This document shows positions 1-64,000 of a DNA stretch of 64,000 nucleotides, one piece after another. The notes beneath the pieces were generated by a model. It searched no databases, had not been told where the DNA came from, and saw only the letters and a program-made list of their open reading frames with translations. The DNA lies in the NCBI GenBank assembly GCA_019856515.1, contig CP082230.1, positions 1,178,001 through 1,242,000 on the forward strand, given 5' to 3'. Each line of letters opens with the position of its first letter. The first letter of the stretch is position 1. A program made the position numbers and the translations under genes. The stretch comes from Prolixibacteraceae bacterium. Lineage in GTDB: Bacteria > Bacteroidota > Bacteroidia > Bacteroidales > Prolixibacteraceae.

Positions 1-908
1 AAATCATCTACCTTAATCTTCTCAATAACCCCCTCATCAGATAAAAACTTAGAGATTACAGTTGGACAATCTGTATGAATATGTACATGTAAACGTTCTT
101 CATCTCCAGTACAAATAATAGAATCACCATAATTAGACAAGAAAGAGTTAATCTCCTCCTGTCTTTTTGACGCTCCTACTATATTTACTTCATAACAATA
201 TTGAAACGCAGGGGAAGATACAACATCATCTGTTTTAAATAACATCTCTTTTGAAGGAGTATATCGTTTTGTTTTTCCTTTTCTATAGGGCTTCAACATC
301 CCTTCAATAAAACAGACAAATCCCAATGCTCCCGCATCTACAACATTCACTTTTGATAATATTTCCAATTGATTCTTTGTCTCTTCCAATGCTTCTCTCA
401 ATATAAAAACAGAACGTCTCATTGCCTCTGCTATAGATAAGACCTCGGCATTTGACATTACACGAAGCTGTTCAGCCCAAACTCGCATCATTGTTAAAAT
501 AGTACCTTCCTGAGGAGCACTCATTTTTTGGTACACATACAGATATGCCGACCCTAACATCTCTGATAAAGAAGATACGGATCTACCATCAAAAGCATCA
601 ACAGACCGATGAATCCCCCTTAGATATAATGCCACGATTGATCCGGAATTACCTTTCGCATTCTCAATAGCAGTAGAAGAGATACTTTTAATCGTACTTT
701 TCAAATCTCGAACCCATATGGTATTATCTAAAATACTTTTTGTTGTAGCATACAAGTTAGTACCCGTATCTGCATCTCGTACAGGAAAAACATTAATTTG
801 GTTGATCTCATCTACAAATAGATTTAATTGTTTTGTGCCATTTTTAAAGGCATAATAAAGATCCAAACCACTAATAGCTGAAGTGTGTAAAGGTGTTAGC
901 ATAGTCAT
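1..908 (-). CDS. DhaL/FakA-like (DAK2 domain) protein, 3' end cut off
   Basis: Open minus-strand frame of about 302 codons that runs off the left window edge, so the C-terminus is missing. It starts with ATG at 908 (MTML...; a second ATG lies at 902). Near residue 44 is the DhaL Mg-binding pattern INVFPVRDADTGTN; AKGNSGSIVALYLRG and VDAGALGFV follow, all typical of DAK2/DhaL kinase domains. A second domain ending in ICTGDEERLHVHIHTD resembles the middle domain of FakA/YloV, the ATP-binding subunit of fatty-acid kinase. In many Bacteroidota this architecture is fused to a DegV lipid-binding domain, which would lie beyond position 1. Role inferred: phosphorylation of a fatty acid or other small hydroxyl/acyl substrate. 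Domain call is firm, substrate is not. Confidence 0.8.
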   Translation of the reverse strand, partial: MTMLTPLHTSAISGLDLYYAFKNGTKQLNLFVDEINQINVFPVRDADTGTNLYATTKSILDNTIWVRDLKSTIKSISSTAIENAKGNSGSIVALYLRGIHRSVDAFDGRSVSSLSEMLGSAYLYVYQKMSAPQEGTILTMMRVWAEQLRVMSNAEVLSIAEAMRRSVFILREALEETKNQLEILSKVNVVDAGALGFVCFIEGMLKPYRKGKTKRYTPSKEMLFKTDDVVSSPAFQYCYEVNIVGASKRQEEINSFLSNYGDSIICTGDEERLHVHIHTDCPTVISKFLSDEGVIEKIKVDD

Positions 909-1186
909 AGGTTTCTTCTAAATTACATTAAAGGAGCAAAATCCTACTATTAAAGATACAATAATAATTTTATTTACAACATGATAAATAAAACAAACAC
1001 AGAAACACAATTAATCACAGAAGGCATGTAAAGAGTGTTTTATTTCAATAAGCAAGAAAGCTTGATTACAGAAGAGGCATGGATATTCAGGATAATCTAA
1101 CTTATTGATAATATTAATCAAAAACATATTATCTTTCGTATCGACCACTCCATTTCATAGGATATTCTTTTATTCTCTTATATCGA

Positions 1187-1213
1187 AATTCATGCAATGC
1201 TATTGCATGAATT
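1187..1213. repeat. Perfect 12-bp inverted repeat with 3-nt loop
   Basis: AATTCATGCAAT (1187-1198), GCT, ATTGCATGAATT (1202-1213). All 12 base pairs match. There is no T-run on either side, so it is not a standard intrinsic terminator. It could be a protein-binding palindrome or an RNA hairpin. Confidence 0.6.
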
Positions 1214-1441
1214 GAATTTGACAATCTCCTTACAAAAGAAATAGGATCATTATAAATATCTCATTATAATTAATTTAGAACACACTTAAAAACGAGTAGA
1301 GCTAGATAAAAATACTATATTGAGGATCAAAGTCAGATCATAAAATATCAAAACATCAAAGCAAATAAGTTCTTAAAGCTACCTTCACCTAACCAACATG
1401 CTAATATCCCACCCTTTCTTTTAAATATCACTAGAACTATA

Positions 1442-1511
1442 TTCGAAGTTCCTTCACCCAGAATGGAAAATCGATGAATGAACTTCGACTGAACTTTGAT
1501 TGAACTTCGAA
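1442..1511. repeat. Three tandem 11-bp repeats plus inverted copy
   Basis: TGAACTTCGAC (1479-1489), TGAACTTTGAT (1490-1500) and TGAACTTCGAA (1501-1511) follow each other without spacer, and TTCGAAGTTC at 1442-1451 is the inverse of the third unit. The 11-bp period is about one helical turn, as in stacked protein-binding sites. Function unknown. Confidence 0.55.
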
Positions 1512-1896
1512 TCATCTCATACGAAAGGCAGGTAATAGTAGCATGTCTTTGTGGACCTAGTGATTTAGAAGTATTAAGATATGATATAAATGAGTCTACT
1601 CTGACAACTCTTAATTTTGTATTCCACTTCATTACTCAAAAAACACACATTGACTATCAAATAGATACAAAATGTAAAATCAGTATTTTTCAGAAAAAGG
1701 AGGTTTCCAGAGTGGACGCATAGACTAAGTATTTGAATTAAAATTTTATTGGCAAATAATTATTTCATTCATGCTATTTACAATAAATATCCCCTATTAA
1801 GTATGGAGAAAATAGGGCTTTGACTATATTCTTGATCAAAAGAAACGAGAAGTAGTTAAACCTTATTTAAAATAGTCGACTATTTGAGGTACATTC

Positions 1897-1931
1897 AAAA
1901 AAAGAGACTGCCCAATAAGGACAGTCTCTTT
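1897..1931 (-). terminator. Intrinsic terminator of the fucosidase/sulfatase cluster
   Basis: Arms AAAGAGACTG (1901-1910) and CAGTCTCTTT (1922-1931) form a 10-bp stem around an 11-nt loop. The minus strand continues into a T-run (plus-strand A's from 1897). It lies about 50 bp behind the last gene of the cluster. Confidence 0.85.
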
Positions 1932-1979
1932 AGCTATAAAAGGTTTATTCAAGGTACTGTTTCGTATTACAGAGATAAA

Positions 1980-2849
1980 TTATTTAACCATCAGACTACG
2001 AACTTTTGTTCCTTTATTAGTAGTAACTCTTACGAGGTATTGCCCCGAAGGAAGGTTTGCAACATCAACTCTACTATTAGGAAGATAGTTCACGACATCC
2101 TTAACCTTAGTTCCTAGCACATTAAACACCTCTACTTTGCGAATTGGATCTTCACTATTTAACACAAAGAACTCTGATGTTGGATTTGGATATATATTTA
2201 ATGATGCTCGTTCAAGCTCATCAACGGCTGTTTTAACTCCACCTGTATAGAACCAGAAATTATCAAAATAGATGTCGGTTCCAATATTACTATCTTTAGC
2301 TAGCCTAACCCAAATTTCAAGATCCTTAAAATCTCCTGCACTAATCCCAATCGTCGACAATGGGGCATCTACAACAATTTTTGTCATTACACCAGGAGCT
2401 AAAACCTGATCTTTCATGATGATAACAGGATATGATTTTTTCTCTGTAGTATTATGGTATACTACTGCAACTTCGTATGTAATCTCTTTCGATGCAAAAA
2501 CATCAAATTCAAGTTTATAATCCTTTGTTACATTTAATTCCGACGCATTAATTTTCTTTCCAAGAGCAACTTGATCTATGATTTCTCGAGTTCCTTTTGT
2601 TGTCACTTTGTAGTGAAGAGACTGAATACCATCTGAAACATATTTAGAATCTTTATTCAATGCCACATCGCAAAGCCAATTATTCGCTTTACGATTTCTC
2701 CAGCCACCAAAACTAACATTTGCATCAGTAGTTTGTTCAAAAGAGCCATTTGTTCCAAATAGATTTGTCCCATTAACGGGCTCTTGTCCAAAAATAAAGC
2801 TAGTAGATGTAAGAAATAGTCCGATTGTTAAGGATAGAAGTTTTTTCAT
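1980..2849 (-). CDS. Secreted CBM-like beta-sandwich protein with T9SS sorting tail
   Basis: Start chosen at ATG 2849 (MKKLLSLTIGLFL...), which gives a clean signal peptide ending near FGQ; the frame stays open 19 codons further upstream but that extension breaks the signal. Residues about 25-200 form one domain (NLFGTNGSFE ... DIYFDNFWFY) resembling galactose-binding/CBM4-9-like beta-sandwich modules, where an 'asfE' start and 'yfDdi' end are common. Residues about 210-289 are a Por/T9SS type A sorting domain (LNIYPNPTS ... LPSGQYLVRV ... SLMVK), so the protein should be exported through T9SS and held on the surface. It is a tandem paralogue of the next gene. No catalytic motif is visible; a glycan-binding role beside the GH29 and sulfatase is inference. 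Confidence 0.75.
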   Translation of the reverse strand: MKKLLSLTIGLFLTSTSFIFGQEPVNGTNLFGTNGSFEQTTDANVSFGGWRNRKANNWLCDVALNKDSKYVSDGIQSLHYKVTTKGTREIIDQVALGKKINASELNVTKDYKLEFDVFASKEITYEVAVVYHNTTEKKSYPVIIMKDQVLAPGVMTKIVVDAPLSTIGISAGDFKDLEIWVRLAKDSNIGTDIYFDNFWFYTGGVKTAVDELERASLNIYPNPTSEFFVLNSEDPIRKVEVFNVLGTKVKDVVNYLPNSRVDVANLPSGQYLVRVTTNKGTKVRSLMVK

Positions 2850-2957
2850 TTTTAATAGAATTAATGTTAAACAGAGTTGAAATTGAGTATGGTCATATAA
2901 TGTCATAATTATGACATCATTAATAGACCATACATATAGTTTTTATTGTATAAAAGT

Positions 2958-3578
2958 TTAGATTGTAACAGGAGTTAATATCACTTTATCAAAATAGATA
3001 TCTGCCCCAACATTTTTCTCATTGGCTAGTTTCACCCAAAATTGCAGGTTCTTAATTGTCTCCTTATTGGTCTCTTTTAAAGCTGACATTGGGACCTTAA
3101 GCTCTATTTGCTGCATTTTATTTGGTGATAATGTTTGATGCTTATTTTCAACAAGACGCATCATCTTGTTATTGCTTGCATCATCTATTTTATAAGAAAC
3201 TACAAAATCATAAACGACCTCTTTAGATGCGTATATACTCAGTTTTAGAATATAATCTTTCGCAAGATCAATCTTCTTTATCGGAATATTTTTACCAAAA
3301 GCAACCTGATGAGAAATATTCTTTTTTCCTTTAGCACCAATATTATAGTGTAAAGATTGGTTTCCATCAACAATATATTGACTATCTTTATTTACATCAA
3401 CAACGACATTCCACTCTTTCGTTTTACGTGTTTTCCAACCTCCTAAATTGGGTTTTTCGGCAGTTGATTTCTCAAAGGAATAGTTTGAACCTAATAGAGG
3501 TTTTGATTTTTTTTGTGCACAAACAGTTCCTGAGAGCAGAACCGTTAGACCTACTACTAATAAATTAAATTTAGTCAT
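2958..3578 (-). CDS. Secreted CBM-like protein, paralogue without T9SS tail
   Basis: 206 residues with a signal peptide (MTKFNLLVVGLTVLLSG...CAQ). The mature part aligns by eye along its whole length with the domain of the downstream gene: GSNYSFE, GGWKTRK, VDGNQSLHYN, VAFGK, KDY.L, YASKEV, and GADIYFDKV at the end. Unlike that neighbour it ends right after the domain, with no sorting tail, so it is expected to stay in the periplasm or be released. The pair probably arose by tandem duplication followed by gain or loss of the tail. Probable glycan-binding role (inference). Confidence 0.7.
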   Translation of the reverse strand: MTKFNLLVVGLTVLLSGTVCAQKKSKPLLGSNYSFEKSTAEKPNLGGWKTRKTKEWNVVVDVNKDSQYIVDGNQSLHYNIGAKGKKNISHQVAFGKNIPIKKIDLAKDYILKLSIYASKEVVYDFVVSYKIDDASNNKMMRLVENKHQTLSPNKMQQIELKVPMSALKETNKETIKNLQFWVKLANEKNVGADIYFDKVILTPVTI

Positions 3579-3624
3579 TTTGATTTTGTTTAGTTAACTT
3601 TTTGTTAGAAGTGATTGGCTAGAC

Positions 3625-3650
3625 ATATACTCTCGTTTTGAGAGCATATA
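3625..3650. other. Intergenic stem-loop between fucosidase and CBM-like gene
   Basis: ATATACTCTC (3625-3634), GTTTT, GAGAGCATAT (3640-3649): a 10-bp stem with one A-C mismatch. It lacks a strong T-run. It could be an mRNA-stabilising or processing hairpin within the operon or a weak attenuator. Confidence 0.4.
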
Positions 3651-3661
3651 TCTTAATATTT

Positions 3662-5200
3662 TTATTGTTTGAATTCAATCTTTAAACAGAAGGCATTATC
3701 ACAAGGTTTTACAGTTGGCATAGTAACCATTAAGCCATCCCCTTCCTGTGACCATTGTATATCATCATTACATCCAAGCATTTTGATGCTCTTAATTGCA
3801 TTGATTCTTTTATTTGACTTCGTTAGATGTTGTAATTTCACCTGTTTCCCTTTACCTGGCCAATCTAGAATAAAAGTATAAAGTATTCCATCTTTTTGTG
3901 TATAACGAATATCCTTCATAGTAAATGGAGACTTTTGGGCTCTATGATGAATCTCATTTGTTGGTCCTTCACCAAACATATACCATGGACGGGTCTCAAA
4001 TATTGCTTCACTATTCACTTCCATCCACTCACTCATTCCTTCTAAAATATCGGTTGTCTGCTTATCTAAAGTACCATCCGCCTTGATAGGAACATTCAAT
4101 AACATATTACCGTTTTTACTTACAATATCGATTAACTTATCAATTACCATGTTAACAGTCATATATGATGCTCCTTTTTTGTATCCCCAAGGACCAATAG
4201 AGTCGTCTGTTTGCCAAGGATCATTAAGAATATGGCTCGCTTTTCCTCTTTCAAAATCAAGTGTTGCAACTCCAGGATAGTAAGCACCTTGCCACGGTCT
4301 CTCTTTTATACACATTACAGCCTCTTGTTGACCATTATGCATCTTCTGAGAGTGATTATAAAGATGAGAAAGAACACTCATTCCTGTTTTCCCTTCATCA
4401 TCACCACGAAACGGAATAGCACAATCAAAATATAGAAGATCAGGATGATAGTTGTCAATTAAATCCTTCATTCTACGCTCCCATTGCTTTCTCCATTTTT
4501 TAGGAGCATTTTCTGGAGCACGAGGATGAATATCCTTATGATCTTCAAAATAGAAATCTGCATACTTTGGGTCTGCACCATCATACCTCACTCCTTTTTT
4601 AGCACCTTTTTTATCGGCAAGTTTATTGGTATTAAACCAGCTATAACTGCGGGATAAGTGTGTTGTTACACCAAAGCGTAGACCTTGTTTTAGAGTTGCC
4701 TCTCGCCACATTCCAATAATGTCTTTTTTGGGACCCATATTTACAGCATTATACTTATGATGCTTTGAATTCCATAAATCAAAATTATCATGGTGAACAG
4801 CACATGGTGAGAAGTATTTTGCTCCTGCTTTCTTAAATAACGAAACTAGTTTATCTGGATCAAAATTCTCTGCTTTCCACATAGGAATGAAGTCTTTATA
4901 TCCAAATCCAGAAGGGTGTCCATAAGTTTTCAAATGATGCTTATACTCTGGTGTTCCCTCTAAATATAATTTTCTTGCATACCACTCTCCTTGTTCCGCA
5001 ACAGAGTATACCCCCCAGTGCATATAGATCCCCAATTTTGCATCCCTAAACCACTCTGGACATTGGTATTGTTCTAACGATTTAATCGATGGTTTAAAAT
5101 GAACTGAATTTTTCTGTTTCTCTTTTGCAGATAAGCCCGTCAATAAGCTTCCTGTCAGCAAAACTGCTAATCCTATTTTTTTGATATTTGAATAGATCAT
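3662..5200 (-). CDS. Alpha-L-fucosidase, GH29 family
   Basis: Hydrolyses terminal alpha-L-fucosyl residues with retention. 512 residues with an N-terminal signal peptide (hydrophobic to about residue 25, ...LTGLSAKEK). Family motifs in order: WFRDAKLGIYMHWGVYSV (about 50-67), the active-site His region CAVHHDNFDLW (133-143), and HPDLLYFDC (252-260), whose Asp259 fits the GH29 nucleophile. SKNGNMLLNVP and the C-terminal beta-sandwich follow. It starts 14 bp after the sulfatase stop and clearly shares its transcript. Together they suggest removal of sulfate and fucose from sulfated fucans or fucosylated glycans. The exact linkage cannot be told. Confidence 0.92.
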   Translation of the reverse strand: MIYSNIKKIGLAVLLTGSLLTGLSAKEKQKNSVHFKPSIKSLEQYQCPEWFRDAKLGIYMHWGVYSVAEQGEWYARKLYLEGTPEYKHHLKTYGHPSGFGYKDFIPMWKAENFDPDKLVSLFKKAGAKYFSPCAVHHDNFDLWNSKHHKYNAVNMGPKKDIIGMWREATLKQGLRFGVTTHLSRSYSWFNTNKLADKKGAKKGVRYDGADPKYADFYFEDHKDIHPRAPENAPKKWRKQWERRMKDLIDNYHPDLLYFDCAIPFRGDDEGKTGMSVLSHLYNHSQKMHNGQQEAVMCIKERPWQGAYYPGVATLDFERGKASHILNDPWQTDDSIGPWGYKKGASYMTVNMVIDKLIDIVSKNGNMLLNVPIKADGTLDKQTTDILEGMSEWMEVNSEAIFETRPWYMFGEGPTNEIHHRAQKSPFTMKDIRYTQKDGILYTFILDWPGKGKQVKLQHLTKSNKRINAIKSIKMLGCNDDIQWSQEGDGLMVTMPTVKPCDNAFCLKIEFKQ

Positions 5201-5214
5201 TTTCGTATGTTGCT

Positions 5215-6681
5215 TTAAAATGGTAATTTACTCTTGTTAGGTTTTGCTTTCCCTTTCAGGCAGTTCTTATTCATATCTTTGTCAGGAATGTCGTAGTAAC
5301 TCTTCTTCAACTTTCGATAGTTAGGAACATGATCCTTTTTTGGAAACTGATTCACCACAGCTTGAAAGTTTTCGATTGCTTCTTGTATTTCTTTTTTATT
5401 ACTACGAATCAAATTATGATGTTCATAGAAATCATTTTTTAGATCAATCAGCTCATATACCTGTCCAAGCGTATCCACATATGCTTTATATCTTTTATTT
5501 CGAATCGAACGATCTCTATAGCTATGCGAGTTTACTAATCTCCCATTCTCAAAATGGCCACCATTAGATCCCAAAGCCACAATCCATGACCTTTTCGTTT
5601 CGTTGGTATTTCCATTTAATAAAGGTACAAATGAGTAACCGTCATATTTATATTTCTTATTTTTTGACGCTCCTGCTAAATCACAAAAAGTTGGTAATAT
5701 ATCTGTAAAATCGACCAATTCTTCTGATACTTGATTCGGCTTTATTCGCCCGGGAGCACTTACAATTAATGGGGCATTAATACCATTCTCGGAAAGTTTG
5801 GTTTTACCACCTCTAACAGGTCTTCCTTTTAAGTGTCCAATAATATTTCCTGAAGTACCATTATCGGTGGTCCAAAAAATCATGGTATTGTCAGATAATC
5901 CCAAACTATCTACTGCATGAACAATCTTTCCTAAAATATGATCTGCATAACGTACCATTGCCTTATGCTGTTCTCCTTTAGGAGCATTAGGTTCATTTGG
6001 AGTAGTAGTTAAAGGTCCATGAGGCAAACACATCGGATAATAAACCATCATTGGGTCTTTCTTGTTTTTGGACATAAAATCAATAATAAAATCTGAAAAT
6101 ACATCCTCTCCAAACTGTCCTTTATATGTTTTACTCCCTTTCTTAGTATGTATATAAGGATTCCAATATCTTTGAACAGAAGTCTCAATATCTCCTCCTC
6201 CTTCACCACCCGTCCACATACAATATTCTTGGAATCCAACATCTACCATTGCTTTTGGTTCTAAACGAAAATCATTCAATTGCCATTTTCCAGCTACGCA
6301 GGTTTTGTAACCTTCCTTTTGAAGCATTTTTGCAAACGATGGATTTACATCAGCATCAAAATGGACTCCATGTCCCCATCTAGGAACATCATAATGGTTT
6401 ACCCATCCATGATTAAATGGGTATTGTCCCGTTAACAATGTTACTCGACTGGGGGTACATTGCGGCATCGAATAAGTATTGGTAAACTTTATTCCATTTT
6501 TTGCCAATTTATCAATGTTTGGAGTTTTAACATCATTGGCACCATAATTTTGCACCCACTCTTTTCCCATGTCATCTAATAGAATAAAGATGATATTAGG
6601 TTTCTCGGTCTTCTTTGCGAAAGAGGAGAAAGCGAATAATGTGCTAAATGCTGTAACTGTAATTTTTTTCAGACAGTTCAT
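5215..6681 (-). CDS. Secreted sulfatase, S1 (formylglycine-dependent) family
   Basis: 488 residues with signal peptide (MNCLKKITVTAFSTLFAFSSFA). NIIFILLDDMG (about 29-39) gives the paired Asp metal ligands. QCTPSRVTLLTG (74-85) contains the C-x-P-S-R sulfatase signature; Cys75 would be converted to formylglycine by an anaerobic sulfatase-maturing enzyme or FGE encoded elsewhere. WTTDNGTSG and GGKTKLSENG are further family motifs. First gene of the minus-strand cluster with GH29 and two CBM-like proteins, so a sulfated fucose-containing polysaccharide is a reasonable substrate (inference). Subfamily assignment needs a SulfAtlas comparison. Confidence 0.92.
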   Translation of the reverse strand: MNCLKKITVTAFSTLFAFSSFAKKTEKPNIIFILLDDMGKEWVQNYGANDVKTPNIDKLAKNGIKFTNTYSMPQCTPSRVTLLTGQYPFNHGWVNHYDVPRWGHGVHFDADVNPSFAKMLQKEGYKTCVAGKWQLNDFRLEPKAMVDVGFQEYCMWTGGEGGGDIETSVQRYWNPYIHTKKGSKTYKGQFGEDVFSDFIIDFMSKNKKDPMMVYYPMCLPHGPLTTTPNEPNAPKGEQHKAMVRYADHILGKIVHAVDSLGLSDNTMIFWTTDNGTSGNIIGHLKGRPVRGGKTKLSENGINAPLIVSAPGRIKPNQVSEELVDFTDILPTFCDLAGASKNKKYKYDGYSFVPLLNGNTNETKRSWIVALGSNGGHFENGRLVNSHSYRDRSIRNKRYKAYVDTLGQVYELIDLKNDFYEHHNLIRSNKKEIQEAIENFQAVVNQFPKKDHVPNYRKLKKSYYDIPDKDMNKNCLKGKAKPNKSKLPF

Positions 6682-7234
6682 TTTTTGAGAGTGTTAATTT
6701 AGAACAAGAGTTGAAAAATTTTCCGTCATTGATTGATTGTAAATGAGAATTACTATTTACTATTACAAAACTACATCACTCTAATTTTTGACGCCTTATG
6801 GATCATCACAAATATTAACATATATATATCAGGAGATAGCATATGTAAGAAACATTAGTATGACTTTCATAAAAAAAACAGTAAGAAACAACACAACCTA
6901 ATACACAATAACAACCTAATAATAAGCAAAATACAACAACATACAAGCAAACAATCAACAATGACATAGAGGTATGACATATATTAAGAAACATATCACT
7001 GCAACACCATCATATAAATACATGAAAGTAAGTTATTAGAAAGGTGTTACAATCGGAGAAATATAATTGTTACAAACAATTTAAGCTTCTTAATTCATTC
7101 AATTACTTCACACACCATATTTTAATGCATAAATAGTGCGTTTAATAATTATGGCTTTCAATTATACAAGAGTGCAATAATAATAGTGAGTCCAACAGTG
7201 ATAAATAAATTAGATTTTTTGGATAACGAGGCAT
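6682..7234. other. AT-rich intergenic region upstream of the sulfatase cluster
   Basis: About 550 bp without a credible coding frame. It must contain the promoter of the sulfatase/fucosidase transcript, but I cannot point to one defined Bacteroidota promoter (TTTG / TAnnTTTG) with confidence. Confidence 0.4.
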
Positions 7235-7268
7235 AAAAAAGATCTACCCATCATGATGAGTAGATCTT
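7235..7268 (-). terminator. Intrinsic terminator of the DUF4876-like lipoprotein gene
   Basis: AAGATCTAC (7239-7247) pairs with GTAGATCTT (7260-7268), a perfect 9-bp stem, followed on the minus strand by a T-run (A's at 7235-7240). It lies 30 bp behind the stop codon. Confidence 0.85.
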
Positions 7269-7298
7269 ATATCAAACATTAAATTAGTTATCGAAATA

Positions 7299-8537
7299 TT
7301 AGTTACCCTCAATAATTCCTGGTGAAGGTGATGACGATTCAATAAAGTCAGTAGAAGAGTTATCTGAATCAATTAAATAAGGTCTCTCATTTGCAATAAA
7401 AGCCACTTTTCTTCGAATAGAATGGCCATATCGATTATTATCATCCATTGATAAACTAAAATATTTAATGTCTAACTGAGATGACAACGTTTTCCAATTA
7501 AACTGCCCTTTGGGGCTACACTCTACAGCATCAATAATCGAACTATTTTGAATTCGCCAAGCATCACGATTAATCTCAGATTTCACTCCATTCTCTGTAT
7601 AAGTATAGATATATGAATAAGCAGCCGCCTTCATAAACACATCCGTCGTTTCTGCTTTTCTTCTAAAAAGAATAAAAGATTTTTGTCCTTTATCATTTGG
7701 TGACCATTTCTCAACAGGAGTATCGGTCATTTTCTGCATATTTGGCACACCAGGAGTATCTTCATCAGTAGTACTAATATCATACCATTCAAAGTTTGCT
7801 TTAGTCAGGTCAAGGGAGTTCGAATTGATTGTCTTATGATTTATAGCTCTATCCACAATCAAAAATGACTCGCCTGGTTTCAGCAAAAATTGTTTTCCAT
7901 TTCCGCCAACACGGTAAACTTTAGAAACAGCAGTATACTTATCTCGTTCATCAACTTTAAGATCAGAAAGGACAATATCAGTTTGAAACTCCGTTTCTGC
8001 AATACATAGATCATCGGCATATAAATCACGTTCTGAATTATTATATATTTCGAAGAATTTATCCTCGGAATAAGCAGTACCATCAACATTTAACGATCCA
8101 GTAAAATATATTTCCGAGAAGATCAAGTCTGCATTAATATTGTATACATACAAATCTAAATCGAGAGTCAATCTTCCCCCTTCGACTTTAACATTTTGCT
8201 TCATTCCTCTCACTCCCACTTCTTTTACCACCTTACTTTTATCTAAATCAGCAGTAGTCACCTCTAATATTCCATCTAATTGCAGATTATATGTACCATC
8301 CTCAACTTTTAAGAATGGAACTCCTAAATTTTTGATTTTTCTAATCTTCTGAGATCCAGTTTCAACATTTGTAATCGTAACTGTTGCTGTTTTCATTTTC
8401 ACTTTATCATTCGAGAATGATTTAGGTGTATGCATTTTCACCTCTACATCTGAAAGAGGTAGCATCTGATCCTTTTGACAGGAAACAATAAGTAAAGAGG
8501 CCAAAAGTGCAATGCAAGATAGTTTCTTATACATCAT
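7299..8537 (-). CDS. DUF4876-like surface lipoprotein
   Basis: 412 residues. Lipoprotein signal MMYKKLSCIALLASLLIVSC with lipobox Cys at residue 20. Residues about 30-130 look like a beta-rich domain (KMKTATVTITNVETG ... TLDLDLYVYN). The stretch LIFSEIYFTGSLN ... KFFEIYNNSERDLYADDLCIAE resembles the lamin-tail-like module of DUF4876 proteins, which in Bacteroidota are often encoded beside TonB-dependent receptors. Here it is a single gene, flanked by the sulfatase cluster and the group II intron remnant, with its own terminator. No catalytic function is known for the family. DUF assignment is from memory of motif and architecture, moderate certainty. Confidence 0.65.
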   Translation of the reverse strand: MMYKKLSCIALLASLLIVSCQKDQMLPLSDVEVKMHTPKSFSNDKVKMKTATVTITNVETGSQKIRKIKNLGVPFLKVEDGTYNLQLDGILEVTTADLDKSKVVKEVGVRGMKQNVKVEGGRLTLDLDLYVYNINADLIFSEIYFTGSLNVDGTAYSEDKFFEIYNNSERDLYADDLCIAETEFQTDIVLSDLKVDERDKYTAVSKVYRVGGNGKQFLLKPGESFLIVDRAINHKTINSNSLDLTKANFEWYDISTTDEDTPGVPNMQKMTDTPVEKWSPNDKGQKSFILFRRKAETTDVFMKAAAYSYIYTYTENGVKSEINRDAWRIQNSSIIDAVECSPKGQFNWKTLSSQLDIKYFSLSMDDNNRYGHSIRRKVAFIANERPYLIDSDNSSTDFIESSSPSPGIIEGN

Positions 8538-8685
8538 CGATATTATTTTTTAACTATTACGGAGTTACCTCCTAATAAAACAGACTTCAACTAAACCTTG
8601 TTTATCTGAAAGATAAAAGTACAATAGTATTTTTTAAAATTAATTACATATTTGAACATTTTTAATGTAATGATAATCTATTACA

Positions 8686-9699
8686 ATCGGGTAGATGGCT
8701 GGAAGATATTTAATCTTCCAGTACACCTCCCACACCACCGTACGTACGGGTCTCGTATACGGCGACTCCCTAAATCACGACTTTACTTTCTGATAATAAT
8801 CACTTAGCGTAATATAGCCTGCCTTCTCCAAATTCTTATTCGTTATAGTCGTTTGTAGAATTGGACTCTTTGAAATGAAATGCGCCAATACTTTTTCCTC
8901 GTATTAGCATATTCATACGCTTTGCTCTTCAAAACTCCGATCAAATATGCCGCATGAAATAATGATAATTCGCCATCGGGTTAACACTTACCTTTTCGTA
9001 GTTCTGTTATTAAAACTTTTCGATGAAATCTGAGATAATCTTTTAAGGATTCCACCTGCATCTCATCAACTCCATGACTCCCTTTATTTCGATAAACCTG
9101 TAAATAAGCCTTATTTAGGTTATCTGATTCTAGGACTCGTTCTAATAAATTATCTGTTGTAATGGTCGTTTTCATAATGGCTTCAGTTATCCCATTGAAA
9201 GTGTGCGCTCTTGAGTTATTATCGAGTTCCGCTCTACCTTCACTCAAGTAGCTATCTTCCGATATTTTCTGCATTGATCCCTTCATTAGGTAACAGTCTG
9301 TATTATGAACAATTTAAGATTCAGTCCTTCCTGTAAAGTGGATACAGTACTATGACCTCGGCTGACTTCTCACAGTTAACTTTTTGTGAATGGACAGGAA
9401 AAAAAATACACTGTATCCATCTGTGAGACCTCCCATGGTAAGGAAATTAACTTTCACTCCATCTATCCGCCACATCTACGGTATAAACTCCGTGTAGAAT
9501 TCGGACTTCACTTTGTTTGGCAAGCTTATCCAGTTATATACCGCCTAATGAGATTCGTATACCTCGGATCAGAGTTTTGCATACGGCTTCCTTCAGGTTA
9601 TACCTCACGATAAGCACCCTTGCCTTCTGCTAGGTGGTTGGCTCTACAAACCTCCACTACGGACTTGCACCGATTAGTTAATTTACATGCATGGCACAC
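8686..9699 (-). mobile_element. Internally deleted group II intron, likely class C
   Basis: Read on the minus strand, the element begins GTGTG at 9699, followed within 40 nt by GGTGCAAGTCC and then the domain I-type stretch CTGAAGGAAGCCG. Just before the ORF comes AGAAGTCAGCCGAGGTCATA, a conserved pre-ORF sequence of bacterial group II introns. Behind the ORF lies a domain V-like hairpin (CCGTATACGAGACC / CGTACGTACGG, about 8720-8765), then a domain VI-like stem (CTGGAAGAT...ATCTTCCAG) and a plausible 3' end ...CCCGAT at 8686. The total of about 1.0 kb is far below the usual 1.9-2.5 kb because most of the RT gene is missing. It sits directly behind a transcription terminator, the known target type of class C introns. 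Class and exact ends are inferred. Confidence 0.8.
8775..9286 (-). pseudogene. ltrA: Group II intron reverse transcriptase/maturase, deleted and frameshifted
   Basis: The N-terminal part is open from 9286 to 8981 (101 codons) and includes NLLERVLESDNLNKAY and NKGSHGVDEM, the RT-0 region of group II intron proteins, ending LRKGKC-stop where the family continues with the RT domain. In the same frame just downstream comes the maturase C-terminal motif YEYANTRKKYWRI (near 8880-8920). After a one-base shift the reading continues as SPILQTTITN...LSDYYQKVKS with a stop at 8775. So roughly the first 100 and last 60 codons remain and the catalytic RT fingers/palm are gone. The protein cannot function; mobility would need a maturase in trans. 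Confidence 0.85.
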
Positions 9700-9700
9700 C

Positions 9701-9734
9701 AAAAGAAGGACTCCCCATTTAGGAGAGCCCTTCT
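9701..9734 (-). terminator. Intrinsic terminator of the C25 protease gene and intron target
   Basis: Arms 9704-9716 (AGAAGGACTCCCC) and 9722-9734 (GGAGAGCCCTTCT) pair over 13 bp including two G-U pairs, followed on the minus strand by TTTT (9701-9704) and then immediately by the intron 5' end at 9699. It lies 25 bp behind the protease stop codon. Confidence 0.85.
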
Positions 9735-9759
9735 CTATACTTTGACTCTAAAAAAGATC

Positions 9760-12700
9760 TTATTGTTTTTTCAAAATTTTAGCAAAAAGACCATTTGTGA
9801 GATCTCTTAGAACGTACATACCCTCTGACAAATGATCCATCGAGAAGGTCTCTGTTCCATTAACATCTAATTGTTTTACAACACGCCCATTCACATCCAA
9901 CAGTTCATAAGAGTGCTTCTTTTGATCATTGTTAATAATCGTTATCGTAGAACTAAAAGGATTTGGATATATTGAAGTAACTCCTAACTCTACAAGATTA
10001 GAAGATGTAAATAATTTAGCCGTTAACTTCAAATCATCTGTACTTTTTGAAGGTAATGAATGGCTGTTTCCAGCCAGTGAAACATAAAGCTTATTTTTAC
10101 CATCAGTGAAGTCAATATGCTGATAATCTAACAGTGGCTCCCATGCATCTCTAAGATTCTTACGAAACAGATAACTCACACCATCGCTTCCATTGATTGC
10201 CCCTTTTTCTTCAGCATACATAGTTAACTTGAGCTCTGGAGCTTCTCTTTGTGTCATACAAGTGACATCCACATTTGGGCTATTATAGTTCTTATATAAC
10301 TGAAGACTATTCATCTTTTCGCTACGCTTCCATAGATTATCATATTTAAATGCCCACAAATAATCATGCGCATTAAAGTCAAAGCCAGACAATTCAAATT
10401 GAATACTTACTCTCTTGCTTTTCAAATTATCAGAAGCTGTCATCCTCATTACATATGGTAAAGAATGATCTGTAATAATATTCGCATCAATGGCACTTGG
10501 CATCCTAAAATCTATCCAGCCTTTTTCATCGGTACCATCATTAATTCGATATATAAACTTCGTCTTTACAGCTTCTTTCTCCAATTGAACCTCAAAATAA
10601 GTGTAGTCTTCTACAGCAATATTTTTACGAATAGATGCATCTTCTCCTAATACAACAGATGCTGTATTCCATTGCGTTGTAGCATTCTCCCCCAAAATAA
10701 TCGATTGATTCGGTTTTAATGCCAAATTATGGTCATGCAAAGTCAATTGGTCGATAACTGTTAATGAGTGATTGACATTCAGCATTTCATCACCAAGATG
10801 ATCCAACCTAAAAATTGTCAATGATTTATCAATTGATTGCGACTTATCTCCTTTAAATGTAAAACTTGCATTTCTTGACACAATATCACCTTTACCCTCT
10901 ATATCTCCATAAATATTGACTTCTGAAGATGAAAGATCTAACGATGCACCAGTAGATATATTTATATTTTTACAAACCAAAGTACCTAACGTATTGCCGT
11001 GTCCATATGCCCTTACTTCTCCAGAAAGAATATTAAAATCGTCAGTGATCTTTAGCTTTTTTGTATTAAATCTAGAGTTTAATGATAGAATATCAGACCC
11101 AATATCTACCGTCAAAGATCTCATTGCTGTTATCACACCTTGACTACTTCTAACAAGATTATGAACAGAGCCACTTTCTACAAATACTACAGCTGACTTA
11201 AATCCATCTGTCCATGATTTATCAGATAAACCTAAGTCCCCTCGAACAGTCATTGTAACGTCCATCTTTGCATGGCTATTAACGATACTCGTAGAAAAGT
11301 AACCTTTCTTGAAAGAGATGTTACCTGCATTAAGTTTGAAACTTCCTTTTGCCCATTCACTAGAACTCGATTGTGCAAAAATATCTGTATCGAAATGTCC
11401 TCCATTTAGATTAAATACGGAACCATGTGCAGTAAATGTATTCTTAACCACACGGATATTCCCACCATCAATTGTTAAAGAACCATTTAACGCCATATTG
11501 CCATCAATTATCACATCAGCCCCATCAGCAATACCTAGGCTACTATTTTCCGAAATACTAATCGAATTGAAATGAGATGAAGTAGAAATAACTGGATAAT
11601 TTACACATCCATCATTTAACATTACTGCTGTAGAGGCATCAGGCACCATTTGGTCATCCCAATTGGATATATCCTCCCAACGACTAGATGTACCACCTCT
11701 CCATAATCCCTTAATCTTAATTGCAGGATCGATATTAATCGTGTAATCCTCAACATGAGCTTTATCAATTCCTTTATCAAAAGAGAAGTTATCATACGAT
11801 GAAAAATACGCAATTCGAATTAAAGTTGCTCCATAAACAGGTGGATTAATCTTCATATCAAAAGTCACAGTTCCTTCAGACCAATCAGCATTTTTAACAT
11901 CAATCTTCTCTTTACTTTGATCTAAATACCCATCATGATCAAGATCAATCCACACTCCAATTTTTCCAGAAACAACACCACCGACTCTTTTATAATCGAT
12001 ATTTAACTTATATGGATAATCAGGCTGAATATTTGCAGTCATATCTTTAAAATCATGATATCCAATATCAGATCTCACTTCACGATTATTCAAATCTGCA
12101 AGATGAACTAAACGAATCGCATTTATTGGTTCAACAATATTCAATGCAGCATAATTCCCCTCAGCAAGAGTAGTTACATGTAATGTATTAGATCCCACAT
12201 CCTCATAATCTATACGTGCACCATCATTTACATATCGATACAGTTTATAATTATATTTGGTATCAGCTTCTAGTCCTTTATGTTGAAACAGATACTTTGG
12301 GGATGGAATATAGGCACAATTATTTTCCTCTTTATCTCCATCTTTAGGATCTATAATCTCATCATCACCAGTGGTCCATTTAAGCAAATATCCCCAAATA
12401 GCATTTGACGCATCCTCAGGTTCAATATTAAGATCGATCCTATGGCTATAAAGATTTTTTTTCGATATAGAGATAGCTTCAAGTGCAGGTATTTCACCAT
12501 AAGTCCTCACTTTCTTTTGAATCCCATATGATATTCCTGCTTCATTAATAATATAAGCTCGATAATAGTAATTCGTATTTTCTTCTAATCCAGGTACCGT
12601 AATTTGGTAGGAATCTAAAGTGATAAGATCTGATGCTAATCTTATATCCTCGATTTTAGGATTCTCTGATTTAGAGACAACAACACCTTTCTCCAATACC

Positions 12701-15693
12701 TTATACATACCATCGGCAAGCTGTTCTCCTCCAATAGTAACCTCATTATTATCAACATTAATTGGATCTGATGTAACAACGGCTCCTAATCCAGGCATTG
12801 CAATAAATGCATAGTCCTCGACTTGACCTTTTTTGGGACTATAACAAGCATCTACAATACGATTTGATGCAGCATCAGTGATCACTCTAATACGTTTTCT
12901 TTCATATGTTCCAATATCTCTTGGTATATCGACGTAAAAACGAACGTCATCTTCAATATCAGAGAATTCATAACACATCTCATCATCTCCAAAATCATTG
13001 TCTCCATCAAAATCAAAATAAACTTTACCATTTTGACTATCCCCAGCAAGTGACAATTCGACCTCAGCTCTTTGTCCTGGTCTGACATGAATATTACCTT
13101 TACTTGTAAAGTCTTTGTAACCTTTATCACTATATGCTGTCTTAGATGAGATAGTAGTAGTTCCTAACTTAAAAGTTAAAATGCCATAATCTTCTCCCCA
13201 ACGAGCATTAGATGTAGCCCCACTACAATCGACAGGACTAATATCTTTATAAAGTACCACACCATCTTTAATAGTATTCTTGTTAGATCCATTTGCATTC
13301 GTCACATTTAATGATACTGTAAAATGACCTTGTTTAAGATATCTCACTTTTGGATCAGGTGATGCAGAAGTCGTTCCATCAATAAATTCAATTTCATCTG
13401 TACCAAAATTCCATTCCCATGCATTAGGTGAATAATCAGAACGATCTTTAAACGAAATAACATTACCACCTGTTTCAAATGAACAATTTGTTCCCCAAAC
13501 ATCAAACTTTGCCTTAGGTTGGGAATGACATCCTGAAATCTCATATTCCTTAGTTAAAGGTTTAATTTGATCTCCACTTAATGTTATCCGAACAGCTCCC
13601 AAGTCATCAACTTCACTGAAATTTAATGTTTCCGTCTCTTTTGAAACAATTTTCTTCGCAAGTACTTTATCCCCCTGAACCACTGTAATCAGTGCCCCCA
13701 TTTTAGAAATATCAGAAATGGTAACTTGCTGGTCACCACATGACATTGCATCTGGAAAAGTTGCATTTATTTCAGCTGGTTTAGCCTTCCATATTTTCAT
13801 TGAAGGATCACCAAATAGATGAAAAAGTCGATATGTATAAATTCGACTTTCTTCATCGGGTGCCCATGTTTCATCCATCCTCATTAAACCGAGGTTAACA
13901 ACATCTCCAAGAGTTGTTGTAGCATGATCAAAATTATGAGGGTGATGTCCATGAACTCCTGCTCCATTACCAAATGAAGGATTAAAGCCAGGATTAGGCC
14001 AGATAGACTCAAACATACCTAAGGTTAATCCATCATTACATCCAGAATAAGAGTAATAAGATGCAGCAATAACAGCAACAGCTCCTCCATTATTTTTTCT
14101 CAAAAACTTCTCAGCAAAACACTCTTTCAGTTCAAACTCACCTGTATGGCAGTTAATTGAGAACACGACTGGAAGCTTTTCGCCATTATTCAATCCATTA
14201 ATATCACTTGTTAGAAACTCCGGATGCGCCCAACCAGTTCCACCTGCATAACCATGATCACGATGAAGAACATAAAACTTTCCATCATTTATAGCAGCAC
14301 GAATATCTCCTTTTGAGCCATTCCAATTAAATCCATTAGCTCTTAACATCTCAGGAGGAAGTGCTTCTCCATTTGAATACCTTCCATTGTTAAAGTGAGT
14401 AGGTGATACAGAATGACTTGCATAATAGATACGTTGAACATCGTATCCTTGTCCTATCATATAAGATCTAACATCCTCACTCGTATGGCAAAAACGTCTT
14501 GTAGCATAACCATTCCTCTCATCATCTTGGAATTGAGCACAATTCAATCCATTTTGATAGAAATCTTCATCCTCAACAGGGTTTCGTTCGTAGTTAATAA
14601 TTTTATCAATAACCACTTTTGCTTCTGCCACACTTGATACAGATAAACGTCCCTTTGCAAGATCTGGTGTAAAATCACCAGCACCATCCATACACACATA
14701 GCTCAAATCTGAATAGAAATCTTCCCCTCGAGGTGTACTAAAACGTTTTGCAGGGACATCTTCATGATCACCAATAATCATTAAATACTTTGGCTTCACA
14801 TCCCATTGGTTATATCGAGTACTGACTACTGATTTTACTTCTTGAGTTGACCAACGATCTTTCGAAACAACTTCAACTGTTTGTCCCAAGCTTGCTTTCC
14901 AAGAAGCAAATCGTTTTGCCTCTTCTCTAAAACGCTCAGTCGTTATAATAATATACTCTTTCGCATCTCCATTAAAACTATTTGGAATATTCGCGATAGG
15001 TATTACATCAGCCCCGTTTATCGCCATATTCTTTAACTGAGAAGCAATCGCTGAACTCTCAAACAGTTCGACAAGATCATTATCTCGTTTTACTTTATAT
15101 GACAATGAAGAATAGACCCTCAAAATTTTTCTTTTGGGGTTATACTGAACTGGACATAAGTTTACTTTTAGAATACGAGCAGACCTCATCTGTTGATCTG
15201 CAACAACAGAAACAATCTTTTGAGGATAAAATGCATCTTTCGCATACACTTTATCATCTTTCGCAAATTCGGGTTCCGAAGCTCCTTCAGTATCTCTAGC
15301 TTGTTTTAAAGCAGGATAGATATCTATTCCTTCATACTCCGTATATGTAACATCGCTCAACTCAAGACGAACCTGTTCTCCTTGGGCTGCTAAAAAATAA
15401 TCGGATTTGACAGGCAATGCAGGTGCTCCTACTCCACCTAACATATTGAATCCTTCGATATGTAATAAACGGTAAGAATCTCCTAAAGCTTCATGACGAC
15501 TCATAAAAGCACCATCAAAGTTGTATTCAACAACAAACTGTTGTCCTTCTTTATGTGTCTTTAAACTGGGGGATGCGTTTTGCTCCACCAAAACTCCTTT
15601 TTTACGTTGCTTTACAAAGGGTAAATATTCATTCTTTGCATTAACAGATGTAAAAAATAGAGTAAGTAAAACTCCTAATAAAAATCTATGCAT
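9760..15693 (-). CDS. Giant gingipain-like C25 cysteine protease with T9SS tail
   Basis: 1977 residues with start at ATG 15693 (MHRFLLGVLLTLFF, signal peptide to about ...VNA). Residues about 20-235 form the C25 propeptide-like region; about 240-640 are the gingipain catalytic domain with VLHRDHG (catalytic His about 480) and FSINCHTGEF (Cys about 515), followed by CFAEKFLRK. Then come a PKD/Ig-like domain (WEWNFGTDEIEF), a GEVED domain (DFDGDNDFGDDE ... GQVEDYAF), Fn3-like segments, a second GEVED-like domain and a long beta-solenoid-like segment (GLWRGGTSSRWEDISNWDD onward). The end is a T9SS sorting domain (SIYPNPFSS ... LSEGMYVLR ... ILKKQ). Secreted and surface-attached endopeptidase is expected. 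Closely related in the first 650 residues to the protease at 43045-50478. Confidence 0.9.
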   Translation of the reverse strand: MHRFLLGVLLTLFFTSVNAKNEYLPFVKQRKKGVLVEQNASPSLKTHKEGQQFVVEYNFDGAFMSRHEALGDSYRLLHIEGFNMLGGVGAPALPVKSDYFLAAQGEQVRLELSDVTYTEYEGIDIYPALKQARDTEGASEPEFAKDDKVYAKDAFYPQKIVSVVADQQMRSARILKVNLCPVQYNPKRKILRVYSSLSYKVKRDNDLVELFESSAIASQLKNMAINGADVIPIANIPNSFNGDAKEYIIITTERFREEAKRFASWKASLGQTVEVVSKDRWSTQEVKSVVSTRYNQWDVKPKYLMIIGDHEDVPAKRFSTPRGEDFYSDLSYVCMDGAGDFTPDLAKGRLSVSSVAEAKVVIDKIINYERNPVEDEDFYQNGLNCAQFQDDERNGYATRRFCHTSEDVRSYMIGQGYDVQRIYYASHSVSPTHFNNGRYSNGEALPPEMLRANGFNWNGSKGDIRAAINDGKFYVLHRDHGYAGGTGWAHPEFLTSDINGLNNGEKLPVVFSINCHTGEFELKECFAEKFLRKNNGGAVAVIAASYYSYSGCNDGLTLGMFESIWPNPGFNPSFGNGAGVHGHHPHNFDHATTTLGDVVNLGLMRMDETWAPDEESRIYTYRLFHLFGDPSMKIWKAKPAEINATFPDAMSCGDQQVTISDISKMGALITVVQGDKVLAKKIVSKETETLNFSEVDDLGAVRITLSGDQIKPLTKEYEISGCHSQPKAKFDVWGTNCSFETGGNVISFKDRSDYSPNAWEWNFGTDEIEFIDGTTSASPDPKVRYLKQGHFTVSLNVTNANGSNKNTIKDGVVLYKDISPVDCSGATSNARWGEDYGILTFKLGTTTISSKTAYSDKGYKDFTSKGNIHVRPGQRAEVELSLAGDSQNGKVYFDFDGDNDFGDDEMCYEFSDIEDDVRFYVDIPRDIGTYERKRIRVITDAASNRIVDACYSPKKGQVEDYAFIAMPGLGAVVTSDPINVDNNEVTIGGEQLADGMYKVLEKGVVVSKSENPKIEDIRLASDLITLDSYQITVPGLEENTNYYYRAYIINEAGISYGIQKKVRTYGEIPALEAISISKKNLYSHRIDLNIEPEDASNAIWGYLLKWTTGDDEIIDPKDGDKEENNCAYIPSPKYLFQHKGLEADTKYNYKLYRYVNDGARIDYEDVGSNTLHVTTLAEGNYAALNIVEPINAIRLVHLADLNNREVRSDIGYHDFKDMTANIQPDYPYKLNIDYKRVGGVVSGKIGVWIDLDHDGYLDQSKEKIDVKNADWSEGTVTFDMKINPPVYGATLIRIAYFSSYDNFSFDKGIDKAHVEDYTINIDPAIKIKGLWRGGTSSRWEDISNWDDQMVPDASTAVMLNDGCVNYPVISTSSHFNSISISENSSLGIADGADVIIDGNMALNGSLTIDGGNIRVVKNTFTAHGSVFNLNGGHFDTDIFAQSSSSEWAKGSFKLNAGNISFKKGYFSTSIVNSHAKMDVTMTVRGDLGLSDKSWTDGFKSAVVFVESGSVHNLVRSSQGVITAMRSLTVDIGSDILSLNSRFNTKKLKITDDFNILSGEVRAYGHGNTLGTLVCKNINISTGASLDLSSSEVNIYGDIEGKGDIVSRNASFTFKGDKSQSIDKSLTIFRLDHLGDEMLNVNHSLTVIDQLTLHDHNLALKPNQSIILGENATTQWNTASVVLGEDASIRKNIAVEDYTYFEVQLEKEAVKTKFIYRINDGTDEKGWIDFRMPSAIDANIITDHSLPYVMRMTASDNLKSKRVSIQFELSGFDFNAHDYLWAFKYDNLWKRSEKMNSLQLYKNYNSPNVDVTCMTQREAPELKLTMYAEEKGAINGSDGVSYLFRKNLRDAWEPLLDYQHIDFTDGKNKLYVSLAGNSHSLPSKSTDDLKLTAKLFTSSNLVELGVTSIYPNPFSSTITIINNDQKKHSYELLDVNGRVVKQLDVNGTETFSMDHLSEGMYVLRDLTNGLFAKILKKQ

Positions 15694-15895
15694 GTTATAA
15701 TGTTTAATGATAACATGCAAATATTAACATAATTACCATGACTATTATAACAAACACACAGATTTTATAACATATTTAATCAAAAAACATTACTTAGCAT
15801 AGTAAAATAGCTCGAAATTAACAACAACCTATACTTATATTCAAAAAAAGCCAACACTATTTACTAGCAAATTTTGTCATCAGACTATTCAAAAG

Positions 15896-16288
15896 CTAGT
15901 TTTCTGGTACTGTTGAACTACAACAGTTATTCTCAGCACTGGCTGTTGGCTTTTGGATCTTTGAACCGACTAAATAGACAAGCCCAATTAAAGAACACCA
16001 CAAGAGAATTTTTGTTATAGTATTCCTTGATCTTTTAGTACAACAACTACTTTCCTGTTTTTTACGAAAGTAGACTAATTTGAATCCATATAAAATCGAA
16101 AAAAACGAGAAGATTATGAATATATTTTGATATTCAGAGAAGAACTCAAATTGAGTAGTACCAATTCCAACCCATGCAAGAAGAGAGACTAGAAGTGGGA
16201 AACCACAACAAGTGATTAGACCCATGGCTGACATTACCGCTGTTACGACAGCCATAAAAGTAACTTTTAAACTTTTGTTCATTTTCAT
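15896..16288 (-). CDS. Small MerT-like membrane protein with CC motifs
   Basis: 130 residues; ATG at 16288 (a second ATG two codons later). About three membrane spans. The first contains LITCCGFPLL, very like the vicinal Cys pair in helix 1 of mercuric transporters MerT/MerC; ESSCCTKRS sits in a cytosolic loop and NNCCSS near the C-terminus. Vicinal Cys pairs bind thiophilic ions (Hg, As, Cd, Cu). There is no merA or merP next to it, so mercury transport is only one option. It is separated from the upstream polyferredoxin by a terminator, so it probably has its own promoter at 16289-16350. Confidence 0.6.
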   Translation of the reverse strand: MKMNKSLKVTFMAVVTAVMSAMGLITCCGFPLLVSLLAWVGIGTTQFEFFSEYQNIFIIFSFFSILYGFKLVYFRKKQESSCCTKRSRNTITKILLWCSLIGLVYLVGSKIQKPTASAENNCCSSTVPEN

Positions 16289-16350
16289 ATTTATTCATTT
16301 TACAAAAAAGACTTACCATAATGATGACGAACGAATAGATTAAAAGACAC

Positions 16351-16378
16351 AAAAAAGGGGACAAAATTTATTGTCCCC
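16351..16378 (-). terminator. Intrinsic terminator behind the polyferredoxin gene
   Basis: GGGGACAA (16357-16364) and TTGTCCCC (16371-16378) form a perfect 8-bp stem around AATTTA, followed on the minus strand by six T's (16351-16356). It lies 15 bp behind the stop codon. Confidence 0.88.
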
Positions 16379-16392
16379 CAAATTCACACTAT

Positions 16393-17757
16393 TTAAAACA
16401 ATGATGATATAGGCCCTGATAGTATAAACAATAAGTATATTGTTAATATTATTATGTAGACCAGTCTTGAGTGAGACATTATATCCAAATCCTTCAAGAT
16501 TTTCTTTACTGATAATCGATACGCAAATAACAATCCTGATACTCCTAAAAAAATAACTAGAGGTGAAATCCATGACATATGAGTAAGATGAACTTCTCCT
16601 TCCAGAATTTTTTGTGCATTTATAATACCAAATGGTTTATCTAATGCATATTTCCAATATGGCAATCTAGAAGTCGTTTTAAGCATCGCTTTAAAAACAT
16701 GTCCAAATGCAATCATTGGAAGAATATATAACGCAGAACGTTTTAAAATTGAAATGATAGAGTGATGTTTATCCTCAATAAAATATATAATCGAACTTAA
16801 AACAGCATAAAAGCATACCGGCATTAAAACAAAAACAAATAATGTATTAAATAACTTTGCTACTTTTCCTATCATTCCAAATTCATTAATGAAATAGTTC
16901 GGTAAGAAATGTAACATTTGATTACTTAAACTCCAAGAAGATAAAATCTCATAGCTAATAAAACCTGTTAATAGAACAATCATACCTACCTCAGCACCTT
17001 TTATTCTTGAAGAAGTAGTGCTATTATACACTCTATCTACCTTTTGTAAAGAAACATTGTTATGACTACAAGATTTTATACACTGAGTACACATAATACA
17101 TGCCCTAGATTGGATATCAAGATTTTTCGGATGTATATTAGATGTACATGAACGTTCTAAAAATTTATTTCTATTATCTTTTGACACACATGTCATCTCC
17201 TTGCACTTAGAACATTTTGAACTATCTTTCACTCTTATCCCCCACTTAGAAAACAAAGAATATAACCCTAATAAATTCCCTACGGGACATAAATAAGAAC
17301 AAAAGGAACGTTTGTCAAAAATGATCGTTGCAATAACTGCTAATGCGACTAAAGTCAACAAATAAAAAGCCATGCCATTAGGAACTCTATGTATACTCAG
17401 AGTTTCTATACCGATTAATAATATACATGCATATAGGGCAGTAATACCCCAACCATTTTTCAACCAATTTGGGACTCTTTTTTTCAAACTTAAAAATGAT
17501 ATACTATGAGTTATAAGCTCTATAGGACATATTGTACACCAGTGTCGACCTAAAAATACTGCAGTTACTACAATCAGAGGCCACCAATATGACCAAACAA
17601 CAAGCGTACCTAAGTTTGTATTCCTTAAAATCTTTGCAAACTTAACGTTATCTGTTGTTATACCAATACCTAAGGATAAAATGACAATAAATACAACCAG
17701 CGAAACGATTTGAAGAACCAATGGAAAGTATTTATTGCTATATAATTTTTTAAACAT
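16393..17757 (-). CDS. Membrane polyferredoxin (NapH/CcoG-like 4Fe-4S protein)
   Basis: 454 residues from ATG 17757 (an in-frame GTG lies three codons upstream at 17766). Several membrane helices surround Cys-rich motifs: HWCTICPIELITH and SYLCPVGNLLGLYS, the CxxxCP motifs of NapH-like proteins, then CSKCKEMTC and CIMCTQCIKSC, which form ferredoxin-type 4Fe-4S sites. The C-terminal half adds further membrane segments. Such proteins carry electrons between quinols and periplasmic or cytosolic partners; the partner here is unknown. It follows the small gene at 17802 by 44 bp, probably in one transcript, and ends at a strong terminator. Its place in a Cys-rich, metal-type region suggests redox handling of a metal or metalloid (inference). 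Confidence 0.75.
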   Translation of the reverse strand: MFKKLYSNKYFPLVLQIVSLVVFIVILSLGIGITTDNVKFAKILRNTNLGTLVVWSYWWPLIVVTAVFLGRHWCTICPIELITHSISFLSLKKRVPNWLKNGWGITALYACILLIGIETLSIHRVPNGMAFYLLTLVALAVIATIIFDKRSFCSYLCPVGNLLGLYSLFSKWGIRVKDSSKCSKCKEMTCVSKDNRNKFLERSCTSNIHPKNLDIQSRACIMCTQCIKSCSHNNVSLQKVDRVYNSTTSSRIKGAEVGMIVLLTGFISYEILSSWSLSNQMLHFLPNYFINEFGMIGKVAKLFNTLFVFVLMPVCFYAVLSSIIYFIEDKHHSIISILKRSALYILPMIAFGHVFKAMLKTTSRLPYWKYALDKPFGIINAQKILEGEVHLTHMSWISPLVIFLGVSGLLFAYRLSVKKILKDLDIMSHSRLVYIIILTIYLLFILSGPISSLF

Positions 17758-17801
17758 ATTATTCACGTATTATATTATAATTACTCATTCAATTACTCTC
17801 A

Positions 17802-18191
17802 CTACAACAAAAATATTGGAGGTGATTTACACGAATAATATAACAAGTCCAATACGCTTATAGAAGATGACGGAATAATGAGCGAGAGCAGTTCAATATC
17901 ATGAGCCCAATTCATAGATTCCTCACGAATATTACCTTTAACAAAAAGTACAGAGGGAAATAGACTTAATTCGTTGGATTCTTTATCATAGAATTTACCA
18001 TGAATAATCTCTTCAACTTGTTGATCCGAAAAAGGAACAGAAGCATCGTCCTCACATACAATAAGACGTAACAACGGAGAATCTAAATTAACAACATGAG
18101 AGTGAGGTATTAATCTCTCAAACACACCAAATAGCAACAGCATTAAAGCAAACCAATGGTATATCTTCCTTATAAATGTATGATTAGACAT
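17802..18191 (-). CDS. Small unknown membrane-anchored protein
   Basis: 129 residues; ATG at 18191 (a TTG-started extension by three codons is possible). One N-terminal membrane segment (WFALMLLLFGVFERL) is followed by IPHSHV, a possible metal-binding His pair, an acidic middle part (VCEDDASVPFSDQQ) and a hydrophobic C-terminus. I do not recognise the family. It lies directly upstream of and co-directional with the polyferredoxin, so a small accessory subunit or periplasmic metal-binding protein is possible. Confidence 0.5.
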   Translation of the reverse strand: MSNHTFIRKIYHWFALMLLLFGVFERLIPHSHVVNLDSPLLRLIVCEDDASVPFSDQQVEEIIHGKFYDKESNELSLFPSVLFVKGNIREESMNWAHDIELLSLIIPSSSISVLDLLYYSCKSPPIFLL

Positions 18192-18453
18192 CTTTCTCAA
18201 TCAACTATAATTTTATGATTTCTTATAAGACAATGGATTCATACTACGACTAGGCGAAACAACATCAAGTAATTAAACTATTATATAGTTTTGGATTCCA
18301 TTTCTATATCTACAGACAAAGAAAGGTATGTCGGATACGATTTTATGGTATAAATCACAAAGAAATGGTACTATTGAAATATTTGTTAATAAAGAATCTT
18401 TTTAATCAACAATTATAATAGACATTAAAAATATGATACAGTAGAGGTTAACA

Positions 18454-18461
18454 GATAAAAA
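18454..18461. repeat. IS66 target-site duplication, left copy
   Basis: GATAAAAA directly outside the left IS end; the same 8 bp lie at 20121-20128 directly outside the right end. Confidence 0.9.
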
Positions 18462-20120
18462 GTAACTACTCAGGTAGTATTATAGTTTAGCCTCTATTAG
18501 ATTTTAAATAGAGCTTCAAGAAGATAACTTTCAAAATTATCTATTCCCAGCTTAAGTTAACATTATTGCATGATAGCCAATATGCGATCATGTTCAGAAC
18601 ACTCTTTCCTTGTTTCTTTAATGTGTCGGTTATAGATCGCAACATGGCATACCTCTGCGCCCCTTCTTCTGTGCGATATCCCTTAGACACATTCTGTTTT
18701 ACCTTGATGTTACGCATTGCTCTTTCCGAAGCATTATTATCAAACGGTACTTCATAATGATTTAAGAAAGTAAACACACTATCGATTTTCTTTATTAATC
18801 GTTGTCGTAATGTTCTGATTTCATCGAGCTGATCGTCATTTATGTCGATATTCAGAAGTTCTAATAATTTGGTCTTAAATGATGCTTCCTTATCTAGTGG
18901 GAAATCTTTTTCTTCAGCTTCCCGTTTTAATTTCATGGCTTCTGAAAAGAGATCTAATATATCTTGTGCCCATCTATTATTGGTCTGTTGCTTTATGTAG
19001 ATTAATTCGCGTTGTAAATGAGCTAGACATAGTTGATAATGTTTGGCAGGGGTCTTTAGTTGAGAAGCATAGCAGTCACTTACTAAAGTAGCATTAGTAA
19101 ATCCATCTTTGAAATTTTCTTCCACAACTTTATACCCTCTAGATCTATGTGCTGTGATAAAAGTTAGTTCATAATTTTGCCAAACCCACATCCATCCTTT
19201 ACTGCCATCTATTTTACAACCTGTTTCATCAGATCCAACTATATTGGCATCTTCAATAGATTGACGTAGAGATTCATATAGGGGAGTGAATACCTTTTCT
19301 GCATGTTTTAAAATATTGTCAATAGTTCCATCTCCTATTTTATAGGAAGTCAGCTCTTCTACTAGCGAACTAATACGATTTAAAGGGATATAGTGCTCTA
19401 TATGCAGACTAAGAATTAGCGAACGTATGTTGGGACCATATTGAACTGGTGCATTAACATTGGATGGCATAGCTCCTTTATGGATTTGTCCACAACTGCA
19501 TCTATTCTCATAAAGACGATGCTCAATACATATAGGTTCAATAACAGGGGGGATATCAAAAACTTGACGCTTGCATAGCAACCTAGCATCCTCAGGATTC
19601 AGTCTATTTCCACAACTACACTTAGCTAAAGGATGATGAGATTCGATATCGGTCGGTGTGGCATCTTGAAATAAAGTCATGCCTTTATGACCAAGTTGAC
19701 CTCCTGATTTTTTATTAGATTTCTTGCGAAGAGATTGGTTCTTCTTTACTGTTGATAAATCTCTAGATGGAGGAAAACTGCTATTACCACTATTTTTCTT
19801 GCTACGTGATAGTTGATCTTCAAGAGTCTTAATCTTAGCATGAAGCATCGCATTTTCTTCTGACAAAGCTCTTACCTCCGACATAACAATGTCTAATTTT
19901 GCCAGTAAAGATTGTACTTGCTCTTTTAATGCCTTGTTTTCTTTTTCTAAACGATCAACTTTATTCATGCCTGCAAAGATCTATTCTTATGGTCAAAATA
20001 GAAAAGATAACAACTAAAAGTAATCAACAAATACATTGTTATTTATCAACATTGTACACCAAATCAACGTGTTTGAAGTTTTTGTCGGTTAAAACCTATC
20101 TGAAGAACCTGAGTAGTTAC
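18462..20120 (-). mobile_element. IS66-family insertion sequence, intact, 1659 bp
   Basis: Terminal inverted repeats GTAACTACTCAGGT (18462-18475) and ACCTGAGTAGTTAC (20107-20120) match over 14 bp and begin with the GTAA typical of IS66-family ends. An 8-bp direct repeat GATAAAAA flanks both ends, the usual IS66 duplication length. Only the large transposase gene is present, without tnpA/tnpB, as in the ISBst12-type subgroup. The perfect duplication and open transposase frame point to a recent insertion. It separates the Crp-type regulator from the polyferredoxin genes. Confidence 0.95.
18541..19968 (-). CDS. IS66-family transposase (TnpC type)
   Basis: 475 residues. The N-terminal 50 residues form a leucine-zipper-like coiled coil (LEKENKALKEQVQ). 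Then come SKKNSGNSSFPPSRD, an IS66 hallmark, a Cys-containing zinc-finger-like region (CSCGNRL ... RCSCGQIHKG), and a DDE domain: VGSDETGCKI (first Asp), LVSDCYASQ (second Asp) and DNNASERAMRNIKV (Glu). The frame is uninterrupted and bracketed by intact ends, so the element may be active. Confidence 0.95.
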   Translation of the reverse strand: MNKVDRLEKENKALKEQVQSLLAKLDIVMSEVRALSEENAMLHAKIKTLEDQLSRSKKNSGNSSFPPSRDLSTVKKNQSLRKKSNKKSGGQLGHKGMTLFQDATPTDIESHHPLAKCSCGNRLNPEDARLLCKRQVFDIPPVIEPICIEHRLYENRCSCGQIHKGAMPSNVNAPVQYGPNIRSLILSLHIEHYIPLNRISSLVEELTSYKIGDGTIDNILKHAEKVFTPLYESLRQSIEDANIVGSDETGCKIDGSKGWMWVWQNYELTFITAHRSRGYKVVEENFKDGFTNATLVSDCYASQLKTPAKHYQLCLAHLQRELIYIKQQTNNRWAQDILDLFSEAMKLKREAEEKDFPLDKEASFKTKLLELLNIDINDDQLDEIRTLRQRLIKKIDSVFTFLNHYEVPFDNNASERAMRNIKVKQNVSKGYRTEEGAQRYAMLRSITDTLKKQGKSVLNMIAYWLSCNNVNLSWE

Positions 20121-20128
20121 GATAAAAA
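20121..20128. repeat. IS66 target-site duplication, right copy
   Basis: GATAAAAA directly after the right inverted repeat, identical to 18454-18461. Confidence 0.9.
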
Positions 20129-20179
20129 ACATACTCTGGAATGATATCCATAGACTTCAGTGATTACGATCAAAATAAA

Positions 20180-20222
20180 AAAAACCTATTATACCACAAT
20201 GCAATAGTTGATATAACAGGCT
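20180..20222 (-). terminator. Possible weak terminator behind the Crp-family gene
   Basis: CCTATTATA and TATAACAGG can pair with one mismatch, and the minus strand continues into a run of T's (plus-strand A's just before 20187). The loop is long, so the call is tentative. Confidence 0.4.
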
Positions 20223-20247
20223 TATTAAAACTTGTGTGGATACTATA

Positions 20248-20898
20248 TTAAAACAGAAAATCGACACGATTTCTTGATAAGTTAACTTTCCCTTCTTTTT
20301 CCAATGCTTTTAATAATCGAGAAATAACTTCTCTTGAAGTAGTTAGTGAGCTTGCAATTTCACCATGAGTTCCTTGAAAATATTTTTTCCCTGTAGACTT
20401 TTGATATTCAACAAAGAACGACAACAAACGCTCATCCATCTTCTTGAAAGCAAGACTATCAATCGTCTCTAACAAACCATCAAAATGTGATTTGTATGAT
20501 CTTAAAACAAAAACCTTCCATGATTCATATTCAACTAACCATTCATCAAGATATCTCACAGGCACACTTATCACATCTGTATCTTCTTCAGCAACGATGT
20601 TAACATTAGATTTGAAATGCTCCATACAACATGTAAGAGCCATCAAACAAACTTCCCCACGGGTAAGATAATACAACAAGGATTCTCTCCCATCTGAATC
20701 AGACCTGTATATCCGAAGAACTCCATCTAAGACCAAAGGAAACTTCTTTATATATTTATCCTCTTGTATAAGCATCTGTCCTTTAGGGATCTCTGTCCAA
20801 GAACCAACGTCAGCAATCTTTTCACATAGGTTAAGATCAAGTATTGGAAAACGTTTTTGGATAATCTCCGGATTCAATCTAACATTATTATCAGACAT
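20248..20898 (-). CDS. Crp/Fnr-family transcriptional regulator
   Basis: 216 residues with start at ATG 20898 (MSDNNVRLNPE); the frame is open upstream but that part looks unlike the family. Residues about 30-120 form a cyclic-nucleotide-binding-type beta-roll (IPKGQMLIQEDKY ... LVLDGVLRIYRSDSDGRES). The C-terminus has the helix-turn-helix GTHGEIASSLTTSREVISRLLKALEKEG. Near the roll lies LTCCMEH, a vicinal Cys pair that may matter for metal or redox sensing (inference), since the neighbours also carry CC motifs. It probably controls the permease and CC-peptide genes upstream of it. Confidence 0.85.
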   Translation of the reverse strand: MSDNNVRLNPEIIQKRFPILDLNLCEKIADVGSWTEIPKGQMLIQEDKYIKKFPLVLDGVLRIYRSDSDGRESLLYYLTRGEVCLMALTCCMEHFKSNVNIVAEEDTDVISVPVRYLDEWLVEYESWKVFVLRSYKSHFDGLLETIDSLAFKKMDERLLSFFVEYQKSTGKKYFQGTHGEIASSLTTSREVISRLLKALEKEGKVNLSRNRVDFLF

Positions 20899-20993
20899 AG
20901 GTCGATCAATTTCAATTATAGTAAAACTAAGTGTAACACAGTACATTCAAAGATACATAAAATATTATTTCGCGAGGTATCAATAATAGGACA

Positions 20994-21035
20994 CAAAAAA
21001 AGAAGTATTGTTTCAAATACTGAAACAACACTTCT
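20994..21035 (-). terminator. Intrinsic terminator of the permease/CC-peptide operon
   Basis: AGAAGTATTGTTTC (21001-21014) and GAAACAACACTTCT (21022-21035) form a 14-bp stem with one G-U pair on the minus strand, followed by seven T's (20994-21000). Confidence 0.9.
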
Positions 21036-21077
21036 ATCAAATAATCAACTTATTAGACTATAAAATGTAATATAAAA

Positions 21078-21239
21078 TTAACTTTTCGTTGAACAATCAT
21101 CTTGCCCTTTTTTATTCTTCTCATCTACTTCCTCAAACTTAATATCGCAACAGCTTGATTTTGGTTTATTATCAGTAATTTCCTTGATCTTTACTGAACA
21201 ACAACTATTGCTTTTCTTCTTTTTAAAAAAATCAAACAT
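21078..21239 (-). CDS. Small double-CC peptide, probable metal/metalloid binder
   Basis: 53 residues from ATG 21239 (MFDFFKKKKSNSCC). Highly charged, no signal peptide. It carries a repeated unit, SCCSVKIKEI and SCCDIKFEEV, plus a final DDCSTKS. Two vicinal Cys pairs in so small a protein suggest binding of a soft metal or metalloid. It follows the permease by about 20 bp and shares its terminator; similar tiny Cys-pair proteins often accompany ArsP/SO_0444-type permeases, where they may deliver the ion. The name is provisional. Confidence 0.7.
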   Translation of the reverse strand: MFDFFKKKKSNSCCSVKIKEITDNKPKSSCCDIKFEEVDEKNKKGQDDCSTKS

Positions 21240-21258
21240 GATTATATCTATTTTTAAA

Positions 21259-22239
21259 TTATACAATTACATTAAAAACATACCCTGAAATCACTGCCAC
21301 CAAAAAAATTACAGCAACAAAGATGATTAATAATTTAGGCTTAAATATTTTCGCTAACATCGTCATTTCTGGAATTGCCATACCTGCACCTCCAATAATC
21401 AACGATATCGCTGTTCCCATTCCAACCCCTTTTGTAATCAAAGACATTGCAATAGGAATAGCTGTTTCTGCTCTAATATAGAGTGGGATTCCAACAATTG
21501 CAGCAAGGGGTACGGCCCAAATATTATCTCCTCCAGCATATTTTGCAATGGTATCCCCTTCAGGAAGATAACCATAAATAGTAGCACCAATCGCTACACC
21601 AATAAATAAATATCCTAATATTGGTTTCAATGAATTAACTCCTGCATCTAATGATAAACGAACCTTCGTCCCTAACGAAAGTGATCTTCTTTTATCAATT
21701 CCATCTACAATATTGTCACTTCCGCCAGACACTTTTACGGATCTAACATATTTCGACAAACCACTCTTTTCCAATAAGTATCCGAACATGACACTTAATG
21801 TAAAAGCTAAGATAAAGTATACCGCAGCATTCTTCACTCCAACAGTGGCTCCCAACATTGCTACAATTATTGGATTAAGCAGTGGAGATGAAATAAGGAA
21901 TGACATTACGGACCCAAATGGAAGATTTGCATTCAAAAAACCTACAGTCATAGGTATTGTTGAACATGCACAGAAAGGTGTTACAGCACCAAATATTGCT
22001 CCTGCGATATTCCCCAAAAGTCCTTTACCTTTAAATAATCTTTGTAACTTGGTTTGCGATACATGCATCATGATAAACTCTATCAAAGCTGTAATCACAA
22101 CAAAAAGGATAAACAGTTCAAGGGTAATAAAAATGAAATTCCCAAATGATTTTGTCAAACTCTCCATAAATGGAGTAGTATCTATATTTAATACGTCAAA
22201 AAAGAAACTCTTTACTAATGCTATTAATTTATCTTGCAT
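21259..22239 (-). CDS. ArsP/SO_0444-type permease
   Basis: 326 residues from ATG 22239 (GTG at 22242 is the alternative). At least eight hydrophobic segments. Motifs AVTPFCACSTIPMTVGFL and SFLISSPLLNPIIVAMLGA match the permease family that includes ArsP (organoarsenical efflux) and the SO_0444 Cu/Zn-type efflux proteins; the CxC in the first motif is the likely ion-binding site. A second half repeat (GIPLYIRAETAIPIAMSLI) is seen near residue 260. It forms an operon with the CC peptide. The sigma-factor gene upstream is now cut off by an IS. The transported ion is not certain. Confidence 0.8.
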   Translation of the reverse strand: MQDKLIALVKSFFFDVLNIDTTPFMESLTKSFGNFIFITLELFILFVVITALIEFIMMHVSQTKLQRLFKGKGLLGNIAGAIFGAVTPFCACSTIPMTVGFLNANLPFGSVMSFLISSPLLNPIIVAMLGATVGVKNAAVYFILAFTLSVMFGYLLEKSGLSKYVRSVKVSGGSDNIVDGIDKRRSLSLGTKVRLSLDAGVNSLKPILGYLFIGVAIGATIYGYLPEGDTIAKYAGGDNIWAVPLAAIVGIPLYIRAETAIPIAMSLITKGVGMGTAISLIIGGAGMAIPEMTMLAKIFKPKLLIIFVAVIFLVAVISGYVFNVIV

Positions 22240-22721
22240 CACTCTTTATTTTATTAATACGTCAATACTTCATCTATTCAATTCTCATTTTTTATCTTCG
22301 ACACATATACTAAGGAACAGACAATAAACAGGTACTTGCATTATAAACCTTTGGACAATTTCGCTTTCGGACCATGATACGTATATTAGATCTTTTGCTT
22401 GTTAGCTTCATGATAATTCATTTTCTTATTTTCATTAGAGTAGACGCCTTAACAAACAAAAAGACACATTTTTGATAAAAAAAAGCTACACCATCTAAAA
22501 AAGATAGCATAGCTTTTATTTTACTCCCACCTAAAATACGCAGATGTTTTTCTTGCATATCTCAAATCTTTATCATGGGGTAATATCCTGATTTTAAGCC
22601 TGCATTTGGAGATACTACGTGCTACATCTATGAATTTAGACCTTTGTTAGACACAACCTCCCTTACCCACTTATGTCTTAAGGCTAATGAGGGAGAGCCA
22701 ATACCAGTTCCGTTTATCATT
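22240..22721. other. Intergenic region between IS1380 transposase and permease
   Basis: It contains the permease promoter region, a hairpin at 22479-22517 and the 3' untranslated end of the IS1380-type element. No coding frame is convincing. Confidence 0.45.
22474..22517 (-). terminator. Likely terminator behind the IS1380 transposase
   Basis: AAAAGCTA (22481-22488) pairs with TAGCTTTT (22510-22517), with an internal loop and additional inner pairs. Runs of T follow on both strands, so it may act in both directions. Confidence 0.6.
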
Positions 22722-24005
22722 CTATCCAGCCTTTGTAGATTTAATTAGTTTCTTATTGTTTGTTGCTAAATGAACAATCACTCTTCGCCCACTTTTGGTA
22801 ATCTTAGCTGCCACCGTAACAAAGCGAAATATAAATGCTTTGAGTCTACTTGTTGTCTTTAACCCGTCGACTAAATCAGCAAACTTTGATATTATGTATC
22901 GATATAGAATGTGTGCTACAGCCATTATTATCAAGTAAACAGTGTTCTCTTCTAAGTTGCTGTGAGGCATTGATTTCCAATTAAAATCATTGTTCTGAAT
23001 GTCAAAAACCTTCTCGCTAGCTCCTCGTTGATTATAGAATATAATAGCTTGTTCTTCTGTAATATCCCAATCATTGGTTACTATAAACTGATAACTCTTC
23101 GCATCATTGGTTATCAATGACATTTGATTGGACTTATTGGGTTTTCGGTATGCGATGATTCTATGTGTATATTGACCAAATTCATATTTGAAGCTATTGA
23201 CTTCATATGCTTGATTATTTATCTCACAACAAGACCAATTATCTGTTTTTGATGCTTTTGATAGTAATACGTTAGAGTGAGAGGCTCTAATCGAAAATAG
23301 AATACCCTCTTGATGAAAGTAGTCTGTAACCTCTTTGATATATGAACCACAGTCCATTCTTGCATATCGTAATTTTACACCTTTGGATGCCAACAACTCT
23401 AATGCTCGTTTATGGGTCTCTAATTGAGCCGTTTTAACATGACAATTTCCATTTCGTCCTTCAATATATACAGGAATGTTACCTATGGTTGCGACTCCTG
23501 GGAAGTATCCTTCTGTCTTCTTATAGCTATATTCTGCATCACTCTTTTGAGTGGGAATAAACTGGTGATCAAAATCATAGATAAGATCAGAAGCATTAGG
23601 ATCTAACTGTTTAAACTTAATAGCACTAGCCAACAAGAATTTATTCATTAGTGTGTTAACATTTATCTTTTGGCCTTTAATTGTAGTCTTTCCTTCGATA
23701 ATCTCACATGGAGTAGAAAGCTCCACATCTCCTCTTAGAATGGTATCAGCAGAAGGGATAGAAATTGATCTCAAGTTATTCAATGTATTATCCCGAAGAT
23801 AGTTAATATCTTCCGTAGCACTACCTCCACAAAAAGTAGTATATATGCGTGGTAATAACAAATCAGAGAACTTATAGATACACTTTGGACCTCGGTCTAC
23901 TAATTGCTCATTAATAAATTGAATAATGCCGTTTGAAATTAGCAAATCATGAATTAAATATATCCCACCAAATGGAGTCACATTTGAATTAAAATCTTTG
24001 ATCAT
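22722..24005 (-). CDS. IS1380-family transposase
   Basis: 427 residues, uninterrupted. IS4-type DDE fold with LIYDFDHQFIPT (first Asp region), YARMDCGSY (second Asp) and YNQRGASEKVFDIQNNDFNW, the Y-(2)R-(3)E-(6)K-like region near the C-terminus that is typical of IS1380 transposases. I could not define clear terminal inverted repeats; the element lies roughly within 22550-24115. It separates the SigZ-like gene from the permease. Confidence 0.9.
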   Translation of the reverse strand: MIKDFNSNVTPFGGIYLIHDLLISNGIIQFINEQLVDRGPKCIYKFSDLLLPRIYTTFCGGSATEDINYLRDNTLNNLRSISIPSADTILRGDVELSTPCEIIEGKTTIKGQKINVNTLMNKFLLASAIKFKQLDPNASDLIYDFDHQFIPTQKSDAEYSYKKTEGYFPGVATIGNIPVYIEGRNGNCHVKTAQLETHKRALELLASKGVKLRYARMDCGSYIKEVTDYFHQEGILFSIRASHSNVLLSKASKTDNWSCCEINNQAYEVNSFKYEFGQYTHRIIAYRKPNKSNQMSLITNDAKSYQFIVTNDWDITEEQAIIFYNQRGASEKVFDIQNNDFNWKSMPHSNLEENTVYLIIMAVAHILYRYIISKFADLVDGLKTTSRLKAFIFRFVTVAAKITKSGRRVIVHLATNNKKLIKSTKAG

Positions 24006-24027
24006 TCACCTAAATAGGTGATTTTTT
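24006..24027. promoter_or_regulatory. Stem-loop covering the transposase ribosome binding site
   Basis: TCACCT (24006-24011) pairs with AGGTGA (24016-24021) around AAAT. On the minus strand AGGTGA touches the transposase ATG, so the stem would hide a Shine-Dalgarno-like sequence. On the plus strand the hairpin is followed by six T's and would work as a terminator against incoming transcription. Confidence 0.6.
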
Positions 24028-24122
24028 CTGAACATATAAAAGCCTTACTATGCATTGTCTTACTGATGTTTACTTAAAATTAATATAATACACGTGCGGA
24101 TTCAAGGTCCCATATAAATTAT

Positions 24123-24704
24123 TTATTTCTTGAGCGATGATACTTTACTTAATAAATTATCACAAGTATCTTTTAAATGACATGCGACAAAGGATCCATC
24201 TTCTGAATAATCTATTTCACAACATTGAGTAAACATCTCATAAAGCATTTTACGTCCCCTTTGACATCTCATCTTAGCTGCAGACAATGAAATATCTAAC
24301 CGTTTAGCTATTTCAGCCTGAGGAACACCATCAATATCACTCCAATATAAAGGATCACGATATTTTTCAGGTAACAGTTTTATCATAGGAATAATAAAAT
24401 CAGCTGCACCATTTTCGACAATCTCATCCTCAACATCTTCGACCTGTTCAAATTCATCTAAAACAATCTTTTTTGATCGATAACTATCAACCAAGATATT
24501 GCGAGTAATTTGAAACAACCAAGCTTTCATATTACTCACCTTAGTATTTTTATGGTAAGCATCCATTAATCGTCCCATCACCTCTTGCACAATATCATGA
24601 GCAAGGTTCTTATCTTGTACTTTCTTAATCACATACCCTAAGATCATATCATAGAATAATGCAACGACTTCGTCAGGATTACAACATTTAATTTCTTCCT
24701 TCAT
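24123..24704 (-). CDS. sigZ: SigZ-like ECF sigma factor with Cys-rich tail
   Basis: 193 residues from ATG 24704, preceded by AGGAA; a TTG six codons upstream is the alternative. Region 2 contains DIVQEVMGRLMDAYHK and MKAWLFQITRNILVDSYR; region 4 is YWSDIDGVPQAEIAKRLDISLSAAKMRCQRGRKML. The C-terminal tail QCC ... FVACHLKDTC has four Cys and one His, and another CC lies near the N-terminus. SigZ proteins and CorE-type sigma factors have comparable Cys-rich ends, which in CorE sense metal ions. Metal-dependent activity here is inference. No anti-sigma factor gene is adjacent. The IS1380-type element follows directly. Confidence 0.85.
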   Translation of the reverse strand: MKEEIKCCNPDEVVALFYDMILGYVIKKVQDKNLAHDIVQEVMGRLMDAYHKNTKVSNMKAWLFQITRNILVDSYRSKKIVLDEFEQVEDVEDEIVENGAADFIIPMIKLLPEKYRDPLYWSDIDGVPQAEIAKRLDISLSAAKMRCQRGRKMLYEMFTQCCEIDYSEDGSFVACHLKDTCDNLLSKVSSLKK

Positions 24705-24813
24705 ATTCCTATCTATACACAATTAATTAGAGTTATTCCTGTCTATCTTAACAAACAGACCATTTGTTTAGTTTCTCGGCAAACTCAAAAGTATTGTTTT
24801 TAATGGAAAATTG

Positions 24814-24847
24814 AAAAGAGGATACTCCTTAATAGAGTACCCCCCTC
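24814..24847 (-). terminator. Terminator at the end of the GH2/GH63 PUL transcript
   Basis: GAGG plus TACTC (24818-24827) pair with GAGTA plus CCTC (24835-24847), with a small bulge, followed on the minus strand by TTTT (24814-24817). It lies about 20 bp behind the GH63-like gene. Confidence 0.7.
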
Positions 24848-24868
24848 AAGGCTGGCATTTTGGTAATA

Positions 24869-26878
24869 TTATTTAGATTCTCTTAGAAGCATTAAAAGAT
24901 GAGCTGATGACCAACTAAAACCAATAGCATTTAACCCCTCACCAGTAATTGGATGATAGTTTTCTCTAATTGGAGCTCTATCTTTTAATCCTTGGCAATG
25001 ATTCATAATATTTTCTGTCAAAACTATCGCCTTGTCATCATAACCATATTTGTACATTCCTTTGATTGCAAAATATGCTTGATCAAGCCAAACAGGACCT
25101 CGCCAATATCCTTTTAAAGGATTGAATTTAGGGTGAGATGCATCTAGCGTCGGACATGGAATATAAGTATTAAACTTTGTAGTATCCATGATATTTTTGA
25201 CAATACTAATTGCTTCCTCTTTTGTGGCTACCTCAGACCATAAAGGGATCCAACCTTCTGGACCATAGATAGGAATCTGTTTTTTCTTTTCTAGATCAAT
25301 ATCAAAATAAAAACCTTCCTCCTTATCAAACATCAGCTGTCTAATCATTGTTCTTAGATCTGAAGTACCAATAGCTGTCAAGGAAGGCTTCTTTATCTGT
25401 AAAACATTTTCTAAATATGAGATCATCTTCTTGTCATAATACAGATAACAATTAAGATCCACAGACTCTTGATCTAATGACCAAGCCTTATCCCTATTTT
25501 GAATCATCTCTGCATGATCAAATCTAACAGCATTATCCATACCACTCTCCCAAGCTGCGGCTATTCTTGTTCCGTCCGTTGAGCCATACTCACACAATCC
25601 ATTATTGTCATGATCTCTATCGGTATACCACCAATGATGATACTTTATCAATCGTGGTAGCATCTCCTCGACAAAAGAAGTATCCTTGGTAGCATCAAAA
25701 ATCTTTGCTACAGCCCATGCTGCCAAAGGAGGTTTGGTATCTCTCCAATTATTTTCTTTTGAATTATAATAGATACAGTCAGCCACCATTCCTCTATCAT
25801 CCTGGTAATCGAACATAGACCTCAAGTTATCTTTTGCCATTTGAGGCTCAAAATAGCTATAAGCAACAGCATGCTTCCAACTATCCCAACTCCAGAAACC
25901 ATAAAAACCTTGATAAGAGACAGAAGGGAAAGTCCCTGCATGCTTCAGGTCCCCCGCTTTACTTCTGTAATTAGTCACCAAAGTCATGATCGACTTTACT
26001 GCTATTTTAATATTAGATGTATCTTTTAATAATCTTGATTCTCGATTGAAATATTTACATAAATACCCATTCCATCGTTTCTGGTTCTCCGTTTCCATCA
26101 CAGTAAAATCCTTATGGTACGAATACCTCGGTTCTTCCTTGAACTGATAATGTTGGGTCATAACAAAGACTAAAGAATCATTACGTTTCACCTTTTGATG
26201 GTTCCAACGCATCACATATGATGAATCTTGTGTTGAAATCTTTAGGTTATCTGACATAGGAACCACATCCTGGACTAGATAGGAGTGGTGGTCTTTGATG
26301 TTCACCACCATCTCTCCTCTACTATTAGAAGATATAGTCTGTTTTGAACTCCATAAAGTTCCAGAAAGAGTAAGGTTAAGGTTTCTTGCTTTATTACCCT
26401 CATTCTTAAACACAGTTCGAATCATAGACGTTCTATGATCTGAAAAAACTAAAGTCTGTTCTATGTCAAGTCCATCTAACAAATAGGTTTGTACAATCGA
26501 ACCAGGCAAATATCGTACACTTCTTATAGACTTACTCCAGTCAAGAGACTGATTATCCTCAATAATATTCCATTGAGCAAACCCTTTTGACAACCACTCC
26601 CCATACATAGACATCACCATAGGTCCTGTAAAACCACCATAATAACGACTATCACTAGGCACAGCATAAGCATGCCATGCCCCCTGATCCGAAAATAATG
26701 TATGCTTGATATCATATGGTTTAACAGGGGTAAACGATATATCTAAAACATTCTCAAAGTTATCAACACAGTGCACCTGTCCTCTATTAGTCTTATTTTC
26801 TTGTTGCTTTTGGCAAGAACAGACCGTCAAAAACAGACCCATTAAAAGAAACAACTTAAATGTATTCACTATTTTCAT
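24869..26878 (-). CDS. GH63-like (alpha/alpha)6-barrel glycoside hydrolase lipoprotein
   Basis: 669 residues; lipoprotein signal with Cys22 (LFLTVCSC), so probably anchored in the outer membrane. The N-terminal 270 residues are beta-rich. The catalytic barrel begins near residue 310 with YGFWSWDSWKHAVAYSYF and contains WESGMDNAVRFD, YWRGPVWLDQAYF and, near the C-terminus, RENYHPITGEG. These match the MGH1/GH63 group (E. coli YgjK is the known example), which act on alpha-glucosidic or alpha-mannosidic linkages. It starts 2 bp behind the GH2 stop. Substrate unknown. Confidence 0.82.
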   Translation of the reverse strand: MKIVNTFKLFLLMGLFLTVCSCQKQQENKTNRGQVHCVDNFENVLDISFTPVKPYDIKHTLFSDQGAWHAYAVPSDSRYYGGFTGPMVMSMYGEWLSKGFAQWNIIEDNQSLDWSKSIRSVRYLPGSIVQTYLLDGLDIEQTLVFSDHRTSMIRTVFKNEGNKARNLNLTLSGTLWSSKQTISSNSRGEMVVNIKDHHSYLVQDVVPMSDNLKISTQDSSYVMRWNHQKVKRNDSLVFVMTQHYQFKEEPRYSYHKDFTVMETENQKRWNGYLCKYFNRESRLLKDTSNIKIAVKSIMTLVTNYRSKAGDLKHAGTFPSVSYQGFYGFWSWDSWKHAVAYSYFEPQMAKDNLRSMFDYQDDRGMVADCIYYNSKENNWRDTKPPLAAWAVAKIFDATKDTSFVEEMLPRLIKYHHWWYTDRDHDNNGLCEYGSTDGTRIAAAWESGMDNAVRFDHAEMIQNRDKAWSLDQESVDLNCYLYYDKKMISYLENVLQIKKPSLTAIGTSDLRTMIRQLMFDKEEGFYFDIDLEKKKQIPIYGPEGWIPLWSEVATKEEAISIVKNIMDTTKFNTYIPCPTLDASHPKFNPLKGYWRGPVWLDQAYFAIKGMYKYGYDDKAIVLTENIMNHCQGLKDRAPIRENYHPITGEGLNAIGFSWSSAHLLMLLRESK

Positions 26879-26880
26879 AA

Positions 26881-30030
<3,150 letters not shown>

Positions 30031-30095
30031 TTAGTCAATTTTTCACCCAGTTAATCCCTTGATTTTTAAACACTACACCATAACATATAAAATAT

Positions 30096-30130
30096 GGGGT
30101 TCCTATACTAATAAAATATAACAGAACCCC
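30096..30130 (-). terminator. Hairpin between susD and the GH2 gene, possible attenuator
   Basis: GGGGTTC (30096-30102) and GAACCCC (30124-30130) form a perfect 7-bp stem with a 21-nt AT-rich loop. The minus strand goes on through AT-rich sequence without a solid T-run, so partial termination or 3'-end stabilisation of susCD mRNA is more likely than full stop. Confidence 0.55.
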
Positions 30131-30174
30131 AATTATTAAAATTATTCTTTATCTAAGAAATAGACCAGACCTTA

Positions 30175-31650
30175 TTAATCTATAAGATTATTCTGAGCAG
30201 ATTCAACGGCAGGAACGTCATAATAAGCCTGATCATCTGTATAATTTGAAGCGTATGGATGCTGATTATCAACCAAAGTTTGCTTCACATCTCCATATCT
30301 CACCAAATCTTGGAAACGTATGGATTCCATAGGGAACTCTAAGAATCTCTGGTGTCTAATTTCTAATCGCAGGCTTGTTTGATCCGTTTTTTCAAAATCT
30401 TTTAATCCAGCACGACCCCTTACTTTGTTTAGTGCCTTTAGAATTTCGGTTGCATCACCTCCGCTCTCATTTAAAGCCTCAGCATACATTAATAAAACAT
30501 CTGCATATCTCAACATCGGAAGATTTACACCTGACTTATTCGAAATAATCTCAGACAAACCATCAATATACTTCTTAAACATCCTTTTAGGGGTTACACC
30601 ATCCTCAAAATAAGACTTCCACGTTTTTCCAAACAACATACTTTCCCCATCTGGATCGTTGTAACAAATCGTAGCCAAAAGTCGCTTATCCAACTTATTT
30701 TCTACAGTACGCTCCTTCTCATATTCTGAAATAAGAAATTCACTAGGAGCAATCATATTCCAGCCATTAATTTCACTAATTCCCATAAAGGTGGCACTAG
30801 ATGCATAGTAGGTCATACCTCCTGATTCACTGGAAGTATATTGTACTTCAAATAACGACTCTTTAGAGTTTTCATTGGTTCCATTAAACATCCCCTCATA
30901 ATTTTCAGTCAAATCATAACCTAGCTTCTTCACCTCTTCAAAAGCTTTTATCGCTTCGGTGTAGTTCTTTCTAAATAAATACGCCTTCCCTAAATACCCC
31001 CAAGCAGCACCTTTGGTAGCGCGTCCAACATTCTTGTCATCCCATGCTTTTGGTAAGTGGGTAGATGCTGCCTTAAATTCTTTTATCACAAAATCCCAAG
31101 CATCCTCTCGTGATGATAACGCTTTAAATACATTATCAAGAGTTACCACCTGGTCACGAATAATAATTTGCTTGAAATTAATTAATAAGTCAAAATGAAG
31201 CAATCCTCTTAGAAAGTGAGCTTCACTCATGAATTCAGCTCTCTTTTCATCCGATATCTGACCCGAAGGCACATTGGGAAGATTTGTGATCACATTATTG
31301 ACATTTCGTAAAGCTCTATATCTTAATTTCCAGACATAACTGGCCACAGAATTATCACTTGTTGCTTGAAAAGAATTCAATGTAGAAAGATAACCATATT
31401 GAATAGATCCTCCTATCAAATCCACATCATCACCTTTATAATTGAACAATGCCATATATAACTCACCCCACAGCCAGCTTTGTGCGGACACATCAGAATA
31501 ACAAGCCACCATCGCTTGTTTTACATCTTTTTCACTCTTCCAAAATTCACTTGTCGTTATATTATTTGGAGAGGTCTGCTCCAAAAATGAATCAGAGCAA
31601 CTTGATAGCAATAAATTAACGATGAGTGCTAAATATAATACCTTTTTCAT
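30175..31650 (-). CDS. susD: SusD/RagB-family glycan-binding lipoprotein
   Basis: 491 residues. Lipoprotein signal with SSCSDSFLEQTSP, the usual SusD start. TPR-type helices in the middle: FLRGLLHFDLLINF, ATKGAAWGYLGKAYLFRKNYTEAI; the C-terminal half contains PMLRYADVLLMYAEALNESGG and LNKVRGRAGL and RLEIRHQRFLEFPMESIRFQDLVRYG, all SusD_RagB motifs. It caps the SusC barrel at the cell surface and binds the glycan. It starts 12 bp behind the susC stop. Confidence 0.95.
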   Translation of the reverse strand: MKKVLYLALIVNLLLSSCSDSFLEQTSPNNITTSEFWKSEKDVKQAMVACYSDVSAQSWLWGELYMALFNYKGDDVDLIGGSIQYGYLSTLNSFQATSDNSVASYVWKLRYRALRNVNNVITNLPNVPSGQISDEKRAEFMSEAHFLRGLLHFDLLINFKQIIIRDQVVTLDNVFKALSSREDAWDFVIKEFKAASTHLPKAWDDKNVGRATKGAAWGYLGKAYLFRKNYTEAIKAFEEVKKLGYDLTENYEGMFNGTNENSKESLFEVQYTSSESGGMTYYASSATFMGISEINGWNMIAPSEFLISEYEKERTVENKLDKRLLATICYNDPDGESMLFGKTWKSYFEDGVTPKRMFKKYIDGLSEIISNKSGVNLPMLRYADVLLMYAEALNESGGDATEILKALNKVRGRAGLKDFEKTDQTSLRLEIRHQRFLEFPMESIRFQDLVRYGDVKQTLVDNQHPYASNYTDDQAYYDVPAVESAQNNLID

Positions 31651-31662
31651 ATCTGTGCTTTT

Positions 31663-34600
31663 TTAGAAACTAACTTGAAGACCCAATAAGTAGGTTTTTG
31701 AACTTGGATATACCCCATAATCAATCCCCATATTCCAAACATTTTGTGATACCATCTCTGGATCATATCCGGTATAATCTGTTATTGTAAATAGGTTTTG
31801 ACCACTAACATAGACTCTAAGCTTATCCATCTTAATCTTCTTCAACCACTCATTGTTAAAGGTATATCCTAACTGAATCGATTTTAAACGGAAGTATGAA
31901 CCATCCTCGATAAAACGATCCGATATCAATGAATTGCTCCAATCATTAATATTAGGTCTCGGCATCGAAGTGTCTCTATTGGTAGGTGTCCAATGATCTA
32001 ATGTTGTTGTCCAGTAATTAAAATTACCTAACATATTCTCTCCATAATATCTCGCAACATTAAAAATCTTATTTCCTTCTCGTCCATTAAAAAATGCATT
32101 AAAATCAAACCCCTTATACGACATATTAACACTTAATCCATATTCAAAATCTGGTAGCGCTGAACCAGTATTATGAAGGTCATCATATGTTAAACTCTTA
32201 TCTTCTTTCGCCTCCACATACTTTATATCACCTGGTTTAGCCGATTTCTGGGCACTTTGAGCAATCTCAGACTCATTTTGGAACAGTCGATCCACCTTAA
32301 ATGTGTGGAACTGACCGATAGACTCTCCGACCTCTGTCCAAACCACAGGCATTTTACCTCCAATGTCGGGTCCTTTTTGTAAATTAACACCATCTCCCAA
32401 CTGTAATACTTCATTGGAAACAGTCGATAAAGTCGCTTTAACATCCCACTTAAAATCACCTACAGAGCTTCTTGCGCCAAGTTCAAACTCCCATCCTTTA
32501 TTGCGGATTTCCCCAAAATTCTTCTTTTGAGAGCTAAGTCCACTAGAAACAGGCAATGGTTGATCAACCAAGATATCTCGTCTTGTACTCACAAAATAAT
32601 TCACCGAACCATAAACAAGATTCTTTAATAAACCAAAGTCAAAGCCGACATTCCAATCTTCAGATTCTTCCCACACATATTTATCTACAGGCAAGCCATT
32701 AGTATAAATACCATTGATAAGAGAGCCACCAAACACATAAGGTTTACCAACATTCATCAAGCCTTGATAATAGTAATTTTGTAGATTGACATCACTTCCA
32801 AGCTTACCCCAGCTTGCTCTCAATTTGAAATTATTTACAACGTCACTAATCGGAGCAAAGAAACTCTCTTTGTGCACATTCCATCCAGTTGAAACAGAAG
32901 GGAAGACACCATAACGCTCATCCTCATTAAAACGAGAAGTACCATCTCTTCTTATCGTTGCTTGGAAAAGATATTTACTATCGTAATTATAATTCAAACG
33001 ACCAAAAATAGATGCTCGTGTGAAAGTACTTTCCGTACCCCAACCACTAAATGTTCCACCTGAACCTGCACTAATTACATCAAAGTTTTGATTTGGGAAT
33101 CCGATAGGATCATTATTCGAATCTTTTCCTTCGACAGACACCCCATGATTCCTAGAGAATTGCTTCTGTCGAGAAACACCTCCTAAAACATCAAAAGAAT
33201 GTTTATCTAGTTCATAATGATAACTTGCCATTAATTCCAAAAGCAACTGAGAATAATATGTCGTTGATTCTTCATTATATGGAAATTCTGCTCCCTCTTT
33301 CACATTGAGCCTGTAGGCAGGATAATGCTTTTTGTAATTATAAAAATTGTTTCGATATCCAGTGTTCATCTTTAATACCAAGCCTTTCGCTAAATCCAAT
33401 GAAGCCATCAAGTTGGTATTAATATCCGTATTTTTACTAGCAGCATCTATGACCTCTTGCAAACCAACAGGGTTATTCTCGGCTAATCCTCCATAACTAC
33501 TATATCCATAACCATTCATCCTCTCCTTATCATATACAGGAATCATAGGAGTAATTCGATTGATGGTATATATACTCGTATTAAAATCGTTAGAAGTAGA
33601 CTGTGTTATAGAAATATTTGGAACCACTTTCAAAATCCCTTTTGTAAAATTAAGCTTTAGACGAGCTGTAAGCTTTTCAAAGTCTGTATCTCTAACAACT
33701 CCTTCTTGGTCAAAATAACCCATCGAAAACATAAAATTTAGATCCTTATGTCCTCCACTAAAATTTAAATTGTAATTCTGCATCAATCCTCTACGATACA
33801 TCTCATCTTGCCAATCAGTATTGGCAAAGTCTGTTATATCGTCTTGATGCCATTGAGGTAAACTATTTCCTGCATTAACATATGCAGCCTTATTTACTTT
33901 CATCCAGTCTGCACTATTTGTCATCAAAGGAAGGGTCTTAGCAACCTCCTGTGGTCCAGCGTAAGCCGTAAAGTTTACTTTAATCTTTCCTGCTTCCCCA
34001 TCTTTTGTTGTTATGATCACAACACCATTGGCAGCTCTTGAACCATAAATAGCAGCAGAAGAGGCATCCTTAAGCACCTCCATAGAAGCGATATCATCTG
34101 GATTAACATTATTAATATCACCTTCCACACCATCAATGATATACAGAGGCTTATTATTACCAAATGACGCAACACCACGTATCCTCACATTTACACTATC
34201 TCCTGGAGCACCACTACTTCTAGACACTGAAACTCCTGACACACGCCCTTGCAGGGACTCTGCAGGAGTTGAAACAGCAACTTTTTGTACATCATCTAAA
34301 GAAACTGAAGATACAGCACCAGTAAGGTCTGATTTCTTTTGTACCCCATAAGCAACTATGACAACCTCATCCAGTCCCATCAGGTCCTCCTGTAGAATAA
34401 TATTTATTAAAGAACGGCCTTCTTGTGGTACAGTTTGTGGTTTGTAACCTACATATGAAAAGTGAAGGATATCATCTTTAGAAACTCTAAAGGTATAATT
34501 TCCATCAAAATCAGTGATGACTCCCTTTGACTCATCAGCCGTAGTAACTGAAGCTCCTGGTATTGGATTACCCTTTGCATCTTTAACCGAACCTTTAATC

Positions 34601-35046
34601 ACAACCTCATCAGACTGTGTTGTATTCAATCTACTTTTTGAAGTCGTAACTTTAGGTGTTTCTTTGAAGATTAAAACTTGTTGTGAATTAATTTCATATC
34701 CAAGCTTAGTTTCTTTTAAAACTTCTCCCATCACCTCTTCCATATCGTTACTGTTACAATGAACAGATACTTCTTTATAAGGATTGACATCCTCTGAAGA
34801 GTAAATAATATGACGAGAAGTTGTCTTTTGTAGTTCACCCAGAACATACTCTAAGGTGACACCATTATATGCCAATTGATATGACATACCAGCATTGACA
34901 TGCAATCCTGATGGTTTCGTTTCTGCTTGAGAGTAACTACTATTCATTACAAATAGTGCAAATAACACCAAGCATAAACTTTTGATGGATAAAAAACGAT
35001 TGCGTGTTCCATCCATGCCTACCTCTAGTTTAGACAATGAAATCAT
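31663..35046 (-). CDS. susC: SusC/RagA TonB-linked outer-membrane transporter with STN domain
   Basis: 1127 residues; ATG at 35046, with an alternative ATG ten codons in at 35016 preceded by GAGGTAGGC. After the signal (LCLVLFALFVMNSSYSQ) comes an STN domain (VTLEYVLGELQKTTSRHIIYSS), then a carboxypeptidase-D-like plug (GSVKDAKGNPIPGASVTTAD), the conserved DEVVIVAYGVQKKSDLTGAV stretch, plug (SIEVLKDASSAAIYGSRAANG type motif) and beta-barrel to the terminal aromatic LLGLQVSF. The STN domain is the hallmark of transporters that signal through a FecR/ECF-sigma pair, and that pair lies directly upstream. Confidence 0.95.
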   Translation of the reverse strand: MISLSKLEVGMDGTRNRFLSIKSLCLVLFALFVMNSSYSQAETKPSGLHVNAGMSYQLAYNGVTLEYVLGELQKTTSRHIIYSSEDVNPYKEVSVHCNSNDMEEVMGEVLKETKLGYEINSQQVLIFKETPKVTTSKSRLNTTQSDEVVIKGSVKDAKGNPIPGASVTTADESKGVITDFDGNYTFRVSKDDILHFSYVGYKPQTVPQEGRSLINIILQEDLMGLDEVVIVAYGVQKKSDLTGAVSSVSLDDVQKVAVSTPAESLQGRVSGVSVSRSSGAPGDSVNVRIRGVASFGNNKPLYIIDGVEGDINNVNPDDIASMEVLKDASSAAIYGSRAANGVVIITTKDGEAGKIKVNFTAYAGPQEVAKTLPLMTNSADWMKVNKAAYVNAGNSLPQWHQDDITDFANTDWQDEMYRRGLMQNYNLNFSGGHKDLNFMFSMGYFDQEGVVRDTDFEKLTARLKLNFTKGILKVVPNISITQSTSNDFNTSIYTINRITPMIPVYDKERMNGYGYSSYGGLAENNPVGLQEVIDAASKNTDINTNLMASLDLAKGLVLKMNTGYRNNFYNYKKHYPAYRLNVKEGAEFPYNEESTTYYSQLLLELMASYHYELDKHSFDVLGGVSRQKQFSRNHGVSVEGKDSNNDPIGFPNQNFDVISAGSGGTFSGWGTESTFTRASIFGRLNYNYDSKYLFQATIRRDGTSRFNEDERYGVFPSVSTGWNVHKESFFAPISDVVNNFKLRASWGKLGSDVNLQNYYYQGLMNVGKPYVFGGSLINGIYTNGLPVDKYVWEESEDWNVGFDFGLLKNLVYGSVNYFVSTRRDILVDQPLPVSSGLSSQKKNFGEIRNKGWEFELGARSSVGDFKWDVKATLSTVSNEVLQLGDGVNLQKGPDIGGKMPVVWTEVGESIGQFHTFKVDRLFQNESEIAQSAQKSAKPGDIKYVEAKEDKSLTYDDLHNTGSALPDFEYGLSVNMSYKGFDFNAFFNGREGNKIFNVARYYGENMLGNFNYWTTTLDHWTPTNRDTSMPRPNINDWSNSLISDRFIEDGSYFRLKSIQLGYTFNNEWLKKIKMDKLRVYVSGQNLFTITDYTGYDPEMVSQNVWNMGIDYGVYPSSKTYLLGLQVSF

Positions 35047-35109
35047 AAATGTTATTTTAGATATTTAGTTAAACAGGAGGCAGCCCACACAGTGGGATCT
35101 ACGTACAAA

Positions 35110-36024
35110 TTATTCTATTACATAGACACTACCATCCTTTTTTAAATTGGTTTTTGTAACTTTGGTTAAAGCATAAAGCATACTTTCCACAGTATCAGAG
35201 ATCTCAAATACTCCTGAAACTCTTTTGCTTTTCAATGAATCACTAATGGTGATCACCACATCTTTTTCCTTCCCTATTCTTTGCACAACAGAACTCAAAT
35301 CTTCTTCCTTAAAACGTATCTGTCCATCCACCCAAGAAGTTGACAGAGATGTTTTCACTTCTGAAATTCGAATCTTGTTATCTTGATCGACAACAGCTTG
35401 CTGATTTGGTTTAAGGACAACCTTATTTGAACTATTATTATCAAATGCAATAGAACCTTCAACCAAAGTGGCCATTGTCATACTATCACTATTGTCAACG
35501 ACAAAAGTGGTTCCCAACACCTCTACCTGACCATATTCTCCCTCAACAACAAAAGGGCGTCTACCATCATGATAAACTTGAAACATAGCCTCTCCTAAAA
35601 GATGAACACGGCGTTCCGTGGAAAAATCACTTCTTAACTCAAGAAATGCTCCCTTATTTAAAGTCACAATGGACCGATCTTTCAGTACAATCTTTTTTAC
35701 AATTTCAGTGTTATTAGCATAAGTCTCAAAACTGTCTATCATATTTACATGCATTACAAACTTAAACATGCCCACAAATAACAATACAGATGCAGCAAGA
35801 GTAAGCCACCATTTAACACCAAGACTTTCGTTTTTACGTATTTCATTTAAAACCCTTCTCTCCACTCTTTTTGAAGCACTGCCACCAGCAGTTAATGCAT
35901 CAAGTCGAAGATCAAGGGAACTATTCTCTTGTCCTTCCAGAAGAGATAGCTCTTTTTCCTCTTCTTTTGTTAATGTCCCAAGTAAGGACTTCGACTTTAA
36001 CTTGTAATATTTTTTTTTACTCAT
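35110..36024 (-). CDS. FecR-family anti-sigma factor
   Basis: 304 residues from ATG 36024 (GTG three codons upstream is the alternative). N-terminal cytoplasmic part of about 70 residues, one membrane helix (WWLTLAASVLLFVGMFKFV), then the FecR periplasmic domain (VLKDRSIVTLNKGAFLEL, RRVHLLGEAMFQV, GQVEVLGTTFVV) and a DUF4974-type C-terminal domain (DLSSVVQRIGKEKDVVI). It passes the SusC signal to the ECF sigma factor encoded just upstream. Gene order sigma, FecR, SusC, SusD is the standard hybrid used for mucin- or host-type and other glycan loci. Confidence 0.93.
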   Translation of the reverse strand: MSKKKYYKLKSKSLLGTLTKEEEKELSLLEGQENSSLDLRLDALTAGGSASKRVERRVLNEIRKNESLGVKWWLTLAASVLLFVGMFKFVMHVNMIDSFETYANNTEIVKKIVLKDRSIVTLNKGAFLELRSDFSTERRVHLLGEAMFQVYHDGRRPFVVEGEYGQVEVLGTTFVVDNSDSMTMATLVEGSIAFDNNSSNKVVLKPNQQAVVDQDNKIRISEVKTSLSTSWVDGQIRFKEEDLSSVVQRIGKEKDVVITISDSLKSKRVSGVFEISDTVESMLYALTKVTKTNLKKDGSVYVIE

Positions 36025-36122
36025 AAATGACACGGACTATATACTTAGACTTCGAAAAAGATAAAATCCCCCTATCTAAGTATTATTTTTTTACATTTAT
36101 ATCCAATTATTTATACAATCAA

Positions 36123-36671
36123 CTAAATACCAACCGATTCATGAAGCTTTTTTAATGCTCTAGCCAATGTATTTTCAACTGTCTTAGGAGAAATTGACAA
36201 TATCTCCGCAATTTCATATTGTTTCAACCCATTAATTTTTGCCATAACTAAAACTTCCTTGCAACGCTGTGGAAGAAAATCAATTTTCTGCATCACAAAC
36301 TCATAAAACTCTTTGGAGATCCAATCATCTTCAATAGAACGATGATCACTATACAGTTGATACATTTCATTATTTTCTTCAGAAGAGGTTAATATTCGTT
36401 TCTTTGACAATTCTGATAAAGATTTGTTTCTTACAGAGACCACTAAATATCTCTTGAGATGGATAATGTCTTTCATCCTTTTTCGATTGGACCAAAAACT
36501 AATAAAAACTTCACTTACTACCTCCTCTGCCATCTCTCGATCCTTCAATAGAGAAAAAGCATATCGCATCAAATCATCATTATATCTTTTTATTATTTTT
36601 CGTAAAGCACCCTCAGAACCTAGTGCTAAACACCCCAATGTAATGGAGTCAATATCATTTTGTTTATTCAT
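36123..36671 (-). CDS. ECF sigma factor (SusCD-associated)
   Basis: 182 residues. Region 2 contains LLKDREMAEEVVSEVFISFW and LKRYLVVSVRNKSL; region 4 is LPQRCKEVLVMAKINGLKQYEIAEILSISPKTVENTLARAL. It is the first gene of the PUL on the minus strand, 98 bp before fecR. Expected to activate its own susCD operon when FecR releases it. Confidence 0.93.
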   Translation of the reverse strand: MNKQNDIDSITLGCLALGSEGALRKIIKRYNDDLMRYAFSLLKDREMAEEVVSEVFISFWSNRKRMKDIIHLKRYLVVSVRNKSLSELSKKRILTSSEENNEMYQLYSDHRSIEDDWISKEFYEFVMQKIDFLPQRCKEVLVMAKINGLKQYEIAEILSISPKTVENTLARALKKLHESVGI

Positions 36672-37186
36672 CTATAACAATTTAACTAAGATGAGTCATC
36701 ATTATATTTGAAGATCTGCACACATTTCTATACACCTTCTACAATTCACACAAGCAAAATCAAAAATATGAATTTCTCATACAATCAACTTAATTAAAGG
36801 TAGTGCTTTAAAACCTAAAGATGTATGATATGAAGTCATCATTAGGTGAAAATTAACAAGTGAAAAAAAATTCATACATGCAGGCAAAAAGTGGATTTTC
36901 ATCAACATATCTCTTTGTATAGTTAGTTTTAGTAAAAGTTTAGTTTGACACAATATACACATTATCAACATTAGACAACATTTTACGTCATATTTTAACA
37001 TCAAAACAACTTCTTCATATAGATAGAATCTTTAGAAAAAGATCATTTGTAATCACACTCTTAAATCTATAAAAATAAGATTAGAGAGACAGTAGAACAT
37101 CCAAACACTTTGTTCTCTTTTATCTATCAGATATACTTAAAAATAGGGATTGTTAAAGGACATTATATTGACGTGCTTTGTATAAA
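36672..37186. other. Divergent intergenic region between PUL sigma gene and TetR operon
   Basis: About 500 bp, AT-rich, no credible gene. It must contain the sigma-gene promoter on the minus strand and the TetR promoter on the plus strand (TTGACG at about 37169 followed by TATAAAA at 37181). Confidence 0.45.
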
Positions 37187-37199
37187 AGAACACCGTTCT
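37187..37199. promoter_or_regulatory. Candidate TetR operator in the promoter of the ABC operon
   Basis: AGAAC-ACC-GTTCT is a perfect 5-bp inverted repeat directly after TATAAAA and 17 bp before the TetR ATG. Position overlapping a likely start of transcription suits autorepression. Binding is not proven. Confidence 0.5.
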
Positions 37200-37215
37200 C
37201 TAATACAAGAGATAT

Positions 37216-37851
37216 ATGCAAACAAAAAAACACGATTTACGAGTAAAGATCATCGAAACTTCAAGAAACGAATTCTTTGAGAAAGGATTTAAGAATAGCT
37301 CAATGAGATCTATATCACAAAAATCAAATGTAGGACTTAGTAATATCTATAACTACTTTGCAAATAAAGATGAGATTCTCTCCGAAATCCTGACTCCATT
37401 ACTCACGGAACTCACCCTCCTTTTAGAAAATCATAATGAACCCAACCATATTGATATTGACGTGTTCTACTCAACCCATTTTAAAGATGAAAGTTCAAAA
37501 CTGTATTTAAGACTTGTAACCAAATACAAGCAGGAATTAAAGCTTTTGTTGTTTCAATCCCATGGATCTACCTACGAAAATTTTAGAGACGATTTTGTTC
37601 GCCTCCAAGGGAAGATTGGTAAATCCTATATGGATAAAATGAAAGAAAAATATCCTGAAATTAATATTGCAGTATCCTCGTTCTTTCTTCATAATATATG
37701 CTCGTGGTTTGTCAATATTCTGGGTGAAATTGTTACCCACGATTTAACTGAAAAAGAGATACTACAATTTTTTCACGATTATGTGGAATATTCAACTGCT
37801 GGATGGAAGCAATTAATGAAAGTTGGCAATTCAAAATTAATTTCAAAATAA
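37216..37851 (+). CDS. TetR/AcrR-family regulator
   Basis: 211 residues. N-terminal helix-turn-helix: IIETSRNEFFEKGFKNSSMRSISQKSNVGLSNIYNYFANKDEIL split across helices 1-3, with the classic Y-x-Y/NYFxNKDEI end. The ligand-binding C-terminal domain is not recognisable. Its stop lies 2 bp before the first ABC gene, so it probably represses the exporter operon and itself. Confidence 0.9.
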   Translation: MQTKKHDLRVKIIETSRNEFFEKGFKNSSMRSISQKSNVGLSNIYNYFANKDEILSEILTPLLTELTLLLENHNEPNHIDIDVFYSTHFKDESSKLYLRLVTKYKQELKLLLFQSHGSTYENFRDDFVRLQGKIGKSYMDKMKEKYPEINIAVSSFFLHNICSWFVNILGEIVTHDLTEKEILQFFHDYVEYSTAGWKQLMKVGNSKLISK

Positions 37852-37853
37852 TC

Positions 37854-39596
37854 ATGAACATACTATCTAGACTACAGAAGTATATGCCACATAGGCGTCT
37901 ACTTATTCCTAGTGCGATCGCTATTTCTGCCCTCAGCACAATTGCTACACTTACCCCATTCCTTATTATTTGGATTATAGTGAAAGAACTTCTCCAAAAG
38001 GGAGAGTTATCAAACATTCGTCTTGCAGCCATGGCATTAGGTATAGCCGTTTTAGGTGCACTTTTATATTTTGTTGCACTTTCTCTTTCCCACCTAGCGG
38101 CATTTAGAACAGAGTGTTGTATTCGAAAGCGTGCGATGAACAAGATCATTCGTATGCCACTTGGCTTCTTCGACAAATATACAAGCGGAGAAATCAGAAA
38201 GACCATTGACGATAATGCGTCCATCACCCACACATTTCTAGCTCATCAACTTCCTGATTTGGCTGGAACCATCATTATGCCCCTAACAATCATCACCTTT
38301 TCTTGTATCGTAGATTGGAGAATGGGGGTTGTCTGTATAATTCCATTAATCACCTCCGTGTATACCATGAAAATCATGATGGGAAAGGAAGGTCAGCAGA
38401 TGATGCAACGTTATATGACCCACCTTGAAAAAATGAATACTGAATCCATCGAGTATATTCGAGGAATCCCCGTTGTAAAAACCTTTCAACAGACCGTTTA
38501 CTCATTCAAAAACTTCTATCAAAGCATTATGAACTATAAAGAGATGGTCATTTCTTATACACGCTGGTGCAAAAAACCCATGTCTCTTTATTTAGTGCTT
38601 ATTAACTCTTTTGCATTCCTTTTTATCCCTCTTGGAGTAGGCCTGATTACATACCTTCACGAAGACGTGGTGATGACCATGACGAATATTATGCTTCTCA
38701 TATTAATTACCCCTATTTTCGCTCATGTTATTATGCGTAGTATGTATCTATCCCAATCAATTAGCCAAGCAACAGAAGCATTAGATCGCATAGATAATAT
38801 GGTCGATTACAATGAGATTGATTATGGGACAAAATCAATCAAAGATGAGCCTCTAACCATCACATTCAAAAACATTCATTTTCAATACCCGAACAGCGAT
38901 CATCTCACATTAAAAGGAATCTCATTTCATGTACAAGAAGGGCAACATATAGCTTTGGTTGGACCTTCAGGAAGTGGCAAAACAACCATTGCTCGTCTTA
39001 TCCCTCGTTTTTGGGAACCAACAAATGGAACAATCTATATTGGTTCCATTCCAATATCAGACTTGAGTAAAGATGACCTAATGGGAAATATTTCCTTTGT
39101 TTTCCAAAACACCAAATTATTTAAGAAAAGTATAAGAGACAATATCACTTTTGGACAAAGAGATAAAACAGACGATGAAATTAATATCGCTCTAGAACAA
39201 GCTCAATGTAAAGATATTATAGATAAAATGCCTCAAGGTCTAGACACCATGATTGGAACCCAAGGCGTATATCTATCTGGCGGAGAACAACAACGAATTT
39301 GTCTCGCTAGAGCCATTCTTAAAAATGCTCCTATTGTTGTACTAGATGAGGCAACTGCTTTTGCCGATCCAGAAAATGAACACCTAATCCACCAAGCCTT
39401 ACAAACGTTAACCCGAGGAAAAACGGTGATCACTATTGCTCATCGCCTTTCGAATGTGATTCATGCAGATCAGATTTTACTTATAAAGGATGGCATCATC
39501 ACAGAACACGGGACCCACAAACAACTATTATCGACAAAAGGACATTACAGCCAAATGTGGGAAGAGTATCAACGATCAACACAATGGGCACTTTAA
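37854..39596 (+). CDS. ABC half-transporter 1 (permease-ATPase fusion)
   Basis: 580 residues from ATG 37854 (MNILSRLQKYMPHRR), 2 bp behind tetR; the frame stays open upstream inside tetR. N-terminal type-1 exporter domain with six membrane helices (about 15-300), then ATPase with Walker A GPSGSGKTT, signature LSGGEQQR, Walker B IVVLDEAT and switch His in TIAHRL. Works as a heterodimer with the next gene. The pair resembles YbtP/YbtQ and IrtA/IrtB-type transporters of siderophore loci or multidrug exporters; direction is uncertain. Confidence 0.9.
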   Translation: MNILSRLQKYMPHRRLLIPSAIAISALSTIATLTPFLIIWIIVKELLQKGELSNIRLAAMALGIAVLGALLYFVALSLSHLAAFRTECCIRKRAMNKIIRMPLGFFDKYTSGEIRKTIDDNASITHTFLAHQLPDLAGTIIMPLTIITFSCIVDWRMGVVCIIPLITSVYTMKIMMGKEGQQMMQRYMTHLEKMNTESIEYIRGIPVVKTFQQTVYSFKNFYQSIMNYKEMVISYTRWCKKPMSLYLVLINSFAFLFIPLGVGLITYLHEDVVMTMTNIMLLILITPIFAHVIMRSMYLSQSISQATEALDRIDNMVDYNEIDYGTKSIKDEPLTITFKNIHFQYPNSDHLTLKGISFHVQEGQHIALVGPSGSGKTTIARLIPRFWEPTNGTIYIGSIPISDLSKDDLMGNISFVFQNTKLFKKSIRDNITFGQRDKTDDEINIALEQAQCKDIIDKMPQGLDTMIGTQGVYLSGGEQQRICLARAILKNAPIVVLDEATAFADPENEHLIHQALQTLTRGKTVITIAHRLSNVIHADQILLIKDGIITEHGTHKQLLSTKGHYSQMWEEYQRSTQWAL

Positions 39597-39610
39597 AAAA
39601 TTAAAGATTT

Positions 39611-41356
39611 ATGAGACAATATTTTCAAAAACGATTTGAGCTATCAGATAAAGGAACAGATGATTTTATAAAAGGAATATGCTGGTCTACACTACAGAAC
39701 ATCACCTTGATGTTGCCAATGGTGTTTCTATTTCTGTTTATAGACCAATATTTCCCAATGAAACACCTATCCTATTTTACATCCCCTTGGACACTCTCCA
39801 CTTTTATCATGGTTGGTGTAATGATGATGGGACTTATCTATATGGTGGCATTATTCCAATACGATAGCGTATATACAAAAGTTTATAATGAGAGTGCCAA
39901 CCGAAGAATTAGATTAGCAGAGAAACTACGTAAGCTGCCTATTTCTTTCTTCTCTCGTAAAGACTTATCTGAATTGAGCACAAGATTTATGACAGATGCC
40001 ACAGACCTAGAACATATCTTTTCGCATGCAGTACCTCAACTATTTGCGTCCATTATCTCTATTGGGCTAGCATTTATAGGGTTGTTTACCCTTGATTGGA
40101 GAATGACTCTTTCTCTATTTTGGGTTCTTCCAACAGCTTTCATCGTCATTTATTTGTCAAAAAAACAAATGTCCAAAGGGAATATCGCACTGCATAACCA
40201 AAGAGCTGTTGTAACAGAAAAAATACAAGAAGGGATAGAACTAATCCAAGAGGTCAAAACCTATCAGCAAGAAAGTCAATACGACAATGAGTTTGAGAGG
40301 CAAGTGGATGAATATGAAAACAAATTAATTCATGGCGAACTATTTAATGGAGCATGTGTAAATGGTTCGCAAGCCATCTTAAAGCTTGGCCTTCCGTCGG
40401 TGATACTTACAGGTGCATTTCTTTTAAACAATGGAGACCTATCCATATTCAATTACCTCATATTCTTAACCCTAGGAACTCAAATATACACTCCTATACA
40501 TGAAGTCTTTAACAACTTTGCAGTACTGCTTTTTCTTGATGTTCGAATTCATCGTCTAAAAGAGATTCATCAACTAAAATCACAAGAAGGCAACGAACAG
40601 TTACAAACATCCAATTATGACATCCAATTTAAAGATGTATCGTTTCGATATGATAAAGGAGACAACGTACTTTCGAAAGTTTCATTTACGGCTAAACAAG
40701 GACAGGTCACAGCATTAATCGGTCCTTCTGGAGGAGGCAAGACGACGACGGTAAAATTAGCTGCACGTTTTTGGGATCACCAAAATGGAACCATTACTCT
40801 TGGTGGCACCAATATTCAAAATATTGATCCTGAAAAACTCCTTGAACATTATGCCATTGTTTTTCAAGATGTGGTTCTTTTTAATACATCTATTATGGAT
40901 AACATCCGATTAGGGAAGAAAAATGCTACGGATAACGAGGTAATAGAAGCAGCCAAATTAGCCCAATGCCACGATTTCATCAGCGAACTTCCACAACAAT
41001 ACAGAACCGTAATTAGCGAGAATGGCGATTCCTTATCAGGTGGTGAGAGGCAACGAATATCTATTGCTCGGGCACTATTAAAAGATGCACCGATTATTCT
41101 TTTGGACGAGGCCACAGCATCTTTGGATGTAGAAAATGAGTCGAAAGTACAAAAGGCACTTTCTGAATTGGTGAAAAACAAGACCGTTCTAATTATCGCA
41201 CATAAAATGAGAACAATTGCAAATGCACATCATGTAGCAGTGCTTAACAAAGGAAGCGTAATAGAACAAGGCACTCCGAAACAGCTCCTAAACAATAAGG
41301 GGTACTTTTATCGAATGTCCAAAGAACAACATCTTTCAGAGGCAATACCCTCATAG
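39611..41356 (+). CDS. ABC half-transporter 2 (permease-ATPase fusion)
   Basis: 581 residues, 14 bp behind the first half. Same architecture: six helices, then Walker A GPSGGGKTT, signature LSGGERQR, Walker B IILLDEATAS and LIIAHKM, where the usual switch-loop His is kept. Both halves appear catalytically complete. Ends before a strong terminator, so tetR and both ABC genes form one operon. Confidence 0.92.
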   Translation: MRQYFQKRFELSDKGTDDFIKGICWSTLQNITLMLPMVFLFLFIDQYFPMKHLSYFTSPWTLSTFIMVGVMMMGLIYMVALFQYDSVYTKVYNESANRRIRLAEKLRKLPISFFSRKDLSELSTRFMTDATDLEHIFSHAVPQLFASIISIGLAFIGLFTLDWRMTLSLFWVLPTAFIVIYLSKKQMSKGNIALHNQRAVVTEKIQEGIELIQEVKTYQQESQYDNEFERQVDEYENKLIHGELFNGACVNGSQAILKLGLPSVILTGAFLLNNGDLSIFNYLIFLTLGTQIYTPIHEVFNNFAVLLFLDVRIHRLKEIHQLKSQEGNEQLQTSNYDIQFKDVSFRYDKGDNVLSKVSFTAKQGQVTALIGPSGGGKTTTVKLAARFWDHQNGTITLGGTNIQNIDPEKLLEHYAIVFQDVVLFNTSIMDNIRLGKKNATDNEVIEAAKLAQCHDFISELPQQYRTVISENGDSLSGGERQRISIARALLKDAPIILLDEATASLDVENESKVQKALSELVKNKTVLIIAHKMRTIANAHHVAVLNKGSVIEQGTPKQLLNNKGYFYRMSKEQHLSEAIPS

Positions 41357-41389
41357 AGATCCTCAACAACAAACTGTAATTAATTCAGT

Positions 41390-41419
41390 GGCTATTCATA
41401 ATATATGAATAGCCTTTTT
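41390..41419 (+). terminator. Strong intrinsic terminator of the tetR-ABC operon
   Basis: GGCTATTCATA (41390-41400), loop ATA, TATGAATAGCC (41404-41414): perfect 11-bp stem followed by TTTTT. Confidence 0.93.
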
Positions 41420-41573
41420 AGGTATCATGATATTCATTTTTATCATTAAAATAAAAGACTAAAAGATCCAATACTAAATATTTTTCTACTATATTAGCAG
41501 AAATGATTTACCTGAATGATGCATATTAATTGGGAATAGATCACAACTCGACTTATAATAGAATAGTACTGAT

Positions 41574-42203
41574 ATGAATATAATTGATCACCTAGAGTGG
41601 AGATATGCAACAAAAGCATTTGATCCTAAAAAAACAGTTTCTAAAGAGAATATGGACACACTAAAACGTGCCCTTCAATTAACTCCAACTTCATTAGGAT
41701 TACAAACTTTTCATTTCCATATCATTGAAGATAATACGCTAAAAGAGCATCTTCTGCCTTACAGTTTTAATCAACAACAAGTTACACAAGCCTCCCATCT
41801 TATTGTACTTAGCTATTATCCTGAAGTAAAGGAGAAACATGTTGATGAAATAATTGAGATTAAATCAACTTTAGAGTCACTTCCCAAAGAAGTTCTTTCT
41901 CAGTTTAAAGAGTTTGTTATGGGATATATTCAAAGAATGGACAAAGAATCGATGGCAATTTGGAGTGCCAAACAGACCTATATTGCAATGGGGGTTCTTC
42001 TAACAGCATGTGCGGAGCTAAATATCGATGCTTGTCCAATGGAAGGATTTGATGCCAATGGCTATAATGAGATCCTTAATCTTACAGAGAAAGGACTTCA
42101 TGCATCTCTTGTAATCCCTGTCGGATATCGTGCTGAAGACGACAAATACCAACATATGAAGAAAGTACGTCGAAGTCTTCAAGATATCTCAACAGAGTTA
42201 TAG
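41574..42203 (+). CDS. Nitroreductase-family NAD(P)H-dependent oxidoreductase
   Basis: 209 residues. WRYATKAFDPKKTVSKE near the N-terminus, LTPTSLGLQTFHFHII (about 36-51) and the C-terminal IPVGYRAEDD match NfsB-type FMN enzymes, which reduce nitro groups, quinones or flavins. Own transcript after the ABC terminator. It converges with the DUF2293 gene at 9 bp distance, without an obvious terminator between them. Confidence 0.88.
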   Translation: MNIIDHLEWRYATKAFDPKKTVSKENMDTLKRALQLTPTSLGLQTFHFHIIEDNTLKEHLLPYSFNQQQVTQASHLIVLSYYPEVKEKHVDEIIEIKSTLESLPKEVLSQFKEFVMGYIQRMDKESMAIWSAKQTYIAMGVLLTACAELNIDACPMEGFDANGYNEILNLTEKGLHASLVIPVGYRAEDDKYQHMKKVRRSLQDISTEL

Positions 42204-42212
42204 TCTTGCCAC

Positions 42213-42887
42213 CTAGTTAGACATAATGCTCTCTAACGATTTTTGAATAGGACAAGGGGAAGGTCTCTCTTGTCCTATTCTATATATGTCCAATACTTCA
42301 TTCCCTTTTTCAATCATTATCTTACGTGCCATGCTTCTTGCTCCTTTCACTCTTGCTATTTTTAATTGGTCATAAGGAGTTAAATGATGACGTACCCAGC
42401 CATTGATCGCTCTCTCTGCTTTTTGTTCCATTGTCAGCCTAGATGAACGAGCCACTGTCCCACTTCCTATAGGAGCAGAATGATCTGCAATGGCTTTTGC
42501 CAACTTGAATTCCAACTCTTTATAGCATAAATGAAACGACAATTTATCTTTTATTGCACTTTCTAATGCACCTTTAAAAACTTCTTGTTTTTGATCGCGA
42601 CGAATTCCTCTTTGAAGATTCTGTTTCTGATAACTCTCACTAGAACGCATTGCCTCCATTCGTTGTTTTGCCTCAAGAATTAATGCTTCAGGAGCCCAAA
42701 TTCCTTTAGATATTGCTCGTCTACCTCGCAATACTTTTACTCTTATATAGTTCTTATGTTTGGTGATAGCACGCGTTACACCCGCATCGCCTGCAGGCAA
42801 AAACACCCATTGTGGTGGGACTGATACTTCTTGTCCTTGCTTGTCAAGCAACTTCTCACCTGTAGACATGACTACATCTAGTTCCAT
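42213..42887 (-). CDS. DUF2293-type protein
   Basis: 224 residues, basic, no signal peptide or membrane segment. PPQWVFLPAGDAGVTRAITKH and RRAISKGIWAPEALILEAK in the N-terminal half, then a helical part with GSGTVARSSRLTMEQKAERA and INGWVRHHLTPYDQLK. The pattern 'WAP ... gsGrvgRs ... HvRH..T.YD.LL' is that of DUF2293, whose role is unknown. Stands alone between convergent genes. Confidence 0.7.
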   Translation of the reverse strand: MELDVVMSTGEKLLDKQGQEVSVPPQWVFLPAGDAGVTRAITKHKNYIRVKVLRGRRAISKGIWAPEALILEAKQRMEAMRSSESYQKQNLQRGIRRDQKQEVFKGALESAIKDKLSFHLCYKELEFKLAKAIADHSAPIGSGTVARSSRLTMEQKAERAINGWVRHHLTPYDQLKIARVKGARSMARKIMIEKGNEVLDIYRIGQERPSPCPIQKSLESIMSN

Positions 42888-42991
42888 TTTTTATTTTCAA
42901 AACTAATATTTTATATTCGATCCACTTCATAGATTTTTTTTAAGTTAGATAATATGGTGTAATGAATGCTATTTACTCATATGATAAAATT

Positions 42992-43019
42992 AAAAAAGGC
43001 CGCTCTCTCGAGCGACCTT
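42992..43019 (-). terminator. Intrinsic terminator of the second C25 protease gene
   Basis: AAGGCCGCTC (42996-43005) and GAGCGACCTT (43010-43019) pair over ten positions with one C-A mismatch, loop TCTC, then T-run on the minus strand (A's at 42992-42997). Confidence 0.85.
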
Positions 43020-43044
43020 GGACATTGAATATTGGAATACCTCC

Positions 43045-46000
43045 TTATTTCACAATCAGTTTCTGAACTGATGTAGAAGAAGCTCTTTCAATTTTCACGA
43101 AATAGATTCCAGCTGGAACATTCACATCAAAACGCTTTTCTTTCGCATTCATTAGTTTGCTCCAAACTGTAGATCCCATATTATTGATCAAAGTAATACG
43201 TACTTCTTCAATTAATTCAGACTGAAGAGTTACTTTAAAATGATCTGTACATGGATTAGGATAAACCTTATCTACATTCATCGTAATCTTATCACCTACT
43301 GCTGTAGATTCGGTTACAACTTTAATATAGTGGTATACTGTTGACGTTTCTTTACCATCACTTACCTCTAGTACAATAGTTGCATCTGTTTCTTTTTGAA
43401 CTGCAGGAATATGAAGTGTTGCTGTCGATTTATCTGCATTATCAATCGTTGCATTCAATCCAATGATTTTCCAAGTGTATGTAAGGTTTGTTCCTTCATC
43501 CTCATCATTTGATTTTGTAGCATCCAGTGAAATATCAGTACCAGCTTGTACTTTATCTGCAATTTCATTCATCACTGCAATAGGCATATCGTTCATGTTA
43601 TCTACAATAATATTGAATGATTTAGCAGACTTCAATCCTTGTGGATCAGCTGCTTCTACTTCTACATCATATGCAGACACATCTTCAAAATCCATCGACT
43701 TGTTGACAATCAAGAAGTTGTCTTTCACTATAAATGCATCAGGAGCACCTGCAGCAAGAGCAAATGATACTTGATCTGCCTCTGGATCGATAGCTCTTAG
43801 CTCTTTTACAACGATCCCAGAATCTTTGTTCTCTTGAACGTGTCCTTCGAATTTGGTGTTAATGAATTTTGGTGCCTCGTTGATGTCATTTATATCAATT
43901 GTTTTATCAATTGAAGCACTTCCTTTAACTCCTTCTTCAGTTACAGATAGACTTACGATAATCTTTGAATCAGCACCTGGGTAGAATATGACTGGATTTT
44001 TCACCACTAGTTCATTGTTTTTCAACTCGAACAACTCTTTATTTTCTCCTGCAATACTAACCAAAGTAATCGTATGGTCTCCATTTACCTTATCATCATC
44101 TACAACAGTTAGAGTAATTTTCTCCCCAACAGCAGCATTCTCATCAATAATAGCCTTAGACAATTCGATATCCTTAGGAAGCTCCTTCACATCAGATACT
44201 GTAATTGCCACAGGAATCTCAAGAGATAAACCACTATTATCTGTTACCACAATAACAGGATTTACTTCAGTAGTTGTCTCAAAATCGGGAGCATCCTTAA
44301 ACTGTAGATGTAATACACCTTCTTTTTCAGACAGTTCTACTAAATCATTATCAACAACTCCCTCTTTAAGAATCCAAGTTAACACATCACCATGAGCTAC
44401 ATCAGGATCATTGACTGTAATAGCAATGTCACCAACTTCATTCTCTGCAACCTCATTATCCGCAATTTTAACCAATACAGGAGACTCATTCACATCCTTA
44501 ACATCAATGCAATACTTGTGTGATGCCATCTTAGCGTCACTAAAGTTTACGCTAATAGTGTAAGAATCCTTCGTTTCGAAATCGAAAGAAGCCTTTTCGT
44601 ACAACTTATTATCTTCAATCACAAACAGATCGTTATCTTCTACGCCTGCAGGCAACGATGCAACGATAGTTGTAGCACTCTTCTTATAGTCATCTGCTCC
44701 AACAGCATTGAACTGTCCAATTAATGCTTTATCTCCATCATTCTCATTCACCTCTGTATTGGAAAGCACCATTTCATTAACAACATCATCTACGTTATCA
44801 AGATCAGCAGACTCCATTGAAGGTATTATTTTATCAGTTCCTTCATAGCGGACAGTCAATGTATTTGCCCCATTTAGATAGATTTCTTGATTATCTACAC
44901 AATGGCACCATGATCTGTCATTCAAGTGGAACTCAACATTTTCTTTCACTCCCGTGATGTGTGCTGGAACACCTGATGCATCATCTATAGCGACCTTTGG
45001 TGCAGCAGCTTGAGGTAAAATTGCAATTATCTGTGTTTTAGAACCAAGAGTTACCTTAAGGTCGTTCGTCATATTTTCAGTATTTACAACTTCCCAAACC
45101 TTACCATCTTCTTTTGTACCCCACTGCAATTGAGCTTCCATTTCTACGACACCTTCTACTGCAACAGTGTTGGCGAACTTTCTTTCTGCAGCATTTTTAT
45201 CTGTAGAAATTAACATTCTTCCTTTTACATAATCAGCAGTTGGTTCTTCGAAAATATAATGAACAACTCCATGCTCATCACTTTTAGCTGTTGCATTCAA
45301 TGAATGGGTATAAGTAATACCATCACGCTCCACTTTTATAGTGGTAGACTTCTTGTAGCTCTTCATTACCTGATTAAAAGAACACGAACCATTCAAATGG
45401 AAAATCGTTGGTTTCGCAGGAGCAAATGGGTTTCCAATTGAGAAAGCAGGTAGAGTAACCTCAGTTGCATTCACATCCATGTTACTAACACGTCTCAGGT
45501 CATACATCACAAATGGTTTATTTACAACAACCTTATGATCTCCCATAGATTCAAATCCACCAAATTCACAAGGAATATTAAGGATTAAGTCCTCAGACTG
45601 TAATTGCGCTTGAACACTGGCTTTTGAATGATTAAAATGACCATCTCCATCGACTACGCCACCCAGTGCAACAGATGAAACACTTAAATCAACGGTAGCA
45701 TCTTTGTTGATGGTTACATTTTTAATTGAAATGGCATTGACTGTTTTGACTATTTCACCTTTTATGTCTCCATACTGAGAATAGATCTCTCCAGCAATGA
45801 AACTACATTTATCCATCACAGTGATGGTCTTCTCAATTTCATCACCCTTATGAACAAGATAAACTTTCTCACCAGGAGCATTCACTTCAAATTTAGAAAC
45901 AGTTAATGCATTCGTCTTCGTTGCAAAAGTTGTTACATAGTGAGTGCTACGTCCTTTGATAACTCGAAGTGTTCCTTTGAAGAAACCACCTTCCCAACTA

Positions 46001-49000
46001 TAATCATTTAAAGCTAAGCTTCCTCCAACTTCAAGAACAAAGTTTTCTCCTACTCGAGATTTGAAACCTTCAGCTGCACAGAAGAAACTATTATGAACAG
46101 TAATGGTACCTTCATTAAAGTTATAAGTTCCTTGTAACTTTAGCTCGTCAGCACTTTGTCTAATATTAACAGTTTCAATCGTACCTTTATTCATTGACAG
46201 CGTTGCATCTGCTGCGACAAACATAGTACCACTTACATTAACAGCACCCTCATTCACAGTCAATTCACCATTATTATAGATATCAGAGTCTGTGTTTAAA
46301 GTTCCACTCTTTGCAACGATTAATGATGCACCTTTTGCGATATTAATAAAATCACAATTAACCTCTGTATCAATGATAGGGTTATTTGCACCTGATTTAA
46401 TCGTAATTTGTGCTCCTTGTTTCGGTAATGCTCCACCTTCCCAATTCGTTGCCTCTGACCATACCGATGAAGTAGTTCCATTCCAAGTTGCAATGGGGTC
46501 ATACTTACTATCGATATTCACAGTGTAATCTTCATAAGCAGCTAACATTCTACTTGAAAATGAATTGAATGCTTCCGATTCGTTCGCATAACAAACACGA
46601 AGATATGTCTTTCCTGTTTTAGCATCCTTTGGAACCGTGATCTTATGATTTACAGTAAATGCCCCTTTATCAGAATAAACCATCTCTCCTTCAGAAGAAT
46701 CAAAGAAACCATCTTGATCCCAGTCAAACCATACCATCACCGCACCTTTGTAGCTCATAAAACCACTACCTTTAAGTGTTAAAGTGTAAGTTCTATCAGG
46801 GCAGATATTTATTTCTAATGCTTTAAAATCATTTTCACCACCAGAACGTTTTGCACTATTGCTTACGTTTGCTAGTTTGAGGTAGTTTATAAATGATAGG
46901 AAGCTATACTTTACATTAATTGGAAGGTATTTTCCATATTCTAAAGTTTTAGCTTCTGCCAATGGAACGGCTCCATCTGTGTAATAAAGTATGTCTTTAC
47001 CATCATTTGCATAAGGGAATATCTTATAGAAATAGTTGGTATTAGGTGTCAATCCTGAGATTTGAGCAAAGTCAGTATTGCTACCTTTCATATAGATCGC
47101 ATTACCTTTTTCTACGACACCATCTTTAGGATTATCAATCGCATCCTTATCCGTATCTATTTTAATCAGATATCCATGAATCGCATTTGTACTTTTGGCA
47201 GCATTCCATGACAGAGGTTGTTGCTTACTCATACTTAAAAATGCTTTGAAATCTGTAACATGTGCATCAGGCCTATTTCCATAGGTAACAAAGTACATCT
47301 CTTCACCCCAGATCATTTCACCATCAATAATCATATAAGGTCTATAGAAATATGCAGTTCCTTCAGTCAATGCAGTTAATTCAAATGATATTTTATTATC
47401 TACGATATTTTCTACCACTTGTTTTTGATGGTATAGATAAACACCTGGTTTATCTCCATAGTAGAATCCTTTCTCTTCGATATTAGGATTACCCATAAGC
47501 GTCAACTTTGCGAAAACTGTACCTTGCTTGAAACCTACGGCTTCAGCAGGTTGCGTTTTAATTTGCTGAAGTGCACCGTGAACCACCATCATATAGTCTT
47601 CAACTTGACCATACTGAATATCATCAGATGGTTTAGCTAAAGGGTTTTTACTATATTCGGTCATCACACGAATACGAATGGGCTTGTCTTTCGTATAAGT
47701 ATCATCAATAGTTAGCTCAGTAGTAAATGTTTCTAGAAAGCTTGCTTTTTGTGCAATTAATTCATCATCAGTCCAATTCCCATCCGCATTTTTATCAATA
47801 AAAACCAATGCCTTAACAGGATTAGTGTCTCCTGTTTTTACCGACATAGGATATCTTTCTCCTTCACAAGTACTGATTATATCAGTCGTCTGAGTGAAGT
47901 CCATATAACCAGGTTCTCTATTGACACTATTTGAGCTGTTCGAAAACTTACCCAATGTGAATTTGTAGATTCCCATTCCAAAATTATTTGGTTTTGGGGA
48001 GATAGTACCAACAGCTGCAGGTGCCAATGCAGGTATAACTTGAACCGCTTTTGTTAATACTGTTTTATTACTACCATATTTATTATTCACCTCAAGAGTG
48101 ATATCATAAATACCTTCTTCACTGAAAACAACAGTTGGTGCTGCCGAAGATGATGTTGAAGGTGCCTCGAATACAACTTTATCAGTACTAAAAGACCATT
48201 TATACTTATCCACACTACCAGTTACAGAAGCTGTTAATGCTAATTTTGAACCAGCAGTAATTCTTTTGGTAGATAATAACACCTCTGCGATAGGAGCAAC
48301 TTTATCTGCATCCATAGAATAAGACTTATACAAAGGCCTAGAATTCAATGCACTGATGGTCAAGTCAACCTTCTTACCTTTTTTCAAAGGACTAAAATCT
48401 AAATGACATTTTCCATACTGTACAACTCCCTTTGCAAGAATCTCTCCTTCAGACACAAGTGTAACCATCGCTCCATCCTTAGATATTCCAGCTAAGTCTA
48501 AAGATCTTTGTCCCTCTTTTAGTTCTTTAGGAAGCGTTCCTGTTATCTCTTGTGGAGCCATAGTCCACATACGCATGGCAGGGTCACCAAAAAGATGGAA
48601 TAATCTATAAGTATAGATTAATGTTTCTTGGTTTGGAGCCCATGTTTCATTCATTCTTAGTAACCCAAGGTTAAGGACATCACCAAGACGTGTTGTCGGT
48701 TGATCAAAACCTTTTGCACGAGGATTTTTAGCACCACTTCCTGATCCAAATGATGGAAGAATACCTGGTTCAGGCCAAATTGATTCAATCATACCTAATG
48801 AAAGACCATCATTAGGACCTGATAATGAATACAGTGACGCACCAAAAACTGCTACAGCTCCACCATTCTTTTTGCGCAAGAATCCTTCTGCAAAACATTC
48901 AGGGTAAGAAAACTCACCAGTATGACAATTAATTGAGAATACAACAGGTAACTTGTTTCCATTATGTAACTCACTAATTTGAGAAGTAACAAACTTTGGA

Positions 49001-50478
49001 TGTGCCCATCCGATACCACCTGAATAACCATGGTCACGGTGGAAAACATAAAAACGACCATCATTAATAGAATTAACAATTTCTGTTTTTCCTCCATTCC
49101 AATTGAAACCATTCTTTTTCAATAGCTCAGGTGCAATAGGTTCGCCCTGAGAGAAACTTCCATTATTAAAGTTTGTAGGATTTACACTTTTATCTGCATA
49201 ATAAATTCTCTCCACTTGGTACCCTTGTCCCACAACATATTTGCGGATATCTTCACTTGTATGACAAAAACGTCTAGTAGCAAAACCATCTTTTTCATCA
49301 TCTTGGAATTGAGCACAATTCAATCCTTTTTCATAAAAACTTGCATCTGCAACAGGATCTTTCTCATAATTGATGATTTTATTAATAACAACATTAGCTT
49401 GATCTAATGTTCTAACTGAGATACGACCTTTTGCCATGTCTGGGGTGAAATCATCCTTTCCATCCATACAAGCATAAGGTAGATCACTAAAGAATGGATC
49501 GTCCTTATAACTTTTGAATTCCATCGCTGGAATCTGCTCGTTGTCACCAACTAAGACAAAGTATTTAGGCTTTGGTGTCATATTATGGTAGCGGTGTGAT
49601 ATTTCAGACCTTACCATTGCTGTAGTCCATTTTTCTTTCGAAATTAGCTCAACCTTATATCCTAAACTAGCTTTCCAGTTTGCTAACCTTTTTGCAGGTC
49701 CCTCAAACATTTTATGCGTAAGAATTAAATAATCCTTTGCATTCATATCAGCAGATTCTCTTGCTAACATACTAGTTTCCTCAATATTATCACCATTAAG
49801 TGCAACATTCTTAAGCACACTTACTGCGGTAGGATTCATGTCAGTATACACTTTACCATTCCCACCATTAATCCTATAAACAATTTTCGAATATAGACGT
49901 AGTTTCTTTGTTACTGGATTGTACTGTACTGGGCAAACTTGAACCTTTACTATACGTGTATCACGCATGATCTGATTCTGGACTAATTTTGCCTGAAAAC
50001 CAGGATAAAATGAATTCTTTCCATATACTTCATCATCTTTTTTGAATTCTGGCTCAGGCGCACCTTCTGTATCCAAAGCAAAGTCTAAAGTAGGATGCAT
50101 AGTGAACCCTTCCACCTCGATGTATTCAGAATCTACAACTTGAATAACTGGATTTTCATCTTTAGTAAAGACATACATATCATTTCTCATAGGCAATGAC
50201 GGAGCTCCGACTTGTCCTGTTTGACCAAAGCCATCAACATGAAGAAATGAATAGGCTATTTTTGACACTTCCTTATCAACTGCATTAGCCCCAGGAAACA
50301 TATACGAGACCTCTAAAGATCCATTATTTCCATTAATTACATTTCGGACTGGAATAATCGACTGTTCCTTTGAATCATACCCTTTTCGTTGCTTTGAAAA
50401 TGGAAGATACCGATTTTCCCCAATTCCAACCATACTAACTGCCAACATTAGTAGAGCTAAAAAGTAAATCTTTCTCAT
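43045..50478 (-). CDS. Very large gingipain-like C25 protease with cadherin-like repeats and T9SS tail
   Basis: 2477 residues from ATG 50478 (MRKIYFLALLMLAVSMVG). The propeptide and catalytic domain parallel the protease at 9760-15693: VFHRDHG (His about 483), FSINCHTGEF (Cys about 518), CFAEGFLRKK. Then PKD-like (SGSVDKYKWSF), GEVED (FIDKNADGNWTDDE ... QYGQVEDYMMV), Fn3-like, a second GEVED-like domain, a long beta-solenoid-like stretch, and three to four cadherin-type repeats (motifs VNENDGD, VAENEVGD, IDENAAVGE, VQENKDSG with DVNESP / DINEAP linkers). A PKD domain and T9SS sorting tail (KVYPNPCTD ... VPAGIYFVKI ... QKLIVK) close it. Expected surface or secreted protease; the cadherin units distinguish it from its paralogue. 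Confidence 0.9.
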   Translation of the reverse strand: MRKIYFLALLMLAVSMVGIGENRYLPFSKQRKGYDSKEQSIIPVRNVINGNNGSLEVSYMFPGANAVDKEVSKIAYSFLHVDGFGQTGQVGAPSLPMRNDMYVFTKDENPVIQVVDSEYIEVEGFTMHPTLDFALDTEGAPEPEFKKDDEVYGKNSFYPGFQAKLVQNQIMRDTRIVKVQVCPVQYNPVTKKLRLYSKIVYRINGGNGKVYTDMNPTAVSVLKNVALNGDNIEETSMLARESADMNAKDYLILTHKMFEGPAKRLANWKASLGYKVELISKEKWTTAMVRSEISHRYHNMTPKPKYFVLVGDNEQIPAMEFKSYKDDPFFSDLPYACMDGKDDFTPDMAKGRISVRTLDQANVVINKIINYEKDPVADASFYEKGLNCAQFQDDEKDGFATRRFCHTSEDIRKYVVGQGYQVERIYYADKSVNPTNFNNGSFSQGEPIAPELLKKNGFNWNGGKTEIVNSINDGRFYVFHRDHGYSGGIGWAHPKFVTSQISELHNGNKLPVVFSINCHTGEFSYPECFAEGFLRKKNGGAVAVFGASLYSLSGPNDGLSLGMIESIWPEPGILPSFGSGSGAKNPRAKGFDQPTTRLGDVLNLGLLRMNETWAPNQETLIYTYRLFHLFGDPAMRMWTMAPQEITGTLPKELKEGQRSLDLAGISKDGAMVTLVSEGEILAKGVVQYGKCHLDFSPLKKGKKVDLTISALNSRPLYKSYSMDADKVAPIAEVLLSTKRITAGSKLALTASVTGSVDKYKWSFSTDKVVFEAPSTSSSAAPTVVFSEEGIYDITLEVNNKYGSNKTVLTKAVQVIPALAPAAVGTISPKPNNFGMGIYKFTLGKFSNSSNSVNREPGYMDFTQTTDIISTCEGERYPMSVKTGDTNPVKALVFIDKNADGNWTDDELIAQKASFLETFTTELTIDDTYTKDKPIRIRVMTEYSKNPLAKPSDDIQYGQVEDYMMVVHGALQQIKTQPAEAVGFKQGTVFAKLTLMGNPNIEEKGFYYGDKPGVYLYHQKQVVENIVDNKISFELTALTEGTAYFYRPYMIIDGEMIWGEEMYFVTYGNRPDAHVTDFKAFLSMSKQQPLSWNAAKSTNAIHGYLIKIDTDKDAIDNPKDGVVEKGNAIYMKGSNTDFAQISGLTPNTNYFYKIFPYANDGKDILYYTDGAVPLAEAKTLEYGKYLPINVKYSFLSFINYLKLANVSNSAKRSGGENDFKALEINICPDRTYTLTLKGSGFMSYKGAVMVWFDWDQDGFFDSSEGEMVYSDKGAFTVNHKITVPKDAKTGKTYLRVCYANESEAFNSFSSRMLAAYEDYTVNIDSKYDPIATWNGTTSSVWSEATNWEGGALPKQGAQITIKSGANNPIIDTEVNCDFINIAKGASLIVAKSGTLNTDSDIYNNGELTVNEGAVNVSGTMFVAADATLSMNKGTIETVNIRQSADELKLQGTYNFNEGTITVHNSFFCAAEGFKSRVGENFVLEVGGSLALNDYSWEGGFFKGTLRVIKGRSTHYVTTFATKTNALTVSKFEVNAPGEKVYLVHKGDEIEKTITVMDKCSFIAGEIYSQYGDIKGEIVKTVNAISIKNVTINKDATVDLSVSSVALGGVVDGDGHFNHSKASVQAQLQSEDLILNIPCEFGGFESMGDHKVVVNKPFVMYDLRRVSNMDVNATEVTLPAFSIGNPFAPAKPTIFHLNGSCSFNQVMKSYKKSTTIKVERDGITYTHSLNATAKSDEHGVVHYIFEEPTADYVKGRMLISTDKNAAERKFANTVAVEGVVEMEAQLQWGTKEDGKVWEVVNTENMTNDLKVTLGSKTQIIAILPQAAAPKVAIDDASGVPAHITGVKENVEFHLNDRSWCHCVDNQEIYLNGANTLTVRYEGTDKIIPSMESADLDNVDDVVNEMVLSNTEVNENDGDKALIGQFNAVGADDYKKSATTIVASLPAGVEDNDLFVIEDNKLYEKASFDFETKDSYTISVNFSDAKMASHKYCIDVKDVNESPVLVKIADNEVAENEVGDIAITVNDPDVAHGDVLTWILKEGVVDNDLVELSEKEGVLHLQFKDAPDFETTTEVNPVIVVTDNSGLSLEIPVAITVSDVKELPKDIELSKAIIDENAAVGEKITLTVVDDDKVNGDHTITLVSIAGENKELFELKNNELVVKNPVIFYPGADSKIIVSLSVTEEGVKGSASIDKTIDINDINEAPKFINTKFEGHVQENKDSGIVVKELRAIDPEADQVSFALAAGAPDAFIVKDNFLIVNKSMDFEDVSAYDVEVEAADPQGLKSAKSFNIIVDNMNDMPIAVMNEIADKVQAGTDISLDATKSNDEDEGTNLTYTWKIIGLNATIDNADKSTATLHIPAVQKETDATIVLEVSDGKETSTVYHYIKVVTESTAVGDKITMNVDKVYPNPCTDHFKVTLQSELIEEVRITLINNMGSTVWSKLMNAKEKRFDVNVPAGIYFVKIERASSTSVQKLIVK

Positions 50479-50845
50479 AAATAGTTGTTTGATTATAATA
50501 TAATAGATTTTAAACAGAAATACACTCCATTTAAAACAAACAACAATATATATATATTTTAACAACTATTAAATAAATATGAACAAATACCAACTATTTA
50601 TGCGTAAAATCATATAATATTCATATTAAAACAATTTCATATGTCAATATATATCATAATATATACATATATCAACATATACAATTTACACTAAGATAAT
50701 AGACAATATGATATCTGTTTCGACCTTAATAAAGGTGTTACGATTATAAGAAGTTATAACATTCTGTGATACGATTTCATACAGAAATTTGTTTTTCAAT
50801 TCTGTATATTTGTTATTGTGAATAAACCCATAAACTATAACAAAG
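50479..50845. other. Very AT-rich divergent intergenic region
   Basis: Holds the divergent promoters of the C25 protease and the GH89 gene. Alternating AT stretches at 50545-50560 and 50640-50690 are prominent. No gene or clear operator seen. Confidence 0.4.
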
Positions 50846-53026
50846 ATGAATTTAAAAACATGTCTCAGATCAATCCTATTGGTCTCTTTGATCTCATGTA
50901 ACTCTGTCAAAAATGATCCTGTGATGGAATCCTTATCAAACAGAGTATTAAAAGATAAATCCAACAATTTCCTCTTCCATATTAATAAGAAGAAGCACCT
51001 ACAAGATGAATTTACGATTAATTCAAACAACAATAAGGTTATTATTGAGGGCAACAACCGTATAGCTCTAGCATCTGGATTAAAATGGTATATTAATAAT
51101 AAAGCCAATAGTCAGATCACATGGGAAGCAACTAATCTTGACTTTCCTAATACATTACCTAAAATAGACTTCCCTATAAAAAAGAAAGCTTCCTTCGAAT
51201 ATTCATATTATTTAAACTATTGCACCTATAGCTACTCTATGGCATTCTGGGATTGGCCCAGGTGGGAAGAAGAGATTGATTTAATGGCTATGAGAGGAAT
51301 TAATCTTCCGTTAGCAATGAATGGTATCGAAGCAGTATGGCGTAACACATTACTACGGTTAAATTGTTCAAAAGAAGAGATCGATCAATTTATCCCAGGA
51401 CCAGCATTTAATGCTTGGTGGTTAATGGGCAACTTAGAAGGCTGGGGAGGTCCTCTTTCAGACACTTATATAGACCAACAAGCGGAACTTCAAAAGAAAA
51501 TTCTTAATAGAATGAAAGAACTCGACATGAAACCTGTTGTCCCTGGCTTTTTCGGCATGGTACCAACCTATTTCAAAGAGAAATATCCTAATGCGGACAT
51601 TCGAGACCAAGGTCTTTGGGCTGGAGGTTTCCAAAGACCCGCATTCCTTTCTCCGACAGATCCTTTATTCATAAAAATATCGAAGATCTATTATGAAGAA
51701 TTAAAAAAACTATATGGAAATATTCAATACTTCTCAGGAGATCCATTTCATGAAGGAGGATCTTCGAAAGGAATTAATCTCCCCAATGCAGGAGAAAAAC
51801 TCGTTCATGCCATGAGAGCTTCATTTCCAGATTCCAAATGGGTATTTCAAGGATGGCAACATAACCCAAGCCCAATGCTAATTAAAAATATTCCTTCAGA
51901 TGAAATCATCATTCTAGACCTTGATTGTGATAACAGACCACAATGGGAAGAGAGAAACGGATGGAATGGAAAACCATGGGTATGGTCTATGATCACAAAT
52001 TTTGGTGGCAATGTAGGAATGTTCGGAAGAATGGATATTATTGCAAAAGAACCTTTCAGAGCACTTCATCATGAGAAATTTGGAGGAAACCTATGTGGTA
52101 TAGGTGCAATGATGGAAGGAATAGATAATAATAGTGTTATTTATGATCTTTTATTCGATGTAAGATGGCATCGCAAACCTATCGATCTTGACAAATGGCT
52201 AAATACCTACATCAAGAGTCGATATGGTAAATTAAATCAAGACATCATAGATGCTTGGCAGGTTCTTCGAAAAACAGTATATGGCAAAGAACTACTTAAA
52301 AATAGCTCACAACAAGGTACGACTGAATCTTATTTATGTGCAAGGCCATCATTAAATATAAAAAGTGTTTCAACATGGGGTAGTTCGGATCTTTATTACA
52401 ATCCGAAGGAACTACTTCCTGCTTGGAAAATTTTCATCGAAAATAAAGATAATTTTATAACAAATGAAGGATACAAATATGATCTTGTAGACATTACAAG
52501 ACAATGTCTTTCGAACTATAGTCAGTATTTACATCAACAAATAACTACAGCCTTCCATAACAAAGACAAAGAGAAGTTGACAAAATATACAAAAGAATTC
52601 CTTCAGCTAATACTTGATCAAGATCAATTGCTAAGTACGATTCCAAGCCTCACACTAGATCACTGGATCAAAAACGCAAGAGATCGTGGAACATTTGAAT
52701 CAGAAAAAGACCTATTTGAATTCAACGCAAAAACACAAATAACAACATGGTCTTTTAAAGATTCAAACCTGCATGAATATTCTCATAGAGAATGGGCAGG
52801 GTTACTTCGTGAATTTTACTATCCTAGATGGAATAAATATTTTGATTATTTACTTGAGAAAATCAGTAATAAACATACGCAAAAACCGAACTTTTTTCCC
52901 TTCGAAGAAAAATGGACTAGACAAATTGGTGTTTCAACATTAAAATCAAAAACAACACCTTATGAAGTATCTGAGAAAGTATACAATAAATATTACTCAA
53001 GAATACTTAATAGCTATAATAACTAA
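50846..53026 (+). CDS. GH89 alpha-N-acetylglucosaminidase (NAGLU-like) lipoprotein
   Basis: 726 residues; lipoprotein signal with LVSLISC (Cys18). Order of NAGLU domains: small alpha/beta N-domain (about 25-105), then the TIM barrel with YSMAFWDWPRWEEEIDLMAMRG-type start, GPAFNAWWLMGNLEGWGGPL, GDPFHEGG (Glu303) and GAMMEGID (Glu424), which match the two catalytic glutamates of GH89. An all-helical C-domain follows. It removes terminal alpha-linked GlcNAc, as in mucin or heparan-type glycans. Single-gene transcript on the plus strand. Confidence 0.93.
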   Translation: MNLKTCLRSILLVSLISCNSVKNDPVMESLSNRVLKDKSNNFLFHINKKKHLQDEFTINSNNNKVIIEGNNRIALASGLKWYINNKANSQITWEATNLDFPNTLPKIDFPIKKKASFEYSYYLNYCTYSYSMAFWDWPRWEEEIDLMAMRGINLPLAMNGIEAVWRNTLLRLNCSKEEIDQFIPGPAFNAWWLMGNLEGWGGPLSDTYIDQQAELQKKILNRMKELDMKPVVPGFFGMVPTYFKEKYPNADIRDQGLWAGGFQRPAFLSPTDPLFIKISKIYYEELKKLYGNIQYFSGDPFHEGGSSKGINLPNAGEKLVHAMRASFPDSKWVFQGWQHNPSPMLIKNIPSDEIIILDLDCDNRPQWEERNGWNGKPWVWSMITNFGGNVGMFGRMDIIAKEPFRALHHEKFGGNLCGIGAMMEGIDNNSVIYDLLFDVRWHRKPIDLDKWLNTYIKSRYGKLNQDIIDAWQVLRKTVYGKELLKNSSQQGTTESYLCARPSLNIKSVSTWGSSDLYYNPKELLPAWKIFIENKDNFITNEGYKYDLVDITRQCLSNYSQYLHQQITTAFHNKDKEKLTKYTKEFLQLILDQDQLLSTIPSLTLDHWIKNARDRGTFESEKDLFEFNAKTQITTWSFKDSNLHEYSHREWAGLLREFYYPRWNKYFDYLLEKISNKHTQKPNFFPFEEKWTRQIGVSTLKSKTTPYEVSEKVYNKYYSRILNSYNN

Positions 53027-53087
53027 ACAGTAGCTCCTTGCCACTACATACTATTGGAAAACTTTAGTTATACATCTTAAAAAAGAA

Positions 53088-53122
53088 GAGGCTACACCCT
53101 AAACTTATGGATGTAGCCTTTT
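53088..53122. terminator. Bidirectional terminator between GH89 and RND operon
   Basis: AGGCTACA (53089-53096) pairs with TGTAGCCT (53112-53119), with inner CC/GG pairs. TTTT follows on the plus strand; A-rich sequence before it gives a T-rich tail on the minus strand. It serves both convergent transcripts. Confidence 0.85.
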
Positions 53123-53149
53123 CATAACTATGAAAAACGAAATCTCAAT

Positions 53150-56100
53150 CTAATATTTTACTTTATAAAAAATCGCATATAAAGATGGAATAAATACCAA
53201 AGTAATAATTGTACCAAATAGAAGACCAATCATTAAGGATATTGCCATTGGTTCCCATATCAAACCTCCACCTAAGTAAAGCGGTATCAACCCAAGTGAA
53301 GTTGTGAATGTCGTCAAAAGAATTGGCCTAAGACGCTGAACACCTGCATCTACAATAGCCTCTTTTAAAGGTTTACCATACTCAGACTGTTCAATTTCAA
53401 TCCTATCAATCAGTACAATCGCATTATTAATTACAATACCAGCTAAAGAGATCATTCCAAGGAATGCCATAAAACCAAAATAGGATTGAAAAATCAATAG
53501 CCCAAATACAACACCTATAACACCAAGAGGTATTGTAGATACTACCATAATTGTTTTTTTGACTGAATTAAATTGAATTATCAAAAGCAACAGTATTAGA
53601 AAGGCTGAGAGAGGAATATATTTAAACACAGCACCCATATTTTCTGCAGTGTTTTCGCTATCCCCTCCTAATTCATATTTATAGCTATCTGGCCACTCTT
53701 TCATCTGATCCTCAAGCCAAGGAATCATCTGCTTCATAATTGCAGCAGCATTACCATCATCATTCAACTCACTAGAGATTAAAATACTGCGAATCAAATC
53801 CAGCCTTTTAATTTTATTATACTGCCATTGTGGAACAATATGCGCAACTTGTGACAGCGGCACAGACTTCCCTGAAGACTGAGAGTAAACATTAATATTC
53901 TCTAACTCTTTAAAATTCAACTGCTGACTACCTTCATGACGAAGTAATATTGGTATTGATTTATCATCTTCTCTATAATCTCCTGTTTTAAACCCATCAA
54001 GAACAGTACGCAAAGAGGTAGCAATATCCTGATTTGTTATTTGAGCCATTTGTGCCTTATTTTGATCAATATCAATAACCAATTTCTTAGACTTAGGCCC
54101 CCAATCATCTTTTATATTCTTTGTACCAAAAACAGAGGTTAATTTAGATTTCACAGATTCTGAAATACGTGCCAATTCATCAGGATCATCACCAGAGACC
54201 TTTATTTCAATTGGAGTACCCCCGCCTCCTCCTTTCAGTAATCCAACTTTAATATCAGCGTTTGGAAAATTAAGAAATCCAAAACTGTCTATCATATTAA
54301 TAACCTTCTGATTCACTTCAAATGATGTAGTATTAACCAACATATGAGCATAAGAAGAGTTTGCTTCATCTTGAAAATAACCAAGATCATAAGAGTAAGG
54401 CCCTTGACCTACAAATGAAGAAAAATCGACAACACCTTCTTTGCGATCCAATCCAACCATAATCGAATCTTCCATGAACTTCTCTATTTGCGCAACAACT
54501 TCAGATGTACGTTCAATTTTTGTCCCTAAAGGAAGATTTATATCAACAGTAATCATATTTCTATCACTATCAGGGAAGAATGTAAAAGGAATAAATCTAA
54601 AAGCCCAGATAGAGAGAAAAAAGAGTAAAATAACGATTGATACAGCCCACCCCTTATATGGTAGCACCTTAATAATGTACTTTTTATAAAAATTAGTAAT
54701 ACCATCAAAAGCCTTATCTACAATTGACTTCTTCTGATCAACACCCTCTTGCACATTCTTTACTTTCAAAAATAAAGCACAGAACATTGCTGTAATAGTC
54801 ATCGCAACAACCCATGAAGACAGAAGTGCAATTGTGATTACAACAAATATTGGCCCCATAATATCGCCCATGACTGAATCTGCAAGGAAAAATGATAGGA
54901 ATGCCACAGATGTGGTCAATGTTGATATAAATAGAGGTATGGCCAACTCTTTACATGAAGCAATTGCAGCATCTTTAGCTAACTCTCCTTGATCCATTCG
55001 AACCATTATCGATTCAGAGACGACAATCGCATTGTCCACCATCATTCCTAAAGCCATTATTAGTGCAGCCAAAGTTACCTGGTTGAGTCCTACACCGAGA
55101 AGTCCCATTAATAATAGTGTAAGAATCGTGACAATTGGAATTAAACTCGCAACCACAATTCCTGTTCTCGTACCAAGAAAGAATAACATAACCAGTAACA
55201 CAATCGCAATAGATTGAATCAAATTAGATATAAAATTCCTAATACTTTTATCCACATAGCTATCCATCGAAGCTAACCTCTTTACCTCCAAGCCATAAGG
55301 AAGCTTGCTATTCCATTTTGCAACAACTTCATCAACTTTCTCTCCTAATTTAATTATATTGGCTCCATCCTTTAAAGAAACAGACAGCGAAATAGCTCTA
55401 TGACCATCAACACTTACCAAAGCTTTTGCTGGCTCCACATAACCAGCGGATACGGTCGCTACATCTTTTAAATAGACAACTTGTCCATTAGATCCAACAG
55501 GTATTAAAAGATCTTTAACATCTTGAACAGAGTTAAAATTACCAGTAGGCTCAAGAATAATACGTTCATTATTCATCTCAACCATACCTCCGGAGTTAAG
55601 AATGTTTGTATTAGAGATCATACTCTGAAGTTTCGATGATGTCAATCCATACTCCTGAAGCTTCGCTTCATCATATGAAACAAAAACTCGCTCATCTTGA
55701 ACACCCCCCAACTCTACACGTGCTGCATCATCAAGCTTGATCAACTCATCCTTGAGATCATCAGCTTGGTCTTTCATCTCCTTATAACTAAAACCATCAC
55801 TGACCATACCAACCATGATTCCATATACGACACCTACATCATCATCTTTTAGAACAGGTTCAACATTGTCTGGAAGATCATCTATTTCATCAAGCTTACG
55901 TCTGACCTTATCCCATACCGCCTGTAGTTTTACTGGGGTAACATTGTCATAAAGCTTAATAGTCACAACAGACAAGCCAGTTCGTGAGTTACTTGAGATC
56001 TCTTTCATCTCAGGAATTTCCTGAACCTTCTTTTCTACCTTATCAGTAACCAACTGTTCGACCCTTTCAGGACTAGCTCCTGGAAATTGTGTAACAATTG

Positions 56101-56236
56101 TAGCAACACGGACTGTATAAGGAGGCATACTATCCCTTGGCAAACTTTTGTACATCTGTAATCCCATCACAATCACCACTAATAACATAGTGAATGTAAT
56201 GCGATTTTTCTCTATAGCATATTTTGTTAAACTCAT
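53150..56236 (-). CDS. RND efflux transporter permease (AcrB/MexB superfamily)
   Basis: 1028 residues, the usual RND length. Twelve membrane helices in two halves with large periplasmic loops. FPGASPERVEQLVTDKVE and QEIPEMKEISSNSRTG near the N-terminus; helix 4 has LGMMVDNAIVVSESIM, with the Asp used for proton relay; the second half has GIVINNAIVLIDRIE and RLRPILLTTFTTSLGLIPL. Last gene of the three-gene efflux operon. Substrate is open; drug-type HAE rather than heavy-metal type fits the motifs. Confidence 0.93.
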   Translation of the reverse strand: MSLTKYAIEKNRITFTMLLVVIVMGLQMYKSLPRDSMPPYTVRVATIVTQFPGASPERVEQLVTDKVEKKVQEIPEMKEISSNSRTGLSVVTIKLYDNVTPVKLQAVWDKVRRKLDEIDDLPDNVEPVLKDDDVGVVYGIMVGMVSDGFSYKEMKDQADDLKDELIKLDDAARVELGGVQDERVFVSYDEAKLQEYGLTSSKLQSMISNTNILNSGGMVEMNNERIILEPTGNFNSVQDVKDLLIPVGSNGQVVYLKDVATVSAGYVEPAKALVSVDGHRAISLSVSLKDGANIIKLGEKVDEVVAKWNSKLPYGLEVKRLASMDSYVDKSIRNFISNLIQSIAIVLLVMLFFLGTRTGIVVASLIPIVTILTLLLMGLLGVGLNQVTLAALIMALGMMVDNAIVVSESIMVRMDQGELAKDAAIASCKELAIPLFISTLTTSVAFLSFFLADSVMGDIMGPIFVVITIALLSSWVVAMTITAMFCALFLKVKNVQEGVDQKKSIVDKAFDGITNFYKKYIIKVLPYKGWAVSIVILLFFLSIWAFRFIPFTFFPDSDRNMITVDINLPLGTKIERTSEVVAQIEKFMEDSIMVGLDRKEGVVDFSSFVGQGPYSYDLGYFQDEANSSYAHMLVNTTSFEVNQKVINMIDSFGFLNFPNADIKVGLLKGGGGGTPIEIKVSGDDPDELARISESVKSKLTSVFGTKNIKDDWGPKSKKLVIDIDQNKAQMAQITNQDIATSLRTVLDGFKTGDYREDDKSIPILLRHEGSQQLNFKELENINVYSQSSGKSVPLSQVAHIVPQWQYNKIKRLDLIRSILISSELNDDGNAAAIMKQMIPWLEDQMKEWPDSYKYELGGDSENTAENMGAVFKYIPLSAFLILLLLIIQFNSVKKTIMVVSTIPLGVIGVVFGLLIFQSYFGFMAFLGMISLAGIVINNAIVLIDRIEIEQSEYGKPLKEAIVDAGVQRLRPILLTTFTTSLGLIPLYLGGGLIWEPMAISLMIGLLFGTIITLVFIPSLYAIFYKVKY

Positions 56237-56288
56237 ATATCAAGTAATAAAGCGCTTTATCAAATAATCATTTTAACTTAACATGATC

Positions 56289-57419
56289 TTACCTCTTGAA
56301 GTTCTTAGGTAGAGCAACCTTCTCCCCATTAAGAAGAGTCTGAAGTCCAGCAACTGCAACAAGATCTCCTGACGATAACCCTCGCTTCATCACAAAACCT
56401 TGCGTAGTCAGATCTCCAATTTCCACATATACTTTTTTAACAACGGCACTGTTATCGTCCTCTTTTTCTACTTTAAACACAAATCGACCTTTCCCATCTT
56501 CACCTACTGCTTCAACAGGAATTAAGATTTCACGATCGGTATTCGTACCTGCAAATTTAAACTTCACTTTTGCTGCCATTCCTGATTTTATCATTTCAGT
56601 ATCTCCTGAAATAGCGACACGTATAGGGTAAGTTGAGTTCTCTGAATCTAACGATGGTGAAATCTCTTTGATATACCCCGTAAATATTTTGTTCTTTAAA
56701 ACTGAGATTGATATTTCAGCGGAATCATTCAACTTAACGAAATTGATAACATTATCCGGAAGACCTATACTTACCTCCATTTGTGATCCTGCATTTAGTA
56801 CAGCAATTACTTGCCCTGCACTCACATTCTCATTCAACTCAACAGCCTTCTTTGTAATAACCCCATCTGTAGGCGCAAAAATAATTCCATATTCAACCTG
56901 TTTTTTCTGAATCTCAACAGATCTCAATGAAGATTCATAATTGGCTTTATCATTTGCATATGTAGTTTTTGCATTTTCATAATCACTCAATGATGAGCTA
57001 CCTTTCTCATATAACATCCGGGTACGTTCCAAAATGGAAGATGCAGTATTTAATGAGGTCTTTGCACTACTTAGAGCTGCGATCGACTGCTCCAAAGAGA
57101 GCTGTGCTTCTGAATTATCAATACGTGCCAGCAAATCCCCCTTTTTCACAACCTGTCCATTAGTTATATTTAGAGTTGTCAAAATACCACTTGTCCTAAA
57201 ACTCAGATTAATCTCTTGATCTGATCTTGCATGACCAGAAAACTCGGCCTCTTGCATTAATCCAAGTTGATGTACCACCCCTATTTTGACTGGGCGCAAA
57301 CGGATCTCTTCAACCTTTTTCTTTTTCTTTGAACAACCAGTTAAAGCAACGATGGTTAGAACAGATAGTATCCAAACCAAAGATACTATAGAATGATAAC
57401 TACGATTCATTTTATTCAT
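56289..57419 (-). CDS. RND periplasmic adaptor (membrane fusion protein), lipoprotein
   Basis: 376 residues; lipobox VALTGC (Cys29). LARIDNSEAQLSLEQ and a coiled-coil hairpin of about 80 residues follow the biotinyl/lipoyl half-motif VVKKGDLLA; second lipoyl half near FAPTDGVITKK. Beta-barrel and membrane-proximal domains follow. Starts 1 bp behind the outer-membrane component and 52 bp before the pump gene, so all three form one operon. Confidence 0.92.
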   Translation of the reverse strand: MNKMNRSYHSIVSLVWILSVLTIVALTGCSKKKKKVEEIRLRPVKIGVVHQLGLMQEAEFSGHARSDQEINLSFRTSGILTTLNITNGQVVKKGDLLARIDNSEAQLSLEQSIAALSSAKTSLNTASSILERTRMLYEKGSSSLSDYENAKTTYANDKANYESSLRSVEIQKKQVEYGIIFAPTDGVITKKAVELNENVSAGQVIAVLNAGSQMEVSIGLPDNVINFVKLNDSAEISISVLKNKIFTGYIKEISPSLDSENSTYPIRVAISGDTEMIKSGMAAKVKFKFAGTNTDREILIPVEAVGEDGKGRFVFKVEKEDDNSAVVKKVYVEIGDLTTQGFVMKRGLSSGDLVAVAGLQTLLNGEKVALPKNFKR

Positions 57420-57420
57420 C

Positions 57421-59751
57421 TTATTGAGATATTTTTGCTTTCAAATTCATTAAATATTCTAAGTTCTCACTTTCACTATGCAACACAAAGAAATAGTTAA
57501 TATAGCGCTGTAGACTAAGTGTTACATTAAGAAACTGTGTCGCTGCATTTGCTTCATCTTGCTTTGATTTTATATAAGCTTTCTGAGCATCTATCAAAGA
57601 TGTTATTGATGTTGCTCCAGATGAATAAGATATCTGCATTAGGTTTAAACTTTCGTATGCAGACTCCGATGAAATTCGTGACAATCTTATATTGGATGCT
57701 TTAGTAATCATCTCACTCAAAAGTGTGTTTACATTCTGAGAAATTAATGATTGAGTATTTTGTTGCTCATAAGCAATTTGGGCATACTGATTTCCTGCTT
57801 TGCGTTTCTGAATATTTCGTTGATTACGATCATAAAGAGGTAAAGACACATTCAACCCCAACATGTAATAATGATCAGGAATCTCAGAGCTAGACTGATC
57901 TATTGAATAATTATACGAACCTTGTAAAGCAATAGTTGGCATATATTTACTTCTCTGATACATTTTCATAGTTCGGTCCACACTCTTCATATTATAACCC
58001 AATGCAGCCAATTCTGGTGATTCAGCTATTGCGATCTTCGAAATAATATCCACAACTTGCGATCTTTGAGTTGGGTCATCAATAATCTCAAAAATAGGCT
58101 TAAAATAATTCCCCTTATTTAGAACCTTATTCATCTCAACACTCTTCACATCTATCATACTTATGATAGGATTACCAAGCAATTGATTTAATTGATAAAG
58201 ACTACTCTTTAAAGTAAAATAAGAGTTAATGAGCAACTGTGTTGCATTTGCCAATTCACTCTTCCATCTCAATACATCAGCCTTACCACTTTGCCCTGCT
58301 TCAAAATTATTCACCGATATTTGATAATTCTTACGTGTCAAAGTCAAGTTCTCATCCGCAATCTGATAATTAGTCTTCGCAATCAATGCTTGATAGTATG
58401 CTCCACCACAGTCACTCATCATATTTAACACCTGCGACGAATACTCCTCTTCAGTTGCCTTTTCTTGATATTTCTTTATCTTAATATTAGAACTCGCTTC
58501 TTGGGAGTATATCACTTGTTCAACATTTGCTTTTACAGAGGTATTTATAGATTTATTATTTTCCCCCAAAACCTTTGCAATCGCTGGATCTAAATTCATT
58601 GCACTGGCTGTTGCAGTAGCCTGAGGTAGATAACTACTCTTTGCGTACTTTGTATCCTCTTTAGCTATCGCAATTTTCTCTTTCTCAGCCTTCAACTTGA
58701 AATTCTCATCAACGACTTGAACTAACACTTTCTTTAGATCATACTCTTCTGAAGCATTATATTCTAAAACATTACCAGTAATATTCAATCGAAACATTTG
58801 GCTATATTTAGGATTAAAACCTATAGCATAAGATGTTTTTATATTAAAATTAATCTCTTCACTACTCAAAACTTTTGATTTCAACTGACTCGCCTCAACA
58901 CCATTACTTATTGACTCAATATTTAAAGCAATACGACGTATAACCTGATCTTGATCTTCTGTGTCTCCTACCGAAAACAATACACCTAAATCAGCTGCAT
59001 CGTACATGGTAGAGCTATAGGAGCGAATATTTAATCTATTAATTTCATCAACTAATTCCTTCTGTTCTGATTTAGTGAACTCCTCACCAATCAATAAATA
59101 CACCGCATTAAAACCTTCTAGCTTTTTTTGGTACTCTTCAACGTTAGAACCAACAGAGATAATCTCATATGGAATATCTGTATCACCCAACGCTTGACGA
59201 ATAAAATCATCAATAGGAAATATATTTAATGTAACTGGATTAACAAGAATTCCGACCTTCTCGAATGAAACAAAATCTTTAAAATTCAATAGATCTTTTT
59301 TTAAAGAGAAAGGGTTCACAACATAACAGAGATTTTTCTTTCGCTCACCATCCCATAAACTAGAGCTTAACTCTTCCATCACTTCACCTATCATAATAAT
59401 AGGCTTTGTTGGAGCAACACTAGTCTCTAAGATATAATTACTCAATACTCCTTGAGAAAGAATTATATCCACATTCGAATCATTTAACAACCTCTGATAA
59501 TTCTGACTAGCCACAGTTTTACTAAAACCATTCTCTAAGATATTTACAGTATCAAAAACGACAGTAACTTCATTACCAATAATACGCTGCACTTCATCAC
59601 GGACAGATTGGTATAGATCTTTATTCTGTGGGCTTTTCTTATCAATCAAAAAACCAACAGAACACCTCTTCTTCACTTGTGCTTTCACGGGAGAAAAACA
59701 CATAAATAATATGGACAACAATCCGATATAGTACAATGATTTCGCTTTCAT
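57421..59751 (-). CDS. TolC-like outer-membrane channel fused to a periplasmic-binding-type domain
   Basis: 776 residues against about 450-480 for ordinary TolC proteins. Signal peptide to about residue 24 (SPVKAQ). Residues about 30-320 resemble ABC-type substrate-binding proteins of the PF04392 kind: VGFLIDKKSPQNKDLYQSV, VDIILSQGVLSNYI, KPIIMIGEV, KVGILVNPVTLNIF, AVYLLIGEEFTKSE. Residues about 345-770 are two OEP repeats with long helices (ALIAKTNYQIADENLTLTRKNY, NNFEAGQSGKADVLRWKSELANA). The fusion lies in frame with no weak junction. The extra domain may sense or collect a ligand for the pump (inference). First gene of the operon. Confidence 0.88.
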   Translation of the reverse strand: MKAKSLYYIGLLSILFMCFSPVKAQVKKRCSVGFLIDKKSPQNKDLYQSVRDEVQRIIGNEVTVVFDTVNILENGFSKTVASQNYQRLLNDSNVDIILSQGVLSNYILETSVAPTKPIIMIGEVMEELSSSLWDGERKKNLCYVVNPFSLKKDLLNFKDFVSFEKVGILVNPVTLNIFPIDDFIRQALGDTDIPYEIISVGSNVEEYQKKLEGFNAVYLLIGEEFTKSEQKELVDEINRLNIRSYSSTMYDAADLGVLFSVGDTEDQDQVIRRIALNIESISNGVEASQLKSKVLSSEEINFNIKTSYAIGFNPKYSQMFRLNITGNVLEYNASEEYDLKKVLVQVVDENFKLKAEKEKIAIAKEDTKYAKSSYLPQATATASAMNLDPAIAKVLGENNKSINTSVKANVEQVIYSQEASSNIKIKKYQEKATEEEYSSQVLNMMSDCGGAYYQALIAKTNYQIADENLTLTRKNYQISVNNFEAGQSGKADVLRWKSELANATQLLINSYFTLKSSLYQLNQLLGNPIISMIDVKSVEMNKVLNKGNYFKPIFEIIDDPTQRSQVVDIISKIAIAESPELAALGYNMKSVDRTMKMYQRSKYMPTIALQGSYNYSIDQSSSEIPDHYYMLGLNVSLPLYDRNQRNIQKRKAGNQYAQIAYEQQNTQSLISQNVNTLLSEMITKASNIRLSRISSESAYESLNLMQISYSSGATSITSLIDAQKAYIKSKQDEANAATQFLNVTLSLQRYINYFFVLHSESENLEYLMNLKAKISQ

Positions 59752-60133
59752 GTAAAAAATGTTATTTATATCTTATAACAAGAAAAATTATTTAATTGTT
59801 CGCTCCTCTTCATTTATGATGTAAAAAAAACACCAAAAACCTATCATATATATTTTTTTCACTGAAAGCACGCTTTTTATCAACAAACGACAACTCCAAT
59901 TTCATTAACCTATCCCCCATATTTTTATTTATTATTTCAACTAACACACCACAAAAACACAATCAACTAACAATCATAACAATACAAACAACAAACACTT
60001 TTAATTGACAATATTTTACATCAATTATAAAGACAATACACAACTCTTAAAATAAAACAGGTATAACTATTGTTATGATATATTTATTAATACCAACAAG
60101 ATTTCATTTTAGATAATTGATATTGTCAGAAAT
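59752..60133. other. AT-rich upstream region of the RND operon
   Basis: About 380 bp of very AT-rich sequence without a credible gene; presumably carries the promoter of the efflux operon. No defined operator is visible. Confidence 0.4.
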
Positions 60134-60176
60134 AAAAAACTTCGCCACATGTCGGTAAAAACACATATAACGAAGT
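60134..60176 (-). terminator. Intrinsic terminator of the PH-domain gene
   Basis: ACTTCG (60139-60144) and CGAAGT (60171-60176) close a stem with further inner pairing (CAT/ATG); a T-run follows on the minus strand (A's at 60134-60139). Confidence 0.7.
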
Positions 60177-60193
60177 ATAAAAAAGGTATTATA

Positions 60194-60571
60194 TTACAAT
60201 GCATATCGTGCAAGAATTCTCTGCACATCGATCAAATTCACTCCGCTATCAAACTCTTCAATAATACTTGGTTCCTTCTCACTACCAATCCACAATCGCA
60301 ATTCTCCATCAAAATCTAGATGACCAGATGTCTCAATACAAAAACGACTTATCGATTTATATGCCACAGTCATCATCACTTTCTTCTTTCCTGTTAGACC
60401 CTGTTTATCTACGATAATCATTCTTTTATTAGTAAAAATAATCGTATCACGAATAAAGCTGTAACCAGCAACCAACTCTTCTTCGTATGCCATAAGTTCC
60501 TGATACTCCTCTACCAGATCATCTTGATCCATTTCATCTGCAGTACCCAATAATGTAGAAAATAGTCCCAT
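60194..60571 (-). CDS. Bacterial PH-domain protein (bPH_1/YvbH type)
   Basis: 125 residues, soluble. DLVEEYQELMAYEEELVAGY, then RDTIIFTNKRMIIVDKQGLTGKK and VAYKSISRFCIETSGHLDFDGELRLWI, all typical of PF08000-type PH domains, found as single-domain proteins of unknown role in many bacteria. Single-gene transcript. Confidence 0.88.
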   Translation of the reverse strand: MGLFSTLLGTADEMDQDDLVEEYQELMAYEEELVAGYSFIRDTIIFTNKRMIIVDKQGLTGKKKVMMTVAYKSISRFCIETSGHLDFDGELRLWIGSEKEPSIIEEFDSGVNLIDVQRILARYAL

Positions 60572-61332
60572 ACTAAAATGTTTATTTATTTATTTGCCTT
60601 TTTACCAGTCATAATCTGAAGAAAATGAAAGATCTTGATATTTTAAATCTATCATAAACAGATGCAAAGATATATGAAATGAACCTGACAAACACCTATA
60701 CATACCATATTTTCGTCAGTATAGAAAGAAAAATAAACATCCTCACCATAGTATCATTCTTCGCATATAGGCAATAGATAAGATCTCCCAGATCTAGATA
60801 CAAGCAATACAATTACCAAAACAAAAGAATGAATCGGACTAAACCGTAAATACTTTAATATATATAGAAGTCTCAGACCACCTCTAAATCGTAACTTTCC
60901 AAATTGATAAATCATTTTACAACAGTAATGATAGATTCGTTTAATTAAGAGAAAGAGTCACAACAAAAATATCTATGAACTGACTTAAATAATTTCATGT
61001 AGATTTGTAAACAAGAATACACCGATACTATGAAACACTTCTTTCGTGCTTTAGAGTTACAGACACTCCTATCAAAGGCACATGCCATTTTTTATAAAGA
61101 GATAGTTTCCCTAAGAGTAAACCTCTAATCCATAGAAGTAAAAACCGAACTGAAGAGAGTAAATAATTTGCAATAATTTCACTCTATTCTTTACTAATAG
61201 GAATCGGTCAAACTTACTGAGTTAAGCCTCCGACAACCCCGTATTTCAATTTATTCTCGATAATAGGCCGAAAGTTTAAATATAAAAACACCTAAGTCCG
61301 ACAGACTCCTAGTGACTTTTTTCATCCTCATA
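60572..61332. other. Gene-poor stretch, possibly decayed mobile DNA
   Basis: About 760 bp with no open frame of note. Two similar segments, TAGGAGTCTGTCGGACTTAG (61287-61306 on the minus strand) and ATAGGAGTGTCTGTAACTCT (about 61050-61070), give an imperfect direct repeat. Origin unknown; an IS remnant is possible but not shown. Confidence 0.35.
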
Positions 61333-61656
61333 TTACAGTTTTGTATCCTCTAGATGAGGAGGTTGCCATAAAGCGGTTTCCCACTCTTCATAAGGAGGTT
61401 TAACAACATAATCTTCTTCCATATGAAATCGTATATATTGACAAGCTCTTTCTTGAGCATACCTTCCATTTATAACAACTCTATTATCATCTAACTCAAT
61501 TACATTTGCATAAATAGCAAAAACTTGTTCAATAACAGAAGGTTCTTCATCATACAATTCAATATAGTTTAAATGTGAAATATAATAATGAGACCCACTC
61601 GCCATAAAATATGCAAATGTTCGTAATGCACCACTAAATGATTCTCCCAATTTCAT
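61333..61656 (-). CDS. DUF7677-like small acidic protein
   Basis: 107 residues, acidic, no signal peptide. FSGALRTFAYFMASGSHYY at the start, then SVIEQVFAIYANVIELDD, QERACQYIRFHMEEDY and a final PYEEWETALWQPP. This order recalls DUF7677 proteins, small single-domain proteins often seen next to unrelated genes and thought of as orphan immunity-type proteins; that role is speculation. No toxin gene is adjacent. Confidence 0.6.
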   Translation of the reverse strand: MKLGESFSGALRTFAYFMASGSHYYISHLNYIELYDEEPSVIEQVFAIYANVIELDDNRVVINGRYAQERACQYIRFHMEEDYVVKPPYEEWETALWQPPHLEDTKL

Positions 61657-61916
61657 TTCTTTAATTTAATATATAACAAAAAGAGTACCAACCTTGCGTA
61701 CTGTCTGATTTATAGTAAAGGCTACAGTTGAATTTTGGGCGCTCCAATCCACCTCTAGATTCCCAGATCTTAGCTGACCTTATATCAGATTCTGTAGTGA
61801 GTCCTTCATATTCTCAGTCACTTCCAATATCCTAACCAATTACTATTGTTTTCTATTAATTCGAGACATATTAAGATGACACTTTGCTAGCTTAAATACA
61901 TGTCTAACACACTAAA
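61657..61916. other. Intergenic region upstream of the DUF7677-like gene
   Basis: About 260 bp between the small acidic protein and the terminator of the carboxyltransferase gene. No gene seen. Confidence 0.4.
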
Positions 61917-61944
61917 AAAGGGAACCTCATAAGAGATCCCCTTT
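61914..61944 (-). terminator. Intrinsic terminator of the OadA-type gene
   Basis: AAAGGGAACCTC (61917-61928) pairs with GAGATCCCCTTT (61933-61944) with one inner mismatch; a T-run follows on the minus strand (A's from 61914). Confidence 0.8.
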
Positions 61945-61968
61945 AATATTATCGGCAAAAGAAACCGA

Positions 61969-63873
61969 TTACTTGATTACAAACATAACATCTCCTTTTG
62001 AAACACTATCTCCAGATTCAACCTTGATCTCTTCGATAGTACCTGCAGCAGGTGCTGAAATATTATTCATCATTTTCATCGCTTCCAAAACAAGAACAGT
62101 CTCACCAGCTTCAACAGTATCACCTACTGATTTCTTAACCTCTGTGATCAATCCTGGAATTGGAGCAGTCATTGCGCCATCCGCAGACAACTCAACAACA
62201 TCTTCTTTTTTCTCTTTCTTCTTACGTTTTCCACCTTTTGCATTCGCATCGGCTACCTCAACAACGAATTTCTCGCCATCAACATAAACCTCAAGCTCAC
62301 GCATGTTCTCTGGCTTATCATCGCTTCCTTTGTCTGTCAACTTCCCGCTTAGTGCTTTTTCAACAAGCTCTGCATCGTGCTTAACATCTTCCATTGTGCG
62401 AGGCTTAACCTCAGCTGGAACCTCTTCCAAACCGTATTTCCACTTCAAGAAACGTTTTCCTGTCACAGGATAAAGTGCACACAACACCTCGTCATCAATA
62501 TCTTTTGCAAGATCTTTGAATTTATCCTTAACACCAGGCATTTCATCTTCTAGAATCGATCCTGGACGACACGTAATTGGCTCTTCTCCACGTGGATAAC
62601 CAGCCAATGCCTTCTTTTGAACCTCAGGGTTAATTGGCTTAGTCGTCTTACCATAAAGACCATAACATAGGTCTTTTACTTGCTCTGTAATAGAAGCATA
62701 CTCACCTTGCTCTTTATCAAACAATACATTATTTACCGTCTGAATACCTACAATCTGACTTGTTGGTGTTACCAATGGAATATCTCCTAAGTCCTTACGA
62801 ACTTTTGGTAATTGCTCAAATACATCATCAAGTTTATCAAGAGCATCCATTGCCTTCAACTGGTTAACCAAATTTGAAAGCATACCTCCTGGAGTCTGGT
62901 GCATGATAACATCTGTATCAATGATAGCATACTTTGGACTGTTATCCAAGTGACGATATTTAGGAATATACTCTTCCATCTTCTTTCCAATCTTAGAAAG
63001 TTGAGCAAGATCAAATCCTGTATCACGACTTGTTCCGTATAGAGATACTACTAGTGGCTCAATTGCTGCATGTGAAGTACGGTACGCATAAGGTGCCATA
63101 CATGTATCAACGATATCCACACCAGCTTCAATAGCCTTGAATATAGTCAAATCACCCATTCCTGATGTGAAGTGAGTATGAAGACTAATTGGAGTCTCTG
63201 ATATTTTCTTGATTTCACTAATCAAATTGTAAGCATCATAAGGTGCCATCAAACCTGCCATATCTTTCAAGCAGATTGAATCTACACCAAATGCATCCAA
63301 TTCTCTTACTTTACCCAAGTAATAATCCATGTTATATACATCACCACCTAGACGCTTCTCATTCAATGTGTAACACACTGTTCCTTGGAAATGCTTGCCG
63401 TTATCTTTAATAACTTGAGCAGCTGTTTCGAAGTTACGATAGTCATTCAATGCATCAAAACAACGGAAAATATCCATTCCATTATCGATCGCACGTTGAA
63501 CAAAAGCTCTAACTACATCATCAGCATAGTTACGGTAACCCACAACATTCTGACCACGTAATAACATTGAAAAAGGAGTCTTAGTAATGTGCTTCTTTAA
63601 AACACGAAGACGCTCCCATGGGTCTTCTCCTAAGAAACGGTGCATTGTATCAAAAGTGGCACCACCCCATGTTTCAATGGCGTTAAATCCTACTTCATCC
63701 AACATCTCTGCAACAGGGATCATATCTTCTGTACGTCCACGTGTTGCGAAAAGTGATTGGTGTCCATCTCTCAAAGAAACATCGTTTACTTTGATTGGAT
63801 TTGATGCTTTTGGACGATCTGCATCGTAATTCATTTGGGCCATATCAAGAACCCCATGTTTATCGAATTGCAT
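61969..63873 (-). CDS. oadA: Oxaloacetate decarboxylase alpha / pyruvate carboxylase subunit B-type protein
   Basis: 634 residues; ATG at 63873, with alternatives at codons 11 and 14. HMGL-like carboxyltransferase barrel with VNDVSLRDGHQSLFATR (metal and substrate Asp, about 28-44), ETWGGATFD, LLRGQNVVGY, ICLKDMAGLM with the likely carbamylated or metal-near Lys, and HTHFTSGMG with the metal His pair. The conserved PYC/OADA domain follows (about 330-470), then a Lys/Glu-rich linker and a biotinyl domain with VLEAMKMMN; Lys600 is the biotin site. It transfers CO2 between oxaloacetate/pyruvate and biotin. Partner subunits are not in the window. Confidence 0.93.
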   Translation of the reverse strand: MQFDKHGVLDMAQMNYDADRPKASNPIKVNDVSLRDGHQSLFATRGRTEDMIPVAEMLDEVGFNAIETWGGATFDTMHRFLGEDPWERLRVLKKHITKTPFSMLLRGQNVVGYRNYADDVVRAFVQRAIDNGMDIFRCFDALNDYRNFETAAQVIKDNGKHFQGTVCYTLNEKRLGGDVYNMDYYLGKVRELDAFGVDSICLKDMAGLMAPYDAYNLISEIKKISETPISLHTHFTSGMGDLTIFKAIEAGVDIVDTCMAPYAYRTSHAAIEPLVVSLYGTSRDTGFDLAQLSKIGKKMEEYIPKYRHLDNSPKYAIIDTDVIMHQTPGGMLSNLVNQLKAMDALDKLDDVFEQLPKVRKDLGDIPLVTPTSQIVGIQTVNNVLFDKEQGEYASITEQVKDLCYGLYGKTTKPINPEVQKKALAGYPRGEEPITCRPGSILEDEMPGVKDKFKDLAKDIDDEVLCALYPVTGKRFLKWKYGLEEVPAEVKPRTMEDVKHDAELVEKALSGKLTDKGSDDKPENMRELEVYVDGEKFVVEVADANAKGGKRKKKEKKEDVVELSADGAMTAPIPGLITEVKKSVGDTVEAGETVLVLEAMKMMNNISAPAAGTIEEIKVESGDSVSKGDVMFVIK

Positions 63874-63940
63874 ATCTTTTTATCTTATCTTAGAAATCGA
63901 GTAACTCGACTACGTAAATTTAAACTAAAATGGTTCGAGA

Positions 63941-64000
63941 TTAGGATACACGACCCGGTCGCAATAGGCGACCACGACGCTGTGTTAACTCTCTACCGTT
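63941..64000 (-). CDS. Possible C-terminus of an upstream gene, cut by the window edge
   Basis: The minus strand from 64000 reads NGRELTQRRGRLLRPGRVS and then a stop at 63941-63943; the other two frames have stops within this stretch. Only 19 residues are visible, so the protein cannot be identified and chance is possible. The sequence is more GC-rich than its surroundings. Confidence 0.3.
   Translation of the reverse strand, partial: NGRELTQRRGRLLRPGRVS

Follow-up and report, generated by a model that had tools for sequence, protein, structure and literature searches.

The group II intron behind the peptidase C25 gene of the window analysed here, a stretch of 64,000 nucleotides from a Prolixibacteraceae genome, has lost the centre of its reverse transcriptase (RT) gene and very probably represents a non-autonomous class C (IIC) intron that retrohomes with an RT supplied in trans by its full-length sisters. 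Within the genome, a single contig of 5,187,288 bases (5.19 Mb), the deleted form with the same filler at its deletion junction stands at 18 places (pattern search with the first 25 nt of the filler, at most two mismatches); 17 of these copies are complete and the 18th, L025_0, is split by a transposon. At least nine full-length copies of 1.89-1.98 kb accompany them (family search, best 40 of 65 candidates scored). That the window copy might be a lone relic is ruled out by the 16 further complete copies and the split one.

What remains of the intron in the window itself? On the minus strand it starts with GTGTG at 9699, directly past ...TTCTTTTG (9700), and ends in ...CTACCCGAT at 8686, giving a length of 1014 nt. 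Group II introns are marked by a GUGYG 5' end, an AY 3' end, a domain I core and domains V and VI, and the termini of the window copy, GTGTG...GAT, agree with such ends. Of the three Rfam covariance models that match (Table 1), RF02001 and RF01998 score above their gathering scores; the match to domains V and VI, at 37.9 bits, falls below the RF00029 gathering score of 40, as the RF00029 score does in 27 of 27 family copies. The 5' remnant of the RT gene is a 101-aa open reading frame stopped at an in-frame TAA of the filler, and a search of these 101 residues for an RT match found none; near the end of the gene, a 5-nt tandem duplication at 8882-8873 throws the frame off relative to the full-length sisters. 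An initial annotation, made from the letters of the window, had placed both intron ends, listed the ribozyme landmarks and described a natural ORF-less derivative whose RT gene lacks its centre and carries a late frameshift. The sister copies and uninterrupted sites bear out its coordinates to the base, the covariance models recover the landmarks, with domains V and VI slightly under the gathering score, and alignment to the full-length sisters makes both the deletion and the frameshift evident. Boundaries unlike those of any intact relative behind terminators were looked for; they match instead. Directly downstream of the intron, on the same strand, lies the gene of a DUF4876 protein (window 7299-8537).

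Table 1. Intron features, target elements and neighbouring gene, in window positions
Feature	Position	Strand	Basis
RT-less (internally deleted) class C group II intron, GTGTG...CTACCCGAT	8686..9699	minus	Identical copies, uninterrupted sites, Rfam
Domain I core	9443..9614	minus	Rfam RF02001 (D1-D4-3), 123.3 bits, E 1.6e-26
Pre-ORF motif	9324..9385	minus	Rfam RF01998 (D1-D4-1), 48.8 bits, E 2e-7
Domains V and VI, CGC triad	8686..8767	minus	Rfam RF00029, 37.9 bits, E 1.6e-5
RT ORF 5' remnant (domain IV), to the deletion	8988..9286	minus	Alignment to full-length sisters
Deletion junction: ~933 nt (~0.93 kb) of RT gene replaced by unrelated filler (~45 nt)	8941..8987	minus	
RT ORF 3' remnant	8776..8940	minus	Alignment to full-length sisters
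EBS1, CAAA (intron nt 181-184)	9516..9519	minus	Analogy with IIC cryo-EM structure (PMC10190682) and IBS1 covariation
Putative delta C	9520	minus	Intron nt 180-184 reads C-CAAA
IBS1, TTTG	9700..9703	minus	4/4 Watson-Crick pairs with EBS1
IBS3, T (first base of 3' exon)	8685	minus	Base comparison across 27 copies
Terminator-like hairpin with T run, downstream of the peptidase C25 gene (insertion target)	9701..9735	minus	Stem score, pattern scan
Upstream peptidase C25 gene (context, not intron)	9760..15720	minus	Pfam PF01364 (Peptidase_C25), E 2.2e-61

The deleted copies fall into two lineages. Lineage A comprises L001-L011 and L025_0, and six of its 11 complete copies, the window copy among them (six of all 17 complete deleted copies), are identical throughout their 1014 nt; lineage B comprises L012-L017, which differ among themselves by at most 22 substitutions. 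Identity between deleted copies and full-length sisters is 91-97% in the parts they share. Seven of the nine listed sisters retain an intact RT frame of 427 residues with a YADD motif, the frame being broken in L021 by a frameshift and in L023 by an insertion, and pairwise dN/dS among the intact frames ranges from 0 to 0.56 on few changes. For a representative sister RT (P0001 from L022), Pfam gives RVT_1 and GIIM only, and the best PDB relatives are 7uim and 6ar1, both group IIC RTs; no endonuclease domain is thus among the Pfam matches, in keeping with the C class. As the closest solved enzymes are those of IIC introns, the family belongs to class C, which agrees with the type named at first reading, and the genome search for a full-length homologue proposed there has yielded the nine or more sisters. 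The suggestion that the RNA could still move with a maturase from elsewhere likewise appears well founded, given 18 places sharing one deletion and seven intact RT frames.

The helper might instead be an unrelated RT, such as the divergent one at genome 840561-841211. The genome does hold a second group II RT gene, but the close identity of the deleted copies to their sisters in the shared parts, together with the seven sisters whose RT is intact, makes mobilisation by such an enzyme very unlikely. Both covariance models find at least 28 matches in the genome, the 27 family copies and one more each, at 359104 for RF02001 (best 80 of 206 candidates) and at 840076 for RF00029 (best 150 of 266 candidates), and Pfam counts 11 GIIM and 10 RVT_1 domains. 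The two additional loci, 359104-359909 and 840076-841211, are divergent group II introns or remnants outside the family; an open RT frame of 406 aa is present at the latter locus.

Terminators as the insertion target, also proposed in the initial annotation, are supported across the family. In the window, the stem of the hairpin scores 34 against a 99th percentile of 23 in the controls (959 stretches from upstream flanks); the terminator pattern scan found one pattern at this site, about equal to the mean of 0.8 in shuffled sequence. The upstream stem lies above the control 95th percentile at 23 of the 25 sites scored, a set that leaves out two downstream tandem copies, and L006 and L013 have no strong upstream stem. 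L013 (genome 4306668-4308700) sits in a tandem intergenic repeat of the ACACGGATCTGG...AAGTACCAC type, the adjacent unit of which is uninterrupted. The precision of insertion is apparent from 14 places elsewhere in the genome where the sequence runs uninterrupted through ...GGTTTTTTTG/YGTCTATAC (at most three mismatches; the slash marks the joint): L005 and L017 carry the intron at this very joint with neither duplication nor loss, so that insertion occurs without either and both intron ends are exact. A 5S rRNA gene immediately precedes L005, and L017 follows a 5S-like unit that adjoins an rRNA operon; Rfam scores one 5S gene per tandem 5S-like locus. These tandem 5S-like units (L005, L017 and genome 4075017-4075893) each have a terminator-like hairpin of their own, and two of them hold introns. 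Compared over 500 nt on either side, different sites are dissimilar save for the 5S-type pair L005/L017 and the two tandems; further flank matches, of 47 and 31 nt, are those of L009 and L014. At L030 (genome 2927384-2927442), a mere fragment of the intron, roughly its 5'-most 53 nt, follows another terminator-like hairpin.

Class C introns pair through a short EBS1-IBS1 and use a stem-loop in place of EBS2-IBS2; within the targets described here, the EBS1-IBS1 part of this scheme is recovered. In the solved IIC structure, a 4-nt EBS1 comes directly after delta C (PMC10190682), and when the corresponding loop of each of the 27 copies is set against the four bases that end its own site, Watson-Crick pairs form at 98 of 108 positions; shuffled sites give a mean of 73.8, and none of 20000 shuffles reaches 98. 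Counting the 11 distinct EBS1/IBS1 combinations once each leaves 34 of 44 pairs against 22.0 when shuffled, again with none of 20000 as high, these shuffles ignoring the relatedness of the copies. Loop and site change together: CAAA faces TTTG, TAAA faces TTTA (L015) and ACAA faces TTGT, with ATAA/GTAT (L026, three of four pairs) and AACA/TGTT (L027) as further pairs. Downstream tandem copies were scored on the site as reconstructed before the upstream intron arrived; their present neighbour, GATT, gives one pair of four. The fit is poor in L022 (two of four pairs and one G-U) and fails in L025_0, whose EBS1 ACGA stands at TTTG with one of four pairs and one G-U. IBS3 is T in 22 copies and C in 5. 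Intron nt 149 (window 9551) is T with CAAA or TAAA and G with EBS1s beginning in A, an association that all 27 copies show and that linkage, through descent or conversion, would be enough to explain.

The copies are also uniformly oriented. Plus-strand copies are confined to 3.30-4.78 and 0.21-0.29 Mb, minus-strand copies to 0.78-2.67 Mb, and GC skew, taken in 20 samples, is positive and negative in these two arcs, respectively, with one opposed sample at 1.82 Mb and weak values (<0.04) in several. Thus 27 of 27 copies, including all 18 deleted ones, agree with the sign of the skew, whereas about 61% of sampled ORF residues run with it (mechanical ORFs of at least 200 aa, all samples but those at 0.52 and 3.12 Mb, hence 18 of 20); p is 1.8e-6 if the copies are independent. 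The origin is placed here by skew alone, and dnaA (4.71 Mb) lies away from the skew switch. GC skew suggests that the sense strand of the intron falls on the template of the lagging strand, which bacterial class C introns are described as preferring (PMC8919778); introns without an endonuclease are said to prime at the replication fork (PMC4424553).

Could the 18 copies nevertheless be dead relics, spread by duplication of DNA or by gene conversion, with no RNA-based movement after the deletion? Judging by their sequences, intron copies exchange pieces. The full-length L021 (genome 3785360-3787261) has a B-type 5' part, the B-type frameshift and a CAAA loop, its 3' part is nearest to L029 and it includes a stretch like L022, and such mosaics show recombination among the introns. 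Only four bases, at nt 149 and within the EBS1 loop, separate L025_0 from the A type; these differences resemble a small conversion, and on their basis we read its misfit EBS1 as a probable later conversion. The transposon that splits this copy is an insert of about 1.58 kb (genome 3452984-3454563) with a DDE transposase and inverted matching ends. Conservation of the RNA core is likewise suggestive at most. Between L001 (A) and L012 (B), 5 of 408 core positions differ against 20 of 497 in the RT remnants (one-sided p = 0.008), a contrast computed without the filler and without the variable nt 258-314; once the latter are counted as core, it becomes 8/462 (p = 0.026). For L001 and L014, p is 0.048, or 0.22 with that stretch as core (11/462 versus 17/497), and within lineage B (L012 and L014) it is 0.06, or 0.38 (8/462 versus 11/497). 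As the contrast hinges on leaving out nt 258-314, selection on the ribozyme RNA is no more than suggested. However, copying of DNA would have to contend with flanks that differ and insertions that are exact to the base, with EBS1 types that match their own sites and with the orientation of all 27 copies along the predicted fork. An EBS1 that varies with the site, distinct flanks and uniform orientation together argue that the RT-less RNA has moved after the deletion, and we consider the dead-relic explanation very unlikely.

That the moving form is a single derivative is indicated by its filler. Since the filler is common to 18 of 18 deleted copies (at most two mismatches in 25 nt), the deletion most likely happened once. 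In our tree (26 rows, L025_0 left out), the A and B types are separate and a single clade of deleted copies is rejected (p-AU 0.027), as would be expected if the deletion had arisen several times in separate full-length copies. However, L021 is a mosaic of deleted and full-length pieces, and we therefore ascribe the rejection to recombination; moreover, the breakpoints in the A and B consensus sequences are identical and no other junction occurs among the 17 complete copies, so that repeated deletion is highly improbable. In the search for a donor of the filler, a genome-wide pattern match with its first 25 nt (at most three mismatches) led only to the 18 deleted introns, seven of the nine full-length copies gave no significant match, and a 40-nt pattern had no exact match in a collection of genome contigs that may omit the genome of the window itself. 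Domestication of the family as a host RNA controlling 3' ends or read-through would suit sites that adjoin terminator-like hairpins, with L005 behind 5S rRNA and L017 behind a 5S-like unit, but is hardly credible, given that class C introns are described as inserting after terminators anyway (PMC4424553, PMC8919778) and that identical young copies at unrelated sites resemble a selfish burst.

Retrohoming with the sisters' RT suggests the following scenario. In an ancestral full-length intron, a single internal deletion would have spared domains I-III, V and VI and the ends of domain IV. Read-through of the terminators would yield intron RNA, which would fold, be bound by the RT/maturase of the sisters through the retained ends of domain IV and the core, and splice out. 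The intron RNA would then reverse-splice immediately downstream of a further terminator hairpin, in single-stranded DNA, with EBS1 CAAA pairing at TTTG/T, and the sister RT would copy it, presumably with a strand of the fork as primer.

In the LINE/SINE pairs of animals, a short non-autonomous RNA depends for its copying on the RT of a long autonomous partner. The deleted introns most likely borrow the enzyme of their full-length sisters in much this way, but they are unrelated to SINEs in RNA and target, and they derive from their helper by deletion. At two loci, L024 (genome 4084561-4087479) and L025 (3452279-3456785), the two forms are stacked head to tail in the order terminator, deleted intron, one T, full-length intron; the upstream member of the L025 stack is L025_0, the copy split by the transposon. 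Both stacks are explained if the full-length copy came first, at TTTGT/, and the deleted copy later, at TTTG/T; the reverse order clashes with the EBS1 of the helper, which places the register of the deleted form one base upstream of that of the ACAA type. With EBS1 CAAA in place of ACAA, the cut would fall at TTTG/T and not at TTGT/, and a terminator occupied by the helper would still be open to entry. Helper sites ending in TTTTTTTGT number only three, the two stacks (as reconstructed) and L028. The IBS1 of the helper (TTGT) would be restored only after excision of the upstream intron, so that splicing of the helper would depend on its parasite. Conceivably, though we regard this as a tentative and rather doubtful extension, the deleted intron is a SINE-like hyperparasite that wedges itself between the terminator and a helper already installed there.

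How widespread is the deleted form? It was recognised in none of 139 other genomes when the best three candidates per genome were scored, hence a weak negative, nor in G041, G074 and G076 when all candidates were scored; G076 is a draft of 77% completeness, and two of the three matches there lie at a contig end or close to one, which makes its negative weak as well. G041, from the same bacterial family, has nine five-prime and eight three-prime matches, corresponding to about nine full-length relatives, and each of the three loci examined holds a 479-aa frame with YADD. In G074, a short remnant lies at 1595124-1595642, with matches that skip the domain I core.

Among known systems, the family resembles TeI3 of Thermosynechococcus elongatus (Mohr et al. 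2010, PMC2882425), in which, as described there, one early deletion of the ORF gave rise to ORF-less copies that outnumber the ORF-bearing ones, divergence of EBS opens new targets and composite introns form. TeI3 is, however, a group IIB intron forming nested twintrons, whereas the present family is of class C, sits at terminators, uses a 4-nt EBS1 and forms head-to-tail stacks; and action of the helper RT in trans was shown by experiment for TeI3 (PMC2882425) and is proposed from sequence here. With the E. rectale IIC retroelement (PMC10190682, 7uim) and the GsI-IIC RT (6ar1), it has in common the RT family and the stem-loop target, and, as in the IIC introns of PMC10190682, a 4-nt EBS1 preceded by delta C and an IBS3 T; both of those introns encode their own RT, which the window copy does not. 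C.te.I1 of Clostridium tetani is likewise an ORF-less bacterial group II intron, but its genome is described as lacking a related RT gene (PMC4424553), whereas this one has seven intact RT frames. ORF-less bacterial introns are called rare in one review (PMC4424553) and increased in certain genomes in one survey (PMC8919778). In the literature, as far as it was covered, we met no class C ORF-less family multiplying behind terminators, and an earlier description in connection with GsI-IIC is possible (PMC6082379). Relative to TeI3, what is apparently new is the combination of class C, terminator targeting, a register shifted by one base and head-to-tail stacks with the helper.

With 18 RT-less and nine RT-bearing copies of one recent family in one genome, together with uninterrupted sites, several EBS1/target pairs and intact helper frames, the organism offers a matched natural experiment. 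It would make mobilisation of class C introns in trans, and the evolution of new sites by a 4-nt recognition loop, directly testable, and likewise whether the long form loses out to the short one, and whether true LINE/SINE-like pairs exist in bacteria.
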